Below are positions 1-64,000 of a stretch of DNA of 64,000 nt, piece after piece. Each line of letters starts with the position of its first letter. The first letter of the stretch is position 1. Source of the DNA: Clostridium sp. 'deep sea'. Lineage in GTDB: Bacteria > Bacillota > UBA994 > PWPR01. Where the stretch lies: positions 2,666,001 to 2,730,000 of the forward strand of contig NZ_CP063353.1 of assembly GCF_014931565.1 (NCBI RefSeq), given 5' to 3'. The position numbers and the translations under genes are program-made. The notes below the pieces were generated by a model. It had not been told where the DNA came from. It saw only the letters and a list, made by a program, of their open reading frames with translations, and did not search any database.

Positions 1-4
1 GTTA

Positions 5-35
5 TAATTATAGCGTTTTTAGAAAGCTATAATTA
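5..35 (+). other. AT-rich hairpin upstream of the first gene
   Basis: TAATTATAGC (5-14) and GCTATAATTA (26-35) are perfect inverted repeats separated by 11 bases, just before the ribosome binding site of the first gene. There is no T-run. It could be the end of an upstream terminator region or a leader hairpin; the window begins too close to decide. Confidence 0.45.
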
Positions 36-52
36 ATATTGAGGGTGAGAAT

Positions 53-1363
53 ATGTGTTTAGAGAATACACTGTTAGAGCTGATAAAAAAACAGACAACC
101 CCTGCTATGGGATGTACGGAGCCAGTTGCAGTATCATTAGCAACTGCTTATGCTGTTAATGCAGTAGGCGGAACTGTTAAAAAAGTTAAGGTTAAGACTG
201 ACCCTAATATATATAAGAACGGCATGGGTGTTTATGTTCCAAATACCGGTAAAATTGGTTTAGATGTTGCTGCCGCGATTGGTGCTGTTGGGGGTAACTC
301 TCAGGTTGGCTTAGAGGTGCTAAAGGATATTAATCAAGAGCACATTAAGCTTATGAATAAATTAATTGACTCGGGTAATGTAGAGGTTAGTGTACTTGGT
401 GAACCAGGCTTATTGCATATAATTGCTGAGGTGGAAACCGATAAGGGAACTGGTTTAGCTGAGATTGTTAAAACTCACGAGAATCTAATAAGGTTAGAAG
501 CAAATGGTGAAGTTTTATTAAACAAAGACTATAATTTTTTAAGTGAAAGTAAAAAAGATGTTTGTGTATTAGATAAACACTGTATTGATGAAATAGTTGG
601 TGTTATTGAGAGTTATAATGAGCAGGATTTAGCCTTTTTATTAGAGGGTGCTTTAATGAACTATAAAGTTGCTCAAAAAGGTTTAGAGTGTGATTGTGGA
701 TTAAGTGTAGGCGCTAATATGAAAGAGCTAATAGATAGTGGCAAGTTAGGTAAAGACTTGGCAAACATTACTTCTTTGTATACAGCCGCCGCCTCTGATG
801 CTCGAATGAGGGGCTTATCTTTACCCGTTATGACTACAAACGGAAGTGGTAATCAAGGACTAACTGCCACTATTCCGGTATATGTTGCCGCAAAAGAGCT
901 TGGCATAGATGGCATAAAACTTTTAAGGGCATTGGCGATAAGCCAAGCGTTAACTATTAAAGTAAAATCATCAATAGGTTTATTGTCTGCTTTATGTTCC
1001 TGTACCATTGCAGCTCCAATTGGATCTGCATCAGGTATCATTTATTTATTAGGTGGCGGCGCATTTGAGATGCAACAGCTTATTAGTAGCTTAACAGCAG
1101 ATATTATTGGCGCTATTTGTGATGGTGCTAAACCAGGTTGTGCCTTAAAGGTTGCCAGCGGGGTCGCGACTGCTGTGAGACATGCCCTAATGATAATGAA
1201 TGGTTTATGTGTTCCTTGCTCTAATGGTATAGTTGGTAGAACTGCCGAAGAGTGTATTGAAAATATTGGTGCAATTAGTAACCCTGGTATGATTAATACA
1301 GACAAAACAATATTAGATATTATGGTTCATAAAGGATTAAAAGATAAAAATAACGAGTGTTAG
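53..1363 (+). CDS. UPF0597 / L-cysteine desulfidase family protein
   Basis: Full-length (436 aa) member of the UPF0597 family, which includes archaeal L-cysteine desulfidase and E. coli CyuA (YhaM), enzymes that break cysteine into pyruvate, sulfide and ammonia with an oxygen-sensitive Fe-S cluster. The family signature MGCTEP is near residues 19-24, and cysteine-rich stretches (CDCGLSVG near 212, CSCTIAAPIGSASGI near 316, GLCVPCSNG near 386) supply candidate cluster ligands. The ATG follows GAGGGTGAG. It appears monocistronic, with a terminator about 90 bp downstream. Family assignment is firm. Substrate is inferred from the family; related members act as serine dehydratase-like enzymes. In this anaerobe the role is probably cysteine catabolism. 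Confidence 0.85.
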   Translation: MCLENTLLELIKKQTTPAMGCTEPVAVSLATAYAVNAVGGTVKKVKVKTDPNIYKNGMGVYVPNTGKIGLDVAAAIGAVGGNSQVGLEVLKDINQEHIKLMNKLIDSGNVEVSVLGEPGLLHIIAEVETDKGTGLAEIVKTHENLIRLEANGEVLLNKDYNFLSESKKDVCVLDKHCIDEIVGVIESYNEQDLAFLLEGALMNYKVAQKGLECDCGLSVGANMKELIDSGKLGKDLANITSLYTAAASDARMRGLSLPVMTTNGSGNQGLTATIPVYVAAKELGIDGIKLLRALAISQALTIKVKSSIGLLSALCSCTIAAPIGSASGIIYLLGGGAFEMQQLISSLTADIIGAICDGAKPGCALKVASGVATAVRHALMIMNGLCVPCSNGIVGRTAEECIENIGAISNPGMINTDKTILDIMVHKGLKDKNNEC

Positions 1364-1455
1364 TTATAAAAATTAAGTAATTAAGAATATTGCTGTTATG
1401 TTTTAACATAGAGTTATTATAGAAATAACTAGTGAAAAATAACTCCTAAAATTTA

Positions 1456-1494
1456 GGTACTGAGGCATTTTTTTTGTGCAACAGTACCTTTTAT
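1456..1494 (+). terminator. Intrinsic terminator after the cysteine desulfidase gene
   Basis: GGTACTG (1456-1462) pairs with CAGTACC (1482-1488), followed by TTTTATTTT. The loop is large and contains its own T-run. Confidence 0.65.
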
Positions 1495-1630
1495 TTTGAG
1501 CAATACTTTATACAATAGCTATATGACGTATGATATAATATTTTAGTAGGCTAATAAGTAATAATTATCAGTATTAATTGCAAAGATAATATACTTACTA
1601 TTTAAAAAGAGCTTGCTTGAGGATGAAAAA

Positions 1631-2347
1631 ATGAAAATACTAATTTTTAGTACGTTATCAGGATTGTCAACTGTAATAGGTGGTTTATTGGCCATTTGTT
1701 TTAAATCAAAACAAAGCAAAAACTATATTGCATTGATGTTAGGTTTGGCATCTGGGGTTATGGCATCGGTAGTTTTACTAGATTTATTACCAGAAGCAAT
1801 AGCATATACTAATACTATTGGAGTTATTGCAGGGTTTGCTATAGGTATTTTAATTATGGTAACGCTTGAGTACCTCGTGCCTCATTTGCACAAGAGTCCA
1901 AAAGTTTGTGATTCTAACGAGTATTTAAAAATGGGTTTGTTTGTGGCATTGGGTATAGCCCTTCATAACCTACCAGAGGGTTTAGCAATTGGGGCTGGTT
2001 ATCAGGCAGCACCAGAGCTAGGAGCAGTAATTGCACTTGCCATTGCCTTACACAATATTCCAGAGGGTTTGGGTTTATCTGTGCCACTATGTGTTGGTGG
2101 AATGAAACCCTTAAAGGTGTTATTTATATGTTTACTTGCAGGTATATTTACGCCTATAGGTACAATAATAGGTATGCTATTATTTACAATTAGCGAGTCC
2201 TTTATAGGTATATCATTAGCTACAGCGGCTGGAGCAATGACATATATAGTTGTTGATGAGCTTATTCCACAGGCCTGGCAACAAACTAAGTTATATACTG
2301 CTTTAGGTTTGGTTATTGGTATTTTGGTGGCATATTTAGCCCATTAA
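1631..2347 (+). CDS. ZIP family divalent metal transporter (ZupT-like)
   Basis: A 238-residue polytopic membrane protein of the ZIP family, importing zinc, iron or other divalent cations into the cytoplasm. The two diagnostic transmembrane motifs HNLPEGLAIG (near residue 116) and HNIPEGLGLS (near 142) carry the metal-binding His, Asn and Glu residues. About eight hydrophobic segments are visible. I place the start at the ATG at 1631 because GAGGATG lies directly upstream of it; a TTG 18 bases earlier is in frame but overlaps that site. The gene sits 27 bp ahead of rtcB on the same strand and the two may be co-transcribed. Metal specificity cannot be read from sequence. Length is typical of bacterial ZupT-type proteins. 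Confidence 0.88.
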   Translation: MKILIFSTLSGLSTVIGGLLAICFKSKQSKNYIALMLGLASGVMASVVLLDLLPEAIAYTNTIGVIAGFAIGILIMVTLEYLVPHLHKSPKVCDSNEYLKMGLFVALGIALHNLPEGLAIGAGYQAAPELGAVIALAIALHNIPEGLGLSVPLCVGGMKPLKVLFICLLAGIFTPIGTIIGMLLFTISESFIGISLATAAGAMTYIVVDELIPQAWQQTKLYTALGLVIGILVAYLAH

Positions 2348-2373
2348 TAGATTTTAACGGTATTTAAGAGAGA

Positions 2374-3507
2374 ATGAATTTAATGAAAATAATAAAAACA
2401 TCGCACGATGAAGCAATCGTTTTTACAACAAAAATTGATGCCAAAGCACAGCAGCAAATTAGTACTTTTGTTAGTCAAAAAGCCTTTAAAGGCAGTCATG
2501 TTCGCATTATGCCCGATGTTCATGCTGGTGCTGGTTGTGTTATAGGTTTTACGGCCAAATTAATAGATAAAGTTGTACCTAATATAGTAGGGGTAGATAT
2601 TGGCTGTGGTATGCAGGTAACTAATTTGGGTAAAATAGAAATTAACTTCAAAGAGCTTGATAGTTATATTAGAAAAAGCATTCCACATGGTTTTGCTGTA
2701 AATAAGAAACCAACCATAGAATGGCCAAAAGGCCTACAGCAGAGAGTTAAAGAGGTCTCAGAACGAATAGGATCTAGTTATGAGCGCGATTTAAAATCTG
2801 CAGGGACTTTGGGTGGCGGAAACCACTTTATTGAAATTGCTAAAGGTAAAGATAAAAATAAATATCTTGTTATTCATAGTGGAAGCCGTAATTTTGGTTT
2901 AAAAGTAGCTGAGTATCACCAAAAAAAAGCAAAACATATATGTGAAGGATTAACTAAAAACAATATTTTACCAAAAGAGTTGGCTTATTTAACAGGTGAA
3001 GACATGAGTAATTATTTGCATGATATGCAAGTAGCAATTGAGTTTGCTGACTTTAGCCGTAAGATAATGAGTAAAAAAATAGTTGGTTTTTTGCAACTTA
3101 ACTATTCTGATTTAGATAAATTTACAACAATTCATAATTATATAAACCTCAAAGATAAAATTATTAGAAAAGGAGCAATATCGGCTCATAACAATGAAAA
3201 AGTTATTATTCCTTTAAATATGAGAGATGGTTCTTTAATAGCAATAGGCAAGGGTAATGAAAACTGGAATTATTCTGCCCCTCATGGAGCTGGACGGGTT
3301 TTATCTAGAAAAGCCGCCAAAGAAAAGCTCAGTTTAGATAAATTTAAACATGAAATGAGAAATGTTTTTACAACCTCTATTAGTAAAAAAACACTGGATG
3401 AGAGCCCTATGGCATATAAAGGAATTAATCAAATAACAGACTTTATAACAGAAACAATTCAAATAGTTGATCAAATAAAGCCAATATATAACTTTAAAGC
3501 TAATTAA
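2374..3507 (+). CDS. rtcB: RtcB family RNA ligase
   Basis: A 377-residue RtcB homologue. RtcB joins RNA 2',3'-cyclic phosphate or 3'-phosphate ends to 5'-OH ends with GTP and Mn2+, acting in tRNA or rRNA repair in bacteria. Visible motifs are DVHAGAGCVIG near residue 48, VGVDIGCGM near 70 (metal-binding Cys), GGGNHFIE near 148, HSGSRNFG near 169, and SAPHGAGRVLSR near 306 holding the histidine that is guanylylated. An in-frame ATG at 2383 is an alternative start. It is slightly shorter than the E. coli enzyme, like other short bacterial RtcB proteins. No rtcA or rtcR gene is nearby, so the repair context is unknown. Confidence 0.9.
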   Translation: MNLMKIIKTSHDEAIVFTTKIDAKAQQQISTFVSQKAFKGSHVRIMPDVHAGAGCVIGFTAKLIDKVVPNIVGVDIGCGMQVTNLGKIEINFKELDSYIRKSIPHGFAVNKKPTIEWPKGLQQRVKEVSERIGSSYERDLKSAGTLGGGNHFIEIAKGKDKNKYLVIHSGSRNFGLKVAEYHQKKAKHICEGLTKNNILPKELAYLTGEDMSNYLHDMQVAIEFADFSRKIMSKKIVGFLQLNYSDLDKFTTIHNYINLKDKIIRKGAISAHNNEKVIIPLNMRDGSLIAIGKGNENWNYSAPHGAGRVLSRKAAKEKLSLDKFKHEMRNVFTTSISKKTLDESPMAYKGINQITDFITETIQIVDQIKPIYNFKAN

Positions 3508-3630
3508 CAATGGATGTGTTTTTAAATAGGTGCTGTAGCTCAATTTTTGAGTTACAACTCCTTTTTACTTTAAAGACTATAAATGTATCTAAAATATGAT
3601 ATAGTTAAATTTAGTAAAGGTGGGGTTGCG

Positions 3631-4170
3631 GTGTTTAAATTAAATAACAAGTTAAAGATTAAGCTTTTTTATACTGTAATAATAATATTGATGATTATCA
3701 TTGGCTCTAGTAATAATAAATATGTTGATATGTTACAAAAAAGCTATCAACAAAGCTATTATAGATTTGGATCTATAAAAATAATAACACAAAAATTTGA
3801 TTTAAATAATGCTACCCAAAAAAACATTGAAACAACCTTATTAATTATAGAAAATCAATTGCAAATAGTAGACCATAGCTTTAACAAGTTAGCTGCTATT
3901 GTTAATAGAGATAGTAGTGGTTTAAAGAAGCACTTAGATTACATATGCAATAATTTAAAGCAAGCTTTATTAACTAAAGATACTAAAAAATTTAACTTTG
4001 TAAAAGAGTACATAAATCATACCAATTCTAATTTTTACATTTATGAAGTATTTTTTGATGAAAGCCTAGATGGTAGAGTTGAGCGTTTACCATTAATAAA
4101 TAAAATACAATTTAATAAAGTATATAATCGTCTTTTAAAGAGTTTAGGCAGAATAAAAAAAGATTATTAG
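3631..4170 (+). CDS. Small membrane-anchored protein of unknown function
   Basis: I do not recognise a family. From the GTG at 3631 (preceded by AAAGGTGGGG) the product is 179 aa: a short lysine-rich N-terminus, one hydrophobic segment near residues 11-26 and a long helical, charged extracytoplasmic part. A longer in-frame start at 3583 exists but has no good ribosome site. The stop is 12 bp before the next gene, which encodes a protein of the same size and topology, so the two form a small operon. A third protein of this layout lies at 21843-22307 on the other strand. Base composition is AT-rich, like the neighbours. Confidence 0.6.
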   Translation: MFKLNNKLKIKLFYTVIIILMIIIGSSNNKYVDMLQKSYQQSYYRFGSIKIITQKFDLNNATQKNIETTLLIIENQLQIVDHSFNKLAAIVNRDSSGLKKHLDYICNNLKQALLTKDTKKFNFVKEYINHTNSNFYIYEVFFDESLDGRVERLPLINKIQFNKVYNRLLKSLGRIKKDY

Positions 4171-4182
4171 TGGGTGCTAATT

Positions 4183-4698
4183 ATGAGTTATAAATTAAAA
4201 AAACTAGTTTGTATAATTGTAATTATTATTTTAATTCAAGTTATTTTTAGTTTACATTTTAAACAAGTCAGATTACAAAAACTGTATTTACACAATACCA
4301 TAGCAGAAATTAATAATATCAGTATATTATTAAAAAATAAGGCTATAGCTAGTCAGGATATTAATTCATTTATCAATAAATCTTATGTGATTAAATTACT
4401 GTATGATATTAAGAGTAATTCAATGGAGGTATTTTGTATTAAAAATAAACTCTTCTCCAGTTACTATTTTACAATTATTAATAGACTTGTTGAAGAAATT
4501 AAGGAATATATAGATAACCCAACTGAAGAACATCTACAGTGGATAGTATTTAGTCTTAAACAGCTAAGAAAAGCATATGAAAATACATTAAGTTATGTTA
4601 AAAATTCAGTTGTTTTAGTACCCTTTTATGGTATAAATAAATTAAGTGAAAGGTTTGTAAAAGAAGTTCATCTTAATTTAAATAGTATCTTGGAATAA
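4183..4698 (+). CDS. Small membrane-anchored protein of unknown function (partner of preceding gene)
   Basis: A 171-residue protein starting at the ATG at 4183 behind TGGGTG, 12 bp after the previous stop. One N-terminal transmembrane segment (about residues 8-26) is followed by a helical domain rich in Lys, Glu, Asn and Ile. No conserved enzymatic motif or cysteine pair is visible. Size, topology and adjacency to the preceding gene suggest a duplicated pair that diverged, possibly forming a complex at the membrane surface. That is inference: I see no strong residue-by-residue identity by eye. No function should be assigned. Confidence 0.6.
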   Translation: MSYKLKKLVCIIVIIILIQVIFSLHFKQVRLQKLYLHNTIAEINNISILLKNKAIASQDINSFINKSYVIKLLYDIKSNSMEVFCIKNKLFSSYYFTIINRLVEEIKEYIDNPTEEHLQWIVFSLKQLRKAYENTLSYVKNSVVLVPFYGINKLSERFVKEVHLNLNSILE

Positions 4699-4812
4699 TA
4701 AAAATTATTTATATTTAATATAAGAATATATTATAATGCGTATGGATTTTTAACTAAATATGTGTATAATATAAGTGTAATCTAAAGCTTTTACAGAAGG
4801 GTTTGATTTTAA

Positions 4813-5076
4813 GTGAAGCAAGTAACAATGTTTATGTTAAAGAACTGTCCCCATTGTCAACGAGCAATAAAAATAATGGATCAGCTGATGTTAAAAGAAG
4901 AGTTTAAAAATATTGAAATTAAAATGATAGATGAGCAAAAACATTCGGATATAGCAGATAGATATGATTATTATTACGTACCCACTTATTATATTGATGA
5001 TAAAAAAGTACATGAAGGAGTACCTACTAAAGAAAAATTACAGCTTGTATTAGAACAAGCAATTGCAAGTGAATAG
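4813..5076 (+). CDS. Glutaredoxin/thioredoxin-like protein with CPHC motif
   Basis: An 87-residue single-domain thioredoxin-fold protein with the redox motif C12-P-H-C15 and the cis-proline segment YVPTYY near residue 57. CPHC-type small thioredoxin/glutaredoxin proteins in anaerobes act as dithiol oxidoreductases, usually reduced by a thioredoxin reductase rather than glutathione. The start is the GTG at 4813, with AGAAGGG upstream. It stands alone between two hypothetical genes and an S9 peptidase and is followed by a terminator. Partner proteins cannot be inferred from position. Confidence 0.82.
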   Translation: MKQVTMFMLKNCPHCQRAIKIMDQLMLKEEFKNIEIKMIDEQKHSDIADRYDYYYVPTYYIDDKKVHEGVPTKEKLQLVLEQAIASE

Positions 5077-5078
5077 TT

Positions 5079-5137
5079 GTTTAAAAGAGATTATTCTGAC
5101 TTGAATAGTCTTTTTTTGCAGTGATGTCTCTTAAACA
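5079..5137 (+). terminator. Nested hairpins after the glutaredoxin-like gene
   Basis: The inner hairpin AGATTATTC (5088-5096) / GAATAGTCT (5103-5111) is followed by a seven-T run, so it is a good intrinsic terminator. An outer pair, GTTTAAAAGAGA (5079-5090) with TCTCTTAAAC (5128-5137), overlaps the inner left arm and would compete with it. Confidence 0.65.
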
Positions 5138-5207
5138 GTATTAAAAAGGCGATTTTACATAGTTAATTTATAAATGATTATATATATTTATTATTAGGGG
5201 AGAAAAA

Positions 5208-7136
5208 ATGAAAAAATTATCAGTAAGAGATCATGAACTATATAAAAGTGTGTCTAATGCAAAATTCTTTAATAATGGTGCAAGTTTATTGTATAAAGTA
5301 ACAAGAATGAGTTTAAAAGAGAATAAAAACATTGCTGATTTGTATGTGTATGATTTTAAAAAAGGACTCAGTAGCAAGCTAACTACTGATCAAAAAACAA
5401 CAAACTATCTTAAGTACGATGAGCAAACAATTTTAGTACAACGAAAAGATAGTGATAAAACTTATGTAAATAAAATTGATATTGCTACAGGTGAGGAAAG
5501 TGAATTTTTTGTTATTGATTATAAGGTAGAAAAGCTTTTAAAAATAACAGAAAAAGTCTTTATTTTTTCAACAAAATATAACACTTTATATGATAGAACT
5601 GAGTTTAAGGTTGAAAATTATGATGATGGCACTCCTAAGAGTGCGCTACTAGCTGATTATTATTTTTTTGATGATGTTAAGTTTAGAAATAATGGAGAAG
5701 GCATTATAAATGGTATAAGAACAAGGCTTTACCTGTACGATGTAAACAGTGCTACTTCAACTCTTATTAGTAATGCTAATATGAATGTAGGTACTTTTGA
5801 TTTCAATAACGAGCAGATTGTGTTCTCGAAAGTAGATACCAATAATCCTATGGCTTCAACAATGAGTTTATACAAATACAATATAAACACTAAACAAACT
5901 GAAAGTATCTTAAATAGTGGCACATATAACATAAGTAGCCTGCACTGTTTACCTAGTGGAGTTATTTTTACTGGGTACGACCTAAGGCATACACACGCAC
6001 GTGAAAATGCTCAGCTGTATAGATTAAAAGATGGTACAGTAAAAAATATTTATCACAATACTATGGATATTAATAAGAGTGGTGGTTCAGATACCAAGCT
6101 TGCTACTGGTACAAAGTATTTAAAAGCAGATAATAAGCTATATTTAACTTTATGTGATAATTCTATTGAGTGTTTAGCAAGTATAGATATAGATGGTAAT
6201 ATTGAATATCTTACAACCGGTTTTGATTGTATTACTGGCTTTGATATTTATAACAATAAAATAATATTAGAGCAAATAACAGATATTTGTTTGTCAGAAA
6301 TATATTTATATAATACAAAGGCAATACAGTTAACTAATCATAACAATTACTTAGCAGAAAAAGCAATTTCACCAATAGAGGTCATTAAGTTTAATAGTAA
6401 TGGTCATGAAATAAAAGGCTACGTAATTAAGCCAACTAACTTTAACAAGAATAAAAAATACCCAGGGGTTTTGTTCATGCATGGAGGCCCCAGGGGTTTA
6501 TATGGCAAAGTTTATCAGCACAGAATGCAGGTTTTAGCTAATGAAGGTTATTTTTGCTTCTTTACAAATCCCCATGGTAGCGCCAGCAGAGGCAATGAGT
6601 TTTCTAGTATATTTGGTAAACATGGAGAAATTGACTATGAAGATTTAATGGTGTTTACAGATAAAGTTTTAGAGCAGTATTCGCAGCTAGATGCCGATAA
6701 GCTTGGGGTAACAGGGCACTCATATGGTGGTATTATGACCAATCACATTATTACTAAAACCAATAGATTTAAAGCTGCAGTATCTAGTGCATCATTATCT
6801 AATTTTACTACTAAAGCTTTTGGCACAGATAATGGGCTAGGTTGTTCTATGCAGGTATATGGTGATCCTATTGAAAACCCTGAGTGGACTTGGAATCACT
6901 CACCTCTTAAACACAGTAAAAATGTGACAACACCAACCTTATTTTTGCATAGTGATGAGGATTATAGGTGTTTATACATTGAGGCTGTTCAACTGTACAC
7001 AGCCTTAAAAAGATACGGTGTTGATACAGCTATGTATTTGTTTAAAGGAGAAGCCCATAGTTTAAAAAAACCCCGTAATAAAGTTAAGTGGTTAGAGGTA
7101 TTGCTTAGTTGGTTTAATAAGTATCTAAAAGATTAA
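5208..7136 (+). CDS. S9 family peptidase (prolyl oligopeptidase / acylaminoacyl-peptidase type)
   Basis: A 642-residue cytoplasmic serine peptidase with an N-terminal beta-propeller-like region (about 1-380) and a C-terminal alpha/beta-hydrolase domain. The catalytic triad is readable: Ser505 in GHSYGG, Asp in HSDEDYRC (residue 583 or 585) and His617 in GEAHSL. HGGPRG near residue 425 forms the oxyanion region. No signal peptide is present, so it probably degrades cytosolic oligopeptides, fitting a peptide-fermenting lifestyle. The ATG follows AGGGGAGA. It is flanked by a terminator upstream and a hairpin downstream, so it is probably monocistronic. Whether it is a prolyl or acylaminoacyl peptidase cannot be told. 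Confidence 0.88.
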   Translation: MKKLSVRDHELYKSVSNAKFFNNGASLLYKVTRMSLKENKNIADLYVYDFKKGLSSKLTTDQKTTNYLKYDEQTILVQRKDSDKTYVNKIDIATGEESEFFVIDYKVEKLLKITEKVFIFSTKYNTLYDRTEFKVENYDDGTPKSALLADYYFFDDVKFRNNGEGIINGIRTRLYLYDVNSATSTLISNANMNVGTFDFNNEQIVFSKVDTNNPMASTMSLYKYNINTKQTESILNSGTYNISSLHCLPSGVIFTGYDLRHTHARENAQLYRLKDGTVKNIYHNTMDINKSGGSDTKLATGTKYLKADNKLYLTLCDNSIECLASIDIDGNIEYLTTGFDCITGFDIYNNKIILEQITDICLSEIYLYNTKAIQLTNHNNYLAEKAISPIEVIKFNSNGHEIKGYVIKPTNFNKNKKYPGVLFMHGGPRGLYGKVYQHRMQVLANEGYFCFFTNPHGSASRGNEFSSIFGKHGEIDYEDLMVFTDKVLEQYSQLDADKLGVTGHSYGGIMTNHIITKTNRFKAAVSSASLSNFTTKAFGTDNGLGCSMQVYGDPIENPEWTWNHSPLKHSKNVTTPTLFLHSDEDYRCLYIEAVQLYTALKRYGVDTAMYLFKGEAHSLKKPRNKVKWLEVLLSWFNKYLKD

Positions 7137-7145
7137 AAATGAAGA

Positions 7146-7182
7146 GGCTATGGCACAAGCAAATTAAGTTAGTGCCATAGCC
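7146..7182 (+). terminator. Hairpin downstream of the S9 peptidase
   Basis: GGCTATGGCAC (7146-7156) and GTGCCATAGCC (7172-7182) form a perfect 11-bp stem just past the stop codon. The following bases (CTAAATTATT) are only partly T-rich, so termination efficiency is uncertain. Confidence 0.5.
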
Positions 7183-7260
7183 CTAAATTATTAGATAAAA
7201 GTTGCTATTTGTACCATAACAAATTATTATAAATTGTTCATTTTTAATGCCCTTTAAATA

Positions 7261-7290
7261 TTGACATTGGCTATACAAAACAATTATAAT
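7261..7290 (+). promoter_or_regulatory. Sigma-A-type promoter of the isc operon
   Basis: TTGACA (7261-7266) and TATAAT (7285-7290) are both consensus hexamers with an 18-bp spacer, 92 bp before the iscR start codon. This leaves a leader of about 85 nt that contains the palindrome at 7349-7367. Confidence 0.75.
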
Positions 7291-7348
7291 ACTACTAAAG
7301 CATAGTTAATTAGTCGGGATTATTTTTTTTGAATCTAATTCATACTAA

Positions 7349-7367
7349 ACCGATATGAATTAACGGT
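7349..7367 (+). promoter_or_regulatory. Candidate IscR/Rrf2 operator in the isc leader
   Basis: ACCGATA and TAACGGT form an interrupted inverted repeat (ACCG at 7349-7352, CGGT at 7364-7367) between the promoter and the iscR start. Rrf2 regulators bind such dyads and often repress their own operon. The site lies about 50 bp downstream of the expected transcription start, so it would act as a roadblock. The inference is by position only. Confidence 0.35.
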
Positions 7368-7381
7368 ATTGGAGTGATTCA

Positions 7382-7792
7382 ATGAAGTTATCTACAAGAG
7401 GACAATATGCTACAAGGGCGATGCTACAATTGGCTCTAAACAGTGGAGGTTTACCTCTACCAATTAGGGAGATAGCAGTTTTAGAAGGTATATCAGAACA
7501 ATATTTAGAACAGATTTTTAGGGATTTGAAAAAAGCAGGTTTAGTAGAAAGCGTAAGGGGTGCCCATGGAGGTTACTTATTGCGGTATTCTAATGAAAAG
7601 ATATCTGTAGGAGATATTATAAGAGCTGTAGAAGGACCAATTGCCCCAGTTAGTTGTTTATCATCTAATGAGGCATGTGGAAGATCTGGTCAGTGCGTAA
7701 CCCGTAAGGTTTGGTCTAAACTTCATGATAGTATGTTAAATGTTCTTAACGAAACTACATTAGCAAACATGGTAGAAATGGCCAATGAATAG
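7382..7792 (+). CDS. iscR: Rrf2 family regulator, IscR-like
   Basis: A 136-residue winged-helix regulator of the Rrf2 family. The N-terminal DNA-binding domain (STRGQYATRAMLQLA to about residue 65) is followed by C92, C99 and C105, the spacing expected of the [2Fe-2S] ligands of IscR (E. coli uses C92, C98, C104). It therefore probably senses Fe-S cluster status and represses the operon. It is the first gene of iscR-iscS-iscU-DsrE, with 14 bp to iscS, and is preceded by a consensus promoter and a dyad. The cysteine regulator CymR is also Rrf2 but lacks these cysteines, which favours IscR. Confidence 0.85.
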   Translation: MKLSTRGQYATRAMLQLALNSGGLPLPIREIAVLEGISEQYLEQIFRDLKKAGLVESVRGAHGGYLLRYSNEKISVGDIIRAVEGPIAPVSCLSSNEACGRSGQCVTRKVWSKLHDSMLNVLNETTLANMVEMANE

Positions 7793-7806
7793 GAGTGTAA
7801 GTAAAA

Positions 7807-8991
7807 ATGAGAAATGTATATTTAGATCATAGTGCAACAACACCACTTCGTAAAGAAGTACTAGAAGCAATGATTCCCTTTTATACAGAAACATGGGGAA
7901 ACCCCAGTAGTATTCACAAATGGGGGCGTGAAGTTCGCATAGCTGTAGAAAATGCAAGAGAGCAAATTGCTACCTTAATAGGAGCAAATGCTAGAGAGTT
8001 ATTTTTTACTGGTGGTGGTACTGAGTCAGATAATATTGCTATATTGGGTACGGCAGAAGCAAAAAAGCATAAAGGCAAACATATTATTACTTCTCAAATA
8101 GAACATCATGGTGTTTTAGATACCTGCCATTATTTACAGAAACAAGGATTTGATGTAACATATATCCCCGTAGATGAATTTGGTTTAGTTAACCCCCAAG
8201 ATGTTAAAGATGCCATAAGAGAAGATACAATTTTAGTGACTTTAATGCTTGCTAATAATGAAGTTGGCACTATTCAGCCAATAAAAGAAATTAGCAAGTA
8301 TACTAGAGAAGCAGGGGTTTGGTTACATACTGACGCTGTTCAGGCTGTTGGTAGTATACCAGTAAATGTAGATGATTTAGGTGTAGATATGTTAACATTC
8401 TCTGCCCATAAGTTTTATGGACCAAAAGGCATAGGTGCTTTGTATACTCGAAAAGGTGTAAGGCCAAAACCTGTAGTACATGGTGGAGGACAGGAACGAA
8501 AAGTAAGACCTGGTACCGAAAACGTGGCTGGAATAGTAGGTATGGCTAAAGCTTTAGAGCTTGCAGTTAAAGAGTTAAATGAAACTCAAGCCCGATTAAC
8601 AGGTTTAAGAGATCGATTAATTACTGGCATTAAAGAAAGTATTCCTGCGGTTATTCTTAATGGACATGCCACAAAGAGACTACCGGGAAATGCAAACATG
8701 AGTTTTCTGTATGTTGAAGGAGAATCAATTATTTTAAGCTTAGATTTAGTTGGTATTGCGGTATCTAGTGGTTCAGCATGTACATCTGGCTCGTTAGATC
8801 CCTCACATGTTTTAATGAGTATGGGCATGGATCATCAGCAAGCACACGGGTCTTTACGAATGACTTTAGGTAAAGGCACTACAGATGAAGATATAGATTA
8901 TGTTTTACAGCAATTACCACCAATAATTAATAAGTTGCGTGAGATGTCACCTTTATATATAAAAAACATTAAAGAAATGGAGAATTTATAA
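7807..8991 (+). CDS. iscS: Cysteine desulfurase (IscS/NifS)
   Basis: A 394-residue PLP-dependent class V aminotransferase-fold enzyme that takes sulfur from cysteine and passes it as persulfide to IscU. The PLP lysine is Lys202 in SAHKFYGPKG. The persulfide cysteine is Cys325 in SSGSACTSG, on the short conserved loop typical of group I IscS/NifS. LDHSATTPL at the N-terminus is standard. Its stop overlaps the iscU start by one base (TAATG), so translation is coupled. Persulfide from this enzyme may also serve SelD or tRNA thiolation; no other desulfurase is visible in the window. Confidence 0.93.
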   Translation: MRNVYLDHSATTPLRKEVLEAMIPFYTETWGNPSSIHKWGREVRIAVENAREQIATLIGANARELFFTGGGTESDNIAILGTAEAKKHKGKHIITSQIEHHGVLDTCHYLQKQGFDVTYIPVDEFGLVNPQDVKDAIREDTILVTLMLANNEVGTIQPIKEISKYTREAGVWLHTDAVQAVGSIPVNVDDLGVDMLTFSAHKFYGPKGIGALYTRKGVRPKPVVHGGGQERKVRPGTENVAGIVGMAKALELAVKELNETQARLTGLRDRLITGIKESIPAVILNGHATKRLPGNANMSFLYVEGESIILSLDLVGIAVSSGSACTSGSLDPSHVLMSMGMDHQQAHGSLRMTLGKGTTDEDIDYVLQQLPPIINKLREMSPLYIKNIKEMENL

Positions 8992-9356
8992 TGTACACAG
9001 AGATAGTTATGGATCATTTCCAAAATCCTCGTAATGTAGGAGAGTTGAAAAATGCAGATGCGGTTGGTGAAGTGGGCAGTATTTCATGTGGAGATATTAT
9101 GCGCATTTATTTAAAAGTGAATAAAGATGAGGTTATTGAAGATGTATCTTTTAAAACATTTGGTTGCGCAGCTGCCGTTGCCAGTAGTAGTGTAATGACT
9201 GAAATGGTTAAGGGTAAAACTATTGAAGATGCATTAAAGATTACTAAAAAAGATATTTCAGAAAAACTTGGTGGTTTACCAGGGCCTAAAGTTCACTGTT
9301 CTATTTTAGCTACAGAGGCATTAGAAAAGGCTATTGAAAACTATCGTTTACAATAA
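8991..9356 (+). CDS. iscU: Fe-S cluster assembly scaffold IscU/NifU-like
   Basis: A 121-residue scaffold protein on which [2Fe-2S] and [4Fe-4S] clusters are built. The three conserved cysteines are Cys33 (SCGDIM), Cys59 (FGCAAAVASSS) and Cys103 (VHCSILA). Position 35 is Asp, as in all IscU (GD motif). It lacks the C-terminal Nfu and BFD domains of nitrogenase NifU, so it is a housekeeping clostridial type. It overlaps iscS by one base. No iscA, hscBA or fdx follows, as is usual in Firmicutes with a minimal isc cluster. Confidence 0.92.
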   Translation: MYTEIVMDHFQNPRNVGELKNADAVGEVGSISCGDIMRIYLKVNKDEVIEDVSFKTFGCAAAVASSSVMTEMVKGKTIEDALKITKKDISEKLGGLPGPKVHCSILATEALEKAIENYRLQ

Positions 9357-9408
9357 ATTATTAAGATAAATAAATTGTTTAACATAATGGCAATTAAGGA
9401 GAATACGT

Positions 9409-9747
9409 ATGAATAACGAATTAGCAGTTTTATGGACTAGTGCTGATCGTGAAGTTGCTCTTAAAATGGTGTTTATGTACACCTATAATGCCAAGTTGTA
9501 TGAGTGGTGGGATGAAGTTGAGCTAATAATTTGGGGACCATCTTCAAGGCTATTAGCTGAAGACCCAGAGTTACAAAACTATGTTAAAAAAATGTTAGAG
9601 GCTGATGTTAAAGTTGTAGCATGTAAAGCATGTTCTAATAGTTATGGTGTAACAGATAAACTTGAAGAACTAGGAGTAGAAACTCTTTATATGGGTAAAC
9701 CACTAACAGCTATTCTTAAGAGTAATACTAAACTAATAACCTTTTAA
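9409..9747 (+). CDS. DsrE-family sulfur-relay-like protein
   Basis: A 112-residue protein of the DsrE/DsrF-like fold. The conserved stretch VVACKACSNSYGV holds C72 and C75, the position where DsrE-like proteins carry a persulfide-accepting cysteine. It starts 52 bp after iscU behind AAGGAGA and probably ends the isc transcript. Context suggests it handles sulfane sulfur from IscS, or sulfur for tRNA or selenium metabolism. That is an inference. No DsrF or DsrH partner is adjacent. Confidence 0.75.
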   Translation: MNNELAVLWTSADREVALKMVFMYTYNAKLYEWWDEVELIIWGPSSRLLAEDPELQNYVKKMLEADVKVVACKACSNSYGVTDKLEELGVETLYMGKPLTAILKSNTKLITF

Positions 9748-9757
9748 AAGAAAAAGT

Positions 9758-9775
9758 GGGCGCTAAACGGCGCCC
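9758..9775 (+). other. GC-rich hairpin after the DsrE gene
   Basis: GGGCGC (9758-9763) and GCGCCC (9770-9775) form a strong 6-bp stem 10 bases after the stop, without a T-run. A second hairpin GTAACTC / GAGTTAC follows at about 9799-9817. They may be mRNA 3'-end stabilisers or processing sites. Confidence 0.45.
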
Positions 9776-9941
9776 AAAGTAAAACGGAGGTTGAGAGGGT
9801 AACTCAATCAGAGTTACGGCTAGTATTATTATTCCCGAGATAGACATTGTTAAACGTCTTTATTTAAAATTTTTATAAATAATACCAAAAAAAATGCATA
9901 AAATATATTTTTATGTTTCAAAACAACTAAAACTAAAAATC

Positions 9942-9982
9942 AAGGAGCTTTTTTAACAAACTTGTTAAGGGAACTCCTTTTT
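9942..9982. terminator. Bidirectional terminator between DsrE and the reverse-strand gene
   Basis: AAGGAG (9942-9947) pairs with CTCCTT (9974-9979), enclosing an inner TTAACAA/TTGTTAA hairpin. T-runs flank it on both strands (CTCCTTTTTG forward, CTCCTTGATTTTT reverse), so it can end both convergent transcripts. Confidence 0.65.
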
Positions 9983-9995
9983 GTTATGGATTTTT

Positions 9996-10694
9996 TTAAA
10001 GTAATTCTTCAATTCTGTTTAAAATAGTTAGTGCTTCTTTTTTTAGCTCTTTATCTTGAGGCAGACTATTTATATAGTTTAAACAATTGTTAAAGTTAAA
10101 TAAATAATCTCTACGACATTTATGTACCTCAACCGAAATTGGGATGTTATTGTTCCAAGTAATATTCACATGAGAGTGATCAAATGCAATTCCATATTTA
10201 TTTACAAAATTGGCATATTCATGTTGCATGTTTGTAACCCTTATATTATGCTCTTTTGCTAATCTATCAATATCATCGTTTGCTGACAATGTAAAAAAAT
10301 CACTGTTAAAATAGTAATTTTTAGAGTTGTCTTGATAGTATTTTTGTCTTTTAATATTATAAGCTATGTGAAGTTTATCGAGTGGAACTCGTTCTAAAAT
10401 AAACATAGGCTCTTCTTTATTGTCGAATATCCCAAAATGAATTTTAGGAACACACTGAGGATAAATTATCTCTTGCAGTTTATGAGATAAAAAATCTATC
10501 TTAGAAAACGGATAAGAGCAGTTATTATCTCTGTGAACTCTAGCTATAATAAGGTCATTATAAAGAGTAGATATTTCTTTTTCAAAACCTTTAACAATCA
10601 ATTGAGCTTTGTTTAGTTCGAGGTCATGGTAATTGAGGTTTTTAGATAAAAATGAAGTTTCGGTTTCATAAAAGTCGCTACAATCTAATAACAT
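9996..10694 (-). CDS. Hypothetical protein, 232 aa
   Basis: Not recognised. The protein is soluble, has no signal peptide or membrane segment, and is rich in Asn, His and Tyr. A stretch near residues 170-190 (AFDHSHVNITWN followed by PISVEVHK) faintly recalls the D-x-H-x-x-N catalytic loop of kinase-like phosphotransferases, but the usual upstream lysine region and downstream Asp motif are not clear. I therefore do not assign a kinase. The start codon is preceded on the reverse strand by AAAGGAGTAG. It is a single gene between the isc operon and the alcohol dehydrogenase. Confidence 0.6.
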   Translation of the reverse strand: MLLDCSDFYETETSFLSKNLNYHDLELNKAQLIVKGFEKEISTLYNDLIIARVHRDNNCSYPFSKIDFLSHKLQEIIYPQCVPKIHFGIFDNKEEPMFILERVPLDKLHIAYNIKRQKYYQDNSKNYYFNSDFFTLSANDDIDRLAKEHNIRVTNMQHEYANFVNKYGIAFDHSHVNITWNNNIPISVEVHKCRRDYLFNFNNCLNYINSLPQDKELKKEALTILNRIEELL

Positions 10695-10876
10695 AATAAC
10701 TACTCCTTTAGTGGGTTGTTTTTAAGATTCCATTATTAATAAAAGATAATACCTAATTACTTGAATTATTTTGCTATTTTAACTATAGATACAATAGCTC
10801 TAGCTAATAGCTTAAACATGAATAGTAAAATACCCTAACTCTAATACTAGTATGTGAAATATAAGAAAAAGGAGTA

Positions 10877-12034
10877 ATGCAAGTGGGTATTTATAAATTT
10901 TATATGCCTCCAGTTAGTGTAATGGGACCAAACGCATTAGCAGAAGCTGGTAAAGATATTAAAGAGCTTGGTTTTAAAAAGGCTTTAATAGTAACAGATA
11001 GGGTATTGGTAGAAATAAAACTTGTAGATAAAATTACAAATGTTCTTAAACAGCAAAATATAGACTTTGTAGTATTTGATAAAACTCAGCCAAATCCAAC
11101 TATACAAAATGTTGAAGATGGACTTGCTTTATTACAAAACGAAAAGTGTGATTTTGTAATTTCATTTGGGGGAGGATCTCCTCATGACTGTGCTAAAGGC
11201 ATTGCTTTAGTGGCTACCAATGGAGGAAGTATTAAGGACTACGAAGGTTTAGATGTATCTCACAAACCTCAACTACCTTTAGTGGCGGTTAATACAACAG
11301 CAGGTACAGCTAGTGAAATGACTAGATTTGCTATTATTACAGATGAATCAAGACACATAAAAATGGCGATTGTAGACAAAAATACAACCCCAATTATGGC
11401 TGTTAACGACCCCATATTGATGATAAATATGCCAAAATCATTAACGGCTGCTACCGGAATGGATGCTTTAACTCATGCCGTAGAGGCTTATGTGTCAACA
11501 ATAGCTACTCCTATCACTGATGCCTGTGCGTTAAAAGCTATTAACTTGGTGTCTAAATACTTAAGAACAGCTGTTAAAAATGGCAATGATGAAAATGCTA
11601 GAGATAAAATGGCTTATGCTGAATATTTAGCAGGAATGGCTTTTAATAACGCTAGTTTGGGCTATGTTCATGCTATGGCTCATCAACTAGGTGGTTTTTA
11701 TGACTTGCCTCATGGTGTATGTAACGCTATTCTTTTACCTTATGTACAGGAGTTTAACCTTGATGTTAAGGCTTGTAGGTTAAAAGATATTGCTATAGCA
11801 ATGGGTGAAAACGTTAATAGCTTGAGTGACGAAGATGGAGCTAAAAGAGCCATAGAAGCTATTTTAAAGCTTTCAAAAGATATAGGTATTCCCTCGGGAT
11901 TAAATGAGTTGGGGGCTAAAGAAGAGGATTTCGATACCCTTGCTACTAACGCATTAAAGGATGCCTGTGGTGCAACTAACCCCAAAAAAGCAAGCCAAGA
12001 AGATATTATTGAGATATATAAAAGAAGTATGTAA
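10877..12034 (+). CDS. Iron-containing alcohol dehydrogenase
   Basis: A 385-residue group III (iron-dependent) alcohol dehydrogenase. It interconverts alcohols and aldehydes with NAD(P)H in the cytoplasm. The NAD-binding motif [11 protein letters not shown] is near residue 97. The Fe2+ ligands are Asp196 and His200 ([11 protein letters not shown]), His265 (HAMAHQLGG) and His279 (DLPHGVCNA). The ATG follows AAAGGAGT. It stands alone between terminators. The likely physiological role is ethanol or 1,3-diol formation to dispose of reductant; substrate is not predictable from sequence. Confidence 0.9.
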
Positions 12035-12057
12035 GTTAATATTTTTTAAAAAACTCA

Positions 12058-12095
12058 GGCTATTGTACTATTTTATTAGCACAATAGCCTTAAAT
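12058..12095 (+). terminator. Terminator after the alcohol dehydrogenase
   Basis: GGCTATTGT (12058-12066) pairs perfectly with ACAATAGCC (12081-12089), followed by TTAAATTTTATTT. Confidence 0.7.
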
Positions 12096-12141
12096 TTTAT
12101 TTGCCTTATTCTCGCAATATTAGTGAGCAAGAATACACCAC

Positions 12142-12179
12142 AGGTTTGTTACATTAGATTAATGTAACAAACCTTTTTT
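12142..12179 (+). terminator. Second strong terminator in the convergent gap
   Basis: A perfect 15-bp stem (AGGTTTGTTACATTA / TAATGTAACAAACCT) with a 3-base loop runs directly into seven Ts at 12173-12179. The T-run is on the forward strand. It blocks read-through into the antisense of the hydrolase gene, which ends at 12182. Confidence 0.8.
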
Positions 12180-12181
12180 GG

Positions 12182-13096
12182 CTATTTTAAAGAATTAACA
12201 AAGAATTCAATAGTTGTATCAGTTAGGTTTTTACTTAACTCTGGCTCTTCACTAAATAAACCAAAGCCGTGGTCAGCACCCTCAATTTTATGGCTTTTAG
12301 CATCGCTACTTTTAGCAGCGGCGCTAACAACAGCTTCAGAAACCTCTGGAGTAATTATATCATCTTTATCTCCATAAATAACCATTACTGGACCCTCGAA
12401 TTTAGCTAGTTGCTCTAATGGCTTTGTTTCTTGCATATCTGTAAAGAATTTATGACCTAATAGTTGCTCTTGTCCCCATGGGGTTGTAAACTTGGCAGAT
12501 CCATTCTCCTCTGCTTCAGCTAATAGTTTTTTAACGCTTTCTTCTCCACCTAGGAAACTCTGTAAACTATCTGCACCATTTGTAGCTGCTGGAGCCCACA
12601 TTGCAATAGCTTTATAAATAGGGTTTTCTAGAGATAATGTTGCTAAGCGACCGCCCATGCTGTAGCCTAAAATTGCAACTTTTTCTTCATCTATTTTGTT
12701 TAAATCTAACATGTATTTTAATGATGACTTTATATCAGCTAACATATTAGTTACGTTATTATTAACAAATTCCTCGGTGCTTTCACCACAACCAGGAAAG
12801 TCCATTCTAATTGTAGCAATACCTTTTGCAGCTAAACCTTCAGCAACTGTTTGGTATGAGCCAGCTTCGTCTTTAGTTCCTCCATGACCGTGAGCCATTA
12901 CAACTAAAGGAAACTTTTCTTCTCCATCTGTTTTTGGCATAGTTACAATTGCAGGAATCTCTATATCACGAGAACTCACTTTAATGGTTTCGGCAGTAAA
13001 ATCATAGATAGTAGGCTCTTGTGGAGTAGCTTTAGGGGTACAACCAACTAATGCTACTAAGGAAATTAACAAACAAATAATTAAAGATTTTTTCAT
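12182..13096 (-). CDS. Alpha/beta hydrolase lipoprotein
   Basis: A 304-residue lipoprotein: a lysine-rich N-terminus, a hydrophobic core and the lipobox LVGC around Cys19, predicting an outer-surface protein anchored to the membrane. The hydrolase domain shows HGHGG (oxyanion) near residue 70, the nucleophile Ser in GYSMGG near 145, Asp in YGDKDD near 242 and His in GADHGF near 274, a complete triad. It resembles the dienelactone hydrolase / cinnamoyl esterase group. Substrate is unknown; an esterase acting on exogenous acyl or feruloyl esters is plausible. It ends against a convergent terminator and has GGAGG upstream of its ATG on the reverse strand. Confidence 0.85.
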   Translation of the reverse strand: MKKSLIICLLISLVALVGCTPKATPQEPTIYDFTAETIKVSSRDIEIPAIVTMPKTDGEEKFPLVVMAHGHGGTKDEAGSYQTVAEGLAAKGIATIRMDFPGCGESTEEFVNNNVTNMLADIKSSLKYMLDLNKIDEEKVAILGYSMGGRLATLSLENPIYKAIAMWAPAATNGADSLQSFLGGEESVKKLLAEAEENGSAKFTTPWGQEQLLGHKFFTDMQETKPLEQLAKFEGPVMVIYGDKDDIITPEVSEAVVSAAAKSSDAKSHKIEGADHGFGLFSEEPELSKNLTDTTIEFFVNSLK

Positions 13097-13615
13097 GCTT
13101 ATCCTCCGTTAATGTATATTTATACATAAATAGTATAGCACATAGGTACAATAATTTAATATTATGTACCAAATTTTAATATAAAAAATAGGTTAAATTT
13201 ATTGTAATTGTAATGTTTTAGAGAGTGATAATGAGAATAATGCTAAAATAAGTAAATACAATTAAATATACACTATTGCTATAGTAGTATTGCCTTAAAC
13301 TATAAACCAGAATATAGCTACAGGCACAGTTGGGTAAATGGATTTTTTTAGTTTACTGACTGCTCCTTTTTTGTTACATAGATCAACCTCAATAAACTAT
13401 ATTTAATACACTTCACCTAAGTATCCACAACGGAATCCCACAGAGGGTGATTCCCTACTGATGAGCAATTTATACTATATGTTCAGGTAACAGCAGTTCA
13501 AAAAAATAATCTTAATTGTAAAATATTTGCTATCTTTATAGCCAGCAAACTTTGACATGAGCATTTTATGAAAACTCTACTAGTACAATTGCCTTAAAAA
13601 GTTACCAAAAGACTA
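13097..13615. other. Long intergenic region between the hydrolase and rex
   Basis: About 520 bp with no convincing gene. It holds a near palindrome GGTACA...TGTACC at about 13144-13169 and a hairpin GGAATC / GATTCC near 13432-13454. The reverse strand of about 13380-13470 has a short open stretch without homology I can name. This may be a decayed gene or a non-coding RNA; see findings. Confidence 0.5.
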
Positions 13616-13644
13616 TTGACTATCTAAATTATAATGGATACAAT
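13616..13644 (+). promoter_or_regulatory. Promoter of the rex-hydrogenase operon
   Basis: TTGACT (13616-13621), 17-bp spacer, TACAAT (13639-13644), 57 bp before the rex start. A palindrome, GTACATAATGTAC (13672-13684), lies between it and the ribosome binding site AAGGAGGG and is a candidate operator. No classical Rex box (TTGTGAA-N4-TTCACAA) is visible here. Confidence 0.55.
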
Positions 13645-13700
13645 TTTATCGATAAAAAAATATCTATTTAGGTACATAATGTACTTAAGGAGGGAAAACG

Positions 13701-14360
13701 ATGGTAGGAAAGGATCAATGCAAGAGCGATTTAATTGCTATTCCAGAACCAACACTTCGTAGATTACCTATTTATTACAAGTTTTTAAAAATGAAGTTTA
13801 AGGAACAAGACCAATATGTATCAACTACAACTATAGCCTCAGGGTTAGGATTGAAGTCGATACAAGTAAGAAAGGATCTGCAAGTAACTGGAGCAATAGG
13901 AAAACCTAAAATAGGCTATCACATTGAGACTTTAATAACTGCTATCGAGAATTGTTTAGGTTACAACAATGTTAAAGATACCTTGTTAGTTGGAACTGGT
14001 CACTTGGGGTTAGCCCTACTTGGCTACCAAGGTTTTGAAGAGTATGGGCTTAATATAGTTGCTGGTTTTGATACTGATCCTGAAAAGATTGGAAAAATGC
14101 ATGTAGGAAAAAGGATTTATGACCTAGAAAAATTTAGCAAACTAACAAAGCGGTTAAAAATCCAAATAGGTATAATCACTACCCCAGCTAATGTGGCGCA
14201 AAGGGTATGTGATTTAATGGTAGAATCGGGTATAAAAGCGATATGGAATTTTGCACCTGTTCGTCTTAAAGTTCCTGATTATATTATTGTTCAAAATCAA
14301 AATATGACATCTTCCTTAGCGGTATTATCAAAGCAGTTACTAGAAAGTAAAAGAAGTTGA
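13701..14360 (+). CDS. rex: Redox-sensing transcriptional repressor Rex
   Basis: A 219-residue Rex protein. The N-terminal winged-helix domain (IPEPTLRRLPIYYKFLK to about residue 85) binds DNA. The Rossmann domain with GTGHLGLALLGY near residue 98 binds NADH or NAD+. High NADH releases it from DNA, derepressing fermentation genes. It is the first gene of an operon continuing 14 bp later into the hydrogenase genes, so it probably regulates this operon and itself. Length and motifs are typical. Confidence 0.95.
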   Translation: MVGKDQCKSDLIAIPEPTLRRLPIYYKFLKMKFKEQDQYVSTTTIASGLGLKSIQVRKDLQVTGAIGKPKIGYHIETLITAIENCLGYNNVKDTLLVGTGHLGLALLGYQGFEEYGLNIVAGFDTDPEKIGKMHVGKRIYDLEKFSKLTKRLKIQIGIITTPANVAQRVCDLMVESGIKAIWNFAPVRLKVPDYIIVQNQNMTSSLAVLSKQLLESKRS

Positions 14361-14373
14361 AAGGGTGTATCTC

Positions 14374-14865
14374 ATGGATAAACAAAGAAGCTTTGAGCAA
14401 GTATGCAAAATATTACAAAAATTTGATCACAAACCAACAAATCTCATTGCTATACTTCAAGCTGTACAAGATGAATACAGATATTTGCCTGAAGAAGTAA
14501 TGACCTTTGTTGCATCCTCATTAGGCATTTCGCCTGCAAAGGTTTTTGGTGTGGCTTCATTCTATTCTCACTTTACTTTACAACCAAAAGGAAAATATGT
14601 TATTAAAATTTGTGATGGTACAGCATGTCATGTAAAAAAATCAACAGATATTTTAGGTGCATTAAAAAAACATTTAAATTTAGATACAAAGGAAACTACA
14701 ACCAAAGACATGATGTTTACAATAGAAACTGTTTCATGTTTGGGTACCTGTGGCTTAGCTCCAGCAATGGTTATTAACGATGAAGTTCATGGTTTGTTAA
14801 CACCAGAAGTTGCTGTTCAATTGTTAATAGACATACAAGAGAAGGAGGCTGCAAAAAATGAATAA
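14374..14865 (+). CDS. hydC: NuoE-like [2Fe-2S] subunit of the [FeFe] hydrogenase (HydC)
   Basis: A 163-residue thioredoxin-like ferredoxin subunit. The four cluster cysteines are C80, C85, C122 and C126 (CDGTAC and CLGTC). It is homologous to complex I NuoE and to the small subunit of electron-bifurcating [FeFe] hydrogenases, where it relays electrons between the flavin subunit and the catalytic subunit. The start is the ATG at 14374, with AAAGGGTG upstream; a GTG at 14365 lies within that site. It overlaps the next gene by 8 bp, showing translational coupling. Confidence 0.9.
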   Translation: MDKQRSFEQVCKILQKFDHKPTNLIAILQAVQDEYRYLPEEVMTFVASSLGISPAKVFGVASFYSHFTLQPKGKYVIKICDGTACHVKKSTDILGALKKHLNLDTKETTTKDMMFTIETVSCLGTCGLAPAMVINDEVHGLLTPEVAVQLLIDIQEKEAAKNE

Positions 14866-16747
14866 ATTAACTATAGCTCAAAGAAAAGCTAATTACGATA
14901 AATATAAAGTAGGTGTAATAAAGCGGATTATTATCTGTGCTGGTACTGGCTGTGTAGCTAATGGTAGCTTAAAAATTCATAAAAGGTTTGTTGATTTAAT
15001 AAATGAGCGCGGTCTTAATGCCATTGTTAAATTAAAAAAAGAAGAAAAGGGTTATCAGGTATCAGATAGTGGGTGTCAGGGTTTTTGCCAAATGGGACCC
15101 CTAGTTACAATAATGCCAGATAATATTATGTACTGCAAAACAAAAATAGAAGATGTTGAAGAAATCATTGAGAAATCAGTATTACAAGATGATGTAGTTG
15201 AGCGTTTGTTATACAAACACCCTGTAACCAACGATGTCTGTAAAACAATTGACGATATTCCATTTTACAAAGAGCAACATCGTTTTGTTCTCAAAAAATG
15301 TGGCTTTATTGACCCAGAAGATATTAATGAGTATATAGCTAAGGGTGGTTATCAGGCTGCTAAAAAGGCGATTTTTAACATGACAGCGGAAGAGGTTTGC
15401 AAAGAGATTTCTGACTGTGGTGTTAGAGGTAGAGGTAGAGGTGGCGGAGGATTTCCTACTGGTCTAAAGTGGGAGTTTGCTCGCAGAGAGAATAATGAAA
15501 AAAAATATATAATTTGTAATGGCGATGAAGGTGATCCAGGTGCCTTTATGGATAGAAGCTTAATGGAGGGTAATCCACATAGCGTTCTCGAAGGTATGAT
15601 GATTGCTGCTAAAGCAATTGGTGCAGATGAGGGTTATGTGTATGTACGTGCAGAGTATCCACTAGCTGTAAAACGTATTCAGAGAGCTGTTGATGATGCT
15701 ACAGAAGCAGGGGTATTAGGTGAAAACGTTTTTGGCAGTAACTTTAATTTTAACATTAGAGTTAAAGAGGGTGCTGGTGCCTTTGTTTGTGGTGAAGAGA
15801 CTGCCTTAATTGCCTCTATTGAAGGTAAACGTGGTATGCCATTACCAAAACCTCCGTACCCATCTACAAGTGGATTATATGGTAAACCAACTGTTATAAA
15901 TAATGTGGAGACTCTCTCAACTATTCCTTTAGCTTTAGCTTTAGGGCATGAAGAGTTTAAAAAATATGGAACAGAAAATTCAAGTGGTTCTAAAACATTT
16001 GCTTTAACCGGTCATGTAGCTAATACTGGGCTCATTGAGGTGCCATTTGGTACAACTTTACGGCAAATAGTGGGTGAAGTTGCTGGTGGAGTTATCGATA
16101 AAGATGGTAACTATTGTGGAACAGATTTTAAGGCTGTTCAAATTGGAGGCCCATCTGGGGGATGTTTAACTCAAGAACACCTAGACTTACCTTTAGATTT
16201 TGATTCTTTAACATCTGTAGGTGCAATGGTTGGTTCTGGCGGTTTAGTTGTTATGAATAATGGAACTTGTATGGTTGAATTAGCTCGTTATTTTATGGAG
16301 TTTACTCAACATGAATCTTGTGGTAAATGTGTAGTATGCCGTGAAGGTACTAAACAAATGCTGGCTTTATTAACTGATATCACAGAGGGTAGAGCTACTA
16401 TGGACACACTTGATTTACTATATGAGTTAGCTAATGTCGTTAAAAAAGGTTCACTATGTGGTTTAGGAAAAACTGCTCCTAACCCTGTATTATCTACAAT
16501 GAAATACTTTATGGATGAGTATATTGCCCATGTAAAAGATAAGAGATGTCCTGCTGGCGAATGTCAGGCTTTAAAGTCTTTTGAGATTCAAGCAGATAAA
16601 TGTATTGGTTGTGGTTTATGTAAACGTATATGCCCTGTTAATGCTATTACTGGTGAAAGAAAACAGCCTCATGTTATTGATGGTGATACTTGTATTAAGT
16701 GTGGAGCATGTGTAGAGGCTTGTAAGTTTAAGGCCATTAAATCTTAA
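14858..16747 (+). CDS. hydB: NuoF-like flavin/NADH subunit of the [FeFe] hydrogenase (HydB)
   Basis: A 629-residue subunit. Order of domains: an N-terminal thioredoxin-like [2Fe-2S] domain (CAGTGC near 27, CQGFC near 72), the NADH site GRGRGGGGFPTGLKW near residue 190, the FMN site, the NuoF [4Fe-4S] motif ESCGKCVVCREGT near 488, and a C-terminal two-cluster ferredoxin (CIGCGLCKRICP and CIKCGACVEAC, about 580-625). This architecture is that of HydB/HndC in trimeric hydrogenases that couple NADH and reduced ferredoxin to H2. The context with HydC upstream and HydA downstream is complete. Bifurcation is inferred from the family, not visible directly. Confidence 0.93.
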   Translation: MNKLTIAQRKANYDKYKVGVIKRIIICAGTGCVANGSLKIHKRFVDLINERGLNAIVKLKKEEKGYQVSDSGCQGFCQMGPLVTIMPDNIMYCKTKIEDVEEIIEKSVLQDDVVERLLYKHPVTNDVCKTIDDIPFYKEQHRFVLKKCGFIDPEDINEYIAKGGYQAAKKAIFNMTAEEVCKEISDCGVRGRGRGGGGFPTGLKWEFARRENNEKKYIICNGDEGDPGAFMDRSLMEGNPHSVLEGMMIAAKAIGADEGYVYVRAEYPLAVKRIQRAVDDATEAGVLGENVFGSNFNFNIRVKEGAGAFVCGEETALIASIEGKRGMPLPKPPYPSTSGLYGKPTVINNVETLSTIPLALALGHEEFKKYGTENSSGSKTFALTGHVANTGLIEVPFGTTLRQIVGEVAGGVIDKDGNYCGTDFKAVQIGGPSGGCLTQEHLDLPLDFDSLTSVGAMVGSGGLVVMNNGTCMVELARYFMEFTQHESCGKCVVCREGTKQMLALLTDITEGRATMDTLDLLYELANVVKKGSLCGLGKTAPNPVLSTMKYFMDEYIAHVKDKRCPAGECQALKSFEIQADKCIGCGLCKRICPVNAITGERKQPHVIDGDTCIKCGACVEACKFKAIKS

Positions 16748-16771
16748 TCATTTACAATAAGGAGATATGCT

Positions 16772-18775
16772 ATGATGAACAATTTAATGATTACAATAGA
16801 TAACAAACAAGTATCATTTAGCGATGAGCGCAATTTACTAGAAGTAATTCGCAAAGCTAATATTGATTTGCCAACATTTTGTTATCATTCAGAGATGAGT
16901 ATTTATGGTGCATGTCGTTTATGTATGGTAGAAATTGAAGGCAGAGGTTTACAGCCTGCTTGTTCAACTTTGCCAGAAGCCGGTATGGTAGTGAGAACAA
17001 ATACTGGTGAAGTAAGAGAATTACGCAAAATGATTATTGAACTTTTATTAGCTAGCCACGAAGTAGATTGCCCATCATGTGAAAAGGGATCTGATTGTCA
17101 GTTACAAAGCTTAGCACAACGTTTAGGTGTTAAAAAAGTTAGATTTAAAAACTCTTATATTGACAGGCCAGTTGATGATTCATCACCTGCAATAATTAGA
17201 GACCCTAATAAATGTATATTATGTGGTGACTGTGTTCGTGCTTGTAATGAAATTCAGCATGTTGGAGCAATTGATTTTGCTTTTAGAGGTGCTGAGTCTA
17301 CAGTTATGCCGTGTTTTGATAAAAAGCTATCTCAAGTTGAGTGTGTTTACTGTGGACAATGTGTACGGGTATGCCCTACTGGTGCATTACTTCCAAAAAC
17401 AGAAATTGATAAAGTATGGAAAGATTTACACAATAAAAACAAAGTGGTAATAGCTCAAATAGCTCCTGCAGTTCGCATTGCTTTAGGTGAAAGTTTTGGT
17501 TTAGAGCCAGGAACTATAACAACTGGTAAGATCGTTAGAGCATTAAGAAGAATGGGCTTTGATTATGTATACGATACATCTTTTGGTGCTGATTTAACAA
17601 TTTTAGAAGAAGCAAATGAGTTTATTGAACGCTTTAAAAACAATGAAAAGTTGCCACAATTTACTTCATGTTGTCCTGGTTGGGTTAAGTATGCTGAGCA
17701 GTATTATCCAGAATACTTACCAAATCTTTCAACATGCAAATCACCACAACAAATGGTTGGTGTGGTTAGTAAAAATGATTTAATAAATAATCACAAGAAT
17801 GATAAAGATAATGTTGTAATGGTTTCTATTATGCCATGTACAGCTAAAAAGTTTGAAGCTAAACGCCCTGAGTTTGAAAGCGAACTGGGTAAAGACATTG
17901 ATCATGTAATCACTACTATTGAATTATCAACCATGATTAAAGAAATGGGGCTTGATTTTAATAGCCTAGACCAGGATTCATTTGATTTGCCATTTGGATT
18001 TAAAACTGGTGGTGGAGTAATCTTTGGTAACTCTGGTGGTGTTACAGAAGCGGTATTACGTTTTGCGAGTGAAAAACTAACTGGTAAGCGTACAGATAAT
18101 TATGTGTTTAAGACTGTTAGAGGCACTGAGGGATTGCGTGAAGCCAATATTGCTGTTGGCGATAAAACTCTCCGCCTAGCAATTGTAAGTGGTTTGGGTA
18201 ATGCACATAAGTTAGTTGAACAAATTAAAAGTGGTGAAAAAGACTATGACTTTGTTGAAGTTATGGCTTGCCCTGGTGGATGTATAAATGGTGGCGGACA
18301 GCCTACCTCTCATTGCACTCAAACAAAAGAAAAACGTACGGCCGGTTTATACGATAATGATACAATGTTACAGCTTCATAAATCACAAGAAAACCCCTAT
18401 ATTACAGAGGTTTATGAAAACTTATTACAAAAGCCTGGCAGTGATGTAGCCCATAAATTACTACACACTCATTACCAGCCACGAAAAAGAATACAAACTG
18501 ACGATGTTTCTATTTCGAAAGAATTAAATGCAACAGAAAAGCAATTAACAGTGTCTATTTGTTTTGGTACATCTTGTTTTATAAGAGGTGCGCAAAACAT
18601 CTTGCAAGCAGTTACAGAACACCTTAAAATAACAGGTAAAGAGAAGTATGTAGATATTAAAGCTACTTTCTGTTATGAAAAATGTGAACGTGGCCCAGTG
18701 GTAAAAATAGGTGATGAGCTTATAACTCATTGTACTGTGGAGAAAGCTATTGAGGTTATAGATAGTAAATTATAG
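16772..18775 (+). CDS. hydA: [FeFe] hydrogenase catalytic subunit HydA with C-terminal [2Fe-2S] extension
   Basis: A 667-residue catalytic subunit. From the N-terminus: a plant-type [2Fe-2S] domain (1-80), the His-ligated [4Fe-4S] segment HEVDCPSCEKGSDC near 97, two [4Fe-4S] clusters (CILCGDCVRAC, CVYCGQCVRVC, about 148-205), and the H-cluster domain with L1 TSCCPGW near 297, L2 MPCTAKKFE near 354 and L3 MACPGGCINGGGQP near 498. All H-cluster cysteines are present. An extra C-terminal thioredoxin-like [2Fe-2S] domain follows (CFGTSC near 596, CYEKC near 630), so the protein is longer than plain monomeric HydA. The start is the first of two adjacent ATGs behind AAGGAGA. It produces or consumes H2 in the cytosol. 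Confidence 0.94.
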   Translation: MMNNLMITIDNKQVSFSDERNLLEVIRKANIDLPTFCYHSEMSIYGACRLCMVEIEGRGLQPACSTLPEAGMVVRTNTGEVRELRKMIIELLLASHEVDCPSCEKGSDCQLQSLAQRLGVKKVRFKNSYIDRPVDDSSPAIIRDPNKCILCGDCVRACNEIQHVGAIDFAFRGAESTVMPCFDKKLSQVECVYCGQCVRVCPTGALLPKTEIDKVWKDLHNKNKVVIAQIAPAVRIALGESFGLEPGTITTGKIVRALRRMGFDYVYDTSFGADLTILEEANEFIERFKNNEKLPQFTSCCPGWVKYAEQYYPEYLPNLSTCKSPQQMVGVVSKNDLINNHKNDKDNVVMVSIMPCTAKKFEAKRPEFESELGKDIDHVITTIELSTMIKEMGLDFNSLDQDSFDLPFGFKTGGGVIFGNSGGVTEAVLRFASEKLTGKRTDNYVFKTVRGTEGLREANIAVGDKTLRLAIVSGLGNAHKLVEQIKSGEKDYDFVEVMACPGGCINGGGQPTSHCTQTKEKRTAGLYDNDTMLQLHKSQENPYITEVYENLLQKPGSDVAHKLLHTHYQPRKRIQTDDVSISKELNATEKQLTVSICFGTSCFIRGAQNILQAVTEHLKITGKEKYVDIKATFCYEKCERGPVVKIGDELITHCTVEKAIEVIDSKL

Positions 18776-18785
18776 TTGAAAAAGG

Positions 18786-20495
18786 ATGGGTGTTATGAAA
18801 ACAACTGCAAGTATTCTTAGAACACTATCAGCTAAATGTAGAGACTGTTACCGTTGCGTAAGAGTATGTCCAGTTAAAGCAATTGGTATTAAAAATAATC
18901 AGGCCTACATTGATACTGATAGATGTATAAATTGTGGAACCTGTGTTAGAGAATGTCCCCAAAATGCAAAGGTCTACAGAGATGATACCGAAAAAGTAAC
19001 CTCTATCTTAAAGAATAACACTGTAGTTGCGAGTATAGCACCATCCTTTAGTTCTATTTACGACAGGGCACTTGCTAAACGATTACCTTCTGCCCTACGC
19101 AAACTAGGGTTTGCTCATGTCAGTGAGACTTCAGAAGGTGCTACCATTATAACAAATAAAGCCATAGAATTATTGTCAAACCCCAATAATAAAGCAGGCA
19201 TTTGTACTGCTTGCCCTGTCGTAGTGAACTATGTTGAAAAATATAGGCCTGAATTTATTGATAAACTCTTGCCAGTAGTTTCGCCTATGATAGCTCATGG
19301 CAAACTACTAAAACAAAGATATGGTGACATTAAGGTTGTTTTTATTGGCCCATGTATAGCAAAAAAACAAGAAGCTGAGCGTAGTGAGTTCAGCGGAATA
19401 ATTGATGCTGTCTTAACCTTTACTGAGTTAAATAATATGCTACAAGAACATGAAATTAATTTAAACAATTGCCCCGAAAGTGATTTCGATAATGCCATAT
19501 CTTTAGGACACTCAAAGCTTTTTGCTCTTCCTGGTGGTATGCTAAAGACTGCTGGAATTGTTGATGACGGCATTAAAAATGAAGTTATTAATATTAGTGG
19601 GGCTAATAATATTATGAATTTATTTGATGTATTAAATACTAACACAGATTTTACAATAGTTGAACCTTTATTTTGCGATGGAGGTTGTATTAATGGCCCT
19701 GGATTAAAATCTGAAAAGAACATATTTCAGCGTAGGGCAGATTTAATAGAGTATGCTAATCGTAAGGTTAAAAAACCATATCAGGTCGAGGAAAAAACTC
19801 AGATTGATTTATTAACTGAGTTTAATTGCGGTTTAAACGTAAATAATGATAATATAACAGAGCAACAAATAGAAGAGGTATACCGACTTACCGATAAAGC
19901 TAACCCCGAGGCTCGATTAGATTGTGGTGCCTGTGGTTATTCAAGTTGCCGAGAAAAAGCGAAAGCAGTTATTAGGGGCATGGCCGAAATTGAAATGTGT
20001 ATGCCTTATATGCGTAAGCTAGCTGACTTACGTACAGATAAAATACTTGAAAGAAGCCCTAATGGCATTGTTATACTAGATGAGGAAATGAGAATAATAA
20101 CTATGAATCCTGCTTTCTGCAATTATTTTTCCTGTGGTAAGGCCTTATTGGGTAGAAAAATATCCTATTTGCTTGATGCAGAAGAATACGAAAAAGTTGC
20201 CACAAAAACACTCGAGAACTCAGAAGTAGTAGTTAATAGATATGGTAAAAAATATCAGCAAATAGTTTATTATATACCAACTGCAAAACAGTATGTTGGA
20301 ATTTACAACGATATAAGTGGCTTAAAGTTAACCGAAGAGAAGCTTAATAATATAAAAAAGCAAACAGTAGAACAGGCTCAAGAATTGCTTAACCATCAAA
20401 TTGAAATGGCTATGACTATGGCCAAATTTTTGGGTGAAAACACAGCTAAAGGCGAGGCTCTAGTGGAAAGGCTGATGAAGATTTATGAAAAATAA
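18786..20495 (+). CDS. hydS: Sensory (group C, HydS-type) [FeFe]-hydrogenase-like protein with PAS domain
   Basis: A 569-residue protein. Domains: two [4Fe-4S] motifs (CRDCYRCVRVCP, CINCGTCVRECP; 16-60), an H-cluster domain with altered signatures (L1 TACPVVV near 139, L2 GPCIAKK near 188, L3 FCDGGCINGPG near 296), an extra [4Fe-4S] motif DCGACGYSSC near 379, a PAS domain (about 418-515) and a C-terminal coiled helix. The H-cluster cysteine ligands remain, but the proton-relay cysteine of TSCCP is Ala, as known for group C sensory hydrogenases. It overlaps the downstream phosphatase by 11 bp. The likely role is sensing H2 or redox state and signalling through that phosphatase to control hydrogenase genes. 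Confidence 0.88.
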   Translation: MGVMKTTASILRTLSAKCRDCYRCVRVCPVKAIGIKNNQAYIDTDRCINCGTCVRECPQNAKVYRDDTEKVTSILKNNTVVASIAPSFSSIYDRALAKRLPSALRKLGFAHVSETSEGATIITNKAIELLSNPNNKAGICTACPVVVNYVEKYRPEFIDKLLPVVSPMIAHGKLLKQRYGDIKVVFIGPCIAKKQEAERSEFSGIIDAVLTFTELNNMLQEHEINLNNCPESDFDNAISLGHSKLFALPGGMLKTAGIVDDGIKNEVINISGANNIMNLFDVLNTNTDFTIVEPLFCDGGCINGPGLKSEKNIFQRRADLIEYANRKVKKPYQVEEKTQIDLLTEFNCGLNVNNDNITEQQIEEVYRLTDKANPEARLDCGACGYSSCREKAKAVIRGMAEIEMCMPYMRKLADLRTDKILERSPNGIVILDEEMRIITMNPAFCNYFSCGKALLGRKISYLLDAEEYEKVATKTLENSEVVVNRYGKKYQQIVYYIPTAKQYVGIYNDISGLKLTEEKLNNIKKQTVEQAQELLNHQIEMAMTMAKFLGENTAKGEALVERLMKIYEK

Positions 20496-21693
20496 CAGTA
20501 CATCTCACGCTCTAAAAAGCGTATGTCCTTATGATCCTAGTAGACTAGATTCAATTCATATAAACTGTGAGGTTATGCAAGAAAAAAAATATAATCAAAA
20601 TGTTTGTGGTGATTATTACCTAATACACCGAACTGCTAAACAGACTATTTTTATTTTAACAGATGGCATCGGCTCTGGCATTAAAGCTAATATTGCCGCT
20701 ATTATGTGTGCAAATAGATTGTTAACCTTAATACAATCAGGGATTTCCCTGTTAGGAGCCTGTGAAAAAGTAGTAGAAATGATGCATAAAGCCCGTACAA
20801 CCAATATACCATTTGCGGCTTTTACCATAGCCAAAATATTAAACAATGGTAATTATACAATTTTTTCATACGAGAGCCCAGCTCCAATACTAATAGAGGG
20901 TACCGAAGCACAACAACTAAAACAAAGATTTTTTACTTTAAGTAAAGAGGTTGTCAGTGAGGTTGCTGGTTTACTAAAGCCTAATCAGTCTATTGTACTA
21001 GTTAGTGATGGAGTTAGCCAAGCAGGTTTAGGGATTATTAAAGGTTTAGGTTGGGGTACAGAGGGACTATTGAGGTATTTAAATGCAAAATTAAAAACAA
21101 CTCAAGATGTTAAAGAAATAATGCAAGGTACCTTTAATAGAGTTTATGAATTATCCGAAAATATTCATAGAGATGATATTTCTATGGCGCTATTAACCTG
21201 TAATCAGGCCAAGGTTCTAAACATTTTAACGGGTCCTGCAACCTATAAAAGAGACGACAAAAAGCTAATAGATGCCTTTATAAATAATGGTGGACATAAA
21301 ATTGTTTGTGGGTCTACCACAGCCGAAATAGTATCACGGGTACTCAATAAACCAGTAGAAGTAGTTAAAATATCACCATCTTTTGATCAGCCCCCACAAT
21401 ACGATATTGAGGGTGTAGATATAGTAACAGAAGGCGCAGTTACTTTAAACCAAGTTTATAATATACTCGAAGAGAGCGAAGACACCTATAATAAAGAAAG
21501 CTGTGTAAGTGTAATAGCGGAGCTAATGAAAGAAGCAGATATTGTTAAATTTTACATTGGGGGAGCCGTAAACCCTGGACATAAAGAAATAACCTTTAAA
21601 CAACTAGGGGTATTACCCCGTAAAACTATAGTAAATTTAATAGTTAATAAACTCAAAAAAATGGGTAAAACAGTTACAGAGTATTATAAGTAA
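20485..21693 (+). CDS. SpoIIE/PP2C-type serine/threonine phosphatase
   Basis: A 402-residue protein with an N-terminal PP2C-like SpoIIE domain (metal-binding Asp residues in ILTDGIGSG near 52 and LVSDGVSQAG near 172, and HRDDISMALL near 230) and a C-terminal domain of about 150 residues beginning near 250 that I cannot name. Such phosphatases are established neighbours of HydS-type hydrogenases. The start overlaps hydS by 11 bp, so stoichiometric expression and a direct HydS-phosphatase signalling pair are likely. The target phosphoprotein is not encoded nearby. It is the last gene of the hydrogenase operon and is followed directly by a hairpin array. Confidence 0.85.
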   Translation: MKNNSTSHALKSVCPYDPSRLDSIHINCEVMQEKKYNQNVCGDYYLIHRTAKQTIFILTDGIGSGIKANIAAIMCANRLLTLIQSGISLLGACEKVVEMMHKARTTNIPFAAFTIAKILNNGNYTIFSYESPAPILIEGTEAQQLKQRFFTLSKEVVSEVAGLLKPNQSIVLVSDGVSQAGLGIIKGLGWGTEGLLRYLNAKLKTTQDVKEIMQGTFNRVYELSENIHRDDISMALLTCNQAKVLNILTGPATYKRDDKKLIDAFINNGGHKIVCGSTTAEIVSRVLNKPVEVVKISPSFDQPPQYDIEGVDIVTEGAVTLNQVYNILEESEDTYNKESCVSVIAELMKEADIVKFYIGGAVNPGHKEITFKQLGVLPRKTIVNLIVNKLKKMGKTVTEYYK

Positions 21694-21812
21694 TGGAGCT
21701 TTTAGCTCCGTAGTGTACTCGCTTTTTAGAAGCGTCGTGTGGTGAGCATTTCACTAGTGAAATACGTAGTGTACTAACCTTCGGTTGCGTGTGGTGTATT
21801 TGCTTTGCAAAT
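21694..21812. repeat. Array of five short palindromes with alternating conserved linkers
   Basis: Directly after the phosphatase stop come five unrelated hairpins: GGAGCTTTTAGCTCC, CGCTTTTTAGAAGCG, ATTTCACTAGTGAAAT, AACCTTCGGTT and ATTTGCTTTGCAAAT. They are separated by two alternating linkers, CGTAGTGTACT (twice) and CGTGTGGTG (twice). The two-hairpin period is about 53 bp. There is no ORF and no long T-run, so it is not a simple terminator. Confidence 0.8.
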
Positions 21813-21842
21813 GTAATTAGTAACCTAATATAAAATTGAAAT

Positions 21843-22307
21843 TTATTTAATAAATATTTCTATTAGGTTACTTTCTATAATAGAATCATTGACTTTATTT
21901 ATGTAATTATAGTTTTGTATGGGAGTATTTTGGTCCATAGCATTATTTATACTTTGAATTATTTTATAAAACTCTGTAATTTTTTTGCGACAATTAATTC
22001 TATCCTGCATTGAATCTATAGATTGAATTTCTTTTGAAGCCTCACATAAACAGTAGTTTATACTATCTAACGGTTTATTGAAAAGCTTTGCAGAATTATT
22101 AAACAAAAAGCTTATACTATTGTAATTGAATTCTAAACTATCAATATCTAAGATTTTTAAACTGTGTTCTAAAGTTGTCTGTAAGTATTCAAGTTTTGAT
22201 TTATAGTCTAAACCTACTAATTTCATTAGGTTATTATACTGAGCACATAAAATTATACTTATTAAAACCAAAGATAATAATATAATAAAATATCTCTTTT
22301 TTACCAT
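21843..22307 (-). CDS. Small membrane-anchored protein of unknown function
   Basis: A 154-residue protein with one N-terminal transmembrane segment (about residues 6-23) and a helical extracytoplasmic region, rich in Ile, Asn, Leu and Ser. There is no known motif. Its layout (KK-rich start, single anchor, coiled helical body of 130-150 residues) matches the pair at 3631-4698, suggesting a lineage-specific family, although by-eye identity is weak. The start at 22307 on the reverse strand has GAGGTAGG upstream. It lies convergent with the hairpin array and divergent from the toxin locus. Confidence 0.6.
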   Translation of the reverse strand: MVKKRYFIILLSLVLISIILCAQYNNLMKLVGLDYKSKLEYLQTTLEHSLKILDIDSLEFNYNSISFLFNNSAKLFNKPLDSINYCLCEASKEIQSIDSMQDRINCRKKITEFYKIIQSINNAMDQNTPIQNYNYINKVNDSIIESNLIEIFIK

Positions 22308-22461
22308 GTATACCTACCTCTAATTATAATATTTCTTTAATAAATAACAAATCTATTAATAAATTTTTCAATGGAAGTAAAAAGTAAATTTCTATAAATA
22401 TTATAGAAATTAAGTAATATTTTTGATAGAATACAAATGGCGATGGTTTGTTTGCCCTATT

Positions 22462-22474
22462 CTCCTAAAAGGAG
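22462..22474 (+). promoter_or_regulatory. Hairpin sequestering the toxin ribosome binding site
   Basis: CTCCT (22462-22466) pairs with AGGAG (22470-22474), which is the Shine-Dalgarno sequence of the 24-residue toxin. Sequestration of this kind is a common feature of type I toxin mRNAs and keeps the primary transcript poorly translated. Confidence 0.6.
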
Positions 22475-22483
22475 GTGATAGCT

Positions 22484-22558
22484 ATGAGTGATTATCAGAT
22501 ATTGATGATAGTAATAGCTATCATAGGGTTAGTAATAGCAGCTTTGAAAAAGAAGTAA
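22484..22558 (+). CDS. Hol_Tox/TxpA-like type I toxin peptide, 24 aa
   Basis: A 24-residue ORF starts at ATG 22484 behind a near-perfect AAAGGAGGTG site. The peptide (MSDYQ, then a hydrophobic segment ILMIVIAIIGLVIAAL, then KKK) is a single membrane helix with a basic tail, matching the putative holin-like toxin family used in type I toxin-antitoxin systems. Hydrophobic peptides of this sort depolarise the membrane. The ribosome site is caged in a CTCCT/AGGAG hairpin, a terminator follows at 22574, and a consensus promoter on the other strand (22692-22720) would make an antisense RNA across the 3' end. The combination is as in txpA/ratA. It is too short for ordinary gene callers. Confidence 0.8.
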   Translation: MSDYQILMIVIAIIGLVIAALKKK

Positions 22559-22564
22559 TATTAC

Positions 22565-22686
22565 ATAAATGAAAACAAGCCCTGCTGCAACAGAGCTTGT
22601 TAATTCTTTTTTACATTAACAACTAATGGAGCGTAGGGTAAGCACCTTCGCTGGGAAGCGTTGTGTTACCAGCACAGCGCTTCTTT
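22565..22686 (-). ncRNA. Predicted antisense antitoxin RNA
   Basis: A reverse-strand promoter CTGACA-17-TATAAT (22720 to 22692) predicts an RNA starting near 22685. It would begin with a strong stem-loop (GAAGCGCTGTG / CACAACGCTTC, 22655-22683) and run leftward across the toxin mRNA terminator at 22574-22601, whose reverse complement also forms a hairpin. Overlap with the toxin 3' end is the arrangement of RatA-type antitoxins. The 3' end is inferred and could extend into the toxin gene. Confidence 0.6.
22574..22612 (+). terminator. Terminator of the toxin mRNA
   Basis: AACAAGC (22574-22580) pairs with GCTTGTT (22595-22601), followed by AATTCTTTTTT. It lies 15 bases past the toxin stop codon. 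Confidence 0.75.
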
Positions 22687-22691
22687 ATTTT

Positions 22692-22720
22692 ATTATACAA
22701 TAGTGTACCAATAATGTCAG
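22692..22720 (-). promoter_or_regulatory. Promoter of the antisense RNA
   Basis: On the reverse strand CTGACA (22720-22715) and TATAAT (22697-22692) are separated by exactly 17 bp. There is no gene start downstream of it on that strand before the toxin locus, which is why I read it as the antitoxin promoter. Confidence 0.65.
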
Positions 22721-22853
22721 TAATAATTTTACATTTTACTCTCTATATTATATTTAAAATATCGAGATATATCAATGCTTTTCATTATTTTGTTCACAAT
22801 TACTTACTCATAGATAAGTATGACCAATAATAGTTTTAAAATACAATTTAAAA

Positions 22854-24602
22854 TCATACATTACTTATATCAAATACCCTAGCCTTGCGAGAATGCCAAT
22901 TTTTATTAACGTGGTTATAGTAAAACATTAACACTGTTTTTTTGGGTAAAGCTAATTTGTCATTTGTTTTTAGCGGATTAATGTTAAATACCTCAAAATG
23001 AGTGAACTTTATTATTTGGCGCGCTTGTAAATCACGCTGGTGTTGAGGTAAAAGATTTAAAACCTCAGGTTTCTTTAAGATATTATATACCCACAATTTA
23101 TAATTATTCACTTCAACATGCTCTAAATACTTGGGTAGTTTTCTGTGCATAAAGTGGCTTAAAAAATCTAACTTTAACAGCGCTACATATATATGCTGTT
23201 GTTTGTCACTGCACTCTTTTAAGTAGTTAAATAGCAGCTCAAATAGTGCCTCTAAACTGTGTTTTTTAGTAAATAAATCATTTACTCTAAACCATTTAGC
23301 CAATGACTCATAAAAGCTAAATCCTTTATTTACATTAACAACATAATTAATTGTGTTTACAAAATTACCGCTGTTATAATATAGCTCCAATACCGCCTCA
23401 ATGTCTTTAAGCTTTAACATTTCATCATAGCTAATCCACTTAGTGCTTAATACTTCATAGGGCGGATAATGCCTAAATTTAAAGCCAAAATTGGCTCTAT
23501 TTTGCCAAAGCTTTGAGCCCTTTATAAGCTTTAAAAATCCTAGTTGTAACATCTCTGGTTGTAGTATATACACATCATTAAAAGATTTTACAAAACAGTT
23601 ATAGTTTTCATGTGGTAAGCCAGCAATTAAATCCAAATGCTGATGAATAGTTCCTAGGCTTTTAACTGCCCTAACATTATCAATAATCTTTTTCCAATTA
23701 TGGGGTCTGTTTATAGCTACTAATGTTTCTTTATTGGTACTTTGTACACCTATTTCAAACTGAAACTTACCATGAGGCAGGTCTTTTAAAACCTCAATAA
23801 CCTCTTCATCGAGTAAATCTGCTCTAATTTCAAAATGAAAATTAGTATCACCTGGTAATTTTTTTAGGTACTCAAAAATTTCAATAGTAAACTGCTTATT
23901 ATGATTAAAAGTTCTATCCACAAACTTTATTTGCTTAACCTGTTTTTTTACAGCCAAGTAATAAAGCTCTTTTTTTATTCTTTCCATAGGCAAAAAACGT
24001 ACCTTACCAGCTAAACCTGATAAACAATAGGCACATCTGTAAGGACAGCCTCTCGAGCACTCATAATAAATAATTCTATGCTTAGTATCTTTAAGAGTTT
24101 TTTCGTCATAAGTAATAGGAAGGGTAGCTAAATCTAAACACTCATAAGAGCTATTGTCTATAATGTTTTTTTTATCTCGGTAGCTAAGACCCTTAATATC
24201 TGCGTAATTGTTATTATTTTGAATTGCAGCTAAAAGCTTAGGTAGAGTGCCCTCTCCCTCGCCACTTATTACAAAATCAATGGCTATGTTTTCTTGTAAA
24301 ACATTTTGAGAATCGAAAGATACCTCTGGTCCACCCAACACAATTTTAACACTAGGCATAATTTCTTTAAGGGTTTTGCATACGGGTAGTATGGTAGTTA
24401 TATTCCAAATGTAACAGGAGAAACCAACAACTTGCGGTTTCTCCCTATAGATATCTGCTAAAATAGTATCTAACGGTTCGTTTATAGTTTTTTCTAATAT
24501 AACTGTGTTTTTAAAGGTGTTAACACAGCACTGATATAAATAACGCACTGCCAAACCAGTATGAATATATTTTGCTGCTACATCAACCAGTACTATTTTC
24601 AC
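22854..24602 (-). CDS. B12-binding-domain radical SAM protein (DUF4080 type)
   Basis: A 582-residue protein. Residues 1-130 form a cobalamin-binding-like domain (VVGFSCYIWN, VLGGPEVS, ISGEGEGTL). The radical SAM core carries the [4Fe-4S] motif C186-PYR-C190-AY-C193, followed by a TIM-barrel region with EIGVQS near 280. A C-terminal domain of about 180 residues resembles DUF4080. Such enzymes act on unknown substrates, often methylations or rearrangements. It is the second gene of a two-gene reverse-strand unit behind the amidohydrolase, separated by a tandem hairpin repeat. No substrate clue comes from the neighbours. Confidence 0.85.
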   Translation of the reverse strand: MKIVLVDVAAKYIHTGLAVRYLYQCCVNTFKNTVILEKTINEPLDTILADIYREKPQVVGFSCYIWNITTILPVCKTLKEIMPSVKIVLGGPEVSFDSQNVLQENIAIDFVISGEGEGTLPKLLAAIQNNNNYADIKGLSYRDKKNIIDNSSYECLDLATLPITYDEKTLKDTKHRIIYYECSRGCPYRCAYCLSGLAGKVRFLPMERIKKELYYLAVKKQVKQIKFVDRTFNHNKQFTIEIFEYLKKLPGDTNFHFEIRADLLDEEVIEVLKDLPHGKFQFEIGVQSTNKETLVAINRPHNWKKIIDNVRAVKSLGTIHQHLDLIAGLPHENYNCFVKSFNDVYILQPEMLQLGFLKLIKGSKLWQNRANFGFKFRHYPPYEVLSTKWISYDEMLKLKDIEAVLELYYNSGNFVNTINYVVNVNKGFSFYESLAKWFRVNDLFTKKHSLEALFELLFNYLKECSDKQQHIYVALLKLDFLSHFMHRKLPKYLEHVEVNNYKLWVYNILKKPEVLNLLPQHQRDLQARQIIKFTHFEVFNINPLKTNDKLALPKKTVLMFYYNHVNKNWHSRKARVFDISNV

Positions 24603-24625
24603 CTAATTCACCTCTTCTATACTAA

Positions 24626-24765
24626 AGGTAGTGTTTTACCTTTTGTAACGTTTTGCTACCGCAGAACGTGTTATTTTTATTCTTTTAAGGTAACGTTTTG
24701 CTACCGCAGAACGTGTTATTGTTGTAAATGTTTAAGGTAATGTTTTGCTACCGCAAAACATTTAT
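24626..24765. repeat. Tandem hairpin repeat (three units plus a diverged one)
   Basis: The unit GTAACGTTTTGCTACCGCAGAACGTGTTATT occurs at about 24645 and 24690, and a third copy (GTAATGTTTTGCTACCGCAAAACATTTAT) at about 24736. A fourth degenerate piece lies near 24626. Each folds as ACGTTTTGC-TACC-GCAGAACGT. In the third copy both arms changed together (ATGTTTTGC / GCAAAACAT), so pairing is conserved. It fills the gap between two reverse-strand genes. Confidence 0.8.
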
Positions 24766-25943
24766 CTAACAATTTTGCCCTCTTTAATTACTAGGTAAGG
24801 GGTTTGTTGTAAACATTTTATATCCTTAAGGGGGTTTCCGTCAAAAATAACTACGTCTGCATACTTACCACACTCAAGAGAGCCAATTTTATCGGCCATG
24901 TCACAAACATCAGCAGCAACTGTTGTAGTCGCTTTTAGAGCCTGTAATTCTGTCATACCAAACCTTACAAATAGCTCAAGCTCAAAGGCATTGTTTCCGG
25001 GTCTATTAAGTGGTGTGCCAGAGTCAGTACCCATGGCTATTTTAACACCAGCATCTACAGCCATTTTAAAGCTTTTTATATGACTATCTGCTACTCTCAT
25101 AGATTTTTTAACAGCATATTCAGGAATACCAGCTTCAACTCCGCCCTCATTAATTCTATAAGGAGCCACTAAAGTAGGTATCATAGCAACATTATTGTCT
25201 AACATCATTTGAATAGCTTCTTCATCTAGGAAAATTCCGTGTTCAATAGAATCTAAGCCTGCTTTAATAGCATTCTTTATTCCAGTTGTTCCTTGGGCAT
25301 GAGAGGCTGTTTTGCAACCAGCTTTATGAGCCTCTTCTACAGCTGCGCTCATTTCTGCAATGGTCATTTGAGGTGATCCAGGTTCTACACCCTCTGTCAT
25401 AACACCACCTGTAGCCATTATTTTAATAATTTTAGCTCCAGAACGTAATACTTCACGGGTTCCTTTACGAGCCTCATCTGCTCCGTCAACTTCTCTTCCC
25501 ATTGTCCAACCATGTCCACCAGTCATACAGATAACTCTACCCGAAGGAATAATTCTTGTTCCTTGCACCATACCTTGATCAATTGCTTTTGCTAATTCAA
25601 TATCTATACCACCGTCTGTACCTAGGTTACGAACTGTGGTAAATCCTGCATCTAAAATCTTTTTAGCAATCATTTGAGCCCTAAGTGTTTTACGAGGAAC
25701 GGCATCGCTTGCAGATCTCCACATATCTGCATCGCCCTCACTGTCGATATGAACATGACAATCAATTAAACCTGGTAATACAGTACGGCCTTTAGCATCA
25801 ACTATTGTAGCGTCTTGATACTTAGTTAAATCTACTTTATTGGAAACCTCTTTAATAGTTTTGCCATCTAATACAATAGTTAAATCCTCTAGTGAATCAT
25901 TTAAACCAGTAAAAACTTTACCATTCTTAATAATAGTAATCAT
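24762..25943 (-). CDS. Metal-dependent amidohydrolase (imidazolonepropionase/prolidase-like)
   Basis: A 393-residue amidohydrolase-superfamily enzyme. The metal ligands H63 and H65 (DCHVHID), a lysine in IIKIMATGGV near 174 that is probably carboxylated, His residues in SHAQGT and IEHGIF, and Asp in AMGTDSG near 305 are all visible. Residues at both ends form the small beta-sandwich. It is close to bacterial Xaa-Pro dipeptidase-like and aryl-amide amidohydrolases; the substrate may be a cyclic or N-acyl dipeptide. The ATG has GGGGGAG upstream. It heads a reverse-strand unit with the radical SAM gene. Confidence 0.85.
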   Translation of the reverse strand: MITIIKNGKVFTGLNDSLEDLTIVLDGKTIKEVSNKVDLTKYQDATIVDAKGRTVLPGLIDCHVHIDSEGDADMWRSASDAVPRKTLRAQMIAKKILDAGFTTVRNLGTDGGIDIELAKAIDQGMVQGTRIIPSGRVICMTGGHGWTMGREVDGADEARKGTREVLRSGAKIIKIMATGGVMTEGVEPGSPQMTIAEMSAAVEEAHKAGCKTASHAQGTTGIKNAIKAGLDSIEHGIFLDEEAIQMMLDNNVAMIPTLVAPYRINEGGVEAGIPEYAVKKSMRVADSHIKSFKMAVDAGVKIAMGTDSGTPLNRPGNNAFELELFVRFGMTELQALKATTTVAADVCDMADKIGSLECGKYADVVIFDGNPLKDIKCLQQTPYLVIKEGKIVR

Positions 25944-26113
25944 TATAACTCCCCCAAATATAAAATTTATTATATAGTATCAATAATAATTTCTATTAAC
26001 AAGTTTTGATAGCAAAAATAATTATATTTTTAACAGGAAATTGCTAAATAAGTACGAAATAAAGAGTATTAGAATTCACTTAGTTATAAACTAGAATGGA
26101 GACAATTATTAAA

Positions 26114-26593
26114 ATGGCCTATACCTACAAGAACGGATACCGTGAGGGAGTTGCTTTTGTTTTTTAAAAGGATAACACTAAAATACTAGTTGAGCATCGC
26201 AAAGTAGGTAATAATGTAGAGTTGTTCTTTACTAGTGGCTCAATTGAGAGCAAAGATTATTATCAAAAACAAGACTATAAACTACAGGCTTTATTTCGTG
26301 AAGTGAAAGAGGAATTTAGGGATAATATCAAAATAAAAGAATACGTTTATTTAAATGAGGTTTTTGCAGAACAAGTCAAAATAGTCTTTTATGTGTATTT
26401 AATAACAGATTGGCAGGGAGAAATGCCAGACTATACCTTTGAAGATGGAGCAAATGATTCTTTAATAACTTGGGAAGATTTAAGTGAGTATAAAAGACTT
26501 TTTGTGTATGATACAGCATATAAAATATGTGAGGATATAAAGGGTTATTTAGATAAAGGAGATAATTATGAAAAAAGTATTAGTAACAAGTAA
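26114..26593 (+). pseudogene. NUDIX hydrolase gene interrupted by an in-frame TAA
   Basis: From ATG 26114 a 159-codon frame encodes MAYTYKNGYREGVAFVF, then TAA at 26165-26167, and then continues in the same frame through a NUDIX-like region (ALFREVKEEF, with REVxEE at about residues 100-106 of the joined protein) to the stop at 26593. NUDIX enzymes hydrolyse nucleoside diphosphate derivatives. A TTG at 26222 could start a 123-aa remnant, but it would lose the first strand of the fold, so I call it a pseudogene. The stop is TAA, not the UGA used for selenocysteine here. It overlaps the next gene by 26 bp. Confidence 0.75.
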
Positions 26594-27515
26594 ATTACCC
26601 GGTGAATACCTTAATTGGCTGTCTACAAAATGTGATTTAACGGTTTATGATGGGCCTAATAAATTTATGTCATACAGTGAGCTTTTAGCTGTAGTACATA
26701 CCTATGATGGTTTATTAACTTTTGTGACAAATAAAATAGATAAAACAATTATAGATGCAGGTAAAAAACTTAAAGTAATTAGTAATTATGCAGTTGGTTA
26801 CAATAACATAGATGTAGAGTATTGTACCAAAAGAGGCATAAAGGTTTGTAATACCCCCGGTGTTTTAACAGAAACTACAGCGGATTGTGCTTTTGCTTTA
26901 TTATTAGCTACAGCTCGTAGAATTGTTGAAGCAGATAAATATGTTAGGGATAAAAAATTTACTGGTTGGCAACCAGATTTATTTATGGGTTTAGATGTTT
27001 ATGGTAAAACCTTGGGCATAATTGGTATGGGTAGAATTGGCAAAGCTGTGAGTAAAAGAGCTAGTGGTTTTAATATGCGGGTAATTTATTATGATTATAG
27101 TCAAGATAAACAAAATAAACAAGCAACTAAGGTTAGTTTAGAGCAGGTTTTAACAGAGAGTGACTTTATTAGTTTACATGTTCCATACTTACAAAGTACC
27201 CATCACCTAATAGATGAAAATGCCCTTAAAAGCATGAAAAGCAGTGCAATACTAATAAATACAGCACGTGGACCTGTTGTTGATGAGAAAGCACTAGCTT
27301 TAGCTTTAAAAAATGGTACAATAGCAGGTGCAGGGCTAGATGTATTTGAAAAGGAACCAACCGTTTATGAAGATTTGCTTAATTTAAACAATGCTATTTT
27401 ATTGCCCCATATTGGTAGTAGTTCTTTAGCAACTCGACATAAAATGGTAGAGCTTGCTGTAAAAAACTTATGGCAAGTTATAAATAACAAGCCGCCGTTA
27501 CATGCGGTAAACTAA
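26568..27515 (+). CDS. D-isomer-specific 2-hydroxyacid dehydrogenase
   Basis: A 315-residue NAD(P)-dependent dehydrogenase of the D-2-hydroxyacid family (glyoxylate/hydroxypyruvate reductase, phosphoglycerate dehydrogenase-like). The Rossmann motif [12 protein letters not shown] is near residue 147. The catalytic Arg ([10 protein letters not shown], near 230), Glu (FEKEP, near 262) and His (LPHIGSS, near 282) are in order. It has no ACT domain, so it is unlikely to be the regulated SerA. The start overlaps the NUDIX pseudogene and uses AAAGGAGA. It is 13 bp ahead of dapH. Confidence 0.88.
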
Positions 27516-27528
27516 AGCAAGAGAGGTA

Positions 27529-28242
27529 ATGTGGATGAACTCATACGATTTAATAAGATTTATTAGTGAAAGCACTAAAAAAACGCCTGTAATTGTTCAC
27601 TTAGCAGGTAGTTTAAAAGAAGTTGATTTTAGTAACTTAGATTTTTTTGGCAACAACGAATTTGGTACACTTTTATGTGAACTGAATGAGTGGCAAGAGT
27701 TATATAAAAAATACCAGAATAAATTTACAAAAACAAAGGTATTTAATGATAGAAGAAACTCTGCTATTCCACTACTAAACTACGAAAAAATCAATGCCCG
27801 TATAGAGCCAGGTGCCTTTATTAGAGACATGGTTGAGATTGGTGATAATGCAGTTATTATGATGGGAGCTGTTATTAATCTTGGGGCTGTTATAGGTGCT
27901 GGCACAATGATTGATATGAATGTAGTTATTGGTGGCAGAGGAACTATAGGAAATAATTGTCATATAGGTGCTGGTACTGTTATTGCTGGTGTAATTGAGC
28001 CACCTAGTGCTACTCCAGTTATAGTTGAAGACGATGTAGTTATTGGAGCAAACGCAGTGGTTTTAGAGGGAGTACGAATTGGTAAAGGTTCTGTAGTTGC
28101 TGCTGGTGCAGTAGTTACCGAAGATGTACCACCAGGGGTAGTAGTAGCCGGTACTCCTGCTAGAGTTATTAAGCAAAAAGATGAAAAAACAGAGACAAAA
28201 ACTCAATTAATTGAAAGCCTAAGAAAGCTTAATGATAATTAA
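27529..28242 (+). CDS. dapH: 2,3,4,5-tetrahydropyridine-2,6-dicarboxylate N-acetyltransferase
   Basis: A 237-residue left-handed beta-helix acyltransferase with an N-terminal alpha/beta cap (1-90) and hexapeptide repeats from about 95 ([40 protein letters not shown]). The sequence matches DapH, the acetyl-CoA-dependent enzyme of the acetylase route to meso-diaminopimelate and lysine, not the succinylase DapD. The following gene encodes the matching deacetylase, which supports this. The start ATG is preceded by GAGAGG. Confidence 0.92.
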
Positions 28243-28306
28243 AATAGATTCTTTAAAAACTATTTTTTATTAGTTATTAATTGTAAAAAGAAAAGGGGGA
28301 TTTATT

Positions 28307-29428
28307 GTGGTAAATAAAATGTTAGAACACCGCTATGCATTACATCGTATTCCCGAAATAGGGAATAAAGAGTTTAAAACTACAGCTTATCTTTTGCAAA
28401 CACTCATTGATATGGGAGGCTGGGCTATTGATCAGCCGTTAGCAACTGGGTTAGTTGCTTATCGTAAAGGAACAGTAGGTAATAAATGTGTAGCATTTAG
28501 AGCAGATATAGATGCCCTACCTATGGAAGAGCAAACAGGTGCCCCTTGTGCATCAACACATAAAGGCTTTATGCATGCCTGTGGACATGATACTCACATG
28601 TCTGTTGCATTAGGTTTAGCACAGTATGTTACTGAAAACCCCTGTGAAGAAGATGTATTGATCATTTTTCAGCCAGCAGAAGAAGGTCCTGGTGGCGCTA
28701 TGCCTATGATAGAAGCTGGAATTTTAGAAAAGTATAATCCAGACGAAGTATATGCCTTTCACATTAGCCCAGATTTTCCAGTAGGTACAGTGGCAACAAA
28801 GCCAGGAACATTATTTGTAAGTAATAGTGAGTTGTTTGTAGATTTATATGGCAAGTCATGCCATGGAGCATTACCACATGAAGGCAATGACATGATTATA
28901 GCTGGTATGAACTTAGTTAATCAGTTACAAACCATTATAAGTAGAAATATAAATGCCTCACACTGTGCTGTGGTTACTGTGGGTAAATTTATGGCAGGAA
29001 CTCGCTTAAATATAGTTAGTGATCATGCCCGTATTGAGGGAACTATTAGGGTTATGGATCCCCAAGATTTGCCTATTATTAAAGAACGAATTACAGATTT
29101 AGTAGAGGGTATAGCACGTGGTTTTAATGCAAAACATAAGTTAGATTTTGGTTCTAGTTATTCAGCTGTAGTAAACAATAAAGAGAAAATTGCTAGGTTT
29201 AAAGAAATAGTTGAAGCACTACCCAATATTAAATATGTTGAGTGCGAACATACTATGGCAAGTGAAGACTTTGGCTTCTTTTTAGAGAGAGTACCTGGCC
29301 TAATGTTTTGGTTAGGAAGTAAAAATCCTGACTCTGTAGATGTAGGTTTACATCACCCTCAGTTTTATCCTGCAGATGAATCACTTGAACATGGCTTAAA
29401 CGTAATGAAAGCCTTGTTAACTTTTTAA
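28307..29428 (+). CDS. N-acetyldiaminopimelate deacetylase (M20 family)
   Basis: A 373-residue M20D amidohydrolase. Visible are HRIPEIGN near 13, the metal site MHACGHDTHMS near 88-97, PAEEGPGGA near 126 and the C-terminal segment EDFGFFLERVPG near 327. Together with dapH, 64 bp upstream, it completes the acetyl branch of diaminopimelate synthesis, cleaving N-acetyl-L,L-diaminopimelate to acetate and L,L-diaminopimelate. The GTG start follows AAAAGGGGGA. The aminotransferase of the branch is not in this window. A terminator follows the gene. Confidence 0.9.
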   Translation: MVNKMLEHRYALHRIPEIGNKEFKTTAYLLQTLIDMGGWAIDQPLATGLVAYRKGTVGNKCVAFRADIDALPMEEQTGAPCASTHKGFMHACGHDTHMSVALGLAQYVTENPCEEDVLIIFQPAEEGPGGAMPMIEAGILEKYNPDEVYAFHISPDFPVGTVATKPGTLFVSNSELFVDLYGKSCHGALPHEGNDMIIAGMNLVNQLQTIISRNINASHCAVVTVGKFMAGTRLNIVSDHARIEGTIRVMDPQDLPIIKERITDLVEGIARGFNAKHKLDFGSSYSAVVNNKEKIARFKEIVEALPNIKYVECEHTMASEDFGFFLERVPGLMFWLGSKNPDSVDVGLHHPQFYPADESLEHGLNVMKALLTF

Positions 29429-29452
29429 TAAAAACTAATAGTATTATTTTTG

Positions 29453-29495
29453 AGCCTAAACAATGGGTTGTACTCATAAGTTTAGGCTTTTTATT
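29453..29495 (+). terminator. Terminator of the dap unit
   Basis: AGCCTAAAC (29453-29461) pairs with GTTTAGGCT (29480-29488), followed by TTTTATTTT. Confidence 0.8.
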
Positions 29496-29633
29496 TTAAA
29501 CAAAAAATTACTTTAATTATATTTTATATTATTTTAATTATTACTTTAATATAGTAATAATTAAATATTTCTTAACTATTTTATGGTATTATATTGGTAA
29601 TAATTATAAAATATATAGCATAAAGAGGGTATT

Positions 29634-30155
29634 ATGAGTAAAAAAATACTAATTTTTTTAGCTGTAGTTATTGTAGCCTTTATTGCTGTAACTATACGCC
29701 AAGTTTTTTGTGTAAAAAACTGTTTGTTACCATTAAGCCAAAGCGAACTAGCCATTTATGAGAGCTACATAAAAGATTATAACGATACTATCCTAGTAGA
29801 TAAAAATCCAATTCTCTCTGTTAAGCTTTATTTAAACGCAGTAAATTTCCACGACGCCCAAACCTGCTATGCATTATTTAACAAGGATTTAGAATATAAT
29901 TACTTATTACCAACAAAAGATCAGTTTATAGATGAGTACATGTTTTTTGAAGACGATGTAACTAATAGCTTTAAAAATTGCAAAAGTTTAGCTGTTTTTT
30001 TTGATGATGATAATGTTCACGCCACTGTGACTTGGAGTTGCAAGGTAGTGAATAAGTCTACAAACAAAAAGCAAGAGATAAATTACAGCTTTAGATTAAT
30101 AAAAAATAAACTAAATATTTGGAAAGTTGCCTATCAACCTTTACAGGTTAAATAA
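29634..30155 (+). CDS. Membrane-anchored or secreted hypothetical protein
   Basis: A 173-residue protein with a hydrophobic N-terminal segment (about 4-20) acting as an anchor or signal peptide. The rest (about 60-170) alternates strands and helices in a way compatible with an NTF2-like fold of the DUF4878 kind (a Trp-Lys-Val strand near the C-terminus), but this is only an impression. It lies 45 bp upstream of rapZ and has its own AT-rich leader, so it may or may not be co-transcribed with it. Confidence 0.6.
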   Translation: MSKKILIFLAVVIVAFIAVTIRQVFCVKNCLLPLSQSELAIYESYIKDYNDTILVDKNPILSVKLYLNAVNFHDAQTCYALFNKDLEYNYLLPTKDQFIDEYMFFEDDVTNSFKNCKSLAVFFDDDNVHATVTWSCKVVNKSTNKKQEINYSFRLIKNKLNIWKVAYQPLQVK

Positions 30156-30199
30156 ATAAACTAAATTATGATATAATCATTAAAAAAGTAGGTGATGAG

Positions 30200-31069
30200 A
30201 TGTCTAATTTACAGGTATTAATAATAACAGGGATGTCGGGTGCGGGAAAATCTTTAGCATTAGATTTTTTAGAAGATAGAGGCTATTACTGTGTAGATAA
30301 TCTACCTCCCAAGCTTATTCCTACTTTTATAGATTTATGTTTAGGCTCTGATGATTTAAATAAAATAGCTTTAGGCATAGATATTAGGGGGGGGCGTTTT
30401 TTTAGTGACCTAGATAACGCCTTAACTGCCGTAAAGCAAAAAGAAGTAAGCTATAGAATTGTATATATTGAAGCAGATAACGAGGTGTTAGTAAATAGGT
30501 TTAAAGAAACTCGCAGATTACACCCTTTAAATGATCAATATAATAATTTATTAGACAGTATTAATGGAGAGAGAAGTGTATTATTACCCTTAAGGCTTAA
30601 TGCAGATATACTTATTAATACTACAGGTTTAAGACCATTACAATTAAAAGATAAACTTTTCTCTTATTTAGATGTATATCGTAGCGGCAAAATGATGGAA
30701 ATTTCGGTGATGTCTTTTGGGTTTAAAAATGGGATTCCCTTAGATGCTGATTTGGTATTTGATGTAAGGTTTTTACCTAATCCTTATTACGACCCAATGT
30801 TAAGAAGCCGAAGAGGAATAGAAAGAGATGTGCAAGAGTTTATTTGGAAACATCCCCTTGCACACGAATACTTACAAAAACTAACTGATCTTTTATTGTT
30901 TTCTATACCTCAGTACGAATTAGAGGGTAAAACCCAACTAACCATTGCTATAGGATGTACGGGCGGGCATCATCGCTCTGTAGCTGTAGCAGATAAGCTT
31001 TATAACATATTATTACATAAACAATATTCAGTAAGTGTAAAACATAGAGATATTAATGTAGAAAGGTAG
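30200..31069 (+). CDS. rapZ: RapZ family nucleotide-binding protein (RNase adapter)
   Basis: A 289-residue P-loop protein with Walker A GMSGAGKS (residues 11-18), GIDIRGG near 60, RRLHP near 111 and the C-terminal signature IGCTGGHHRSVAVA near 253. In enterobacteria RapZ delivers a small RNA to RNase E and senses glucosamine-6-phosphate. In Gram-positives (YvcJ) it binds and hydrolyses nucleotides, and its target is less clear. The next gene, yvcK, follows 5 bp later, the conserved rapZ-yvcK order. Confidence 0.93.
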   Translation: MSNLQVLIITGMSGAGKSLALDFLEDRGYYCVDNLPPKLIPTFIDLCLGSDDLNKIALGIDIRGGRFFSDLDNALTAVKQKEVSYRIVYIEADNEVLVNRFKETRRLHPLNDQYNNLLDSINGERSVLLPLRLNADILINTTGLRPLQLKDKLFSYLDVYRSGKMMEISVMSFGFKNGIPLDADLVFDVRFLPNPYYDPMLRSRRGIERDVQEFIWKHPLAHEYLQKLTDLLLFSIPQYELEGKTQLTIAIGCTGGHHRSVAVADKLYNILLHKQYSVSVKHRDINVER

Positions 31070-31074
31070 AGTTT

Positions 31075-32373
31075 ATGGATTTCATAAAATGGTTACTACC
31101 CGGCATAGGTGTTAAGAGATGGTTCTTATTAGCTATACTAGGCATTCTTATCTTTACCCAAGGTTTGCTGTATACAGCATCAATAATTTGGCCTCAAATA
31201 ATTAGTGTTAAATTTGGCAATGACTATATGATTGTTTATGCAATACTAATGTTAGTTATAGGGCTAGTTGTGTTGATAACCTCTATTAAACAATTACTAA
31301 AATCTGTTTTAAAGGCCTATCTGGAAGAGGACTATGAGCATCAACATGGTAAGGTTATAGATGTATTAATTAAACAAAATATTTTAAAATATGCTCCTAA
31401 AATAGTTGCCATTGGTGGAGGAACGGGGCTCTCTAATTTACTAAGTGGTTTACGAGAAATAACCACAAATATTACTGCAGTTGTTACAGTAGCAGACAAT
31501 GGTGGTAGCTCGGGTAGATTAAGAAAAATGGATATACCTGCTCCAGGAGATATTCGTAACTGTATATTATCCTTAGCTTCTGCTGGAGATAGCATGTATG
31601 ACTTATTTAATTATAGATACGAAAACGATGACAACGTACCTGAGGGATTAGAGGGGCACAGCTTTGGTAACCTATTTTTAGCCACTTTAACTAGAATAAC
31701 AGGAGATTTTCCTTCGGCTGTAAAACTTGCTTGCCAAGTATTAGCAGTTAAAGGTAAGGTTTTGCCTGTAACAGATTGTAGCAGTGTTCATTTACAAGCA
31801 GAGCTACAAAACGGTGAAATAATTACTGGTGAATGTGAAATTGGTAAAACAACTGATAAAATAAAGGAGATATCTTTAACTACTGACTGTAAGGTTACTG
31901 AAGAGGTTAAAGAGGTTATAGGTGACGCAGATTTAATAGTAATAGGTCCGGGAAGTTTATATACTAGTATAATAGCTACCTTGTTGCCCAACGGCATGAT
32001 AGCTGCCTTAAAAAATACAAATGCAGAAGTAGTATATATAAGTAATATTATGACACAGGCAAATGAAAGCCTTAATCATTCTGTAGCTGATCATATTAAA
32101 GCTGTAGAGAAACATATTGGAGAAAATGTACTAGATGCAGTGGTGGTAAACACAACAACTATTAGTGATGATATAAGAGAATTGTATCATGAAGAAGGTG
32201 CGGATTTAGCTATAGTGGATAAAGCAGAATTAGCTAGCTTAAACCCTCACATCATATATGCGAATTTACTAGAAATTAATAATCAAAAAAATGTGCGCCA
32301 CTGTCCAGAAAAATTAGCCTGGGCACTGGCAAAATACATGTTTGAAGATAAAAAGAAAAGGGTTGCTCGGTAG
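31075..32373 (+). CDS. yvcK: YvcK-type gluconeogenesis factor (CofD-like)
   Basis: A 432-residue protein with two N-terminal transmembrane segments (about 17-37 and 55-75) followed by the CofD/YvcK domain (GGGTGLSNLLSGL near 114, VADNGGSSGRLR near 138, PGDIRNC near 153, GPGSLYTSI near 290). YvcK binds UDP-sugars and is needed for growth on gluconeogenic carbon and for cell-wall homeostasis. Membrane-anchored versions are common in Clostridia. Normally whiA follows; here a structured repeat element follows instead. The C-terminus ends in a basic tail. Confidence 0.92.
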   Translation: MDFIKWLLPGIGVKRWFLLAILGILIFTQGLLYTASIIWPQIISVKFGNDYMIVYAILMLVIGLVVLITSIKQLLKSVLKAYLEEDYEHQHGKVIDVLIKQNILKYAPKIVAIGGGTGLSNLLSGLREITTNITAVVTVADNGGSSGRLRKMDIPAPGDIRNCILSLASAGDSMYDLFNYRYENDDNVPEGLEGHSFGNLFLATLTRITGDFPSAVKLACQVLAVKGKVLPVTDCSSVHLQAELQNGEIITGECEIGKTTDKIKEISLTTDCKVTEEVKEVIGDADLIVIGPGSLYTSIIATLLPNGMIAALKNTNAEVVYISNIMTQANESLNHSVADHIKAVEKHIGENVLDAVVVNTTTISDDIRELYHEEGADLAIVDKAELASLNPHIIYANLLEINNQKNVRHCPEKLAWALAKYMFEDKKKRVAR

Positions 32374-32403
32374 CAACCCTTTTGGTTTGGGCTCATTTCA
32401 TAT

Positions 32404-32579
32404 GGCGGGGTGGGTATGCATGGCATACGGTGTGGGCTTGAGCTAAAGCTCTTCACGGAGTGGGTTAACCTTTTGGTTAACGGTTTAGTATTCTCGATAC
32501 CACATCACATAATATCCGCGTAAGCCCAATCCGCGAAACGAAGTGCAGCCCATACAATGAAGTGAAATCGAATCCACCC
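32404..32579. repeat. Multi-hairpin element, long copy
   Basis: A string of hairpins (GTATGC-ATG-GCATAC, GAGCT-AA-AGCTC, GTTAACCTTTTGGTTAAC, GTATTCTCGATAC, CGCG...CGCG) with GTGTGG/GAGTGG linkers, bounded by GGGGTGGG at the left and CCACCC at the right, which can pair. The right 108 bp (32472-32579) recur at 34365-34472 in the same orientation with about eight differences by eye. Confidence 0.8.
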
Positions 32580-33087
32580 TGTTTTATAAACTCTCTCCAA
32601 AAAAAAGTAATGTTTCATTTTAACCCTATTCTAATATAACATTTCGCATTTAGCCTCTAAGCCTGCTAGATAAAAGTCTTGCCATATTTTTTATTACAAT
32701 TTTTTTATACAAAAGCATACTTATCTGTATTGTCCTTGCGATTGATTACAAAGGATATCAATAATTTAATTGATGAATACAGAATATTAATAAAAGGTGT
32801 TACATTTTGAATAGTAGTTATAGAAATAAACAGTGGATAAATTAATTTATATGCTACCAATTAGGTCTTAAAAATGACCAATTGAAAAATATTTTACACG
32901 AATATGTTTAAAGATAGTAAAATACCAATATATATGGAGGTAATTTGGTTATTTACAAGAAAATAAAAATTTAGTTATGGTATTCATACATCAGTAGTTC
33001 GGTGATATATTAGTAAGATAAAAAACAATTAAAGAAATAATCAACGTTGTTCTAAACACATTAAAAATATAACTGAGGAGTTTAAAA
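32580..33087. other. AT-rich gap without a gene
   Basis: About 500 bp between the repeat and a secreted-protein gene. I see no ORF with a ribosome site. The last 27 bases include TGAGGAG before the ATG at 33088. It may contain that gene's promoter, but no hexamer pair stands out. Confidence 0.5.
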
Positions 33088-33787
33088 ATGATTAATAAAA
33101 TTGTAAAATTGTATTCTTTTAAGTTTATGCTGTTATCATTACTTATCGTAAGCCTATTATGTTTACACGTAAATAATGTTCATGCTTTGGAAGTTCAAAA
33201 TATTGCTGAATTTAGGTTTGTTGATACTGATGGAGTAGAAATAAAGGATATTGATTGCCAATTCTATATGTATGATAGTAATGGTAATATAATTGAAATT
33301 GGAAAAGCTATTAAAAATGAATACGGGGCATACTATTTAAATAATAGTTTGATAGATTTCAATAAAATTGGAGATAGTGATTATGTACACTTTAACCTGA
33401 AAGCTTTTGCTACAGGTAAACGCTTAATATCATATGACTGGTCAGAGAAAAGAAGTAATCTTGAAAATAGATTTAGTAGATTGAGTATTGATAAACAGAG
33501 TATAAATAAAGCAAAAGAACTAACAATGATTAGCTTAAATCAATGGTCAAACACCTCAAGGAACTAAAGTATTATTAGTAAAAGGAGGAGATAGAAAAGA
33601 ACGGATGTCTGGAAGCGTAACGTATACAGCAGGCTAGACTTATGGAGGTGCTTCAATGCAGAATAAAGTTGCTTACGGATCCTCATCAGAGATATTTCAT
33701 AGAAACGATGATGCACTAGGTGTAGAATACACAGTATTCAAACCAGATGCAGGTAGAGACATTTGGTATGCTACAAGAACAAAATAA
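33088..33787 (+). pseudogene. Secreted protein gene, frameshifted and with an internal stop
   Basis: The first 159 codons give a signal peptide (MINKIVKLYSFKFMLLSLLI, ending near VHA) and a beta-rich region to a stop at 33565-33567. Just before this stop another frame opens, reading TPQGTKVLLVKGGDRKERMSG and onward, passes a TAG at about 33635 and ends at 33787 with a plausible protein end (EYTVFKPDAGRDIWYATRTK). Taken together, one secreted protein of about 230 residues has suffered a frameshift and a nonsense mutation. Function unknown. It lies between the two direct repeats. Confidence 0.6.
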
Positions 33788-34280
33788 ACGTATTATCATA
33801 GTCGTTGTCATAATTAGTATCTCTATTATAGGTATATTATCCTATAATAGCTTAAAAGATTATGCTAATAAACAGGTTCTTATAAGCTGGGTAGGATTAA
33901 CACAACATCCTGGTGTGACTGAAAAAGATAACAATCTAGTTAACATAGTACATGTAATTCATGGTCCAAAAAATGGTAAATTAGCACTTCAGGAAGTAGA
34001 AATTGATGATTATTATGATATGGAATTAATCGAGACCCATTTTTATAGGGGTGAAGCTAGGGATATTCCTTGGTTTGGTAAAATACCTGATTCAGTAAAA
34101 AGTAAATTTAGCAATATTAAAGGGGCTGTGCTAACTAAGGATGCTAATAGCATGCATGACTATATTATTACTACATTTAAAATTACTGGAGATTCTCCAA
34201 AAGGTAGCTTTAAGAAGAGAGTTGTCTATAATTGGTATTTTATTAAGTGTGAGATAATCAGAGAGACTGAACCATATTAG
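33768..34280 (+). CDS. Membrane-anchored hypothetical protein
   Basis: A 170-residue protein if started at the ATG at 33768, overlapping the end of the preceding pseudogene by 20 bp; an ATG at 33747 adds seven residues. One transmembrane segment (about residues 8-24) is followed by an extracytoplasmic domain of about 140 residues with no motif I recognise. Neither start has a strong ribosome site. A terminator follows directly. Confidence 0.55.
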   Translation: MLQEQNKRIIIVVVIISISIIGILSYNSLKDYANKQVLISWVGLTQHPGVTEKDNNLVNIVHVIHGPKNGKLALQEVEIDDYYDMELIETHFYRGEARDIPWFGKIPDSVKSKFSNIKGAVLTKDANSMHDYIITTFKITGDSPKGSFKKRVVYNWYFIKCEIIRETEPY

Positions 34281-34317
34281 TTATTTTATAGCTACATACT
34301 TATAATTAAATAGAGGG

Positions 34318-34361
34318 AGCTGTCACATTATAATAAAAATGCGAATGTGGCAGCTTTTTTA
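34318..34361 (+). terminator. Terminator after the membrane-anchored protein
   Basis: AGCTGTCACATT (34318-34329) pairs with AATGTGGCAGCT (34344-34355) with one G-T pair, followed by TTTTTT. Confidence 0.8.
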
Positions 34362-34364
34362 AAC

Positions 34365-34500
34365 TTTGGTTAACGGTTTAGTATTCACACTACCACATCA
34401 CTTAATATCCGCGTTAGCCCAATCCGCGAAACGAAGTGCAGCCCATACCATGAGGTGAAACCGAATCCACCCCGTGTTTCATTTATGAAACACCCACCCC
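34365..34500. repeat. Multi-hairpin element, short copy
   Basis: The first 108 bp duplicate 32472-32579 in direct orientation. A palindrome GTGTTTCAT-TT-ATGAAACAC (about 34473-34492) and CACCCACCCC follow. The left hairpins of the long copy are missing, so this is a truncated copy. Confidence 0.8.
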
Positions 34501-34510
34501 AAAATAAAAA

Positions 34511-34528
34511 GGCGCTACTAAAAGCGCC
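34511..34528 (-). terminator. Terminator of the GGDEF/HD-GYP gene
   Basis: Reverse strand: GGCGCT-TTTAGT-AGCGCC followed by TTTTTATTTT. It sits 6 bp past the stop codon. Confidence 0.8.
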
Positions 34529-34533
34529 AATTT

Positions 34534-36924
34534 TTATTTTCTTCTATGTTTTTTATTAATAATTTTAAGCAATATATCAACCACTACGGGGTCAAATTTG
34601 CTTCCTGCATCTCTTTCTAGTATAGATATGGCAGTTAGTATGGGTATGCTTTTTCTATATGGTCTATCGCTAGTCATGGCATCATAAGCGTCAGCTACCG
34701 CTAGTATTTTAGACTGAATAGGTATCTCGTTGTCTTTTATACCTTTGGGATAACCACTTCCATCTAGTCGCTCGTGATGAGCAAGTACAAAATCTGCAAT
34801 ATGGGACATGTTTTGTGAAGCATTTAATATTCTATAACCTATCTCTGGATGGCGTTTTATATCGTTCCATTCTTCTGGTGTTAAGGGTTCAATTTTATTT
34901 AAGATACTATCATTAATTGCTATTTTACCTATATCATGCATTAAACCTGCTAGGCTAAGTTCGTTGATCATTTTATCACTTAGTCCCATTTCTACTCCAA
35001 TTTCAGCACATAATTTACTTACCCTATTAGAGTGAGATTGTTCTCTGGGGTTTTTTTCATGTAGGGTAGTTAAAATCATGTTAATTGTATTAGCCTTACG
35101 ACTTTGGCGTTCTATGAGTTTATTTCTATACATCATATCTTCAGCTTTTATCATTATGGCGTTAATGTTTTGAGAGCTGTGAATTTTAGTTTCATGGCCC
35201 AGAGATATTGAGCATTCTGTACCAGATATATTAACCTGAGAACAATTATGTTTAATTTTTTCGCAAATGGCTTTTGCTTCTTTTGAATTAGTGTTATGCA
35301 GTAAAACAATAAACTCATCGCCACCCCAACGGGCAATTATATCTCCTTTGCGACAAGATTTTTCAATTGCTCTGGCCATTTGTTTTAGTAACTTATCTCC
35401 CTCAAGATGTCCAAAGGCATCATTTACTAACTTTAAACCATTAACATCACCAATAATAATTGTAATTGGTAGGTTTTCAATCTTATTAGTACGTCTTAGC
35501 TCTTCATCAAAAAATCTTCTATTATATAAATCTGTTAAGCTATCGTGGTAACCCATATAAGTTATTTTTTGCTGAGTACGTTTTTCTTCGGTAGCATCTC
35601 TAAACACCAAAACAGTACCTTTAATATCTCCTGTATCATCTTTAATGGGAGCAGCACTGTCTGCTATTGGTTTTTCAGTACCATCTTTACAGATTAGCAA
35701 GGTGTGGTTTGCTAATCCTACTACTTTACCTGTAGAGAGTACTTTTTCAACTGGATCCTCTACAGGATGCCTACTATACTCATTTATGATATTAAAAACC
35801 TTTTTAATAGGTAAACCTATAACTTCTTCTTCTTTCCAACCAGATATATCTTCACATACCCTATTTATCATGGTAATATTACCTGCTTTATCGGTAGTTA
35901 TTACACCATCACCAACAGATAGTAAAGTAACCTTATAACGCTCTTCACTTTCTGTGAGTTTTTTTAAGGCAATCATTTGCTCTGTTATGTCGTGAATAAT
36001 AGCATAAATTAGTCGTTGATTTTTAATAACAATAGGGCAAGTGTAAACCTCTACATCCCTAATCTCTCGAGATGCTAAGCGATGTTTAAAGTGAAATCTT
36101 AGTAGTTGGGGGCCTTTTACATCAATATGACTTTTTATTACTAGGTCTGAATTAACATCTATGTCATAAATAGTCATGCTTTTTAATTCTGCTTCATTCC
36201 AGCCATAGTATTTACAAGCTGCTGGATTCGCATCATTTATTACACCATCTATAGGATTTATTAGTAAAACAATAGCATGATTTTTTTCAAATAAACTTCT
36301 ATACCTATTTTCACTCTCTGCTAAGCTAATATAAGTGAGTAATTGATTGTGTTGGTTAAGCATTAGCTGACCTAACAGGATTATTGCAGTTGGGAAAATT
36401 GTAAATACAGGTAAAAAAAGATTTTTAAATAACATAAGCTTTGCATCTTGAGGAATAAGAAAGGTGGTTAGGATATGAGTTAAACTAACACCTAAACCCA
36501 AGATCAACAACTCTTTAATACCATTTTTTTTATGGGCTAATATTTTAGGGAAGTAGTACTTATGAAATAGTAGACCTAAAGCTCCAGAGAAAAATATTGA
36601 TAAAACACCTGGCAACGCTCCTATTCCACCTATGTATAGTCGATACGCCGAAGCAATAAAGGCACATACTGCAGTTGGTATAAAACCTAAAAACATACCT
36701 GTAATTGAGAGTAATACCTCTCGTGTATCAAACTGAATTCCAGGAGCAAACTGAAAGGGATTAGACAGTATAGCAATAGCTACTATCCCTAATAAAAAAC
36801 CCATAATAGCTTTACGTATTTTTATATATTTAACTGTATTAAGTGGCATAATTGAATACAGCACACTTAAAGCAAGCAATAACATTGTATTAGATAATAA
36901 ACCCTTTAATAGTTCGCTATTCAT
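34534..36924 (-). CDS. 5TM receptor - PAS - PAS - GGDEF - HD-GYP signalling protein
   Basis: A 796-residue membrane receptor. An N-terminal 5TMR-LYT-type sensor (five or six hydrophobic segments, 1-195) is followed by two PAS domains (about 205-315 and 325-440), a GGDEF domain with an intact RWGGDEF signature near 530 and an HD-GYP domain with HDIGK near 662 and HHERLDGSGYP near 718. It therefore has both diguanylate cyclase and cyclic-di-GMP phosphodiesterase signatures. The 5TMR-LYT domain resembles sensors that respond to wall or lytic signals. It is monocistronic with its own terminator. Which activity dominates cannot be told. Confidence 0.9.
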   Translation of the reverse strand: MNSELLKGLLSNTMLLLALSVLYSIMPLNTVKYIKIRKAIMGFLLGIVAIAILSNPFQFAPGIQFDTREVLLSITGMFLGFIPTAVCAFIASAYRLYIGGIGALPGVLSIFFSGALGLLFHKYYFPKILAHKKNGIKELLILGLGVSLTHILTTFLIPQDAKLMLFKNLFLPVFTIFPTAIILLGQLMLNQHNQLLTYISLAESENRYRSLFEKNHAIVLLINPIDGVINDANPAACKYYGWNEAELKSMTIYDIDVNSDLVIKSHIDVKGPQLLRFHFKHRLASREIRDVEVYTCPIVIKNQRLIYAIIHDITEQMIALKKLTESEERYKVTLLSVGDGVITTDKAGNITMINRVCEDISGWKEEEVIGLPIKKVFNIINEYSRHPVEDPVEKVLSTGKVVGLANHTLLICKDGTEKPIADSAAPIKDDTGDIKGTVLVFRDATEEKRTQQKITYMGYHDSLTDLYNRRFFDEELRRTNKIENLPITIIIGDVNGLKLVNDAFGHLEGDKLLKQMARAIEKSCRKGDIIARWGGDEFIVLLHNTNSKEAKAICEKIKHNCSQVNISGTECSISLGHETKIHSSQNINAIMIKAEDMMYRNKLIERQSRKANTINMILTTLHEKNPREQSHSNRVSKLCAEIGVEMGLSDKMINELSLAGLMHDIGKIAINDSILNKIEPLTPEEWNDIKRHPEIGYRILNASQNMSHIADFVLAHHERLDGSGYPKGIKDNEIPIQSKILAVADAYDAMTSDRPYRKSIPILTAISILERDAGSKFDPVVVDILLKIINKKHRRK

Positions 36925-37192
36925 AGTAATAGTTCACCTCATACAGTATTTTACAATAAAATAATTTTACCCTTATGCTCGACACAATTCAACATTAAAC
37001 GCTAAGAAAAATTAAATTAAAATTTAAAATTAATAATATTAGGTCAAGGTTGATATTTTTTGTTACATTTATGGTAAATTTTAATATATTTTTATGTAGT
37101 ATAAAGGTTATTATTACTTATAATTTTAGGATTGAATTTATATGGGTGAGACTCAAAATTTATAGAACGGTTAATAGATATAATAACTAGAT
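36925..37192. other. AT-rich gap upstream of the GGDEF gene
   Basis: About 270 bp containing the leader of the reverse-strand GGDEF/HD-GYP gene. I see no ORF, RNA gene or clear promoter. Confidence 0.4.
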
Positions 37193-37193
37193 A

Positions 37194-37229
37194 AGGGGCT
37201 ATTGCAAATTTTATTTATGCAAAGCCCCT
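37194..37229 (-). terminator. Hairpin after glyS
   Basis: AGGGGCT (37194-37200) pairs with AGCCCCT (37223-37229), and TTGCA pairs with TGCAA inside it. T-richness on the reverse side is weak (TATC); on the forward side it is CTTAATTTATT. Confidence 0.55.
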
Positions 37230-37235
37230 CTTAAT

Positions 37236-39308
37236 TTATTCTACTACAACTTTTGTAAAATCAGCTAATCTATTTGCCATAGTTACTATCTGCTGTAACA
37301 AGGCTAATCTATTATTTTTAATCTGATTATTTTTATCCATGACCATTACGTTATCGAAAAACTCATTAATCTCTTGCTCTAAATCTGCAAATAGTGTTAA
37401 AGCAGTAGTATAGTCTTTATCCTCTACAGCTTTATCATAATTGTTTTGTAATGATATAAACTTATCATATAGCTTTGTTTCGTACTCACTAATAAATTTA
37501 CTAGGGTCAAGCTTTTGTTTACTGGCCTTTTGAGATAAGTTATTGGCCCGTTTAAAGGCTGTTATTAGTGAGCTAAATTCTTTACTTTTTTTGATTTTAC
37601 TTAAAGCAGATACTTTGCAGTAGCTACCATAAATATCATCAATCTCAGCTGTTAATACACTATCAACTACATCGTAACTAAAGCCCATAGTAGTTTGTAG
37701 TAAATGTCTTAACCTAGCTACAAATAAATCGTTAACATCTTCATAAATACAGTCGCTAATTTTATTTAAATGCTGTAAACTCTCTACCACTGCCTTCACA
37801 AGAGCCTTTAAGGATAATGATATTTTGTTATCAATAACAATTCTACAAATTCCAGCAGCTTGTCTTCTTAATCCATAGGGGTCTTGAGAACCACTGGCTT
37901 TAAGTCCCACAGCTAAACAGCCAACTATGGTGTCTATTTTATCAGCAATAGCCACCACTATACCTTGAGTTGTTTCTGGTAAATCGTCATCAGCACCCTG
38001 TGGCAAATAATGCTCTCTAATTGCTTTAGCTACATTAACTGGGTAGCCTTCATGCTTGGCATACTTTTCACCCATAATGCCTTGTAGCTCAGGAAACTCA
38101 TATACCATGTTGGTTGCTAAATCAGCTTTACACAACTTTGCAGCGGCTATAGTTTGTTTGGCTTCCTGTTCATTGAGCTTAAGCGCTTCAGTAATAAATT
38201 GACTTAAAGCAATAATACGTAAGCTTTTTTCATAAATAGTACCTAATTGCTCTTGAAAAACTACTGTTTTGAGTTTGTTCATGTAAAACTCTAAACTATT
38301 TTTCTTATCTTCTTCAAAGAAAAAACGAGCATCTGCTAAGCGAGCAGCCAATACCTTTTCATTACCAGAGATAACTGTTTGAATATGTTCAATTACTCCA
38401 TTTCGTACACCAACAAAGTAATCTGCTAAGCTATTATCGCTGTACCGTACGGGAAAGTACCTTTGGTGCTCACGCATAGGTGTAATAATAGCCTCTTCTG
38501 GCATTTTTAAATACTCATTATTAAAGCTACCTAAAAATGCTGTTGGGTATTCAACTAAACAGGTTATTTCGGTTAATAAGTCTTCATCGACTAACACCTT
38601 AACACCTTTATTGTTTTCTATTTCTTTAATTTGATTTAAAATTAAATCTTTTCTTTCATTCATATCAGCAATTACATAGTTATCTTTGAGTATGTTTAGG
38701 TAATTACTGGCATTATCAATTTTAATTGAACCTTTTCCTAAAAAGCGATGACTACGTGAATAAAATCCTGATTTAACATTGGCATATTCAATTTGAACTA
38801 ATTCATCATCTATTAAAGCAACTAACCATCTTATAGGGCGAGCAAATTTTATGCTATTGCTACCCCAACGCATAGGCTTAGGAAAGTTTAATTTTGAGAT
38901 TAAAGTAACTAATAGTTGTGGTATAATTTCTTTTGCAGGTTTACCCTGTGTTTTTTTAATGGCGTAAATATACTCTTGACCTTTTAGCTCTTTTTTGATT
39001 AAGTTTTGAGGATCTAATTTAAGCTTTTTAGCAAACCCCAAACCAGCTTTAGTTAAGTTTCCGTCATCATCATAGGCGATTCGAGCTGGTGGACCTTTTA
39101 TCTCTTCAGTTAAATTAGGTTGATTAACTGATAACTCATTAACCATTAAAGTTAATCGTCTGGGTGTAGCGTAGGTATTAATGTTTTTGTATGTTAACCG
39201 AGCCTCAGTTAACATTTTTGCAGCGTTATTTTTAAGCTGTTGTAGTGCAGGAGGAATAAACGCTGCTGGGATCTCTTCTGTACCAATTTCTAATAGTAGT
39301 TTTGTCAT
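37236..39308 (-). CDS. glyS: Glycine--tRNA ligase beta subunit
   Basis: A 690-residue beta subunit of the bacterial alpha2beta2 glycyl-tRNA synthetase. It begins [14 protein letters not shown], the standard N-terminus, and contains the HD-like region and the C-terminal anticodon-binding domain (DALR-like, about 570-690). It shares one base with the upstream glyQ stop and start, so translation is coupled. The enzyme charges tRNA-Gly. No T-box leader precedes the pair. Confidence 0.96.
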   Translation of the reverse strand: MTKLLLEIGTEEIPAAFIPPALQQLKNNAAKMLTEARLTYKNINTYATPRRLTLMVNELSVNQPNLTEEIKGPPARIAYDDDGNLTKAGLGFAKKLKLDPQNLIKKELKGQEYIYAIKKTQGKPAKEIIPQLLVTLISKLNFPKPMRWGSNSIKFARPIRWLVALIDDELVQIEYANVKSGFYSRSHRFLGKGSIKIDNASNYLNILKDNYVIADMNERKDLILNQIKEIENNKGVKVLVDEDLLTEITCLVEYPTAFLGSFNNEYLKMPEEAIITPMREHQRYFPVRYSDNSLADYFVGVRNGVIEHIQTVISGNEKVLAARLADARFFFEEDKKNSLEFYMNKLKTVVFQEQLGTIYEKSLRIIALSQFITEALKLNEQEAKQTIAAAKLCKADLATNMVYEFPELQGIMGEKYAKHEGYPVNVAKAIREHYLPQGADDDLPETTQGIVVAIADKIDTIVGCLAVGLKASGSQDPYGLRRQAAGICRIVIDNKISLSLKALVKAVVESLQHLNKISDCIYEDVNDLFVARLRHLLQTTMGFSYDVVDSVLTAEIDDIYGSYCKVSALSKIKKSKEFSSLITAFKRANNLSQKASKQKLDPSKFISEYETKLYDKFISLQNNYDKAVEDKDYTTALTLFADLEQEINEFFDNVMVMDKNNQIKNNRLALLQQIVTMANRLADFTKVVVE

Positions 39309-40225
39309 TATTCTTCCTCCTTGTTATAAAAATTCAACCAATACTGGCGTTGTGCTTCATCTTTAATTAACGGAAAACCAAGATTTCGGCGTGATTCAAA
39401 ATACTGTTCAGCGCACGAACGTGCTAGGTTTCTTATTCTACCAATATAGGCTGTTCTTTCGGTTACACTTATTGCCCCCCGAGCATCTAATAGGTTAAAG
39501 GTGTGAGAGCATTTTAAGGCTTGGTCATAAGCAGGCAGTACTAGCTGATGGCCTACTAAATTAATAGCCTCTTGTTCGTGTAAATCAAACATTTTAAACA
39601 GGATATCTGTATTAGCATAGGTAAAATTATAGTGTGAAAACTCTACCTCATTTTGTTTATAAATATCTCCATATGTTAGGCCGTTGACCCATTCAAGATC
39701 TAAAATACTGTCTACATTTTGAATATAGGTACATAAACGCTCTAATCCATAAGTAATTTCACCACTAACAGGTGTACAGTCTAGTCCGCCACATTGTTGA
39801 AAATAAGTAAATTGAGTAATCTCCATACCATCTAACCATACTTCCCAACCAAGTCCCCATGCACCTAGCGTAGGTGACTCCCAGTTGTCTTCCACAAAAC
39901 GAATATCGTGTTTAGTGGGGTCAATACCAATTGCTTTTAAGCTATCTAAATAAATTTCTTGAATATTATCAGGTGATGGTTTTAAAATAACTTGATATTG
40001 ATAATAATGTTGTACTCGGTTAGGATTTTCACCATATCTACCATCAGTGGGTCGTCTGCAAGGCTCTATGTAGGCAGCTTTATAAGGCTCTGGACCCAAA
40101 GCACGTAAAAACGTAGTAGGGTTCATTGTTCCAGCACCTTTTTCTATGTCATAAGGTTGGTGTATTATACAACCTTGTTCTCCCCAAAATTTATTTAGGG
40201 TTAATACCAACTCTTGAAAATTCAT
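39308..40225 (-). CDS. glyQ: Glycine--tRNA ligase alpha subunit
   Basis: A 305-residue alpha subunit carrying the class II catalytic core (FWGEQGCII near 14, motif 2 around [14 protein letters not shown] near 57, and ITYGLERL near 163). It is slightly longer than the E. coli subunit. It is first of the two-gene reverse-strand operon, with a promoter at 40348-40376 and GGAGT before the ATG. A glycine-fermenting cell needs to balance free glycine against this enzyme, yet no riboswitch or T-box is seen here. Confidence 0.96.
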
Positions 40226-40347
40226 AGTTATTACTCCTTTATATTACTATCGTAGCTTATAAGGCAGTGATTAAAATAGTAGGACTTCTTATAAAGTATT
40301 ATTTCCATAAAAGCATGGTAAATAAACGATAATATTTTCTTCACTTA

Positions 40348-40376
40348 AAGGTAACAAAGCCTAACCACAGTGTCAA
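40348..40376 (-). promoter_or_regulatory. Promoter of glyQS
   Basis: On the reverse strand TTGACA (40376-40371), 17-bp spacer, TACCTT (40353-40348). It leaves a leader of about 115 nt. Confidence 0.5.
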
Positions 40377-40462
40377 GTTTTTATTAAAATAGTAGCTAAT
40401 AATCTAAATCAAACGATTAGCTAAAGCCAATGGTAACCTAATTAATTCACAATAAATAAAAA

Positions 40463-40487
40463 AAGCAATTGCTTTTAACAATTGCTT
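40463..40487 (-). terminator. Terminator of the CPBP gene
   Basis: On the reverse strand AAGCAATTG-TTAAAAG-CAATTGCTT followed by TTTTTATT. Confidence 0.8.
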
Positions 40488-40494
40488 AAAAAAT

Positions 40495-41229
40495 TTAGTT
40501 TGCATATGTTGCTATCAGCATCATGAGCATAGCAAAGGTATTATTAAATATATGAGCAACCATGGCACCATAAATAGATTTAGTTTTATTATAAGCAATA
40601 CCAAAACACATACCTAGTGTAAATAAGCTAGGAAGCTGGTACCAGTCGAAATGAATTATAGCAAAAATAAGACTGGCAATAACTAGACCTTTAATTGGGG
40701 TAGTATTATGTTGAATAGTGCGCTGTAAAACCCCTCTAAATATAATCTCTTCAAATACTGGTATAATAAAAGAGGCAAAAGCCATGGTCATAATTAATTG
40801 CATGCCACTAAGGTTTTTAAGAACTTGGGTTATGTTTTGCTCAGTTGGTGTTATACCAACTAAATCGTAAATAAAGCTCATTGTTACTCCAATAATTAAG
40901 TTTAAAACGATGCCAATTGCGCCCCATTTTAACCCAGTTAAAATTACCCTTTGAGATTTTTTAAATAGATCATAAATAGTCTCTCTAAAACCGTATACTA
41001 TGGCTATCGAAGCCATGTAGCCAAGATTAGAGGCAAGTGATAAAATAATAGTACCAATAGAAGATTGCATAAAGGCTTGGGTATCCGAACCTTTAATTAT
41101 GCCAATAGCAAAGCCTGTCAGTATTTCAAATATGAGAGCTAAACCAATAACAACTATTAGATTTTTATATGACAGTGACATTTTATTATTATTTTGTTCG
41201 GGTGGAAAATCATAATTATTTTCAATCAT
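40495..41229 (-). CDS. CPBP family intramembrane glutamic endopeptidase
   Basis: A 244-residue polytopic membrane protease (about seven to eight transmembrane segments). The CPBP/Abi motifs are clear: EEIIFRG near 161 (catalytic Glu pair and Arg), HFDWYQ near 194 and HIFNN near 230. Family members process membrane proteins, handle bacteriocin immunity or cleave CAAX-like substrates. A paralogue lies at the window end (63363 onward), with matching HFDxYQ and LxFxMCF stretches. It is a monocistronic reverse-strand gene. Confidence 0.88.
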   Translation of the reverse strand: MIENNYDFPPEQNNNKMSLSYKNLIVVIGLALIFEILTGFAIGIIKGSDTQAFMQSSIGTIILSLASNLGYMASIAIVYGFRETIYDLFKKSQRVILTGLKWGAIGIVLNLIIGVTMSFIYDLVGITPTEQNITQVLKNLSGMQLIMTMAFASFIIPVFEEIIFRGVLQRTIQHNTTPIKGLVIASLIFAIIHFDWYQLPSLFTLGMCFGIAYNKTKSIYGAMVAHIFNNTFAMLMMLIATYAN

Positions 41230-41302
41230 ATTAGTTTCTCCTATAATGTTTATGATAATATCATAACAATTAATTTTATTAACAGCAAGGAAGGTTAAAG
41301 AA

Positions 41303-41833
41303 ATGCCAAATACATGTTATGGAATAATTGCTTTATTTAACAAAGAAGCTAATGATAAATTTAGTAAACTAAAAACAGCATTAAAAGAAAATGATATTCA
41401 AAGATTAGATTTACCGCCTCATATTACTTTGGCTATTTATGAAAATATTGATTTAGAGCCATTAAAAGAATGGTTTATAGAATGTTCTCAAAATGAAAAA
41501 GTACTACCCATATATTTTAATCATTTAGGTTTGTTTGGTTTAAATGTTTTATTCTTAGCTCCTAAAGCAAACGAAAAGCTCTTAAATTTGCATAAAAAGG
41601 TTCATGAAAAGTTCGATAATAAATATGGTGAGTTAGGTTATCATTATAGCTTACACTCTGGTGAATATGTGCCCCATGCTTCGTTAGTGGTTAGTGAAAA
41701 AGACAAAGTCTTAAAGGCTGTTGAAGTTATTTCTGAGAACTTTACAGCTTTTAACGCTGAAATAGTAGAGTTATGTTTGTGTACTTTTTATCCTATGAAA
41801 GTAATAGAGACAATTTCGTTAAAAAGAAACTAG
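41303..41833 (+). CDS. 2'-5' RNA ligase / 2H phosphoesterase family protein
   Basis: A 176-residue 2H-phosphoesterase-like protein. The two HxT/S motifs are HITLAIY (near 33) and HASLVVS (near 124), the catalytic His pair of the LigT/CPDase fold. Bacterial members hydrolyse cyclic phosphodiesters or act on RNA ends; the nearby RtcB also works on cyclic phosphate RNA, but the two genes are 38 kb apart. The ATG has AAGGAAGG upstream. Substrate unknown. Confidence 0.8.
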   Translation: MPNTCYGIIALFNKEANDKFSKLKTALKENDIQRLDLPPHITLAIYENIDLEPLKEWFIECSQNEKVLPIYFNHLGLFGLNVLFLAPKANEKLLNLHKKVHEKFDNKYGELGYHYSLHSGEYVPHASLVVSEKDKVLKAVEVISENFTAFNAEIVELCLCTFYPMKVIETISLKRN

Positions 41834-41864
41834 AGTATTAATTAAATAAAAGACTGCTAATTAG

Positions 41865-43484
41865 TTAAGTATTCTTAAGTAATTCTATTATGTCATGATA
41901 ATTATTTTCGATAGCAATATCTAAGGCTGTTTTGCCTTGATTGTTTTGGATATTTATATCAGCACCATAATCTATTAGAACTTTAACGAAGTCTAATTTA
42001 TTATTTTGTACGGAGAAAAGGATAGGTATAAATAAATCATTCTTTACATCTGGATTAGCACCAATAGCTAATAAGTACTTTGTTGCTTCTAGGGAGTTGC
42101 CAGCTATAGCGTAATTTAAACATCTATCATAATTAGCACCTTTGCCTATTAAATATTCCATTAGTTTTAAATTGCTGTTATAGGTTGCAATTTCTAAGGA
42201 AGTGGAATAAGGTCCAAAGTTAAATTCAGCCTGACATTCTATATTCGCACCATTATTTAGTAGTAAATCAATTATTTCATAGTTTTCATTATCACAAGCT
42301 ATTATAAAAGCCTCTCTGGGATAACCCGCATCAGCACTTGCTCCATGCTTTATAAGGTATTTAACTAAGGCTATGTCATTACCAGCTACAGCATTGGCAA
42401 TAGCAAAGCTAGGGTTAGCACCCTTTACTAATAAATAATCAATAATTTTTAAGTTTCCTTTGTTTATTACAATTGAAAGTGCTGTAATAAGATTATATTC
42501 ACTATGTACATTAGGGTCAGCACCATGTTCAATAAGTAGTTTTATTAAATTAAATTCATTATGACTAGCAACAATTAATAGAGGGTAGTTATCAAACTTA
42601 ATGTTTAAGTTGGGGTCAAATCCTTCTTTTAAATAAATCTCTATAGCATCATAGTTACCATCTTCTAAGCTAGCTATATAGCCTTTACTGTTGTTCTGAT
42701 ATCCAAGCTTAAATAACTGCTTGTGAAAAAAGCCATTATTAGCTATATTGTTTAGGTTTGCACCATACTCTGCTAATAGTGTAAAGATTTCAAAATCACC
42801 AATATCAATAGCGAGCTGTAGTGGTAAAACTTCTTTGCAACAATTTGGGTCAGCTCCATTTTTTAAAAGAGTTTCTATAACATTTAAATTTTCAGTAGTG
42901 ATTGCTATAGCTAAAGCTTTAATTTTATTAATATCAGTTTCGTATTGTGTTAGTAAATTTATCATGTCTATATCTTCATTTTCAATAGCTAACTGAATAG
43001 GCATAGGCGAGTTAGCTATGTTGGGGTTAGCCCCCTGTTTCAATAAAAACTCGGCTGTAGAAATACTTCTGGACTCTACTGCAACTAATAGGGGAATAGG
43101 ATTATTGCTTAATTTTGCTCCATTTTTTAGTAATAAATCAATAGTAATTGTGTTATTTCTTTTGCAGGCTATTACTAACGGACTATCTGCAGAGTTTACA
43201 TTAGCTCCACTATCTATTAACATTTGCATTATTTCAGGATTTTGTACACTAGTTGCATAATACAAAGGGCTTTTATCATGATTGCTTAACTTATTAACAT
43301 CAGCTCCTAGTTCAACAAAAATAGAGACTACTTTTTTATTACCCATTTTAATACTATTTATAAAGTCTTCATGGGTGAATTGGTAACCATTATTCTTTAG
43401 TTGAGATTTTTGAACTAGTTCACATCCTGTCAATAGAATGAAAAATGCCAACATAATAAGTAAATATTTACATAATGATTTCAT
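41865..43484 (-). CDS. Ankyrin-repeat lipoprotein
   Basis: A 539-residue lipoprotein: hydrophobic signal followed by the lipobox LLTGC (Cys near 21). From residue about 36 to the end it is a long row of ankyrin repeats (repeated patterns such as LLKNGADPN and LIEHGADPN, about 30-33 residues apart), roughly 15 units. It is therefore an extracytoplasmic protein-binding solenoid anchored to the membrane. The partner is unknown; ankyrin lipoproteins are rare in Clostridia outside a few genera. The last repeat ends almost at the C-terminus, so no extra domain follows. Confidence 0.88.
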   Translation of the reverse strand: MKSLCKYLLIMLAFFILLTGCELVQKSQLKNNGYQFTHEDFINSIKMGNKKVVSIFVELGADVNKLSNHDKSPLYYATSVQNPEIMQMLIDSGANVNSADSPLVIACKRNNTITIDLLLKNGAKLSNNPIPLLVAVESRSISTAEFLLKQGANPNIANSPMPIQLAIENEDIDMINLLTQYETDINKIKALAIAITTENLNVIETLLKNGADPNCCKEVLPLQLAIDIGDFEIFTLLAEYGANLNNIANNGFFHKQLFKLGYQNNSKGYIASLEDGNYDAIEIYLKEGFDPNLNIKFDNYPLLIVASHNEFNLIKLLIEHGADPNVHSEYNLITALSIVINKGNLKIIDYLLVKGANPSFAIANAVAGNDIALVKYLIKHGASADAGYPREAFIIACDNENYEIIDLLLNNGANIECQAEFNFGPYSTSLEIATYNSNLKLMEYLIGKGANYDRCLNYAIAGNSLEATKYLLAIGANPDVKNDLFIPILFSVQNNKLDFVKVLIDYGADINIQNNQGKTALDIAIENNYHDIIELLKNT

Positions 43485-43780
43485 AATTACTCCTTTTACC
43501 TCAATAATCTTGAGTGAAAATAATGGAATTTATTATTTATTATAGCATGTTGTAAGGGTGATTATATTGTAACTTGTTAACCTTATTCATTTTTAACACT
43601 TATAGGAATTAAAAATGTACAGTTTATAAAATAGCTTTTATCATAACTCTTGATTTTAAATAACTAGATGATAAAATAACGTTGTCATTAATCTAATTAT
43701 TGCAATAACTTAGTAATGATATTTTGATTTAAACTAAAGGTGAGTTATAATATATAAAACGTTTTTTATGAGGTGGTTAT

Positions 43781-44071
43781 ATGGCCCGTTTGTTAGAGCA
43801 TCCTAAATTTGTACCATGTCCTGCATGTGGTAATACTGTTAATGTTAGTACCGTTGAGGTTAGCATTAAGGCTGGTAAAGGTACAATTGTAATACAAGAT
43901 GTACCCCAATACGAGTGTGAATGTGGTAGTTTATTTGTACCACAAGAAACTGAAAATATAATAGCTTCGCTTCAGCAGGACAAAAGCTTACAGGCTAAAG
44001 GTAAAGTGAAAATTAGGTATTCAGATTTACGTAAAAAGGGTATTAATTCTATTAAAAAAAGATTAAGCTAA
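43781..44071 (+). CDS. YgiT-type zinc-finger protein
   Basis: A 96-residue protein with four cysteines spaced as C13-PA-C16 and C46-E-C48, the zinc-binding pattern of the YgiT/MqsA N-terminal domain. Unlike MqsA it has no helix-turn-helix; the C-terminal third is basic. YgiT-type proteins usually pair with MqsR-like toxins, but no toxin gene is adjacent. The ATG follows GAGGTGG. A terminator directly follows the stop. Confidence 0.7.
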   Translation: MARLLEHPKFVPCPACGNTVNVSTVEVSIKAGKGTIVIQDVPQYECECGSLFVPQETENIIASLQQDKSLQAKGKVKIRYSDLRKKGINSIKKRLS

Positions 44072-44093
44072 GCATTCTTCGGAATGCTTTTTT
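44071..44093 (+). terminator. Terminator after the zinc-finger gene
   Basis: AGCATTC-TTCG-GAATGCT followed by TTTTTAAATT, overlapping the last base of the stop codon. Confidence 0.85.
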
Positions 44094-44222
44094 AAATTAA
44101 TATTAATCTAAATTAAATTACAATTAAGGGTCATTATGGGTAGTTTGTTTAAATTAATTTTTAACGTAATAGTCATATGGTAATAAGGTGGTTAGATAGC
44201 AAAAATTTATTTTATTGCTTTG

Positions 44223-44250
44223 TTGACAATTGAATTTATTTTGCTATAAT
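44223..44250 (+). promoter_or_regulatory. Promoter of the tRNA-Sec gene
   Basis: TTGACA (44223-44228) and TATAAT (44245-44250) are consensus hexamers with a 16-bp spacer, 28 bp before the tRNA. Confidence 0.75.
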
Positions 44251-44277
44251 AAGATTCTAAATGTAACAGCCCAATAT

Positions 44278-44374
44278 GGGAGTAGATAGGTGCTGGTGTG
44301 CCTACTGGACTTCAAATCCAGCTTCGGGTGTTAAGAGCATCCGGGGTGGGTTCGATTCCCACATACTCCCGCCA
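44278..44374 (+). tRNA. selC: tRNA-Sec (UCA anticodon)
   Basis: A 97-nt tRNA with acceptor GGGAGTA / TACTCCC, discriminator G and encoded CCA. The anticodon stem-loop CTGGA-CTTCAAA-TCCAG gives anticodon TCA. The long variable arm (CGGGTG...CATCCG) and T arm (GTGGG-TTCGATT-CCCAC) mark it as selenocysteine tRNA. It reads UGA in the selD, grdA and grdB genes of this window with the help of SelB and SelA, which are not in the window. Own promoter and terminator are present. Confidence 0.93.
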
Positions 44375-44380
44375 TAAAAA

Positions 44381-44408
44381 AACTCAGCCGAAAGGCTGAG
44401 TTTTTTTT
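44381..44408 (+). terminator. Terminator of selC
   Basis: AACTCAGCC-GAAA-GGCTGAGTT followed by TTTTTT; a textbook intrinsic terminator. Confidence 0.9.
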
Positions 44409-44412
44409 ATAA

Positions 44413-44503
44413 AGTTTGCCAAATCAAACTTTACTTCACCGACAAAGTCACTTCATATTGCAAAGCAATACTTCATGTTACGAAGTAACACTTCATTATT
44501 TTA
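44413..44503. repeat. Hairpin array with constant ACTTCAT linkers
   Basis: After the selC terminator come AAAGTTTG-CCAAAT-CAAACTTT, then a weaker GAC-AAA-GTC, ATTGC-AAA-GCAAT and GTTAC-GAA-GTAAC. Each hairpin is followed by the heptamer ACTTCAC, ACTTCAT, ACTTCAT and ACTTCAT. The hairpins differ in sequence; the linker is constant. Confidence 0.8.
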
Positions 44504-44531
44504 CTAATATGTTATGTTATAAAGTGACCCT

Positions 44532-45236
44532 TTACTGCTGAAAACATTCACCAAAAGCCAATTCATAGAGCTTATCCATATCTTTTATAGTTAATAGTTT
44601 ATTTTTATAATCAAGGATATTAGCTGTTTTTAGCTGATTCATTGCTTTAGTTACAGTTATCCTATGTAAGGAGTTGATAGAGGCAATTTCGGCCTGAGTT
44701 ATTTCCTGTTGTATTAACAAACCTTTCTCTGTTTGTTTACCAAAATCTAAGGCAAAAAAGTATAAAAATTTACATACTTGAACAAGCGGTTTGCAAAACG
44801 ACATTGTTTGTATTTGGTTAATCAGTACCCTTATTTTGTTGGCCATGGTTGTAGTAATATATTTATGTAATGATGGATATTCAGCAAGTAATCTCTCAAA
44901 TAAGCTTTTTTTAAAAGCATATACTACACAATTTTCGGTAGCTATAATAGAGGCATTACTAGGTAGTTGATGAAAATAGGGAGTATCGCCAATTATATTT
45001 CCTGCCAAGGTATGCCAGTAGGTTTTTTCTTTGCCGTTTATTGTTACAGTAATAATTTTTACCTTTCCAGTAGCAAGGTAATAAACCGAATCCACTATAT
45101 TACCTTGACTAATAATATAACTATCTTTTGAATATGTTTTTTTAATACCATAGGGTAATATTTCTTCAACAGTGTTTAAATCTATTTTATTATCAAGCCA
45201 GGGTAATAAAGAGCAGGAACTAAATCCTTCATTCAT
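44532..45236 (-). CDS. Crp/Fnr family transcriptional regulator
   Basis: A 234-residue regulator: an N-terminal cyclic-nucleotide-binding-like beta barrel (about 25-130, with GNIVDSVYYLATGKVKI and the phosphate-cassette-like region around IGDTPYF) and a C-terminal winged helix (about 165-230, EITQAEIASINSLHRITVTKAMNQL). The four-cysteine Fe-S pattern of Fnr is not present (cysteines at about 8, 103, 148 and 154 only), so it is more Crp-like; the ligand is unknown. It is a single reverse-strand gene next to selC and reads away from the MBL gene. Confidence 0.85.
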   Translation of the reverse strand: MNEGFSSCSLLPWLDNKIDLNTVEEILPYGIKKTYSKDSYIISQGNIVDSVYYLATGKVKIITVTINGKEKTYWHTLAGNIIGDTPYFHQLPSNASIIATENCVVYAFKKSLFERLLAEYPSLHKYITTTMANKIRVLINQIQTMSFCKPLVQVCKFLYFFALDFGKQTEKGLLIQQEITQAEIASINSLHRITVTKAMNQLKTANILDYKNKLLTIKDMDKLYELAFGECFQQ

Positions 45237-45405
45237 TTCAGACTCTCCCTTGGTTTTATAAAATAAGTATAGTATATTCTACATATATTTTAAAATATTT
45301 AGGTTACAAACATTAATTTAATTAAACGTTGTGTAGCGATAACTACATTGCAAGTTAGGTATATATGATAAATTTAAAGAAATTCTTTTAGAGGAGTTAA
45401 AGATT

Positions 45406-46275
45406 GTGAAAACAAAAGTAGTAATGTTAGGTACAGGCACGCCTAACCCAGTACCAGAGCGTTCAGGCCCTTGTGTTGCCATTGTTGTAGGTGAAAGCTC
45501 TTATCTTGTAGATATTGGCTCAGGGGTAACCCGTCAGGCTCAAAAGGCGGTTCAAGAAGGAATTACTGGTTTAAAGGTAGGTAATTTAAAAAGAGCATTT
45601 ATTACCCACTTACATTCAGACCACACGCTGGGATTTGCTGACTTAATATTAACCCCATGGGTTTTAGAACGATCAGAGCCACTGATAGTATTTGGTCCTC
45701 AAGGAACAAAAGAGATGACACGTATGTTGCTTAACGCTTATCAAGTAGATATAAATGCCCGTATAAATGGTTTAGAGCAGGCGAATAAAGTTGGTATACA
45801 AGTAGATTCTCATGAAATTTTAGAGGGCTTAATATATGAAGATGAGTTAGTAAAAGTAGAGGCTATTAAAGTAAATCATCCACCCTTTGAGGCCTATGCT
45901 TACAAATTTATTACACCAGACAAAACCATTGTAATTTCTGGTGATACAGCTCCATGTGATAATTTAATTAAACAGGCTAAAGGCTGTGATATATTAGTTC
46001 ATGAGGTATATTCCAGTACAGGTATTAAAAAAAGAGATGCCAAATGGCATAAATACCATAGTACTGTTCATACATCGAGCCTAGACTTAGGACAAATTGC
46101 CAACAAAATTAATCCAAGATTATTGATTTTATATCACCAATTATTTATGGTTGATGAAAATGAAACAGGAGATGGGCAAGCGCTAATCACAAGAGAGCAA
46201 GAGATGATACAGCAAATAAAACAAGGATTTAAGGGAACTATAGTGTCTGCTAAAGATATACAAGTATTTGAGTAA
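45406..46275 (+). CDS. MBL-fold metallo-hydrolase (RNase Z / arylsulfatase-like)
   Basis: A 289-residue metallo-beta-lactamase-fold hydrolase. The metal motif is HLHSDH near residues 68-73 (HxHxDH), with further ligands in SGDTAPC near 183 and HEVYS near 200. It resembles the RNase Z/AtsA/YhfI subgroup that includes phosphodiesterases and tRNA 3' endonucleases, but the flexible arm of RNase Z is missing. The start is the GTG at 45406 behind GAGGAG. It is monocistronic with a strong terminator. Substrate uncertain. Confidence 0.8.
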   Translation: MKTKVVMLGTGTPNPVPERSGPCVAIVVGESSYLVDIGSGVTRQAQKAVQEGITGLKVGNLKRAFITHLHSDHTLGFADLILTPWVLERSEPLIVFGPQGTKEMTRMLLNAYQVDINARINGLEQANKVGIQVDSHEILEGLIYEDELVKVEAIKVNHPPFEAYAYKFITPDKTIVISGDTAPCDNLIKQAKGCDILVHEVYSSTGIKKRDAKWHKYHSTVHTSSLDLGQIANKINPRLLILYHQLFMVDENETGDGQALITREQEMIQQIKQGFKGTIVSAKDIQVFE

Positions 46276-46290
46276 TTAAAAATAAAGTTG

Positions 46291-46316
46291 GAGTTCATAA
46301 AAATGAACTCTTTTTT
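46291..46316 (+). terminator. Terminator of the MBL gene
   Basis: GAGTTCAT-AAAA-ATGAACTC followed by TTTTTT. Confidence 0.88.
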
Positions 46317-46481
46317 ACTTTATAAGAATAAGTAAATTCTCAGTTGTAGGAATTATACTTAAAAATATAATACAAAATTTGGCTTATTATTAATGGCTTC
46401 ATTTAATCGGGTATGTTAGAATAAATGAAGATATTTGATTTAACTATATCAAAGATAAATTTTATATATGAGGAGATATAT

Positions 46482-47126
46482 ATGAAAAAAGGGGATTTTT
46501 TATGGGGGGCAGTTTTAGTGCTCTTTGCAGCTATATTAATAGTGCCATCTACACATAAGGTTTTTATGTCATTTACCTTAGCCCATCCATTTATTAGTGG
46601 GTTCATTAAGTTTGCAATTTTAGCAACAATGGGTGAACTTTTAGCTATAAGAATAACTAAAGGAAATTGGGTAATGCCAGTTGGTGTTTTTTATAAAATG
46701 TTTATTTGGGGTTTTTTAGGTATGGTAATAACTCTAATATTTAAAATATATGGTGGGGGAATTACTTTAGCAATGAGCAATGGGGTACTACCTGGTGGTA
46801 ATTCTAAGCTTTTATTTGCATTTTTTGTGGCATCAATAATGAACTGTACTTTTGGGCCTTCTTTTATGGCTTTTCACAGATGTACAGATACATTTATTGA
46901 TTTAAAATATGCAAAAGGCGGTAAAATAAGCTTAAAAGAAGTGACTTTAGCCATAGATTGGAATGGCTTTGTTTCTTTTGTAGTATTAAAGACTATTCCA
47001 ATATTTTGGATACCGGCTCATACAATTACTTTTTTACTTCCTGAAGAATACAGGGTATTAGTAGCAGCAGGATTATCTATTGCATTGGGTTGTATATTAG
47101 CTTTTGCTAAAAGAAAAAAATCTTAA
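46482..47126 (+). CDS. Conserved polytopic membrane protein next to the Se-metabolism LysR and selD
   Basis: A 214-residue membrane protein with five to six hydrophobic segments and a basic C-terminal tail. The ATG at 46482 follows AGGAGA; a TTG further upstream is in frame but has no ribosome site. No family I can name with certainty. It is the first of three co-oriented genes (membrane protein, LysR, selD) with only 32 bp to the LysR start. By position it may be a membrane component of selenium metabolism; other clostridia carry the YedE membrane protein in this neighbourhood, but the sequence is not obviously YedE. Confidence 0.65.
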   Translation: MKKGDFLWGAVLVLFAAILIVPSTHKVFMSFTLAHPFISGFIKFAILATMGELLAIRITKGNWVMPVGVFYKMFIWGFLGMVITLIFKIYGGGITLAMSNGVLPGGNSKLLFAFFVASIMNCTFGPSFMAFHRCTDTFIDLKYAKGGKISLKEVTLAIDWNGFVSFVVLKTIPIFWIPAHTITFLLPEEYRVLVAAGLSIALGCILAFAKRKKS

Positions 47127-47158
47127 ATGTGGATTATAAAATATGGTGGAGTGATTTT

Positions 47159-48052
47159 ATGAATATAGAGGTTTTAAAGACTTTTAAAGTTGTAATGGAG
47201 CGTGGTAGCTTAACAGCAGCTTCAAGGGTATTGGGTTTAAGTCAACCTGCAGTTAGTATGCAAATAGCTTCACTAGAAGAATATTTTGGTGCAAAACTGT
47301 TATACCGAACAGCACGTGGTGTAGACTTAACTGATGCAGGAGAGCATGTGTTAGAGTTAGCAGAAAAATTTGAAAAATCAATTTTAGATACTCAAAACTC
47401 GGTAGCAGAGGCGCAGGAAGAGTTAGATGGTGTACTAAAAATTGCAGCTAGCAATATTCCTGGCATGTATATATTGCCTCACTATGTTAGTGAGTTTCAA
47501 AAATATCACCCTAAAGTTAAGGTATTGTTAGAGATTCAAAATACCAGAAAGGCCGTAGATAGGCTATTATCTGGAGATGTTCATATTGCAGCGACAGGTG
47601 AAAAATTAAATAATGATTGTATAGAGTACTTGCCTATAAAACAAGATAAAATTGTTTTAATTGCTCCAAAAGACTTAAATGTTTCTCAAATAAGCTGTTT
47701 AAAAGACTTGCAGAAGCAAAAATATCCGTTAATAAGAAGAATGCAAGGCTCAGCAACCTTTAGAACAGTGAATGGTTTTTTGAAAAAAAATAATATTAAT
47801 GTTCAGCATCTTAATGTATTAAGTGAGGTTAATAGTGTTATTCCACAAATAAACTCAGTGGTAGCTGGTAGTGGTTTAGCATTTGTTTCTTATGCTGCAG
47901 CTAAACAATCTATTGATTTACAGCTTGTAAAAATTGTGAGCATCAAAGAAATGCCTCTTGAAAGAACTCTATATGCCATAGTAAAAAATACATGTGACAG
48001 AAGTAGAGTTGGCAGTGCATTTTGGCAGCTTTTACTGAATGGAGGGAAATAG
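47159..48052 (+). CDS. LysR family regulator, probably selenium-metabolism associated
   Basis: A 297-residue LysR-type regulator. The N-terminal helix-turn-helix (MNIEVLKTFKVVMERGSLTAASRVLGLSQPAVSMQIASLEE in outline, 1-60) and a C-terminal periplasmic-binding-like effector domain (90-297) are clear. The start is the ATG at 47159 behind TGGTGGAGTG, not the longer frame. It ends 1 bp before the selD ATG, so the two are translated together. A LysR subgroup known from NCBI protein families as selenium-metabolism-associated sits beside selD in other Clostridia, which is the reason for the call; the effector is unknown. Confidence 0.82.
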   Translation: MNIEVLKTFKVVMERGSLTAASRVLGLSQPAVSMQIASLEEYFGAKLLYRTARGVDLTDAGEHVLELAEKFEKSILDTQNSVAEAQEELDGVLKIAASNIPGMYILPHYVSEFQKYHPKVKVLLEIQNTRKAVDRLLSGDVHIAATGEKLNNDCIEYLPIKQDKIVLIAPKDLNVSQISCLKDLQKQKYPLIRRMQGSATFRTVNGFLKKNNINVQHLNVLSEVNSVIPQINSVVAGSGLAFVSYAAAKQSIDLQLVKIVSIKEMPLERTLYAIVKNTCDRSRVGSAFWQLLLNGGK

Positions 48053-48053
48053 A

Positions 48054-49094
48054 ATGATTAAAGACATTAAGTTAACATCTATGACAAAGGGCGGAGGCTG
48101 ATCAAGCAAAATTGGGCCGGGTGCCTTATCAAATGTATTAAATGGAATTAACAAAATGCAAAACAAAAATGTATTAGTGGGTTTAGAGACTGCCGATGAT
48201 GCTGGTGTTTATAAAATAAATGAAGAGCAAGCGTTGGTGCAAACAGTAGATTTCTTTACCCCAATAGTAGATGACCCTTATTTATTTGGACAAGTCGCCG
48301 CCACTAATTCTTTAAGTGATGTATATGCTATGGGAGGAAAGCCTCTTACAGCCCTTAATATTGTGGCCTTTCCCATCAACTGTGTTGATTCAGGAGTTCT
48401 TAGAGCAGTTTTAGATGGTGGTGCAAGTAAAATTGTTGAAGCAGGAGTATCGCTGCTTGGCGGTCATACAGTAGAAGATCAAGAACCTAAGTATGGACTA
48501 AGTGTTACAGGCATAGTGCATCCACAAAAATACTGGAGTAATGCTGCCGCTAAAGAAGGTCAAATACTTATCTTAACCAAATCAATTGGCACAGGTATTA
48601 TTGCTTCAGCAGTAAAGGGTGGCTTAGTGGATGAAAAAAGCATTGATGTATATCACGAAAATATGATTACCTTAAATAAATATGCAGCTGATATTTTAAA
48701 AAACTATCATGTTACAGGCGTTACTGATATAACAGGGTTTGGTTTGTTGGGACACTGCCTTGAAATGGCCGAGGCTAGTAATGTTACAATTTCAATAACA
48801 GCTAAAGCTGTTCCGTTATTACCTCAAACAGTTGAAATGGCAGAAATGGGCTTGTTAACAGCTGGTGGCTATAATAACTTAGCTTATGCCGGGGAAAGAA
48901 TTGAATTTAATAGTGATGTGCCCGAAATAATGCACGATGTGCTATTTGATCCACAAACTTCGGGTGGCTTATTGGCAGCTGTGGACGTAAACGAGCTACC
49001 ATTAATAATTGATGAGTTTAATAAAAATGAAAACTTTATTGCTGTTATTGGTAAGGTGTTACCCAGAGGCAATAAAGCAATAACAGTTGAGTAG
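48054..49094 (+). CDS. selD: Selenophosphate synthetase SelD, itself a selenoprotein (Sec16)
   Basis: The real start is the ATG at 48054 (ribosome site GGAGGGAAAT), giving 346 residues, the usual SelD length. Codon 16 is TGA (48099-48101) in the motif MTKGGG-Sec-SSKIGPG, the site where other SelD proteins have Cys or Sec and which performs catalysis; the Lys four residues on is conserved. A plain ORF finder starts at 48156 and misses this. SelD makes selenophosphate from selenide and ATP. Further motifs are DDAGVY near 50 (ATP/metal) and GGHTVEDQEPKYG near 137. A weak GGC/GCC hairpin lies about 13 bases past the UGA. It feeds selenium to the grd operon downstream. Confidence 0.95.
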
Positions 49095-49107
49095 TTAGGA
49101 GATTATT

Positions 49108-49863
49108 GTGTTATTAGCAGTAGATATAGGTAATTCGAATATTGTTTTGGGATTGTTTAAAAATCAAAAATTGACACGAACCCTACGCTTTGAAACATAT
49201 GATACAGAAACATGGAAAAAGCAAATAACAGCATTAGAAAGGCCTAGCGCAGTTATGATAGTTTCTGTTGTTCCTAAAATAGAGATTATGTTAAGGGAGT
49301 TTTTACAATCAATAAAAATTACTACTCAACAAATATTTTGTAGTAACACCAGAGAAATAGGTGGAATATTCTTTGAAAAAAATGGAGTTAAGCCTCAAGA
49401 GCTTGGTGCAGATTTGTATGTAAATGCTGTTGCTAATTTGCATTTATTTAAAAAACGGTGTTTAAGTGTTGACTTAGGAACTGCCTCTAAATTTTGTGTT
49501 ATTGAAGCCAACGGATTGTATAAAGGCACTACTATTGTACCAGGTATGAAGCTTTCACTTAATGCTTTAGTAAAAAAAGCACCACTTTTACCTGAAATAA
49601 CACTTGACGCGCCGACAAAAATAATTAATAATGCAACAGTACCCTGTTTGCAATCGGGGATCTTTTATGGTTACTGCGCATTGGTAGATGGCCTTATTAA
49701 AAAGATAAAAAAAGAGCAAGGAGACCTATTTGTTATATTAACAGGTGGAATTGGTAAACTATTACATGAATTTTTAACTGAAATAGATGTTTTTATGCCT
49801 AATTTGACCTTGCAAGGAGCAGAAATTTTGTATAGAATGATGACAGATGATAAACACGTTTAG
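49108..49863 (+). CDS. coaX: Type III pantothenate kinase
   Basis: A 251-residue CoaX enzyme (ASKHA fold). Motifs are DIGNSNIVLGLF at the N-terminus (phosphate 1), GADLYVNAVA near 110, DLGTASKFCVI near 129 (phosphate 2) and GGIGKLL near 215. It phosphorylates pantothenate in CoA biosynthesis and, unlike type I kinases, is not feedback-inhibited by CoA and needs a monovalent cation. The GTG start is behind TTAGGAGA, 13 bp after selD, so it probably shares the selD transcript. Confidence 0.93.
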   Translation: MLLAVDIGNSNIVLGLFKNQKLTRTLRFETYDTETWKKQITALERPSAVMIVSVVPKIEIMLREFLQSIKITTQQIFCSNTREIGGIFFEKNGVKPQELGADLYVNAVANLHLFKKRCLSVDLGTASKFCVIEANGLYKGTTIVPGMKLSLNALVKKAPLLPEITLDAPTKIINNATVPCLQSGIFYGYCALVDGLIKKIKKEQGDLFVILTGGIGKLLHEFLTEIDVFMPNLTLQGAEILYRMMTDDKHV

Positions 49864-49869
49864 TATAAT
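49840..49869 (+). promoter_or_regulatory. Promoter of the riboswitch-glycine reductase transcript
   Basis: ATGACA (49840-49845), 18-bp spacer, TATAAT (49864-49869). It overlaps the coaX 3' end and precedes the riboswitch by about 38 bp. Confidence 0.55.
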
Positions 49870-49904
49870 ATAGATATAATATAATTTAATAGGCTGGTTG
49901 AGCT

Positions 49905-50062
49905 AAACGGGAGAGACTTCGTAAAGAAGCGCCGAAGGAGCAATAATTGTTTTTTTACCAAAATAATTAGAAACTCTCAGGCAAAAGGACCGCTTAGGGA
50001 CAGTCCTCTGGAGAGTTACTAAAGTAACACCGAAGGAGATTAATCTCTCAGGTAAACAAGAC
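49905..50062 (+). ncRNA. Tandem glycine riboswitch
   Basis: Two glycine aptamers in series. The first shows GGGAGAGAC, GCGCCGAAGGAGCAA and AAACTCTCAGGCAAAAGGACCGC. The second shows CTCTGGAGAGT, ACACCGAAGGAG and ATCTCTCAGGTAAACAAGACAGAG. Both carry the conserved cores of the family. The last bases of the second aptamer overlap the terminator stem that follows, so glycine binding can affect termination. It leads into the glycine reductase genes, so it is probably an ON switch that turns them up when glycine is present. Confidence 0.95.
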
Positions 50063-50104
50063 AGAGTGGCATATGGTTATGCTATTTCTGTCTTTTATTT
50101 TTTT
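50060..50104 (+). terminator. Expression platform terminator of the glycine riboswitch
   Basis: GACAGA (50060-50065) pairs with TCTGTC (50087-50092), with inner GCATA/TATGC pairing, followed by TTTTATTTTTTT. The left arm overlaps the end of aptamer 2, so ligand binding would compete with it. Confidence 0.8.
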
Positions 50105-50136
50105 AAGTTTTATGCGATAAATTGAAAGGTTTGGGA

Positions 50137-50523
50137 ATGCTAATGTATGGTGAGTTTTTTATTCTAAGTAATAATCCAGCCATTATTGCTAACTATAATA
50201 AAGTTGAAGCAGTAAATGGTGATTTGCTTGCAGTATTAAATACCGCACGTGATTATATTCATTTGGGTCATAAACTACTAACACATCCGTTAGTGGGAAG
50301 TGTAAAGCCAAACGAGACTCCCTATAAATCAGTTATAGTTTGTAAAGAAATAACAGGTTTAGATCATGAGTCATTATCGGTAATAGAAGGTTCATTAAAA
50401 GTAGCGAAAAAGATGTTAGAGGAGCGCCCGTTACCAGAGTGGAATGAGCGAATAAAACAAGATTTTCAAGTAATTGATCAAAGCTTGCTTGATTCGGCAT
50501 TAAAAAGCTTATCGGTTTACTAA
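50137..50523 (+). CDS. grdX: GrdX family protein
   Basis: A 128-residue protein starting at the ATG at 50137, with AAAGG eight bases before; a TTG and a later ATG are alternatives. The pattern (FFILSNNPAI, KLLTHPLVGSVKPNETPYKSV, and the acidic-basic helix SVIEGSLKVAKKMLEERP) matches the GrdX proteins found at the head of glycine and sarcosine/betaine reductase operons. Its function is not established. Position directly behind the glycine riboswitch fits. Confidence 0.85.
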   Translation: MLMYGEFFILSNNPAIIANYNKVEAVNGDLLAVLNTARDYIHLGHKLLTHPLVGSVKPNETPYKSVIVCKEITGLDHESLSVIEGSLKVAKKMLEERPLPEWNERIKQDFQVIDQSLLDSALKSLSVY

Positions 50524-50588
50524 CGGAAGGTTTTATTACTAGGGTTTGTTAAAACAAATCAAACAACTAACTTGTAGGAGGATTACAC

Positions 50589-51809
50589 ATGTCTAAAGTT
50601 TATGATGTTGCCATTGTTGGTGGTGGCCCAGGTGGATTAACAGCTGCATTATATGCTAGCCGTTCTAAGTTATCTACAGTTGTTTTAGAGAAAGGTCAAG
50701 TTGGTGGTCAAGCGGCTACAACAGAAGAAATCGAAAACTGGCCAGGAACTATTCATACAACTGGTCCTGCTTTAACAGCAGCTATGGCTGAGCATGCTAA
50801 GAAGTTTGGTGCTGAGTTTGTTAGAGAAGATGTTGTTGGAATTGAAACAGAGGGTTTTGTAAAAACAATAAAAGGCCGTAAGGGCGAATACAAAACTAAG
50901 TCTATTATTATTTCTACAGGTGCAGAACCAAGAGTATTAGGTATTCCTGGTGAGCGCGAGTTTAGAGGTAAAGGTGTTTCATACTGTGCTACATGTGATG
51001 CTGACTTTTATGAAGAATTAGACGTAGTAGTATTGGGTAATGGTGATGCTGCTATTGAAGAAGCTATGTACTTAACAAAATTTGCCGAAACAGTTACAAT
51101 TGTTGTTATTCACGAAGAAGGTAAAGTTGATGCAACACCTGTAGTAGCTGAGCGTGCATTTAAAAATGATAAATTAAAGTGGATTTGGAACTCTACAATT
51201 TCTGAAATTGGTGGAGATGGTATTGTTGAGTGGGTTAAAGTTAAGAATATTAATACAGGTGAAGTTAATGATGTAGCTACAAACGGTGTATTTGTATTTG
51301 TTGGTACAGTTCCACGCACACAAGCCTTTGAAGGCGTTTTAGAAATGGATCAAAGAGGTTACTTAATGGTAGACCCTCAAACAATGGCTAGTAATAAAGA
51401 CGGTGTTTTTGCTGTTGGAGATTGTCGCCAGAAATATTTACGTCAAGTTGTTACTGCTGCTGGTGATGGAGCTACAGCTGCTACAGTTGCAGAAAAATAT
51501 ATTCACGAAGAAGAAAACTTCTTAGAAGATGTAATTGAAGTAGATGTTCCTGTATTAGTAGCTTTCTGGAGCCCAGCTAGTGAAGCTAGTATGGCTGCAA
51601 TGCCTAAAATTGAAGGCGCTGTTGAAGAGCTTGGTGATAGTGTTAAATTAGTTAAAATTGACACATACAGAAATCAAAGAATATCTAATCGTTACAACAT
51701 TACTAATATACCTACAATTGTATTATTTAACAAAGGTAAAGTTGTTGAAACAATTAATTCTGAAGCTATTGATACAGCTGCATTAGTAGCAAAAGTTAAA
51801 TCTCTATAG
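50589..51809 (+). CDS. trxB: Thioredoxin reductase fused to a degenerate thioredoxin domain
   Basis: A 406-residue protein. Residues 1-305 are a thioredoxin reductase: FAD motif GGGPGGLTAALYAS near 9, redox CATC at C133 and C136, NAD(P)H-binding VLGNGDAAIEEAM near 148 and VGDCRQ near 277. Residues about 310-406 form a second, thioredoxin-like domain in which the CGPC motif is replaced by SPASEAS near 326, leaving no cysteine. The domain keeps the cis-Pro strand NIPTIVLF. It reduces TrxA, which supplies electrons to GrdA/GrdB and to the protein-C acyl-forming step. It lies 65 bp after grdX. Confidence 0.92.
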   Translation: MSKVYDVAIVGGGPGGLTAALYASRSKLSTVVLEKGQVGGQAATTEEIENWPGTIHTTGPALTAAMAEHAKKFGAEFVREDVVGIETEGFVKTIKGRKGEYKTKSIIISTGAEPRVLGIPGEREFRGKGVSYCATCDADFYEELDVVVLGNGDAAIEEAMYLTKFAETVTIVVIHEEGKVDATPVVAERAFKNDKLKWIWNSTISEIGGDGIVEWVKVKNINTGEVNDVATNGVFVFVGTVPRTQAFEGVLEMDQRGYLMVDPQTMASNKDGVFAVGDCRQKYLRQVVTAAGDGATAATVAEKYIHEEENFLEDVIEVDVPVLVAFWSPASEASMAAMPKIEGAVEELGDSVKLVKIDTYRNQRISNRYNITNIPTIVLFNKGKVVETINSEAIDTAALVAKVKSL

Positions 51810-51822
51810 AGATTTCTGAAAA

Positions 51823-51918
51823 TTATTGCTCTCATCGTCGTACGAAAATTTCTGACTTCAGCATACTTAATCGTATAGCTTCAGCCATAAATTTTCTAGC
51901 TCCTTGACAGCAAACATT
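51823..51918. repeat. 95-bp stem-loop repeat, copy A
   Basis: Same family as three copies at 62.66-63.00 kb. The arms TTGCT (5') and AGCAA (3') pair. The inner part has CTTCAGCATACT...GTATAGCTTCAGCC and the tail CTAGCTCCTTGACAGCAAACATT. It lies between the trxB and trxA genes, in the middle of the operon. Confidence 0.75.
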
Positions 51919-52116
51919 TTCAAAAACTCTAATAATTTTAATACTCTTTAGTTTTTTGAACTTTTAGGTTAATGAATAAAGTGTAATGAATATGCTTTTT
52001 AGCCATTTAGTTATTAAGAGAAGTAGCTGAACAAATATTGTTTAGTTCTTGTGGTATGCCACGAGATTTAATAAAAAAATGCAGGTTATTATAAAAATGA
52101 GAAGGAGGTGTAGCAA

Positions 52117-52434
52117 ATGCTAGCACTAGACAAAACCAACTTTAACGCAGAAGTATTAGAAGGTAATGGTTGGGTTGTAGTTGATTTTTGGAGCCCAAAA
52201 TGCGAGCCTTGTAAAGAGTTAAAACCTCATGTAGAAAAATTAGGTGAAAAGTACGGAGATCAAATGAAATTCTGTGGTTTAGATATTACTAAAGCACGTA
52301 GAGTAGCTATTGGTCAAAAAGTTATGGGATTACCTGTAGTAGCTTTTTATTTAAACGGAGAGAAGAAAGCTGAGCTTACTGGTGGAATTACACCTGAGCA
52401 AGTTGAAGCAAAAATAAATGAATTGCTAGGTTAA
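52117..52434 (+). CDS. trxA: Thioredoxin of the glycine reductase system
   Basis: A 105-residue thioredoxin. The active site is C29-E-P-C32 in WSPKCEPCK, with a charged pair in place of the usual WCGPC, as in thioredoxins of glycine-fermenting clostridia. The cis-Pro strand GLPVVAFYL is near 68-76. It transfers electrons from TrxB to GrdA, recycling the selenide-sulfide form after each turn. The ATG follows AGAAGGAGGTG. It precedes grdE by 54 bp, consistent with the same operon despite the 307-bp gap upstream. Confidence 0.92.
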   Translation: MLALDKTNFNAEVLEGNGWVVVDFWSPKCEPCKELKPHVEKLGEKYGDQMKFCGLDITKARRVAIGQKVMGLPVVAFYLNGEKKAELTGGITPEQVEAKINELLG

Positions 52435-52488
52435 TAGCGAGTATCATAAGAGTTAATCTTATGATAATTATACAGGAGGTGACAGGTC

Positions 52489-53775
52489 ATGCGTTTGGAG
52501 CTAGGTAATATCCGAATTGAAGATGTACAATTCGGTTCTAACACTGAGGTTAAAAACCACACGCTGTATGTCAATAAGGAAGAGCTTATCGCTTTGTTAA
52601 GTGAAGATGAGCGTCTTGCTAGTGTATCTATTGAATTAGCCCGTCCGGGTGAATCAGTAAGAATTATGCCAGTTAAAGACGTTATAGAACCACGTGTTAA
52701 AGTTGAAGGTCCAGGTGGTTTATTCCCAGGATTTATTAGTAAGCTTGACCAAGTTGGTTCAGGTCGTACCCATGTGTTAAAAGGTGCTGCTGTTGTTACA
52801 GCAGGTAAAGTTGTAGGATTCCAAGAAGGTATCATTGATATGACAGGTCCTGCTGCTGACTATACACCATTTGCTCATACAAATAACATTGTTATTGTTG
52901 CTAACCCAGTTGAAGGTTTAGAACAACATGGTCATGAGGCTGCTTTACGTATCATGGGATTCAAAGCTGCAACTTATATTGCTGAAGCTGGTAGAAATGT
53001 TGAGCCAGATGAAGTAAAAACATACGAAGTAGCACCATTATTTGAGAATGTTGCTAAGTATCCAAACTTACCTAAGGTAGTTTATGTATACATGTTACAA
53101 AGCCAAGGTTTATTACATGACACATACTACTATGGCATAGACGTTAAACAGATGGTTCCAACACTAATGTATCCAACAGAAATTATGGATGGTGCAATTG
53201 TTAGTGGTAACTGTGTATCTGCTTGCGATAAAAATACAACATTCCATCACTTAAATAGCCCAGTTATTTATGATTTAATGGAAAAACACGGCAAAGAAAT
53301 TTGTTTCTTAGGCTGTGTTGTTACAAATGAAAACGTTACATTAGGTGACAAACAGCGTTCTTCTAACATGGTAGCTAAATTAGTAGAGTTCTTAGGTGCT
53401 GATGGTGCTGTTATTTCTGAAGAAGGATTTGGAAACCCTGATGCTGACTTAATTATGAACTGCACAAAGGTTGAGAAAAAAGGCGTTAAAACAGTTTTAG
53501 TAACTGATGAATATGCTGGTCGTGATGGCGCATCTCAATCATTAGCTGATGCTGATAAATTAGCTGATGCAGTAATTACAGCTGGTAATGCAAATGAAGT
53601 AGTTACATTACCACCAATGAAAAAGTTAATTGGCTATGCTGAGCCTGCAGACACAATTGCCGGTGGATTTGACGGCAGCTTAAAAGCTGACGGAAGCATA
53701 ACAGTAGAAATACAAGCTATTACAGGCGCTACAAACGAGTTGGGCTTTAATAAGCTAACAGCTCGTGGATACTAA
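52489..53775 (+). CDS. grdE: Glycine reductase component B proprotein GrdE (cleaved, pyruvoyl-forming)
   Basis: A 428-residue proprotein of the substrate-specific protein B. It is cleaved at Asn241-Cys242 ([10 protein letters not shown]); Cys242 becomes the pyruvoyl group that binds glycine as a Schiff base. Residue 242 is the same position known in Eubacterium acidaminophilum GrdE. It has the conserved ends ([10 protein letters not shown]..., TARGY). The two products form the protein B heterotrimer with GrdB. It leads directly into grdA 20 bp later. Confidence 0.95.
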
Positions 53776-53795
53776 TAAATAAGGAGGATTTTTTC

Positions 53796-54263
53796 ATGGA
53801 TATTAAAGGTAAAAAAATTGCTATCCTTGGAGACCGTGATGGTATTCCAGGTCCAGCTATAGAAGAATGTGTTAAAACTGTAGGCGGAGAAGTAGTATTT
53901 TCAACAACAGAGTGTTTTGTCTGAACAGCCGCAGGTGCGATGGACTTGGAGAACCAAGCTCGCATTAAAGCCCTCGTTGAGGAGCACGGAGCAGAGAACG
54001 TTGTTGTTGTATTAGGTGGAGCAGAAGCTGAGGCTTCTGGTTTAGCTGCTGAAACAGTTACAGTTGGAGATCCTACTTTTGCAGGACCTTTAGCAGGCGT
54101 AGAATTAGGTATTGGCGTTTATCATATTTTAGAGCTTAAAGATATTGTTGATGAAGCAGTATGGGATGAGCAAATTAGTATGATGGAAATGGTTCTTGAC
54201 GTTGAAGAAGTTATAGCTGAAGTAAAGCAATTCCGCGATCAAGGAAGTAAATATAGCCTGTAA
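53796..54263 (+). CDS. grdA: Glycine reductase selenoprotein A (Sec43)
   Basis: A 155-residue protein from ATG 53796 (AAGGAGG upstream). Codon 43 is TGA (53922-53924) within CFV[14 protein letters not shown], the known selenocysteine site of GrdA that accepts the carboxymethyl group from protein B as a Se-ether. A simple ORF call starts at 53940 and drops the first 48 residues. A hairpin with GCGA...TCGC stem (53937-53963) begins 12 bases past the UGA, the right place for a bacterial SECIS. It passes the acyl group to GrdC/GrdD and is re-reduced by TrxA. Confidence 0.97.
53937..53963 (+). promoter_or_regulatory. SECIS-type hairpin in grdA
   Basis: GCGA (53937-53940) pairs with TCGC (53960-53963), and TGG with CCA inside it, 12 bases after the UGA codon. 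Confidence 0.6.
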
Positions 54264-54318
54264 TAAATTATACTCTTACCATTAAGTAAGGGTAGTTATG
54301 CGAAGGGAGGACTATACT

Positions 54319-55632
54319 ATGATCGATAAAATCAGAGTAGTTTGGTATTTAAACCAATTCTTTGGTCAAATCGGCGGTGAGGATAAAGCAGATATTCCAC
54401 CCCAAAAACATGAGGGTGGCATTGGTCCAGCTGCTGGAGCCGGTAGATTACTTGGAGATAGAGCTGAAGTTGTTGGCACAGTAATTTGCGGAGACACATA
54501 TTTTGGTGAGAATGTTGACGCTGCTTCAGATAAAGTTGTTGAGTTAATTTCTAGTTTACAGCCTAATATTGTAATTGCTGGTCCTGCATTTAACGCTGGA
54601 CGTTATGGAGTTGCTTGTGGTGCAGTTGCAAAAGCAGTTTCAGAGCAATTAAATATCCCAGTTATATCTGGTATGTATCCAGAGAACCCTGGTGTTGATA
54701 TGTATAAAAAATACGCTTACATGGTAGAAACAACAAATAGTGCTGCCGGTATGCGTAAGGCTTTACCATCTATTATTAAACTAGCTCTTAAAGTAGCATC
54801 AGGAGAGCCTATGGGAACACCTGCAGAAGAGGGTTACATGGCTCGTGGAGTTAGAGTTAACGTTTTTGCAGAAGAACGTGGTTCTAAACGTGCTGTAAAT
54901 ATGTTAATGAAAAAGTTACGTGGCGAAGAATTTGAAACAGAATATCCAATGCCTAACTTTGACAGAGTTGAACCAAATAAGCCTGTTGTAGATTTAAGTA
55001 AAGCTAAAATTGCATTAGTTACATCTGGTGGTATTGTACCAAAGCATAACCCAGATCACATTGAGTCTTCTTCTGCTTCTAAATATGGTAAATACGATAT
55101 TGCTAATTTTAACGAATTATCAGAAGCTGATCATGAAACAGCTCATGGTGGATATGACCCAACTTATGCAAACACAAATCCTAACCGCGTATTACCAGTT
55201 GATGTATTACGTGATATGGAAAAAGAAGGTCTAATCGGTGAGTTACATCGTTACTTCTATACAACTGTAGGTAACGGAACAGCTGTTGCTAGTTCTAAGA
55301 AATTTGCTGAAACATATTCTCAAGAATTACTTGCTGATGGTGTGGATGCAGTAATTTTAACCAGTACTTGAGGAACCTGTACACGTTGCGGTGCAACGAT
55401 GGTTAAAGAGATTGAAAGAGCTGGTATTCCTGTAGTTCATATGTGTACAATTGTACCTATATCACTAACAGTAGGAGCTAACAGAATTGTTCCTACAATA
55501 GCTATTCCATATCCACTAGGTAATCCAAAATTACCTGCTGAAGATGAGAAAAAGCTTCGTCGTGAGTTAGTTGAAAAAGCTTTAGAAGCACTAAAAACTG
55601 AAGTTAACGGCCAAACCGTATTTGATAACTAA
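54319..55632 (+). CDS. grdB: Glycine reductase component B selenoprotein GrdB (Sec351)
   Basis: A 437-residue protein if read through the in-frame TGA at 55369-55371 (residue 351) in TST-Sec-GTCTRCGATMV. The first part alone ends there (54319-55368). A bacterial SECIS hairpin CGTTGC-GGT-GCAACG (55384-55398) begins 12 bases past the UGA. The start is the ATG at 54319 with AAGGGAGG upstream; an earlier ATG at 54298 is in frame but upstream of that site. The substrate-binding selenol attacks the Schiff base of glycine on the pyruvoyl group of GrdE and releases ammonia. Confidence 0.97.
55384..55398 (+). promoter_or_regulatory. SECIS-type hairpin in grdB
   Basis: CGTTGC-GGT-GCAACG, a perfect 6-bp stem with a 3-base loop, 12 bases downstream of the UGA at 55369-55371. 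Confidence 0.7.
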
Positions 55633-55652
55633 AATATATTGTTCAAAAAAAG

Positions 55653-55688
55653 GTAATGGGCGGTGGCAGCACTGCTCATTACTTTTTT
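55653..55688 (+). terminator. Terminator-like hairpin between grdB and grdC
   Basis: GTAATGGGC (55653-55661) pairs with GCTCATTAC (55674-55682) with one mismatch; GTG/CAC extends it inside; a six-T run follows. It lies within the operon, so it probably attenuates grdCD relative to grdEAB or marks an mRNA processing site. Confidence 0.6.
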
Positions 55689-55721
55689 CAAATAGAATGG
55701 AAATACTGGAGGTAAATGTAA

Positions 55722-57266
55722 ATGCCTAAAGCTGTAATAAAAGGGGCAGGTTATGCTTTAATTCATGCCAATGACATGATTTTAACTCACGGCACAACTT
55801 TAACTGCTGAGAGAGCAACTAACCCTGATTCAGATTTATTGAAGGAAGTATTAAATAATGTTCAGAGTTTTGAACAAACTGTAGCATATCCACCAAACCA
55901 GTGTTATATCGGTAGTGTAACTCCTGATGAGCTTAAAGAAATGGCTACCCCTTGGTATGAGAATAGTATTGAAGGTGCTAGCCGCTTTGGTAAGTATGGA
56001 GAAATCATGCCACTTAATGAGTTTATTGGTGCAATGCGTTTAAGTGATTCTTTTAATCTTGTTATGATAGAAAAAAACTTTATGACTAATGTAAAAGCTG
56101 CCTTAACAGAGCATCCATATTATACAGATGAAGAAATTGCTAGCTTTGGAGATGGTTATGAGTTATCAGCTATTGAGGCTTTATTAGCTGAACATAAAGC
56201 AGACCCATTAGTATATAGTGGTAAAACTGTTGGTTGCGTTAAACAAGCTCATGATTCAGATGTAAATCTAAACTCTCATGTTATGTTTGAGAACTTAGTT
56301 GTTAAGGCATCTGGTGTTGTAGCTTTACGTAATTTAATAGCTAAGACAGATATTGATATAGCTGATATTGAATATGTTATTGAAACATCTGAGGAAGCTT
56401 GTGGTGATATGAACCAACGTGGCGGTGGCAATTTTGCTAAAGCTATTGGTGAATTAGGTGGCTTAATTAATGCTAGTGGTTCAGATACTCGTGGTTTCTG
56501 TGCAGCTCCTGTTCATGGTTTAATTAATGCTACAGCTCTAGTTAGCTCAGGAATCTACAAAAATGTTGTTGTTGTTGCTGGTGGAGCTTCTGCTAAATTA
56601 GGTATGAACTCTCGCGACCACATCAAAAAAGGTGTTCCAGTATTAGAGAACTGCTTAGGTGCGTTTGCAATTTTAGTTGGTGAAGATGATGGCATAAACC
56701 CAGTAATTAGAACTGATGCTTGTGGTCGTCATAAGATCTCTTCTGGTGCTTCTCCACAAGCTGTTACTACAGCTATTGTTACAGATCCACTAGATAGAGT
56801 TGGTTTAAAAATTACTGATGTTGATAAATATAGTGTAGAGATGCAAAATCCAGAGATTACTAAGCCAGCAGGTGCTGGTGATGTTCCTACTGCTAACTAT
56901 AAAATGATTGGTGCTTTAGGAGTTAAACGTGGAGATTTGGATCGCAAAGAAATTATGAACTTTGTTAAAAATCATGGTATGCCTGGTTGGGCTCCAACTC
57001 AAGGTCATATTCCTTCAGGGGTTCCTTTCTTAGGGTTTGCTCGTGAAGCTATTGTAAAGGGTGATATTACCCGTGCTATGGTTATTGGTAAAGGTAGTTT
57101 ATTCTTAGGCAGAATGACAAACTTATTTGACGGTGTTTCATTTATCGTTGAAAAGAACTCTGGTGAAGGTTCAGTTGAAGCTGGGGTTGCTAAAGAAGAT
57201 ATTAGAAAAATGATTGCTGAAGCTATGCGTAAACTAGGCGATAACCTAGTTGTTAGCGAAGAATAG
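55722..57266 (+). CDS. grdC: Glycine reductase complex component C, subunit GrdC (beta)
   Basis: A 514-residue subunit of protein C, the acetyl-transfer part. It resembles FabH/thiolase-fold enzymes (central NASGSDTRGFCAAPVHGL near 250, with the active-site Cys) and forms an acetyl-thioester that phosphorolysis turns into acetyl phosphate. It follows the hairpin at 55653-55688 and has a good ribosome site, TGGAGG. The stop is 17 bp before the grdD ATG. Confidence 0.95.
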   Translation: MPKAVIKGAGYALIHANDMILTHGTTLTAERATNPDSDLLKEVLNNVQSFEQTVAYPPNQCYIGSVTPDELKEMATPWYENSIEGASRFGKYGEIMPLNEFIGAMRLSDSFNLVMIEKNFMTNVKAALTEHPYYTDEEIASFGDGYELSAIEALLAEHKADPLVYSGKTVGCVKQAHDSDVNLNSHVMFENLVVKASGVVALRNLIAKTDIDIADIEYVIETSEEACGDMNQRGGGNFAKAIGELGGLINASGSDTRGFCAAPVHGLINATALVSSGIYKNVVVVAGGASAKLGMNSRDHIKKGVPVLENCLGAFAILVGEDDGINPVIRTDACGRHKISSGASPQAVTTAIVTDPLDRVGLKITDVDKYSVEMQNPEITKPAGAGDVPTANYKMIGALGVKRGDLDRKEIMNFVKNHGMPGWAPTQGHIPSGVPFLGFAREAIVKGDITRAMVIGKGSLFLGRMTNLFDGVSFIVEKNSGEGSVEAGVAKEDIRKMIAEAMRKLGDNLVVSEE

Positions 57267-57282
57267 TGCGGGGTGTCCGTTT

Positions 57283-58434
57283 ATGTCTAAAAACGTACAA
57301 CAATTATTACAAAACGTACTTTATGAAGTTGCTGATGCTATAGAAACAGGTAAGTTCGGTAACAAAGTACGAGTTGCCATAACTCTGTTAGGTAGTGAGC
57401 ATGGTCCTGCAGAGCTTTTACGTGGTGCAGAACTAGCTCAAAAGCAAAACCCAGATATTGAAGTAGTATGTATTGGTCCAGAGATGGATACAGAGCTTAA
57501 AATTTACCCTGCAGCTGATGAAAAACAGCAGTATAAGGTAATGGAAGAGCTTCTTGATAGTAAAGAGATTAGTAGCTGTGTAACAATGCACTACAGTTTC
57601 CCAATTGGTGTTTCTACAGTTGGTAAAGTAATTGCTCCTGCCAATGGTAAAGAGCTAATTATTGCTACTACAACAGGAACATCTGCTACAGAAAGAATTG
57701 AAGCTATGGTTCGCAATGCTATTTATGGTATTGCTACAGCTAAAGCTACTGGTATTAAAGAGCCTACAGTTGGTATCCTTAATGTTGAGGGTGCACGTGC
57801 TGTTGAGCGTGCTCTTAATAAAATGAAGGACAACGGATTTGAGTTTACTTGGGCTGAGTCTTTAAGAGCAGATGGTGGGGCAGTTATGAGAGGTAATGAC
57901 CTTTTAGCAGCTTCTCCAGATGTTATAGTTATGGATTCATTAACAGGTAATGTAATGATGAAGGTATTTTCTTCGTTCAGCACTGGTGGTAGCTACGAGG
58001 CTTCTGGCTTTGGATATGGACCAGGTGTAGGAGAAGATTATGACCGAATTATATTGATTCTTTCAAGAGCCTCAGGTGCTCCTGTTGCAGCTAATGCTAT
58101 TAAGTATGCTGCTGAGGTTGCTAGAGGAAATCTGCCAAGTTTAGCAAGAGAATTATTTGTGTCTGCTAATAAGGCTGGTCTTAAAGAAGTTACAGCTACT
58201 AAAAAAGTTGCTGTAGCACAGGAAGAAGAAGTAGTAGTTCCACCAAAGAAAATAGTTGATGAAGAGATTCCTGGAATAGAAATATTAGACCTAGATGATG
58301 CTGCAAAAGCTGTTTGGAAAGCTGGTATTTATGCAGAGACAGGAATGGGATGTACTGGTCCTGTTATCTTAGTAGCAGCTGAAGATGCCCATAAAACAGA
58401 AGAAATTCTTAAAAAAGCAGGATATATAGGTTAA
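57283..58434 (+). CDS. grdD: Glycine reductase complex component C, subunit GrdD (alpha)
   Basis: A 383-residue subunit of protein C. The C-terminal Cys357 in GMGCTGPVI is the catalytic cysteine that carries the acetyl group before it is released as acetyl phosphate, as known for GrdD at the equivalent position. The PlsX-like N-terminal part (VRVAITLLGSEHGP) is clear. The ATG at 57283 is preferred over the longer frame start because that would overlap grdC. It is the last gene of the operon and is followed by a terminator. Confidence 0.95.
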   Translation: MSKNVQQLLQNVLYEVADAIETGKFGNKVRVAITLLGSEHGPAELLRGAELAQKQNPDIEVVCIGPEMDTELKIYPAADEKQQYKVMEELLDSKEISSCVTMHYSFPIGVSTVGKVIAPANGKELIIATTTGTSATERIEAMVRNAIYGIATAKATGIKEPTVGILNVEGARAVERALNKMKDNGFEFTWAESLRADGGAVMRGNDLLAASPDVIVMDSLTGNVMMKVFSSFSTGGSYEASGFGYGPGVGEDYDRIILILSRASGAPVAANAIKYAAEVARGNLPSLARELFVSANKAGLKEVTATKKVAVAQEEEVVVPPKKIVDEEIPGIEILDLDDAAKAVWKAGIYAETGMGCTGPVILVAAEDAHKTEEILKKAGYIG

Positions 58435-58482
58435 ATAAATAAACAAATGTGTGAAAGCAAATAGATACATCATATATTCACT

Positions 58483-58509
58483 ATGGGGCTGTTATTACAG
58501 CTCCATTTT
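58483..58509 (+). terminator. Terminator of the glycine reductase operon
   Basis: TGGGGCTG (58483-58490) pairs with CAGCTCCA (58497-58503, one G-T step), followed by TTTTTT. Confidence 0.85.
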
Positions 58510-58787
58510 TTATTGTACTAACCTTTTAGGTATAGTGGGTGTGTAATCAATAATTTTACTAATTATGGTAAGCTCACTTTGTTGACTTAGAACTGCTGTA
58601 AGTATCTGCGTGCTATCACTACGCAAATTTATGAACTTAAATAGTTGTGATTATATACTAAAGGAAACTTGTTAAAAATAGGTGCCCTCTAGTTATTTTA
58701 GGTTAATTTCATTATTAATAATAGTTTTCATAATATCCTTTGTAGTGTATTATTAAATTACAGGTACATTTATAGAGGAGCTTTTAG
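58510..58787. other. Gap between the grd terminator and the next gene
   Basis: About 280 bp. A TATAGAGGAGC ribosome site before ATG 58788 is the only feature I can support. There is no ORF or RNA gene. Confidence 0.5.
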
Positions 58788-59813
58788 ATGGAGAAAAGAG
58801 AAAGTAGTTTATACAAACCAATTTATAGTAATAGTCTACTTAAAGTTAAAGATATAGTTTATGTATTAGTAGTAATGCTATTAGTGTTGCCTTTGATGTT
58901 ACATCAAGGAAACAAAGAAATAAGTGCTTTTAGTTTAATGTTACTAACTAGCTTGTTAATAATAATTATAATAATTGGCGAAAATATTTTGAGAAAATAT
59001 AGCCTTAAAAAGCTTAAAAGTTTTGACTTTGAAAATACAAGTAAAAATCAAATACCCACATTCATGAAATACATAGTTATGATTTTTATTGTTTTAGGAC
59101 TATTATTAATAATAATAGCTGGGGGTTTTAGTGGAGTTTTATATGTAGCATTAATTACTTTAGCTATGTACCTAACACATTCTTTTTACAATTTCTTTTG
59201 TAAAAAAATACTACCTATTAAATACCCAAAATTGTATGCAGACTATCAGAATAATCATACAGCCAACTACTCTAGTACTAAAATTATTAACTACATAATA
59301 ATAGCTATACTAATTATTTTAATAATGTCTTATGGGGTCATTGGGGTATTGGCATTTTGCGCTTTGAGCATATTATTAAAAATTTGTTTAGTATTTATCC
59401 CAAATTTATTTATAGCTTATTTAATTTCATTTAGATCAAACTTTTATAACTACTATGAAAGTAAAAGTTTAGATTTTAAAATAAGCTATACATTGAATAT
59501 TTTTCGTGGAATAGAGGTTTTTATACTACCTCTATTAATAACCTTTATACTTAGCGATGTAGAGGCTGTTTTAGGTATAAATGATTTTTTCTCATTAAAT
59601 TTAGAAACAGTATTAATAATAATGGCGGTAATTATACTACTTATTTTGAACAATACAATAATAAAGAGATTAGAGCTTAATGCCATAAAAATCCATAGTG
59701 AGTGGAACATGTTTATAAATGATTATAGTAAAAAGATCGCAGGTGTTGGCTTTTTTATGGCTTTAATAATACTATTAATATTTATAACATCGGACTTGGG
59801 GGGTTTTGGTTGA
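58788..59813 (+). CDS. Polytopic membrane protein of unknown function
   Basis: A 341-residue membrane protein with about nine hydrophobic segments between residues 25 and 335, a short cytoplasmic N-terminus and no recognised signature. It is AT-rich with Ile and Leu dominating, as expected. No pair of catalytic residues stands out. It could be a transporter or a channel-like protein; I would not assign either. GAGGAGC lies upstream of the ATG. No adjacent partner gene suggests a substrate. Confidence 0.6.
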   Translation: MEKRESSLYKPIYSNSLLKVKDIVYVLVVMLLVLPLMLHQGNKEISAFSLMLLTSLLIIIIIIGENILRKYSLKKLKSFDFENTSKNQIPTFMKYIVMIFIVLGLLLIIIAGGFSGVLYVALITLAMYLTHSFYNFFCKKILPIKYPKLYADYQNNHTANYSSTKIINYIIIAILIILIMSYGVIGVLAFCALSILLKICLVFIPNLFIAYLISFRSNFYNYYESKSLDFKISYTLNIFRGIEVFILPLLITFILSDVEAVLGINDFFSLNLETVLIIMAVIILLILNNTIIKRLELNAIKIHSEWNMFINDYSKKIAGVGFFMALIILLIFITSDLGGFG

Positions 59814-60007
59814 GGTTATTAAGGTGTTAGGATAACATTTAAAAGTAAAAGAAAATAATTTACCATTCAATACTGCTGCTATCTATATATGTATCAATAA
59901 TATATAGATGTTAGTAAACTATTATTAAGCTTATTAATGTTTAAGATATACACAAATTGTTTGCACAAGTTACCAGCCTCTTACTTATGTTAAATAGAGG
60001 TGGTTTT

Positions 60008-60730
60008 ATGAAACACACTATTGTTTTAGACTTAGGTTATAGTAATTTAGATAATTGTAATTTAAGCTATAAAACAGAGGAGTTTGAGTTCAAAACAGCA
60101 GTTTTAAATATCTTAACAAGCCGACTAAGTAATGACGGCTATAATGTTATTTTCACTAATATAAATGATAGTTTTGAGTTGCAATTAAATAATAATGTAT
60201 TAGTAAGTGATAAAGCTGATTTATATATAAGTATAGATACAGGTTATAGTTCTAATGCTCAGGTTAGAGGGCATTGGGTCTTTTATTGGCACGATAGCTC
60301 AAAAGGTAAACTTTTAGCCCAAATATGGAATAAACATGCCACCCATGTTTTCGAGCATCCATCAAAAGGAATAAGAGCTAGCAGACCAGGAGAGTGGACA
60401 GACTTTTCTCATATTCGTAGACCCAATAAACATAATATACCCACTATTCTTATTAAACATGGTTACTTAACCAATAAAGCAGATTATGAGTTGCTTAGGT
60501 CTTTGCAATTTCAAAATCAATGTGCAGAGGTATTATTTTTTACAATTAAAGAATACTTTAAAGATAAAAGCGTAGAGCAAGATTGGCGAGTAGCTATAGG
60601 AGAAAAAGCCCTTAATTATTTAGTAAATGAAGGTTTAATAACTAGTAAAGATAAATTTAGTGAAACATTGTTAGAACCTTTGCCAGCTTGGGTTATCTGG
60701 GAAATGTTTAGACGGTTGACTGACAGGTAA
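60008..60730 (+). CDS. N-acetylmuramoyl-L-alanine amidase-like protein lacking zinc ligands
   Basis: A 240-residue Amidase_3-like protein started at the ATG at 60008 (AGAGGTGG upstream). Compared with the family, the first zinc His (DPGHGG) is Tyr (DLGYSN, near 10), the second zinc His (SIHHNA) is Asp (SIDTGY, near 76), and the catalytic Glu (VELGF) is Lys (IKHGY, near 158). Only the middle Glu may remain. The fold is kept but the hydrolase is probably inactive, so it may bind peptidoglycan. There is no signal peptide. A C-terminal 50-residue helix is family-unlike. It could also be a misassigned relative. Confidence 0.65.
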   Translation: MKHTIVLDLGYSNLDNCNLSYKTEEFEFKTAVLNILTSRLSNDGYNVIFTNINDSFELQLNNNVLVSDKADLYISIDTGYSSNAQVRGHWVFYWHDSSKGKLLAQIWNKHATHVFEHPSKGIRASRPGEWTDFSHIRRPNKHNIPTILIKHGYLTNKADYELLRSLQFQNQCAEVLFFTIKEYFKDKSVEQDWRVAIGEKALNYLVNEGLITSKDKFSETLLEPLPAWVIWEMFRRLTDR

Positions 60731-61064
60731 TAATAATATTGGTATTGCTTTTTTCCACGTACGCTTTCATAATTGAGCTATTTTATTGTTTAAATGTAGT
60801 TTTATTAAATAGATAATATATGACTTTGTATTATCTATTTAACCAAGCTTTTATTTTGGGACTAGCTTTAATAGAAAAACCGTAAAACAGTAATATTTAG
60901 TGCATAATTAAGTAATTAGCTGGCTATATTGGCGGTTAAAAACTAATATTATGAGTCAAACTATTAAAAAAGCTAAAAAAGATTTAAAAAATCGGGAAAA
61001 ATGTTATACATAAAGGAAAACATCGGTTATAATGGTTGTTATGCATGAAGGAGAGAAAAGTTTA
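60731..61064. other. AT-rich gap upstream of the helicase
   Basis: About 330 bp without an ORF. TATAAT at 61028-61033 could be the helicase -10 element; its -35 is not convincing. The first ATGs of the reading frame (61032, 61041) would then lie at or before the transcription start. Confidence 0.45.
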
Positions 61065-62651
61065 ATGGAAACAAAGAGATTCGAAGATTTAAATTTATCA
61101 TCAGATATAGTTAAAGCCGTAAAAGACATGGGCTTTGAAGAAGCAACCCCTATACAAGCAAGTGCAATACCATATTTATTGCAAGGACGAGATGTAACAG
61201 GTCAAGCACAAACAGGTACAGGTAAAACAGCAGCATTTGGAATTCCGTTATTAGAAATGATAGAGCCCAAAGCTAGAAAACCTCAGTCATTAATTTTGTG
61301 CCCTACAAGAGAATTAGCAATACAGGTATCTGAAGAGATATCTAAACTAGCTAAATATAAAAAGGGTATTAAAGTTCTACCTGTATATGGTGGACAACCT
61401 ATTCAAAGACAAATAAGTGCTCTTAAAAAAGGAGTACAAATAATCATAGGTACCCCAGGTCGTGTTATGGATCATATGAGACGAAAAACCCTTAAGACAG
61501 ACGACATAAAATTTGTAGTACTAGATGAAGCAGATGAAATGCTAGATATGGGTTTTAGAGAAGATATAGAGACAATACTTCAAGATACCTCCAATGAGCG
61601 TTTAACAGCTCTTTTTTCTGCAACCTTGCCAAGAGCAATATTAGAATTAACAAGGTTATATCAAAAGAACCCTGAGCTTGTTAAAGTAGTTCATAAACAA
61701 CTTACTGTACCAAATATTAAGCAGTACTACTACCAAGTTAAAGAGCGTAATAAATTAGAAGTACTAACTCGTTTAATTGACATGCATGATCCAAAATTAT
61801 CATTAGTATTTTGCAATACTAAAAAAAGAGTAGATGAATTAGTTAGTCAGCTACAGGGACGTGGTTACTTTGCTGATGGTTTGCATGGTGATATGCGCCA
61901 AAATCAACGAGACAGAGTAATGGAGCAATTTAGAAACAGCTCTATAGATATTTTAGTTGCAACAGACGTTGCTGCTCGTGGTATAGATGTAGATGATGTA
62001 GAGGCAGTATTTAACTTTGATGTACCTCAAAATGAAGAATATTATGTACACCGTATTGGTAGAACAGGTAGAGCTGGCCGAGATGGTACAGCATTTACTC
62101 TAGTAGCAGGAAAATCAATTTATAAGCTAAAAAATATACAGCGTTATACAAAAACAAAAATTAAAATTAAAGATGTTCCCTCTCGTGGAGACATTGAAGA
62201 GGCCAGAACAGCTAAATTAATGAAATCAATAAAAGAAGTATTGGATAATGGGTATTTAAAAGACCAAGTTAAAGTAATTGAGACCTTCTTAGAAGAAGAA
62301 GATTACTCACTCTTAGATGTATCTGCAGCATTATTAAAAATGGTTACCCAGCCTAATGAAAATAAAGATGACATAGAAACAACAACAATAGCTGATACCG
62401 GTGCTGAACCAGGCATGGTAAGACTATTTATAAATGCTGGTAAAAAAGATAACATTAGAGCTAGAGATATTGTTGGTTCAATAGCTAGTGAAACAGGAAT
62501 TCCAGGAAAAGTAATTGGGGCAATATCAATTCATAATAACTTTACCTTTGTAGAGGTGCCAAGAGAGCACGCTCGCGAGGTACTTAAAATAATGAATAAT
62601 TCAAAAATTCGTGGCAATGCGATCAATATAGAGCCAGCAAAACCCCGCTAA
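61065..62651 (+). CDS. DEAD-box RNA helicase (CsdA/DbpA-like)
   Basis: A 528-residue DEAD-box helicase. The start is the ATG at 61065 because GAAGGAGA lies 10 bases upstream, not the 61032 frame start. The core shows the Q motif (PIQASA), Walker A AQTGTGKT near 47, DEAD near 154, SAT near 185 and HRIGRTGRAGRDG near 325. The C-terminal region (about 455-528, MVRLFINAGKKDNIRARDIVG) is the DbpA-type RNA-binding fold. Such helicases act in ribosome assembly and cold adaptation. It is monocistronic, with repeats rather than a terminator behind it. Confidence 0.92.
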   Translation: METKRFEDLNLSSDIVKAVKDMGFEEATPIQASAIPYLLQGRDVTGQAQTGTGKTAAFGIPLLEMIEPKARKPQSLILCPTRELAIQVSEEISKLAKYKKGIKVLPVYGGQPIQRQISALKKGVQIIIGTPGRVMDHMRRKTLKTDDIKFVVLDEADEMLDMGFREDIETILQDTSNERLTALFSATLPRAILELTRLYQKNPELVKVVHKQLTVPNIKQYYYQVKERNKLEVLTRLIDMHDPKLSLVFCNTKKRVDELVSQLQGRGYFADGLHGDMRQNQRDRVMEQFRNSSIDILVATDVAARGIDVDDVEAVFNFDVPQNEEYYVHRIGRTGRAGRDGTAFTLVAGKSIYKLKNIQRYTKTKIKIKDVPSRGDIEEARTAKLMKSIKEVLDNGYLKDQVKVIETFLEEEDYSLLDVSAALLKMVTQPNENKDDIETTTIADTGAEPGMVRLFINAGKKDNIRARDIVGSIASETGIPGKVIGAISIHNNFTFVEVPREHAREVLKIMNNSKIRGNAINIEPAKPR

Positions 62652-62660
62652 AAATTACAA

Positions 62661-62760
62661 TAATGCCCTCTCTCCGCGTTATACGCAAATTTTTGAACTC
62701 TGGAGTACAGCTTGTACACCTGCGTTAAAAAATTAGCTAGTGCCTTGATAGAGAACATTA
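62661..62760. repeat. 95-bp stem-loop repeat, copy B
   Basis: CCTCTCTCCGCGTTATACGC at the left and CTAGTGCCTTGATAGAGAACATTA at the right; the inner arms AAATTTTTGAACTC and TTAAAAAATT pair across a GGAGTACAGCTTGTACACC loop region. Nearly identical to copy D. Confidence 0.85.
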
Positions 62761-62801
62761 TTGAAATTTTTAGGACTTTTAGGTAATAATAAAATTAAAA
62801 T

Positions 62802-62872
62802 AATTGCGACTTCAGCATACTACTGGTATGGCTTCAGCCGCAATTTTTTTTGTGTCTTGACAGAGAACAATC
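62802..62872. repeat. 95-bp stem-loop repeat, copy C (partial)
   Basis: Shares CTTCAGCATACT...GTATGGCTTCAGCC with copy A and the tail TGTCTTGACAGAGAACAA with all copies. The 5' arm is lost or diverged. Confidence 0.7.
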
Positions 62873-62895
62873 TCAAAAATCTTATTATTAATGAA

Positions 62896-62996
62896 TAATG
62901 TTCTCTCTCCGCGTTATACGCAAATTTTTGAACTCCGGAGCACAGCTTGTACACCTGCGTTAAAAAATTAGCTAGTGCCTTGACAGCGAACATTCT
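62896..62996. repeat. 95-bp stem-loop repeat, copy D
   Basis: TGTTCTCTCTCCGCGTTATACGC at the left, CTAGTGCCTTGACAGCGAACATT at the right; only a handful of differences from copy B by eye. Confidence 0.85.
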
Positions 62997-63046
62997 TAAC
63001 CTAAATAATCAGCTACAATAACACGTTGTAAACCATATCAATTGTC

Positions 63047-63105
63047 CCCATGTAGGGGGATGCATTTTATGCATCTCGTTGTGTGGCATTACGTAAATTG
63101 CCATT
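63047..63105. repeat. Two palindromes with a CGTTGTGTGG linker
   Basis: GATGCAT-TTT-ATGCATC is followed by TCGTTGTGTGG and then the near palindrome GGCATTACGTAAATTGCC. The linker matches CGTGTGGTG of the array at 21.7 kb. Confidence 0.6.
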
Positions 63106-63141
63106 ATAACTCTAACTAACATTTTCTTATAATCAACAAAT

Positions 63142-63183
63142 GTAAATTACGAGTAAGGGGTCAGGCCCCTTATTCGTAATTTA
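63142..63183. repeat. Long imperfect palindrome
   Basis: AAATTACGAGTAAGGGG and CCCCTTATTCGTAATTT flank TCAGG, giving an 18-bp stem with one mismatch. There is no T-run. Confidence 0.75.
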
Positions 63184-63362
63184 GCATGTGCTTTACCAAT
63201 ATTGTTTGCAATAACAGTCATGTTGAGGCCATACTCCCGTAAAGCTAGCCATACGTTAGATAATTATAGATATTAGCCCTAAAATGTAAATTAATACTAT
63301 TGTTGTAGCCTAAATAATATATTATGATACATATAGTATTATTTAATAAAGGGGGGAGATTA

Positions 63363-64000
63363 TTGCTTCAGTTAAAAAAAGATATGGAGCTCCAGTTCGA
63401 GAAACCTAAGGTTAAGTTTACTGTTAAAAAGATACTATTCACTATTGTTTACGCTCTTTTATTACAGGCTGTTATTGTAGTATTAATTGGCTCGGTTCTA
63501 GGAACTAACTCAACCTTTATGAAAACACCTGCTGGTAAACTAATCATTAACTTTATTACTGCGGCTACCTTTATATTAGGTGTTTGCGTAATATATAATC
63601 CAACTAAAATTTACAATGAACTATTTAAACAAAACCTAAATATTAAGGTAATATTTAGTGGCTTAAAATGGGGTCTAACAGCGTTTTTAGCTGGATGGCT
63701 GACAAATTGGTTAACATACACAATATATAGCCTAATCGCAGTCAATCCTGAGCCGCAATCAGCCTCACTATTACTTAATTCTTTATCTAATAAACTATTT
63801 GTACCAGCAATAATACTTGTGGGTTTTATAGCACCATTATACGAAGAGTTAGTTTTTAGAGGCCTTATTCAAAGAACCATATCGCAGTATACCTCACCGC
63901 TATTAGGGGTTATAGGAAGTGGATTTTTATTTTCAATAAGCCATTTTGATTTGTACCAAATACCAGGGCTGTTTGTAATGTCATTGTGTTTTAGCATTAC
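63363..64000 (+). CDS. CPBP family intramembrane endopeptidase (cut by window end)
   Basis: At least 212 residues, continuing past the window. The TTG at 63363 has GGGGGGAG six bases upstream; the first ATG is 63384, in frame. About six transmembrane segments precede the active-site motif YEELVFRG near 160 and HFDLYQ near 195. It is a paralogue of the protein at 40495-41229. The frame is open to base 64000, so the C-terminus is missing. Confidence 0.85.
   Translation, partial: MLQLKKDMELQFEKPKVKFTVKKILFTIVYALLLQAVIVVLIGSVLGTNSTFMKTPAGKLIINFITAATFILGVCVIYNPTKIYNELFKQNLNIKVIFSGLKWGLTAFLAGWLTNWLTYTIYSLIAVNPEPQSASLLLNSLSNKLFVPAIILVGFIAPLYEELVFRGLIQRTISQYTSPLLGVIGSGFLFSISHFDLYQIPGLFVMSLCFSI

Follow-up and report, generated by a model that had tools for sequence, protein, structure and literature searches.

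REP families combine a conserved palindrome with a conserved four-nucleotide tag, GTAG/GTRG (or CGTC), at the foot of the hairpin. To our knowledge, the known bacterial palindromic repeats all keep their palindrome. In the array family described here, in contrast, linker and folding are kept and it is the palindromes that vary. HUH/Y1 enzymes recognise a single-stranded hairpin together with a short guide at its 5′ foot; TnpA_REP enzymes recognise a 5′ tetranucleotide, the E. coli enzyme needs a mismatch in the stem, and the group 3 relatives of this enzyme accept perfect stems (PMC8266576). Compensatory changes have been described in the middle of REPIN hairpins (PMC3116915), and head-to-tail dimers of REP are rare (PMC3733652). 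MITEs are short, non-coding, intergenic elements with inverted ends that are found in multiple copies at unrelated sites (PMC10969869), and TIRYT elements are characterised by a Y1 transposase with a DnaA_C domain (PMC6006769). Double-hairpin elements of Allomyces mitochondria are cited as mobile hairpin elements (mentioned in PMC7218506). In the limited set of papers searched, nothing matching constant-linker arrays was found.

The array downstream of the SpoIIE-domain gene

The window, i.e. the whole stretch of 64 kb that was analysed, carries an array of five hairpins and short constant pieces at 21695-21819. It begins past the stop codon of a SpoIIE-domain gene (20485-21693, + strand) and is followed by a small convergent ORF (21843-22307, − strand). 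The closing pairs of adjacent hairpins are exactly 7 nt apart. These seven nucleotides read GTAGTGT, GTGGTGA, GTAGTGT and GTGGTGT, followed by a degenerate GTAATTA, so that the array is parsed as GGAGCTTTTAGCTCC / GTAGTGT / ACTCGCTTTTTAGAAGCGTCGT / GTGGTGA / GCATTTCACTAGTGAAATAC / GTAGTGT / ACTAACCTTCGGTTGCGT / GTGGTGT / ATTTGCTTTGCAAAT / GTAATTA. Its parts are as follows, with the hairpin classes A and B as defined in the next section.

21695-21709, + strand: hairpin 1, GGAGCTTTTAGCTCC, the outermost; outside the aligned homology with the copies e2487 and e3117
21710-21716, + strand: linker GTAGTGT, from the exact 7-nt spacing of closing pairs
21717-21738, + strand: class B hairpin ACTCGCTTTTTAGAAGCGTCGT, outer pairs AC/GT
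21739-21745, + strand: linker GTGGTGA, from the 7-nt spacing
21746-21765, + strand: class A hairpin GCATTTCACTAGTGAAATAC, with one C.A mismatch
21766-21772, + strand: linker GTAGTGT, from the 7-nt spacing
21773-21790, + strand: class B-type hairpin ACTAACCTTCGGTTGCGT
21791-21797, + strand: linker GTGGTGT, from the 7-nt spacing
21798-21812, + strand: class A hairpin ATTTGCTTTGCAAAT, which adjoins the hub in other copies
21813-21819, + strand: degenerate linker or start of a lost hub, GTAATTA, where the homology with sister copies stops

The five hairpins and both repeated strings that a sequence-only reading had reported are all present at this place. That reading had also proposed two alternating linkers. 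The two strings, CGTAGTGTACT (11 nt) and CGTGTGGTG (9 nt), do occur twice each in the 64 kb, with all copies inside this array, but the linker is of one kind, 7 nt long, and what alternates is the hairpin class. CGTAGTGTACT consists of c, GTAGTGT and act, and CGTGTGGTG of cgt and GTGGTG; the letters flanking the linker in both strings belong to the class B stems of the second and fourth hairpins. The appearance of two linkers therefore arises from the alternation of classes A and B. A match to the one-unit covariance model at 21739-21772 corresponds to GCATTTCACTAGTGAAATAC with both its linkers.

Searching the host genome (3.83 Mb, one contig) with blastn revealed two long relatives of the array, at C1:2487455-2487555 (e2487) and C1:3117362-3117450 (e3117), and partial relatives at further loci, so that the linkers are not confined to this locus. 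The homology with the sister copies begins only after hairpin 1, for which reason GGAGCTTTTAGCTCC may be a hairpin of the host. Judged by this alignment, the array possibly starts at the foot of GGAGCTTTTAGCTCC.

Two further copies are found in the window.

32384-32598, + strand: second copy, two-armed, with left arm GGTTTGG..GGAGTGG, hub GGTTTAGTATTC.. and a right arm ending in TCTCTCC
34364-34500, − strand: third copy, consisting of hub and right arm (CC-linker strand)

The second copy begins at the foot of the terminator hairpin AAAAGGGTTGCTCGGTAGCAACCCTTTT. The third shows 91% identity to 32472-32585 over 114 bp.

A family with constant linkers, paired hairpins and two arms

At related loci the commoner form of the linker was read as GGNNTGG, mostly GGGGTGG, with GGTTTGG, GGAGTGG and GGTGTGG as further variants. 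The window array uses a dialect of this form, mostly with T at positions 2 and 7. With a relaxed pattern of two linkers, 59 matches were obtained, compared to 17 for the reversed control; as this control was not zero, the matches were checked by a hairpin test. In 38 loci, 152 linker-hairpin-linker units were counted, whereas mononucleotide-shuffled versions of these loci had 2.2 on average. Based on searches and the stretches around matches, the genome contains no fewer than 155 units, spread over at least 53 loci, 42 of which have two or more units. When 150 candidates were scored with the one-unit covariance model, at least 115 matches at E ≤ 1 were obtained in the host genome. The hairpins measure about 13-23 nt, to which the linkers are added. 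With 129 distinct hairpins among 155 units, the palindromes are diverse, but they are not entirely unrelated as had been suggested, since several recur with small changes (e.g. GTATTTCAC..GTGAAATAC and ATTTGCTTTGCAAAT). The proposal that linkers are constant while hairpins vary holds genome-wide and across two species.

Pairing is kept while the hairpin sequence changes, as had also been proposed. Across 24 equally long units, 78% of the stem cells were paired, compared to 52% after shuffling, and the covariation score was 0.558, compared to 0.205 in shuffles. None of 500 shuffles reached the score or the paired share, and the covariation signal was lost when the alignment was slid. The parser imposed an outer G-C or A-T pair with the purine first and a Watson-Crick second pair; the second pair was T-A or C-G in 124 of 129 hairpins, a bias that was not imposed. 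Two classes can be distinguished. In class A (n = 75, RT..AY) the four outer pairs are all Watson-Crick, in most cases GT/AC or AT/AT. Class B (n = 45, RC..GY) starts with two covarying outer pairs, most often GC/GC, AC/GT or GT/AC; the next two positions are mismatched, and nearly always a pyrimidine faces a pyrimidine there (TC or TT opposite TC; GA opposite GA on the other strand). Adjacent hairpins were of different class in 41 cases (A-B or B-A), A-A in 10 and B-B in one. Frequent loops are C-TTT-G and C-TTC-G, or C-AAA-G and C-GAA-G on the other strand. In some class B hairpins (in L032, L023, L017, L065, L013, L014 and L009) an insert of about 45 nt, similar to ATGTTTTATAAGGTAATGATTTTATTACGCTACGCTCCATAAAACAT, is present, and this insert is a hairpin too.

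A complete element comprises about 200-400 bp: a left arm of three to five hairpins with GGNNTGG linkers, then a hub, then a right arm that repeats the build of the left in inverted form. All 21 two-armed loci show the order GG-linker arm, hub, CC-linker arm, and the reverse order ('-+') was found in none; at one tandem locus the GG-arm/CC-arm pattern occurs three times over. In many copies the hub hairpin TAYACGTNNCGCTTTGCTTACGTGATA lies between the arms. One of its pairs changes from G-C to A-T in 5 of 15 rows, with a modest covariation of the hub overall, since its score was matched by 10 of 500 shuffles and other measures were weaker. The arms are inverted in architecture and keep a constant order, without a single constant terminal repeat. 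Elements that are homologous from end to end occur at unrelated sites (346571-346850 and 1383816-1384093, 74% over 288 bp), and homologous arms were found beside different flanks. Single arms as in the window are common, as are half elements and fragments. The window array is probably a broken and drifted single arm, in the GTRGTGT dialect, of such a dispersed element. The earlier idea that arrays grow by insertion of single hairpins is not supported: positions follow the same order from copy to copy, and homology extends over entire arms or elements.

The opposite polarity of the two arms raises the idea that one arm pairs with the other by means of complementary linkers (GGGGTGG and CCACCCC) to form a ladder of four-way junctions, which would keep the linkers constant. 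Besides the complementarity of left and right linkers and the fixed polarity of the arms, some hubs are flanked by long complementary stretches, GGTTTGGGCTAGCGCGG in left arms and CCGCGCCAGCCCAAACC in right arms. However, swapped arms were at least as good as native arms in 79% of permutations as RNA and in 38% as DNA, the element at C1:3688018 combines a GTRGTGT-type left arm with a CCACCCC-type right arm, and single arms are frequent. We regard arm-arm pairing as very improbable.

Spread without any transposition was also considered; arrays would then multiply and diversify through tandem duplication on the spot, gene conversion, and template switching of replication at palindromes. Partial or whole elements have multiplied in tandem at C1:643541-644553 (L151) and C1:1568387-1569252 (L067), with periods of roughly 260 and 300 bp, and near-identical copies lie 2 kb apart in the window. 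At the tandem loci local duplication certainly happens. Such loci are a minority, though, and dispersed homologous copies with unrelated flanks and with ends at hairpin feet require a route to new sites, which makes duplication a quite unlikely account of the family.

Placement at terminators and empty orthologous sites

Among 41 scored loci with a gene on both sides, the neighbours were codirectional in 25 cases, convergent in 15 and divergent in one. Copies sit downstream of genes, and the foot of a terminator hairpin is often their exact starting point. Of 54 arms, 13 begin immediately behind a terminator-like hairpin and its T-run, compared to 0.6% of all window positions, an enrichment that is an upper estimate because the background takes in coding DNA. 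The insertion points fall in hairpin/T-run DNA.

Two orthologous sites are empty in a genome of the same genus (G001), one of them also in a genome of the same family (G002). In G001, a terminator-like hairpin but no array comes after the ortholog of the SpoIIE gene (67% identity); in G002, a SpoIIE-like locus likewise has a terminator and no array. At the second site, the CofD/YvcK-like gene (yvcK) and a PAS-GGDEF-HD gene are 11 bp apart in G001, compared to about 2.2 kb here. This 2.2 kb (32374-34533), absent between the same two genes in G001, consists of two array copies flanking two ORFs without a Pfam match, and could be a composite insertion. From the comparison of these genomes, gain in this lineage would be a simpler reading than loss in both relatives. 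G001 has arrays of its own that follow this grammar and likewise use GGGGTGG and GGTTTGG as linkers, with largely different hairpins; one array uses GGTCTGG and GGGCTGG linkers. Linkers are therefore kept between the species and hairpins are not.

In a scan of 398 genomes of the phylum, performed at reduced sensitivity and with GG-type linkers only, arrays were detectable only in the host and in G001. No similar DNA was found in plasmid records, phage records or viral contigs. The sole exact match of the window's linker pair in GTDB contigs, on an Akkermansia contig, was judged to be due to chance, as this contig is G+C-rich and by eye shows no palindromic array.

The sequence-only reading had offered an RNA scaffold as one possible role. 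Arrays transcribed within 3′ UTRs or independently could bind a protein as a scaffold or stabilise mRNA, and this would fit the compensatory changes that conserve pairing, the internal loop and covarying outer pairs kept in class B, and the placement downstream of genes. Against it, no Rfam match was obtained for 10 loci at E 0.5, nor over the window array at the gathering threshold. As RNA, the window array folds no better than shuffles (z = −0.9), whereas as single-stranded DNA it folds better than 200 of 200 dinucleotide shuffles (z = −3.9). On the linker strand, stems contain 7 G.T and 6 C.A pairs, and without a preference for either, one functional strand is not indicated. The 13 of 54 arms that start just after a terminator should be little transcribed, and orthologous sites lack the arrays. 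A structured RNA is therefore improbable. Elsewhere in the window, Rfam detects a tRNA-Sec (44278-44370), a glycine riboswitch (49894-50068) and a SECIS element (55372-55409), indicating a selenoprotein-making host.

Whatever their origin, the arrays might also benefit the host in chromosomal architecture, by forming cruciforms to which a nucleoid protein or gyrase binds; a role of this kind has been proposed for some BIMEs. It would fit the high copy number of the arrays, their position between genes, the way they avoid divergent promoters, and their strong DNA hairpins. The same pattern fits a selfish element too, however, half elements and fragments are common, and the sister species does without arrays at orthologous sites; we consider this role unlikely.

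Given homologous copies at different sites and empty orthologous sites, a mobile stem-loop repeat, another of the roles first suggested, is the best reading. The family is probably a dispersed non-autonomous mobile DNA element, similar to REPINs and MITEs, that would be recognised by its folded hairpins and linker, a mechanism that we partly infer. The element would move in single-stranded form, folded into hairpins. The linker at the foot would be read together with the fold by a nuclease or transposase acting in trans, which would accept both perfect and Y.Y-mismatched stems, by analogy with HUH/Y1 enzymes acting at REP and at IS200/IS605 ends. Such an enzyme would explain why linkers are constant and hairpins drift in pairs: linker, spacing, mismatches and pairing would be kept and the remainder would drift, as is observed. 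A more specific version is tentative and, in our estimate, rather doubtful. It holds that the arrays are mobile DNA recognised by shape, with an enzyme acting on alternating perfect and mismatched hairpins at 7-nt spacing, selection on linker and fold only, and landing at the foot of terminator hairpins. A hairpin-binding protein for the arrays is plausible.

Transposase genes of the host were inspected with regard to such an enzyme. The genome contains nine Y1_Tnp genes, and none of the eight examined has an array beside it except one IS200-type gene (L103 1230-2060; C1:1499485), which immediately adjoins the last part of an array and may simply have inserted there. The RAYT-like genes examined were rejected as the source of the arrays, as their flanks are free of arrays; two are bounded by inverted repeats of their own, GGGGTCAG, of the TIRYT kind. 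The Y1 transposase genes at L104 1408-2430 (with a DnaA_C domain) and L105 1399-2320 are bounded by TIRYT-like inverted repeats, GGGGTCAGGC. A RAYT-like gene in L106 is flanked by inverted GGGGACGGGTG repeats (about 827-968 and 1904-1968), and a similar repeat, GGGACGGGTG, lies inside a class A hairpin of an array at L066 (C1:1512351-1512602) as a nested insertion.

With more than 100 hairpin variants in one genome, the family offers a natural experiment in DNA recognition by structure only, and its arrays supply defined substrates with which the protein that reads them could be sought.

Comparison with known mobile and repetitive elements

Like REP, BIME and REPIN sequences, the arrays are small intergenic palindromic repeats of high copy number in inverted arrangement; REP/REPIN palindromes measure about 20-40 bp. 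A G-rich motif at the 5′ foot of the hairpin recalls REP as well: GTGG directly precedes the hairpin in the commonest linkers (GGGGTGG, GGTGTGG and GGAGTGG), but with GGTTTGG these four nucleotides are TTGG, and in the window dialect GTGT. The alternation of perfect and mismatched stems recalls the two recognition modes of REP enzymes (PMC8266576), and REPINs, with compensatory changes confined to the middle of the hairpin, show a milder form of the array pattern (PMC3116915). In contrast to REP, the palindrome of the arrays varies while a 7-nt linker is constant, and head-to-tail arrangement is the rule. Also unlike REP and REPIN, no cognate RAYT gene flanked by arrays was found among the eight Y1_Tnp loci that were examined out of nine. 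With neither a conserved palindrome nor such a gene, the family is not REP or REPIN by these tests, although it may work like one.

The TIRYT-like genes L104 and L105 in this genome are bounded by inverted repeats that start with GGGG. These repeats (GGGGTCAGGC..) are not GGNNTGG linkers, and the arrays do not flank them. The Allomyces double-hairpin elements are organellar and belong to another lineage, so that the likeness would be a functional analogy only. The description of the arrays as the reverse of a CRISPR layout is borne out: constant and variable parts alternate regularly as in CRISPR, but their roles are reversed, the variable parts are themselves hairpins without a spacer-like origin, in place of unique spacers that are not self-complementary between identical repeats, and dozens of loci are dispersed over the genome. 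With MITEs the arrays share short length, lack of coding capacity, intergenic position, inverted ends and copies at unrelated sites; no single terminal inverted repeat was identified, and each arm is an array of hairpins. The family would widen REPIN/MITE biology, which deals with one pair of hairpins, to include arrays of many hairpins that are targeted to terminators.
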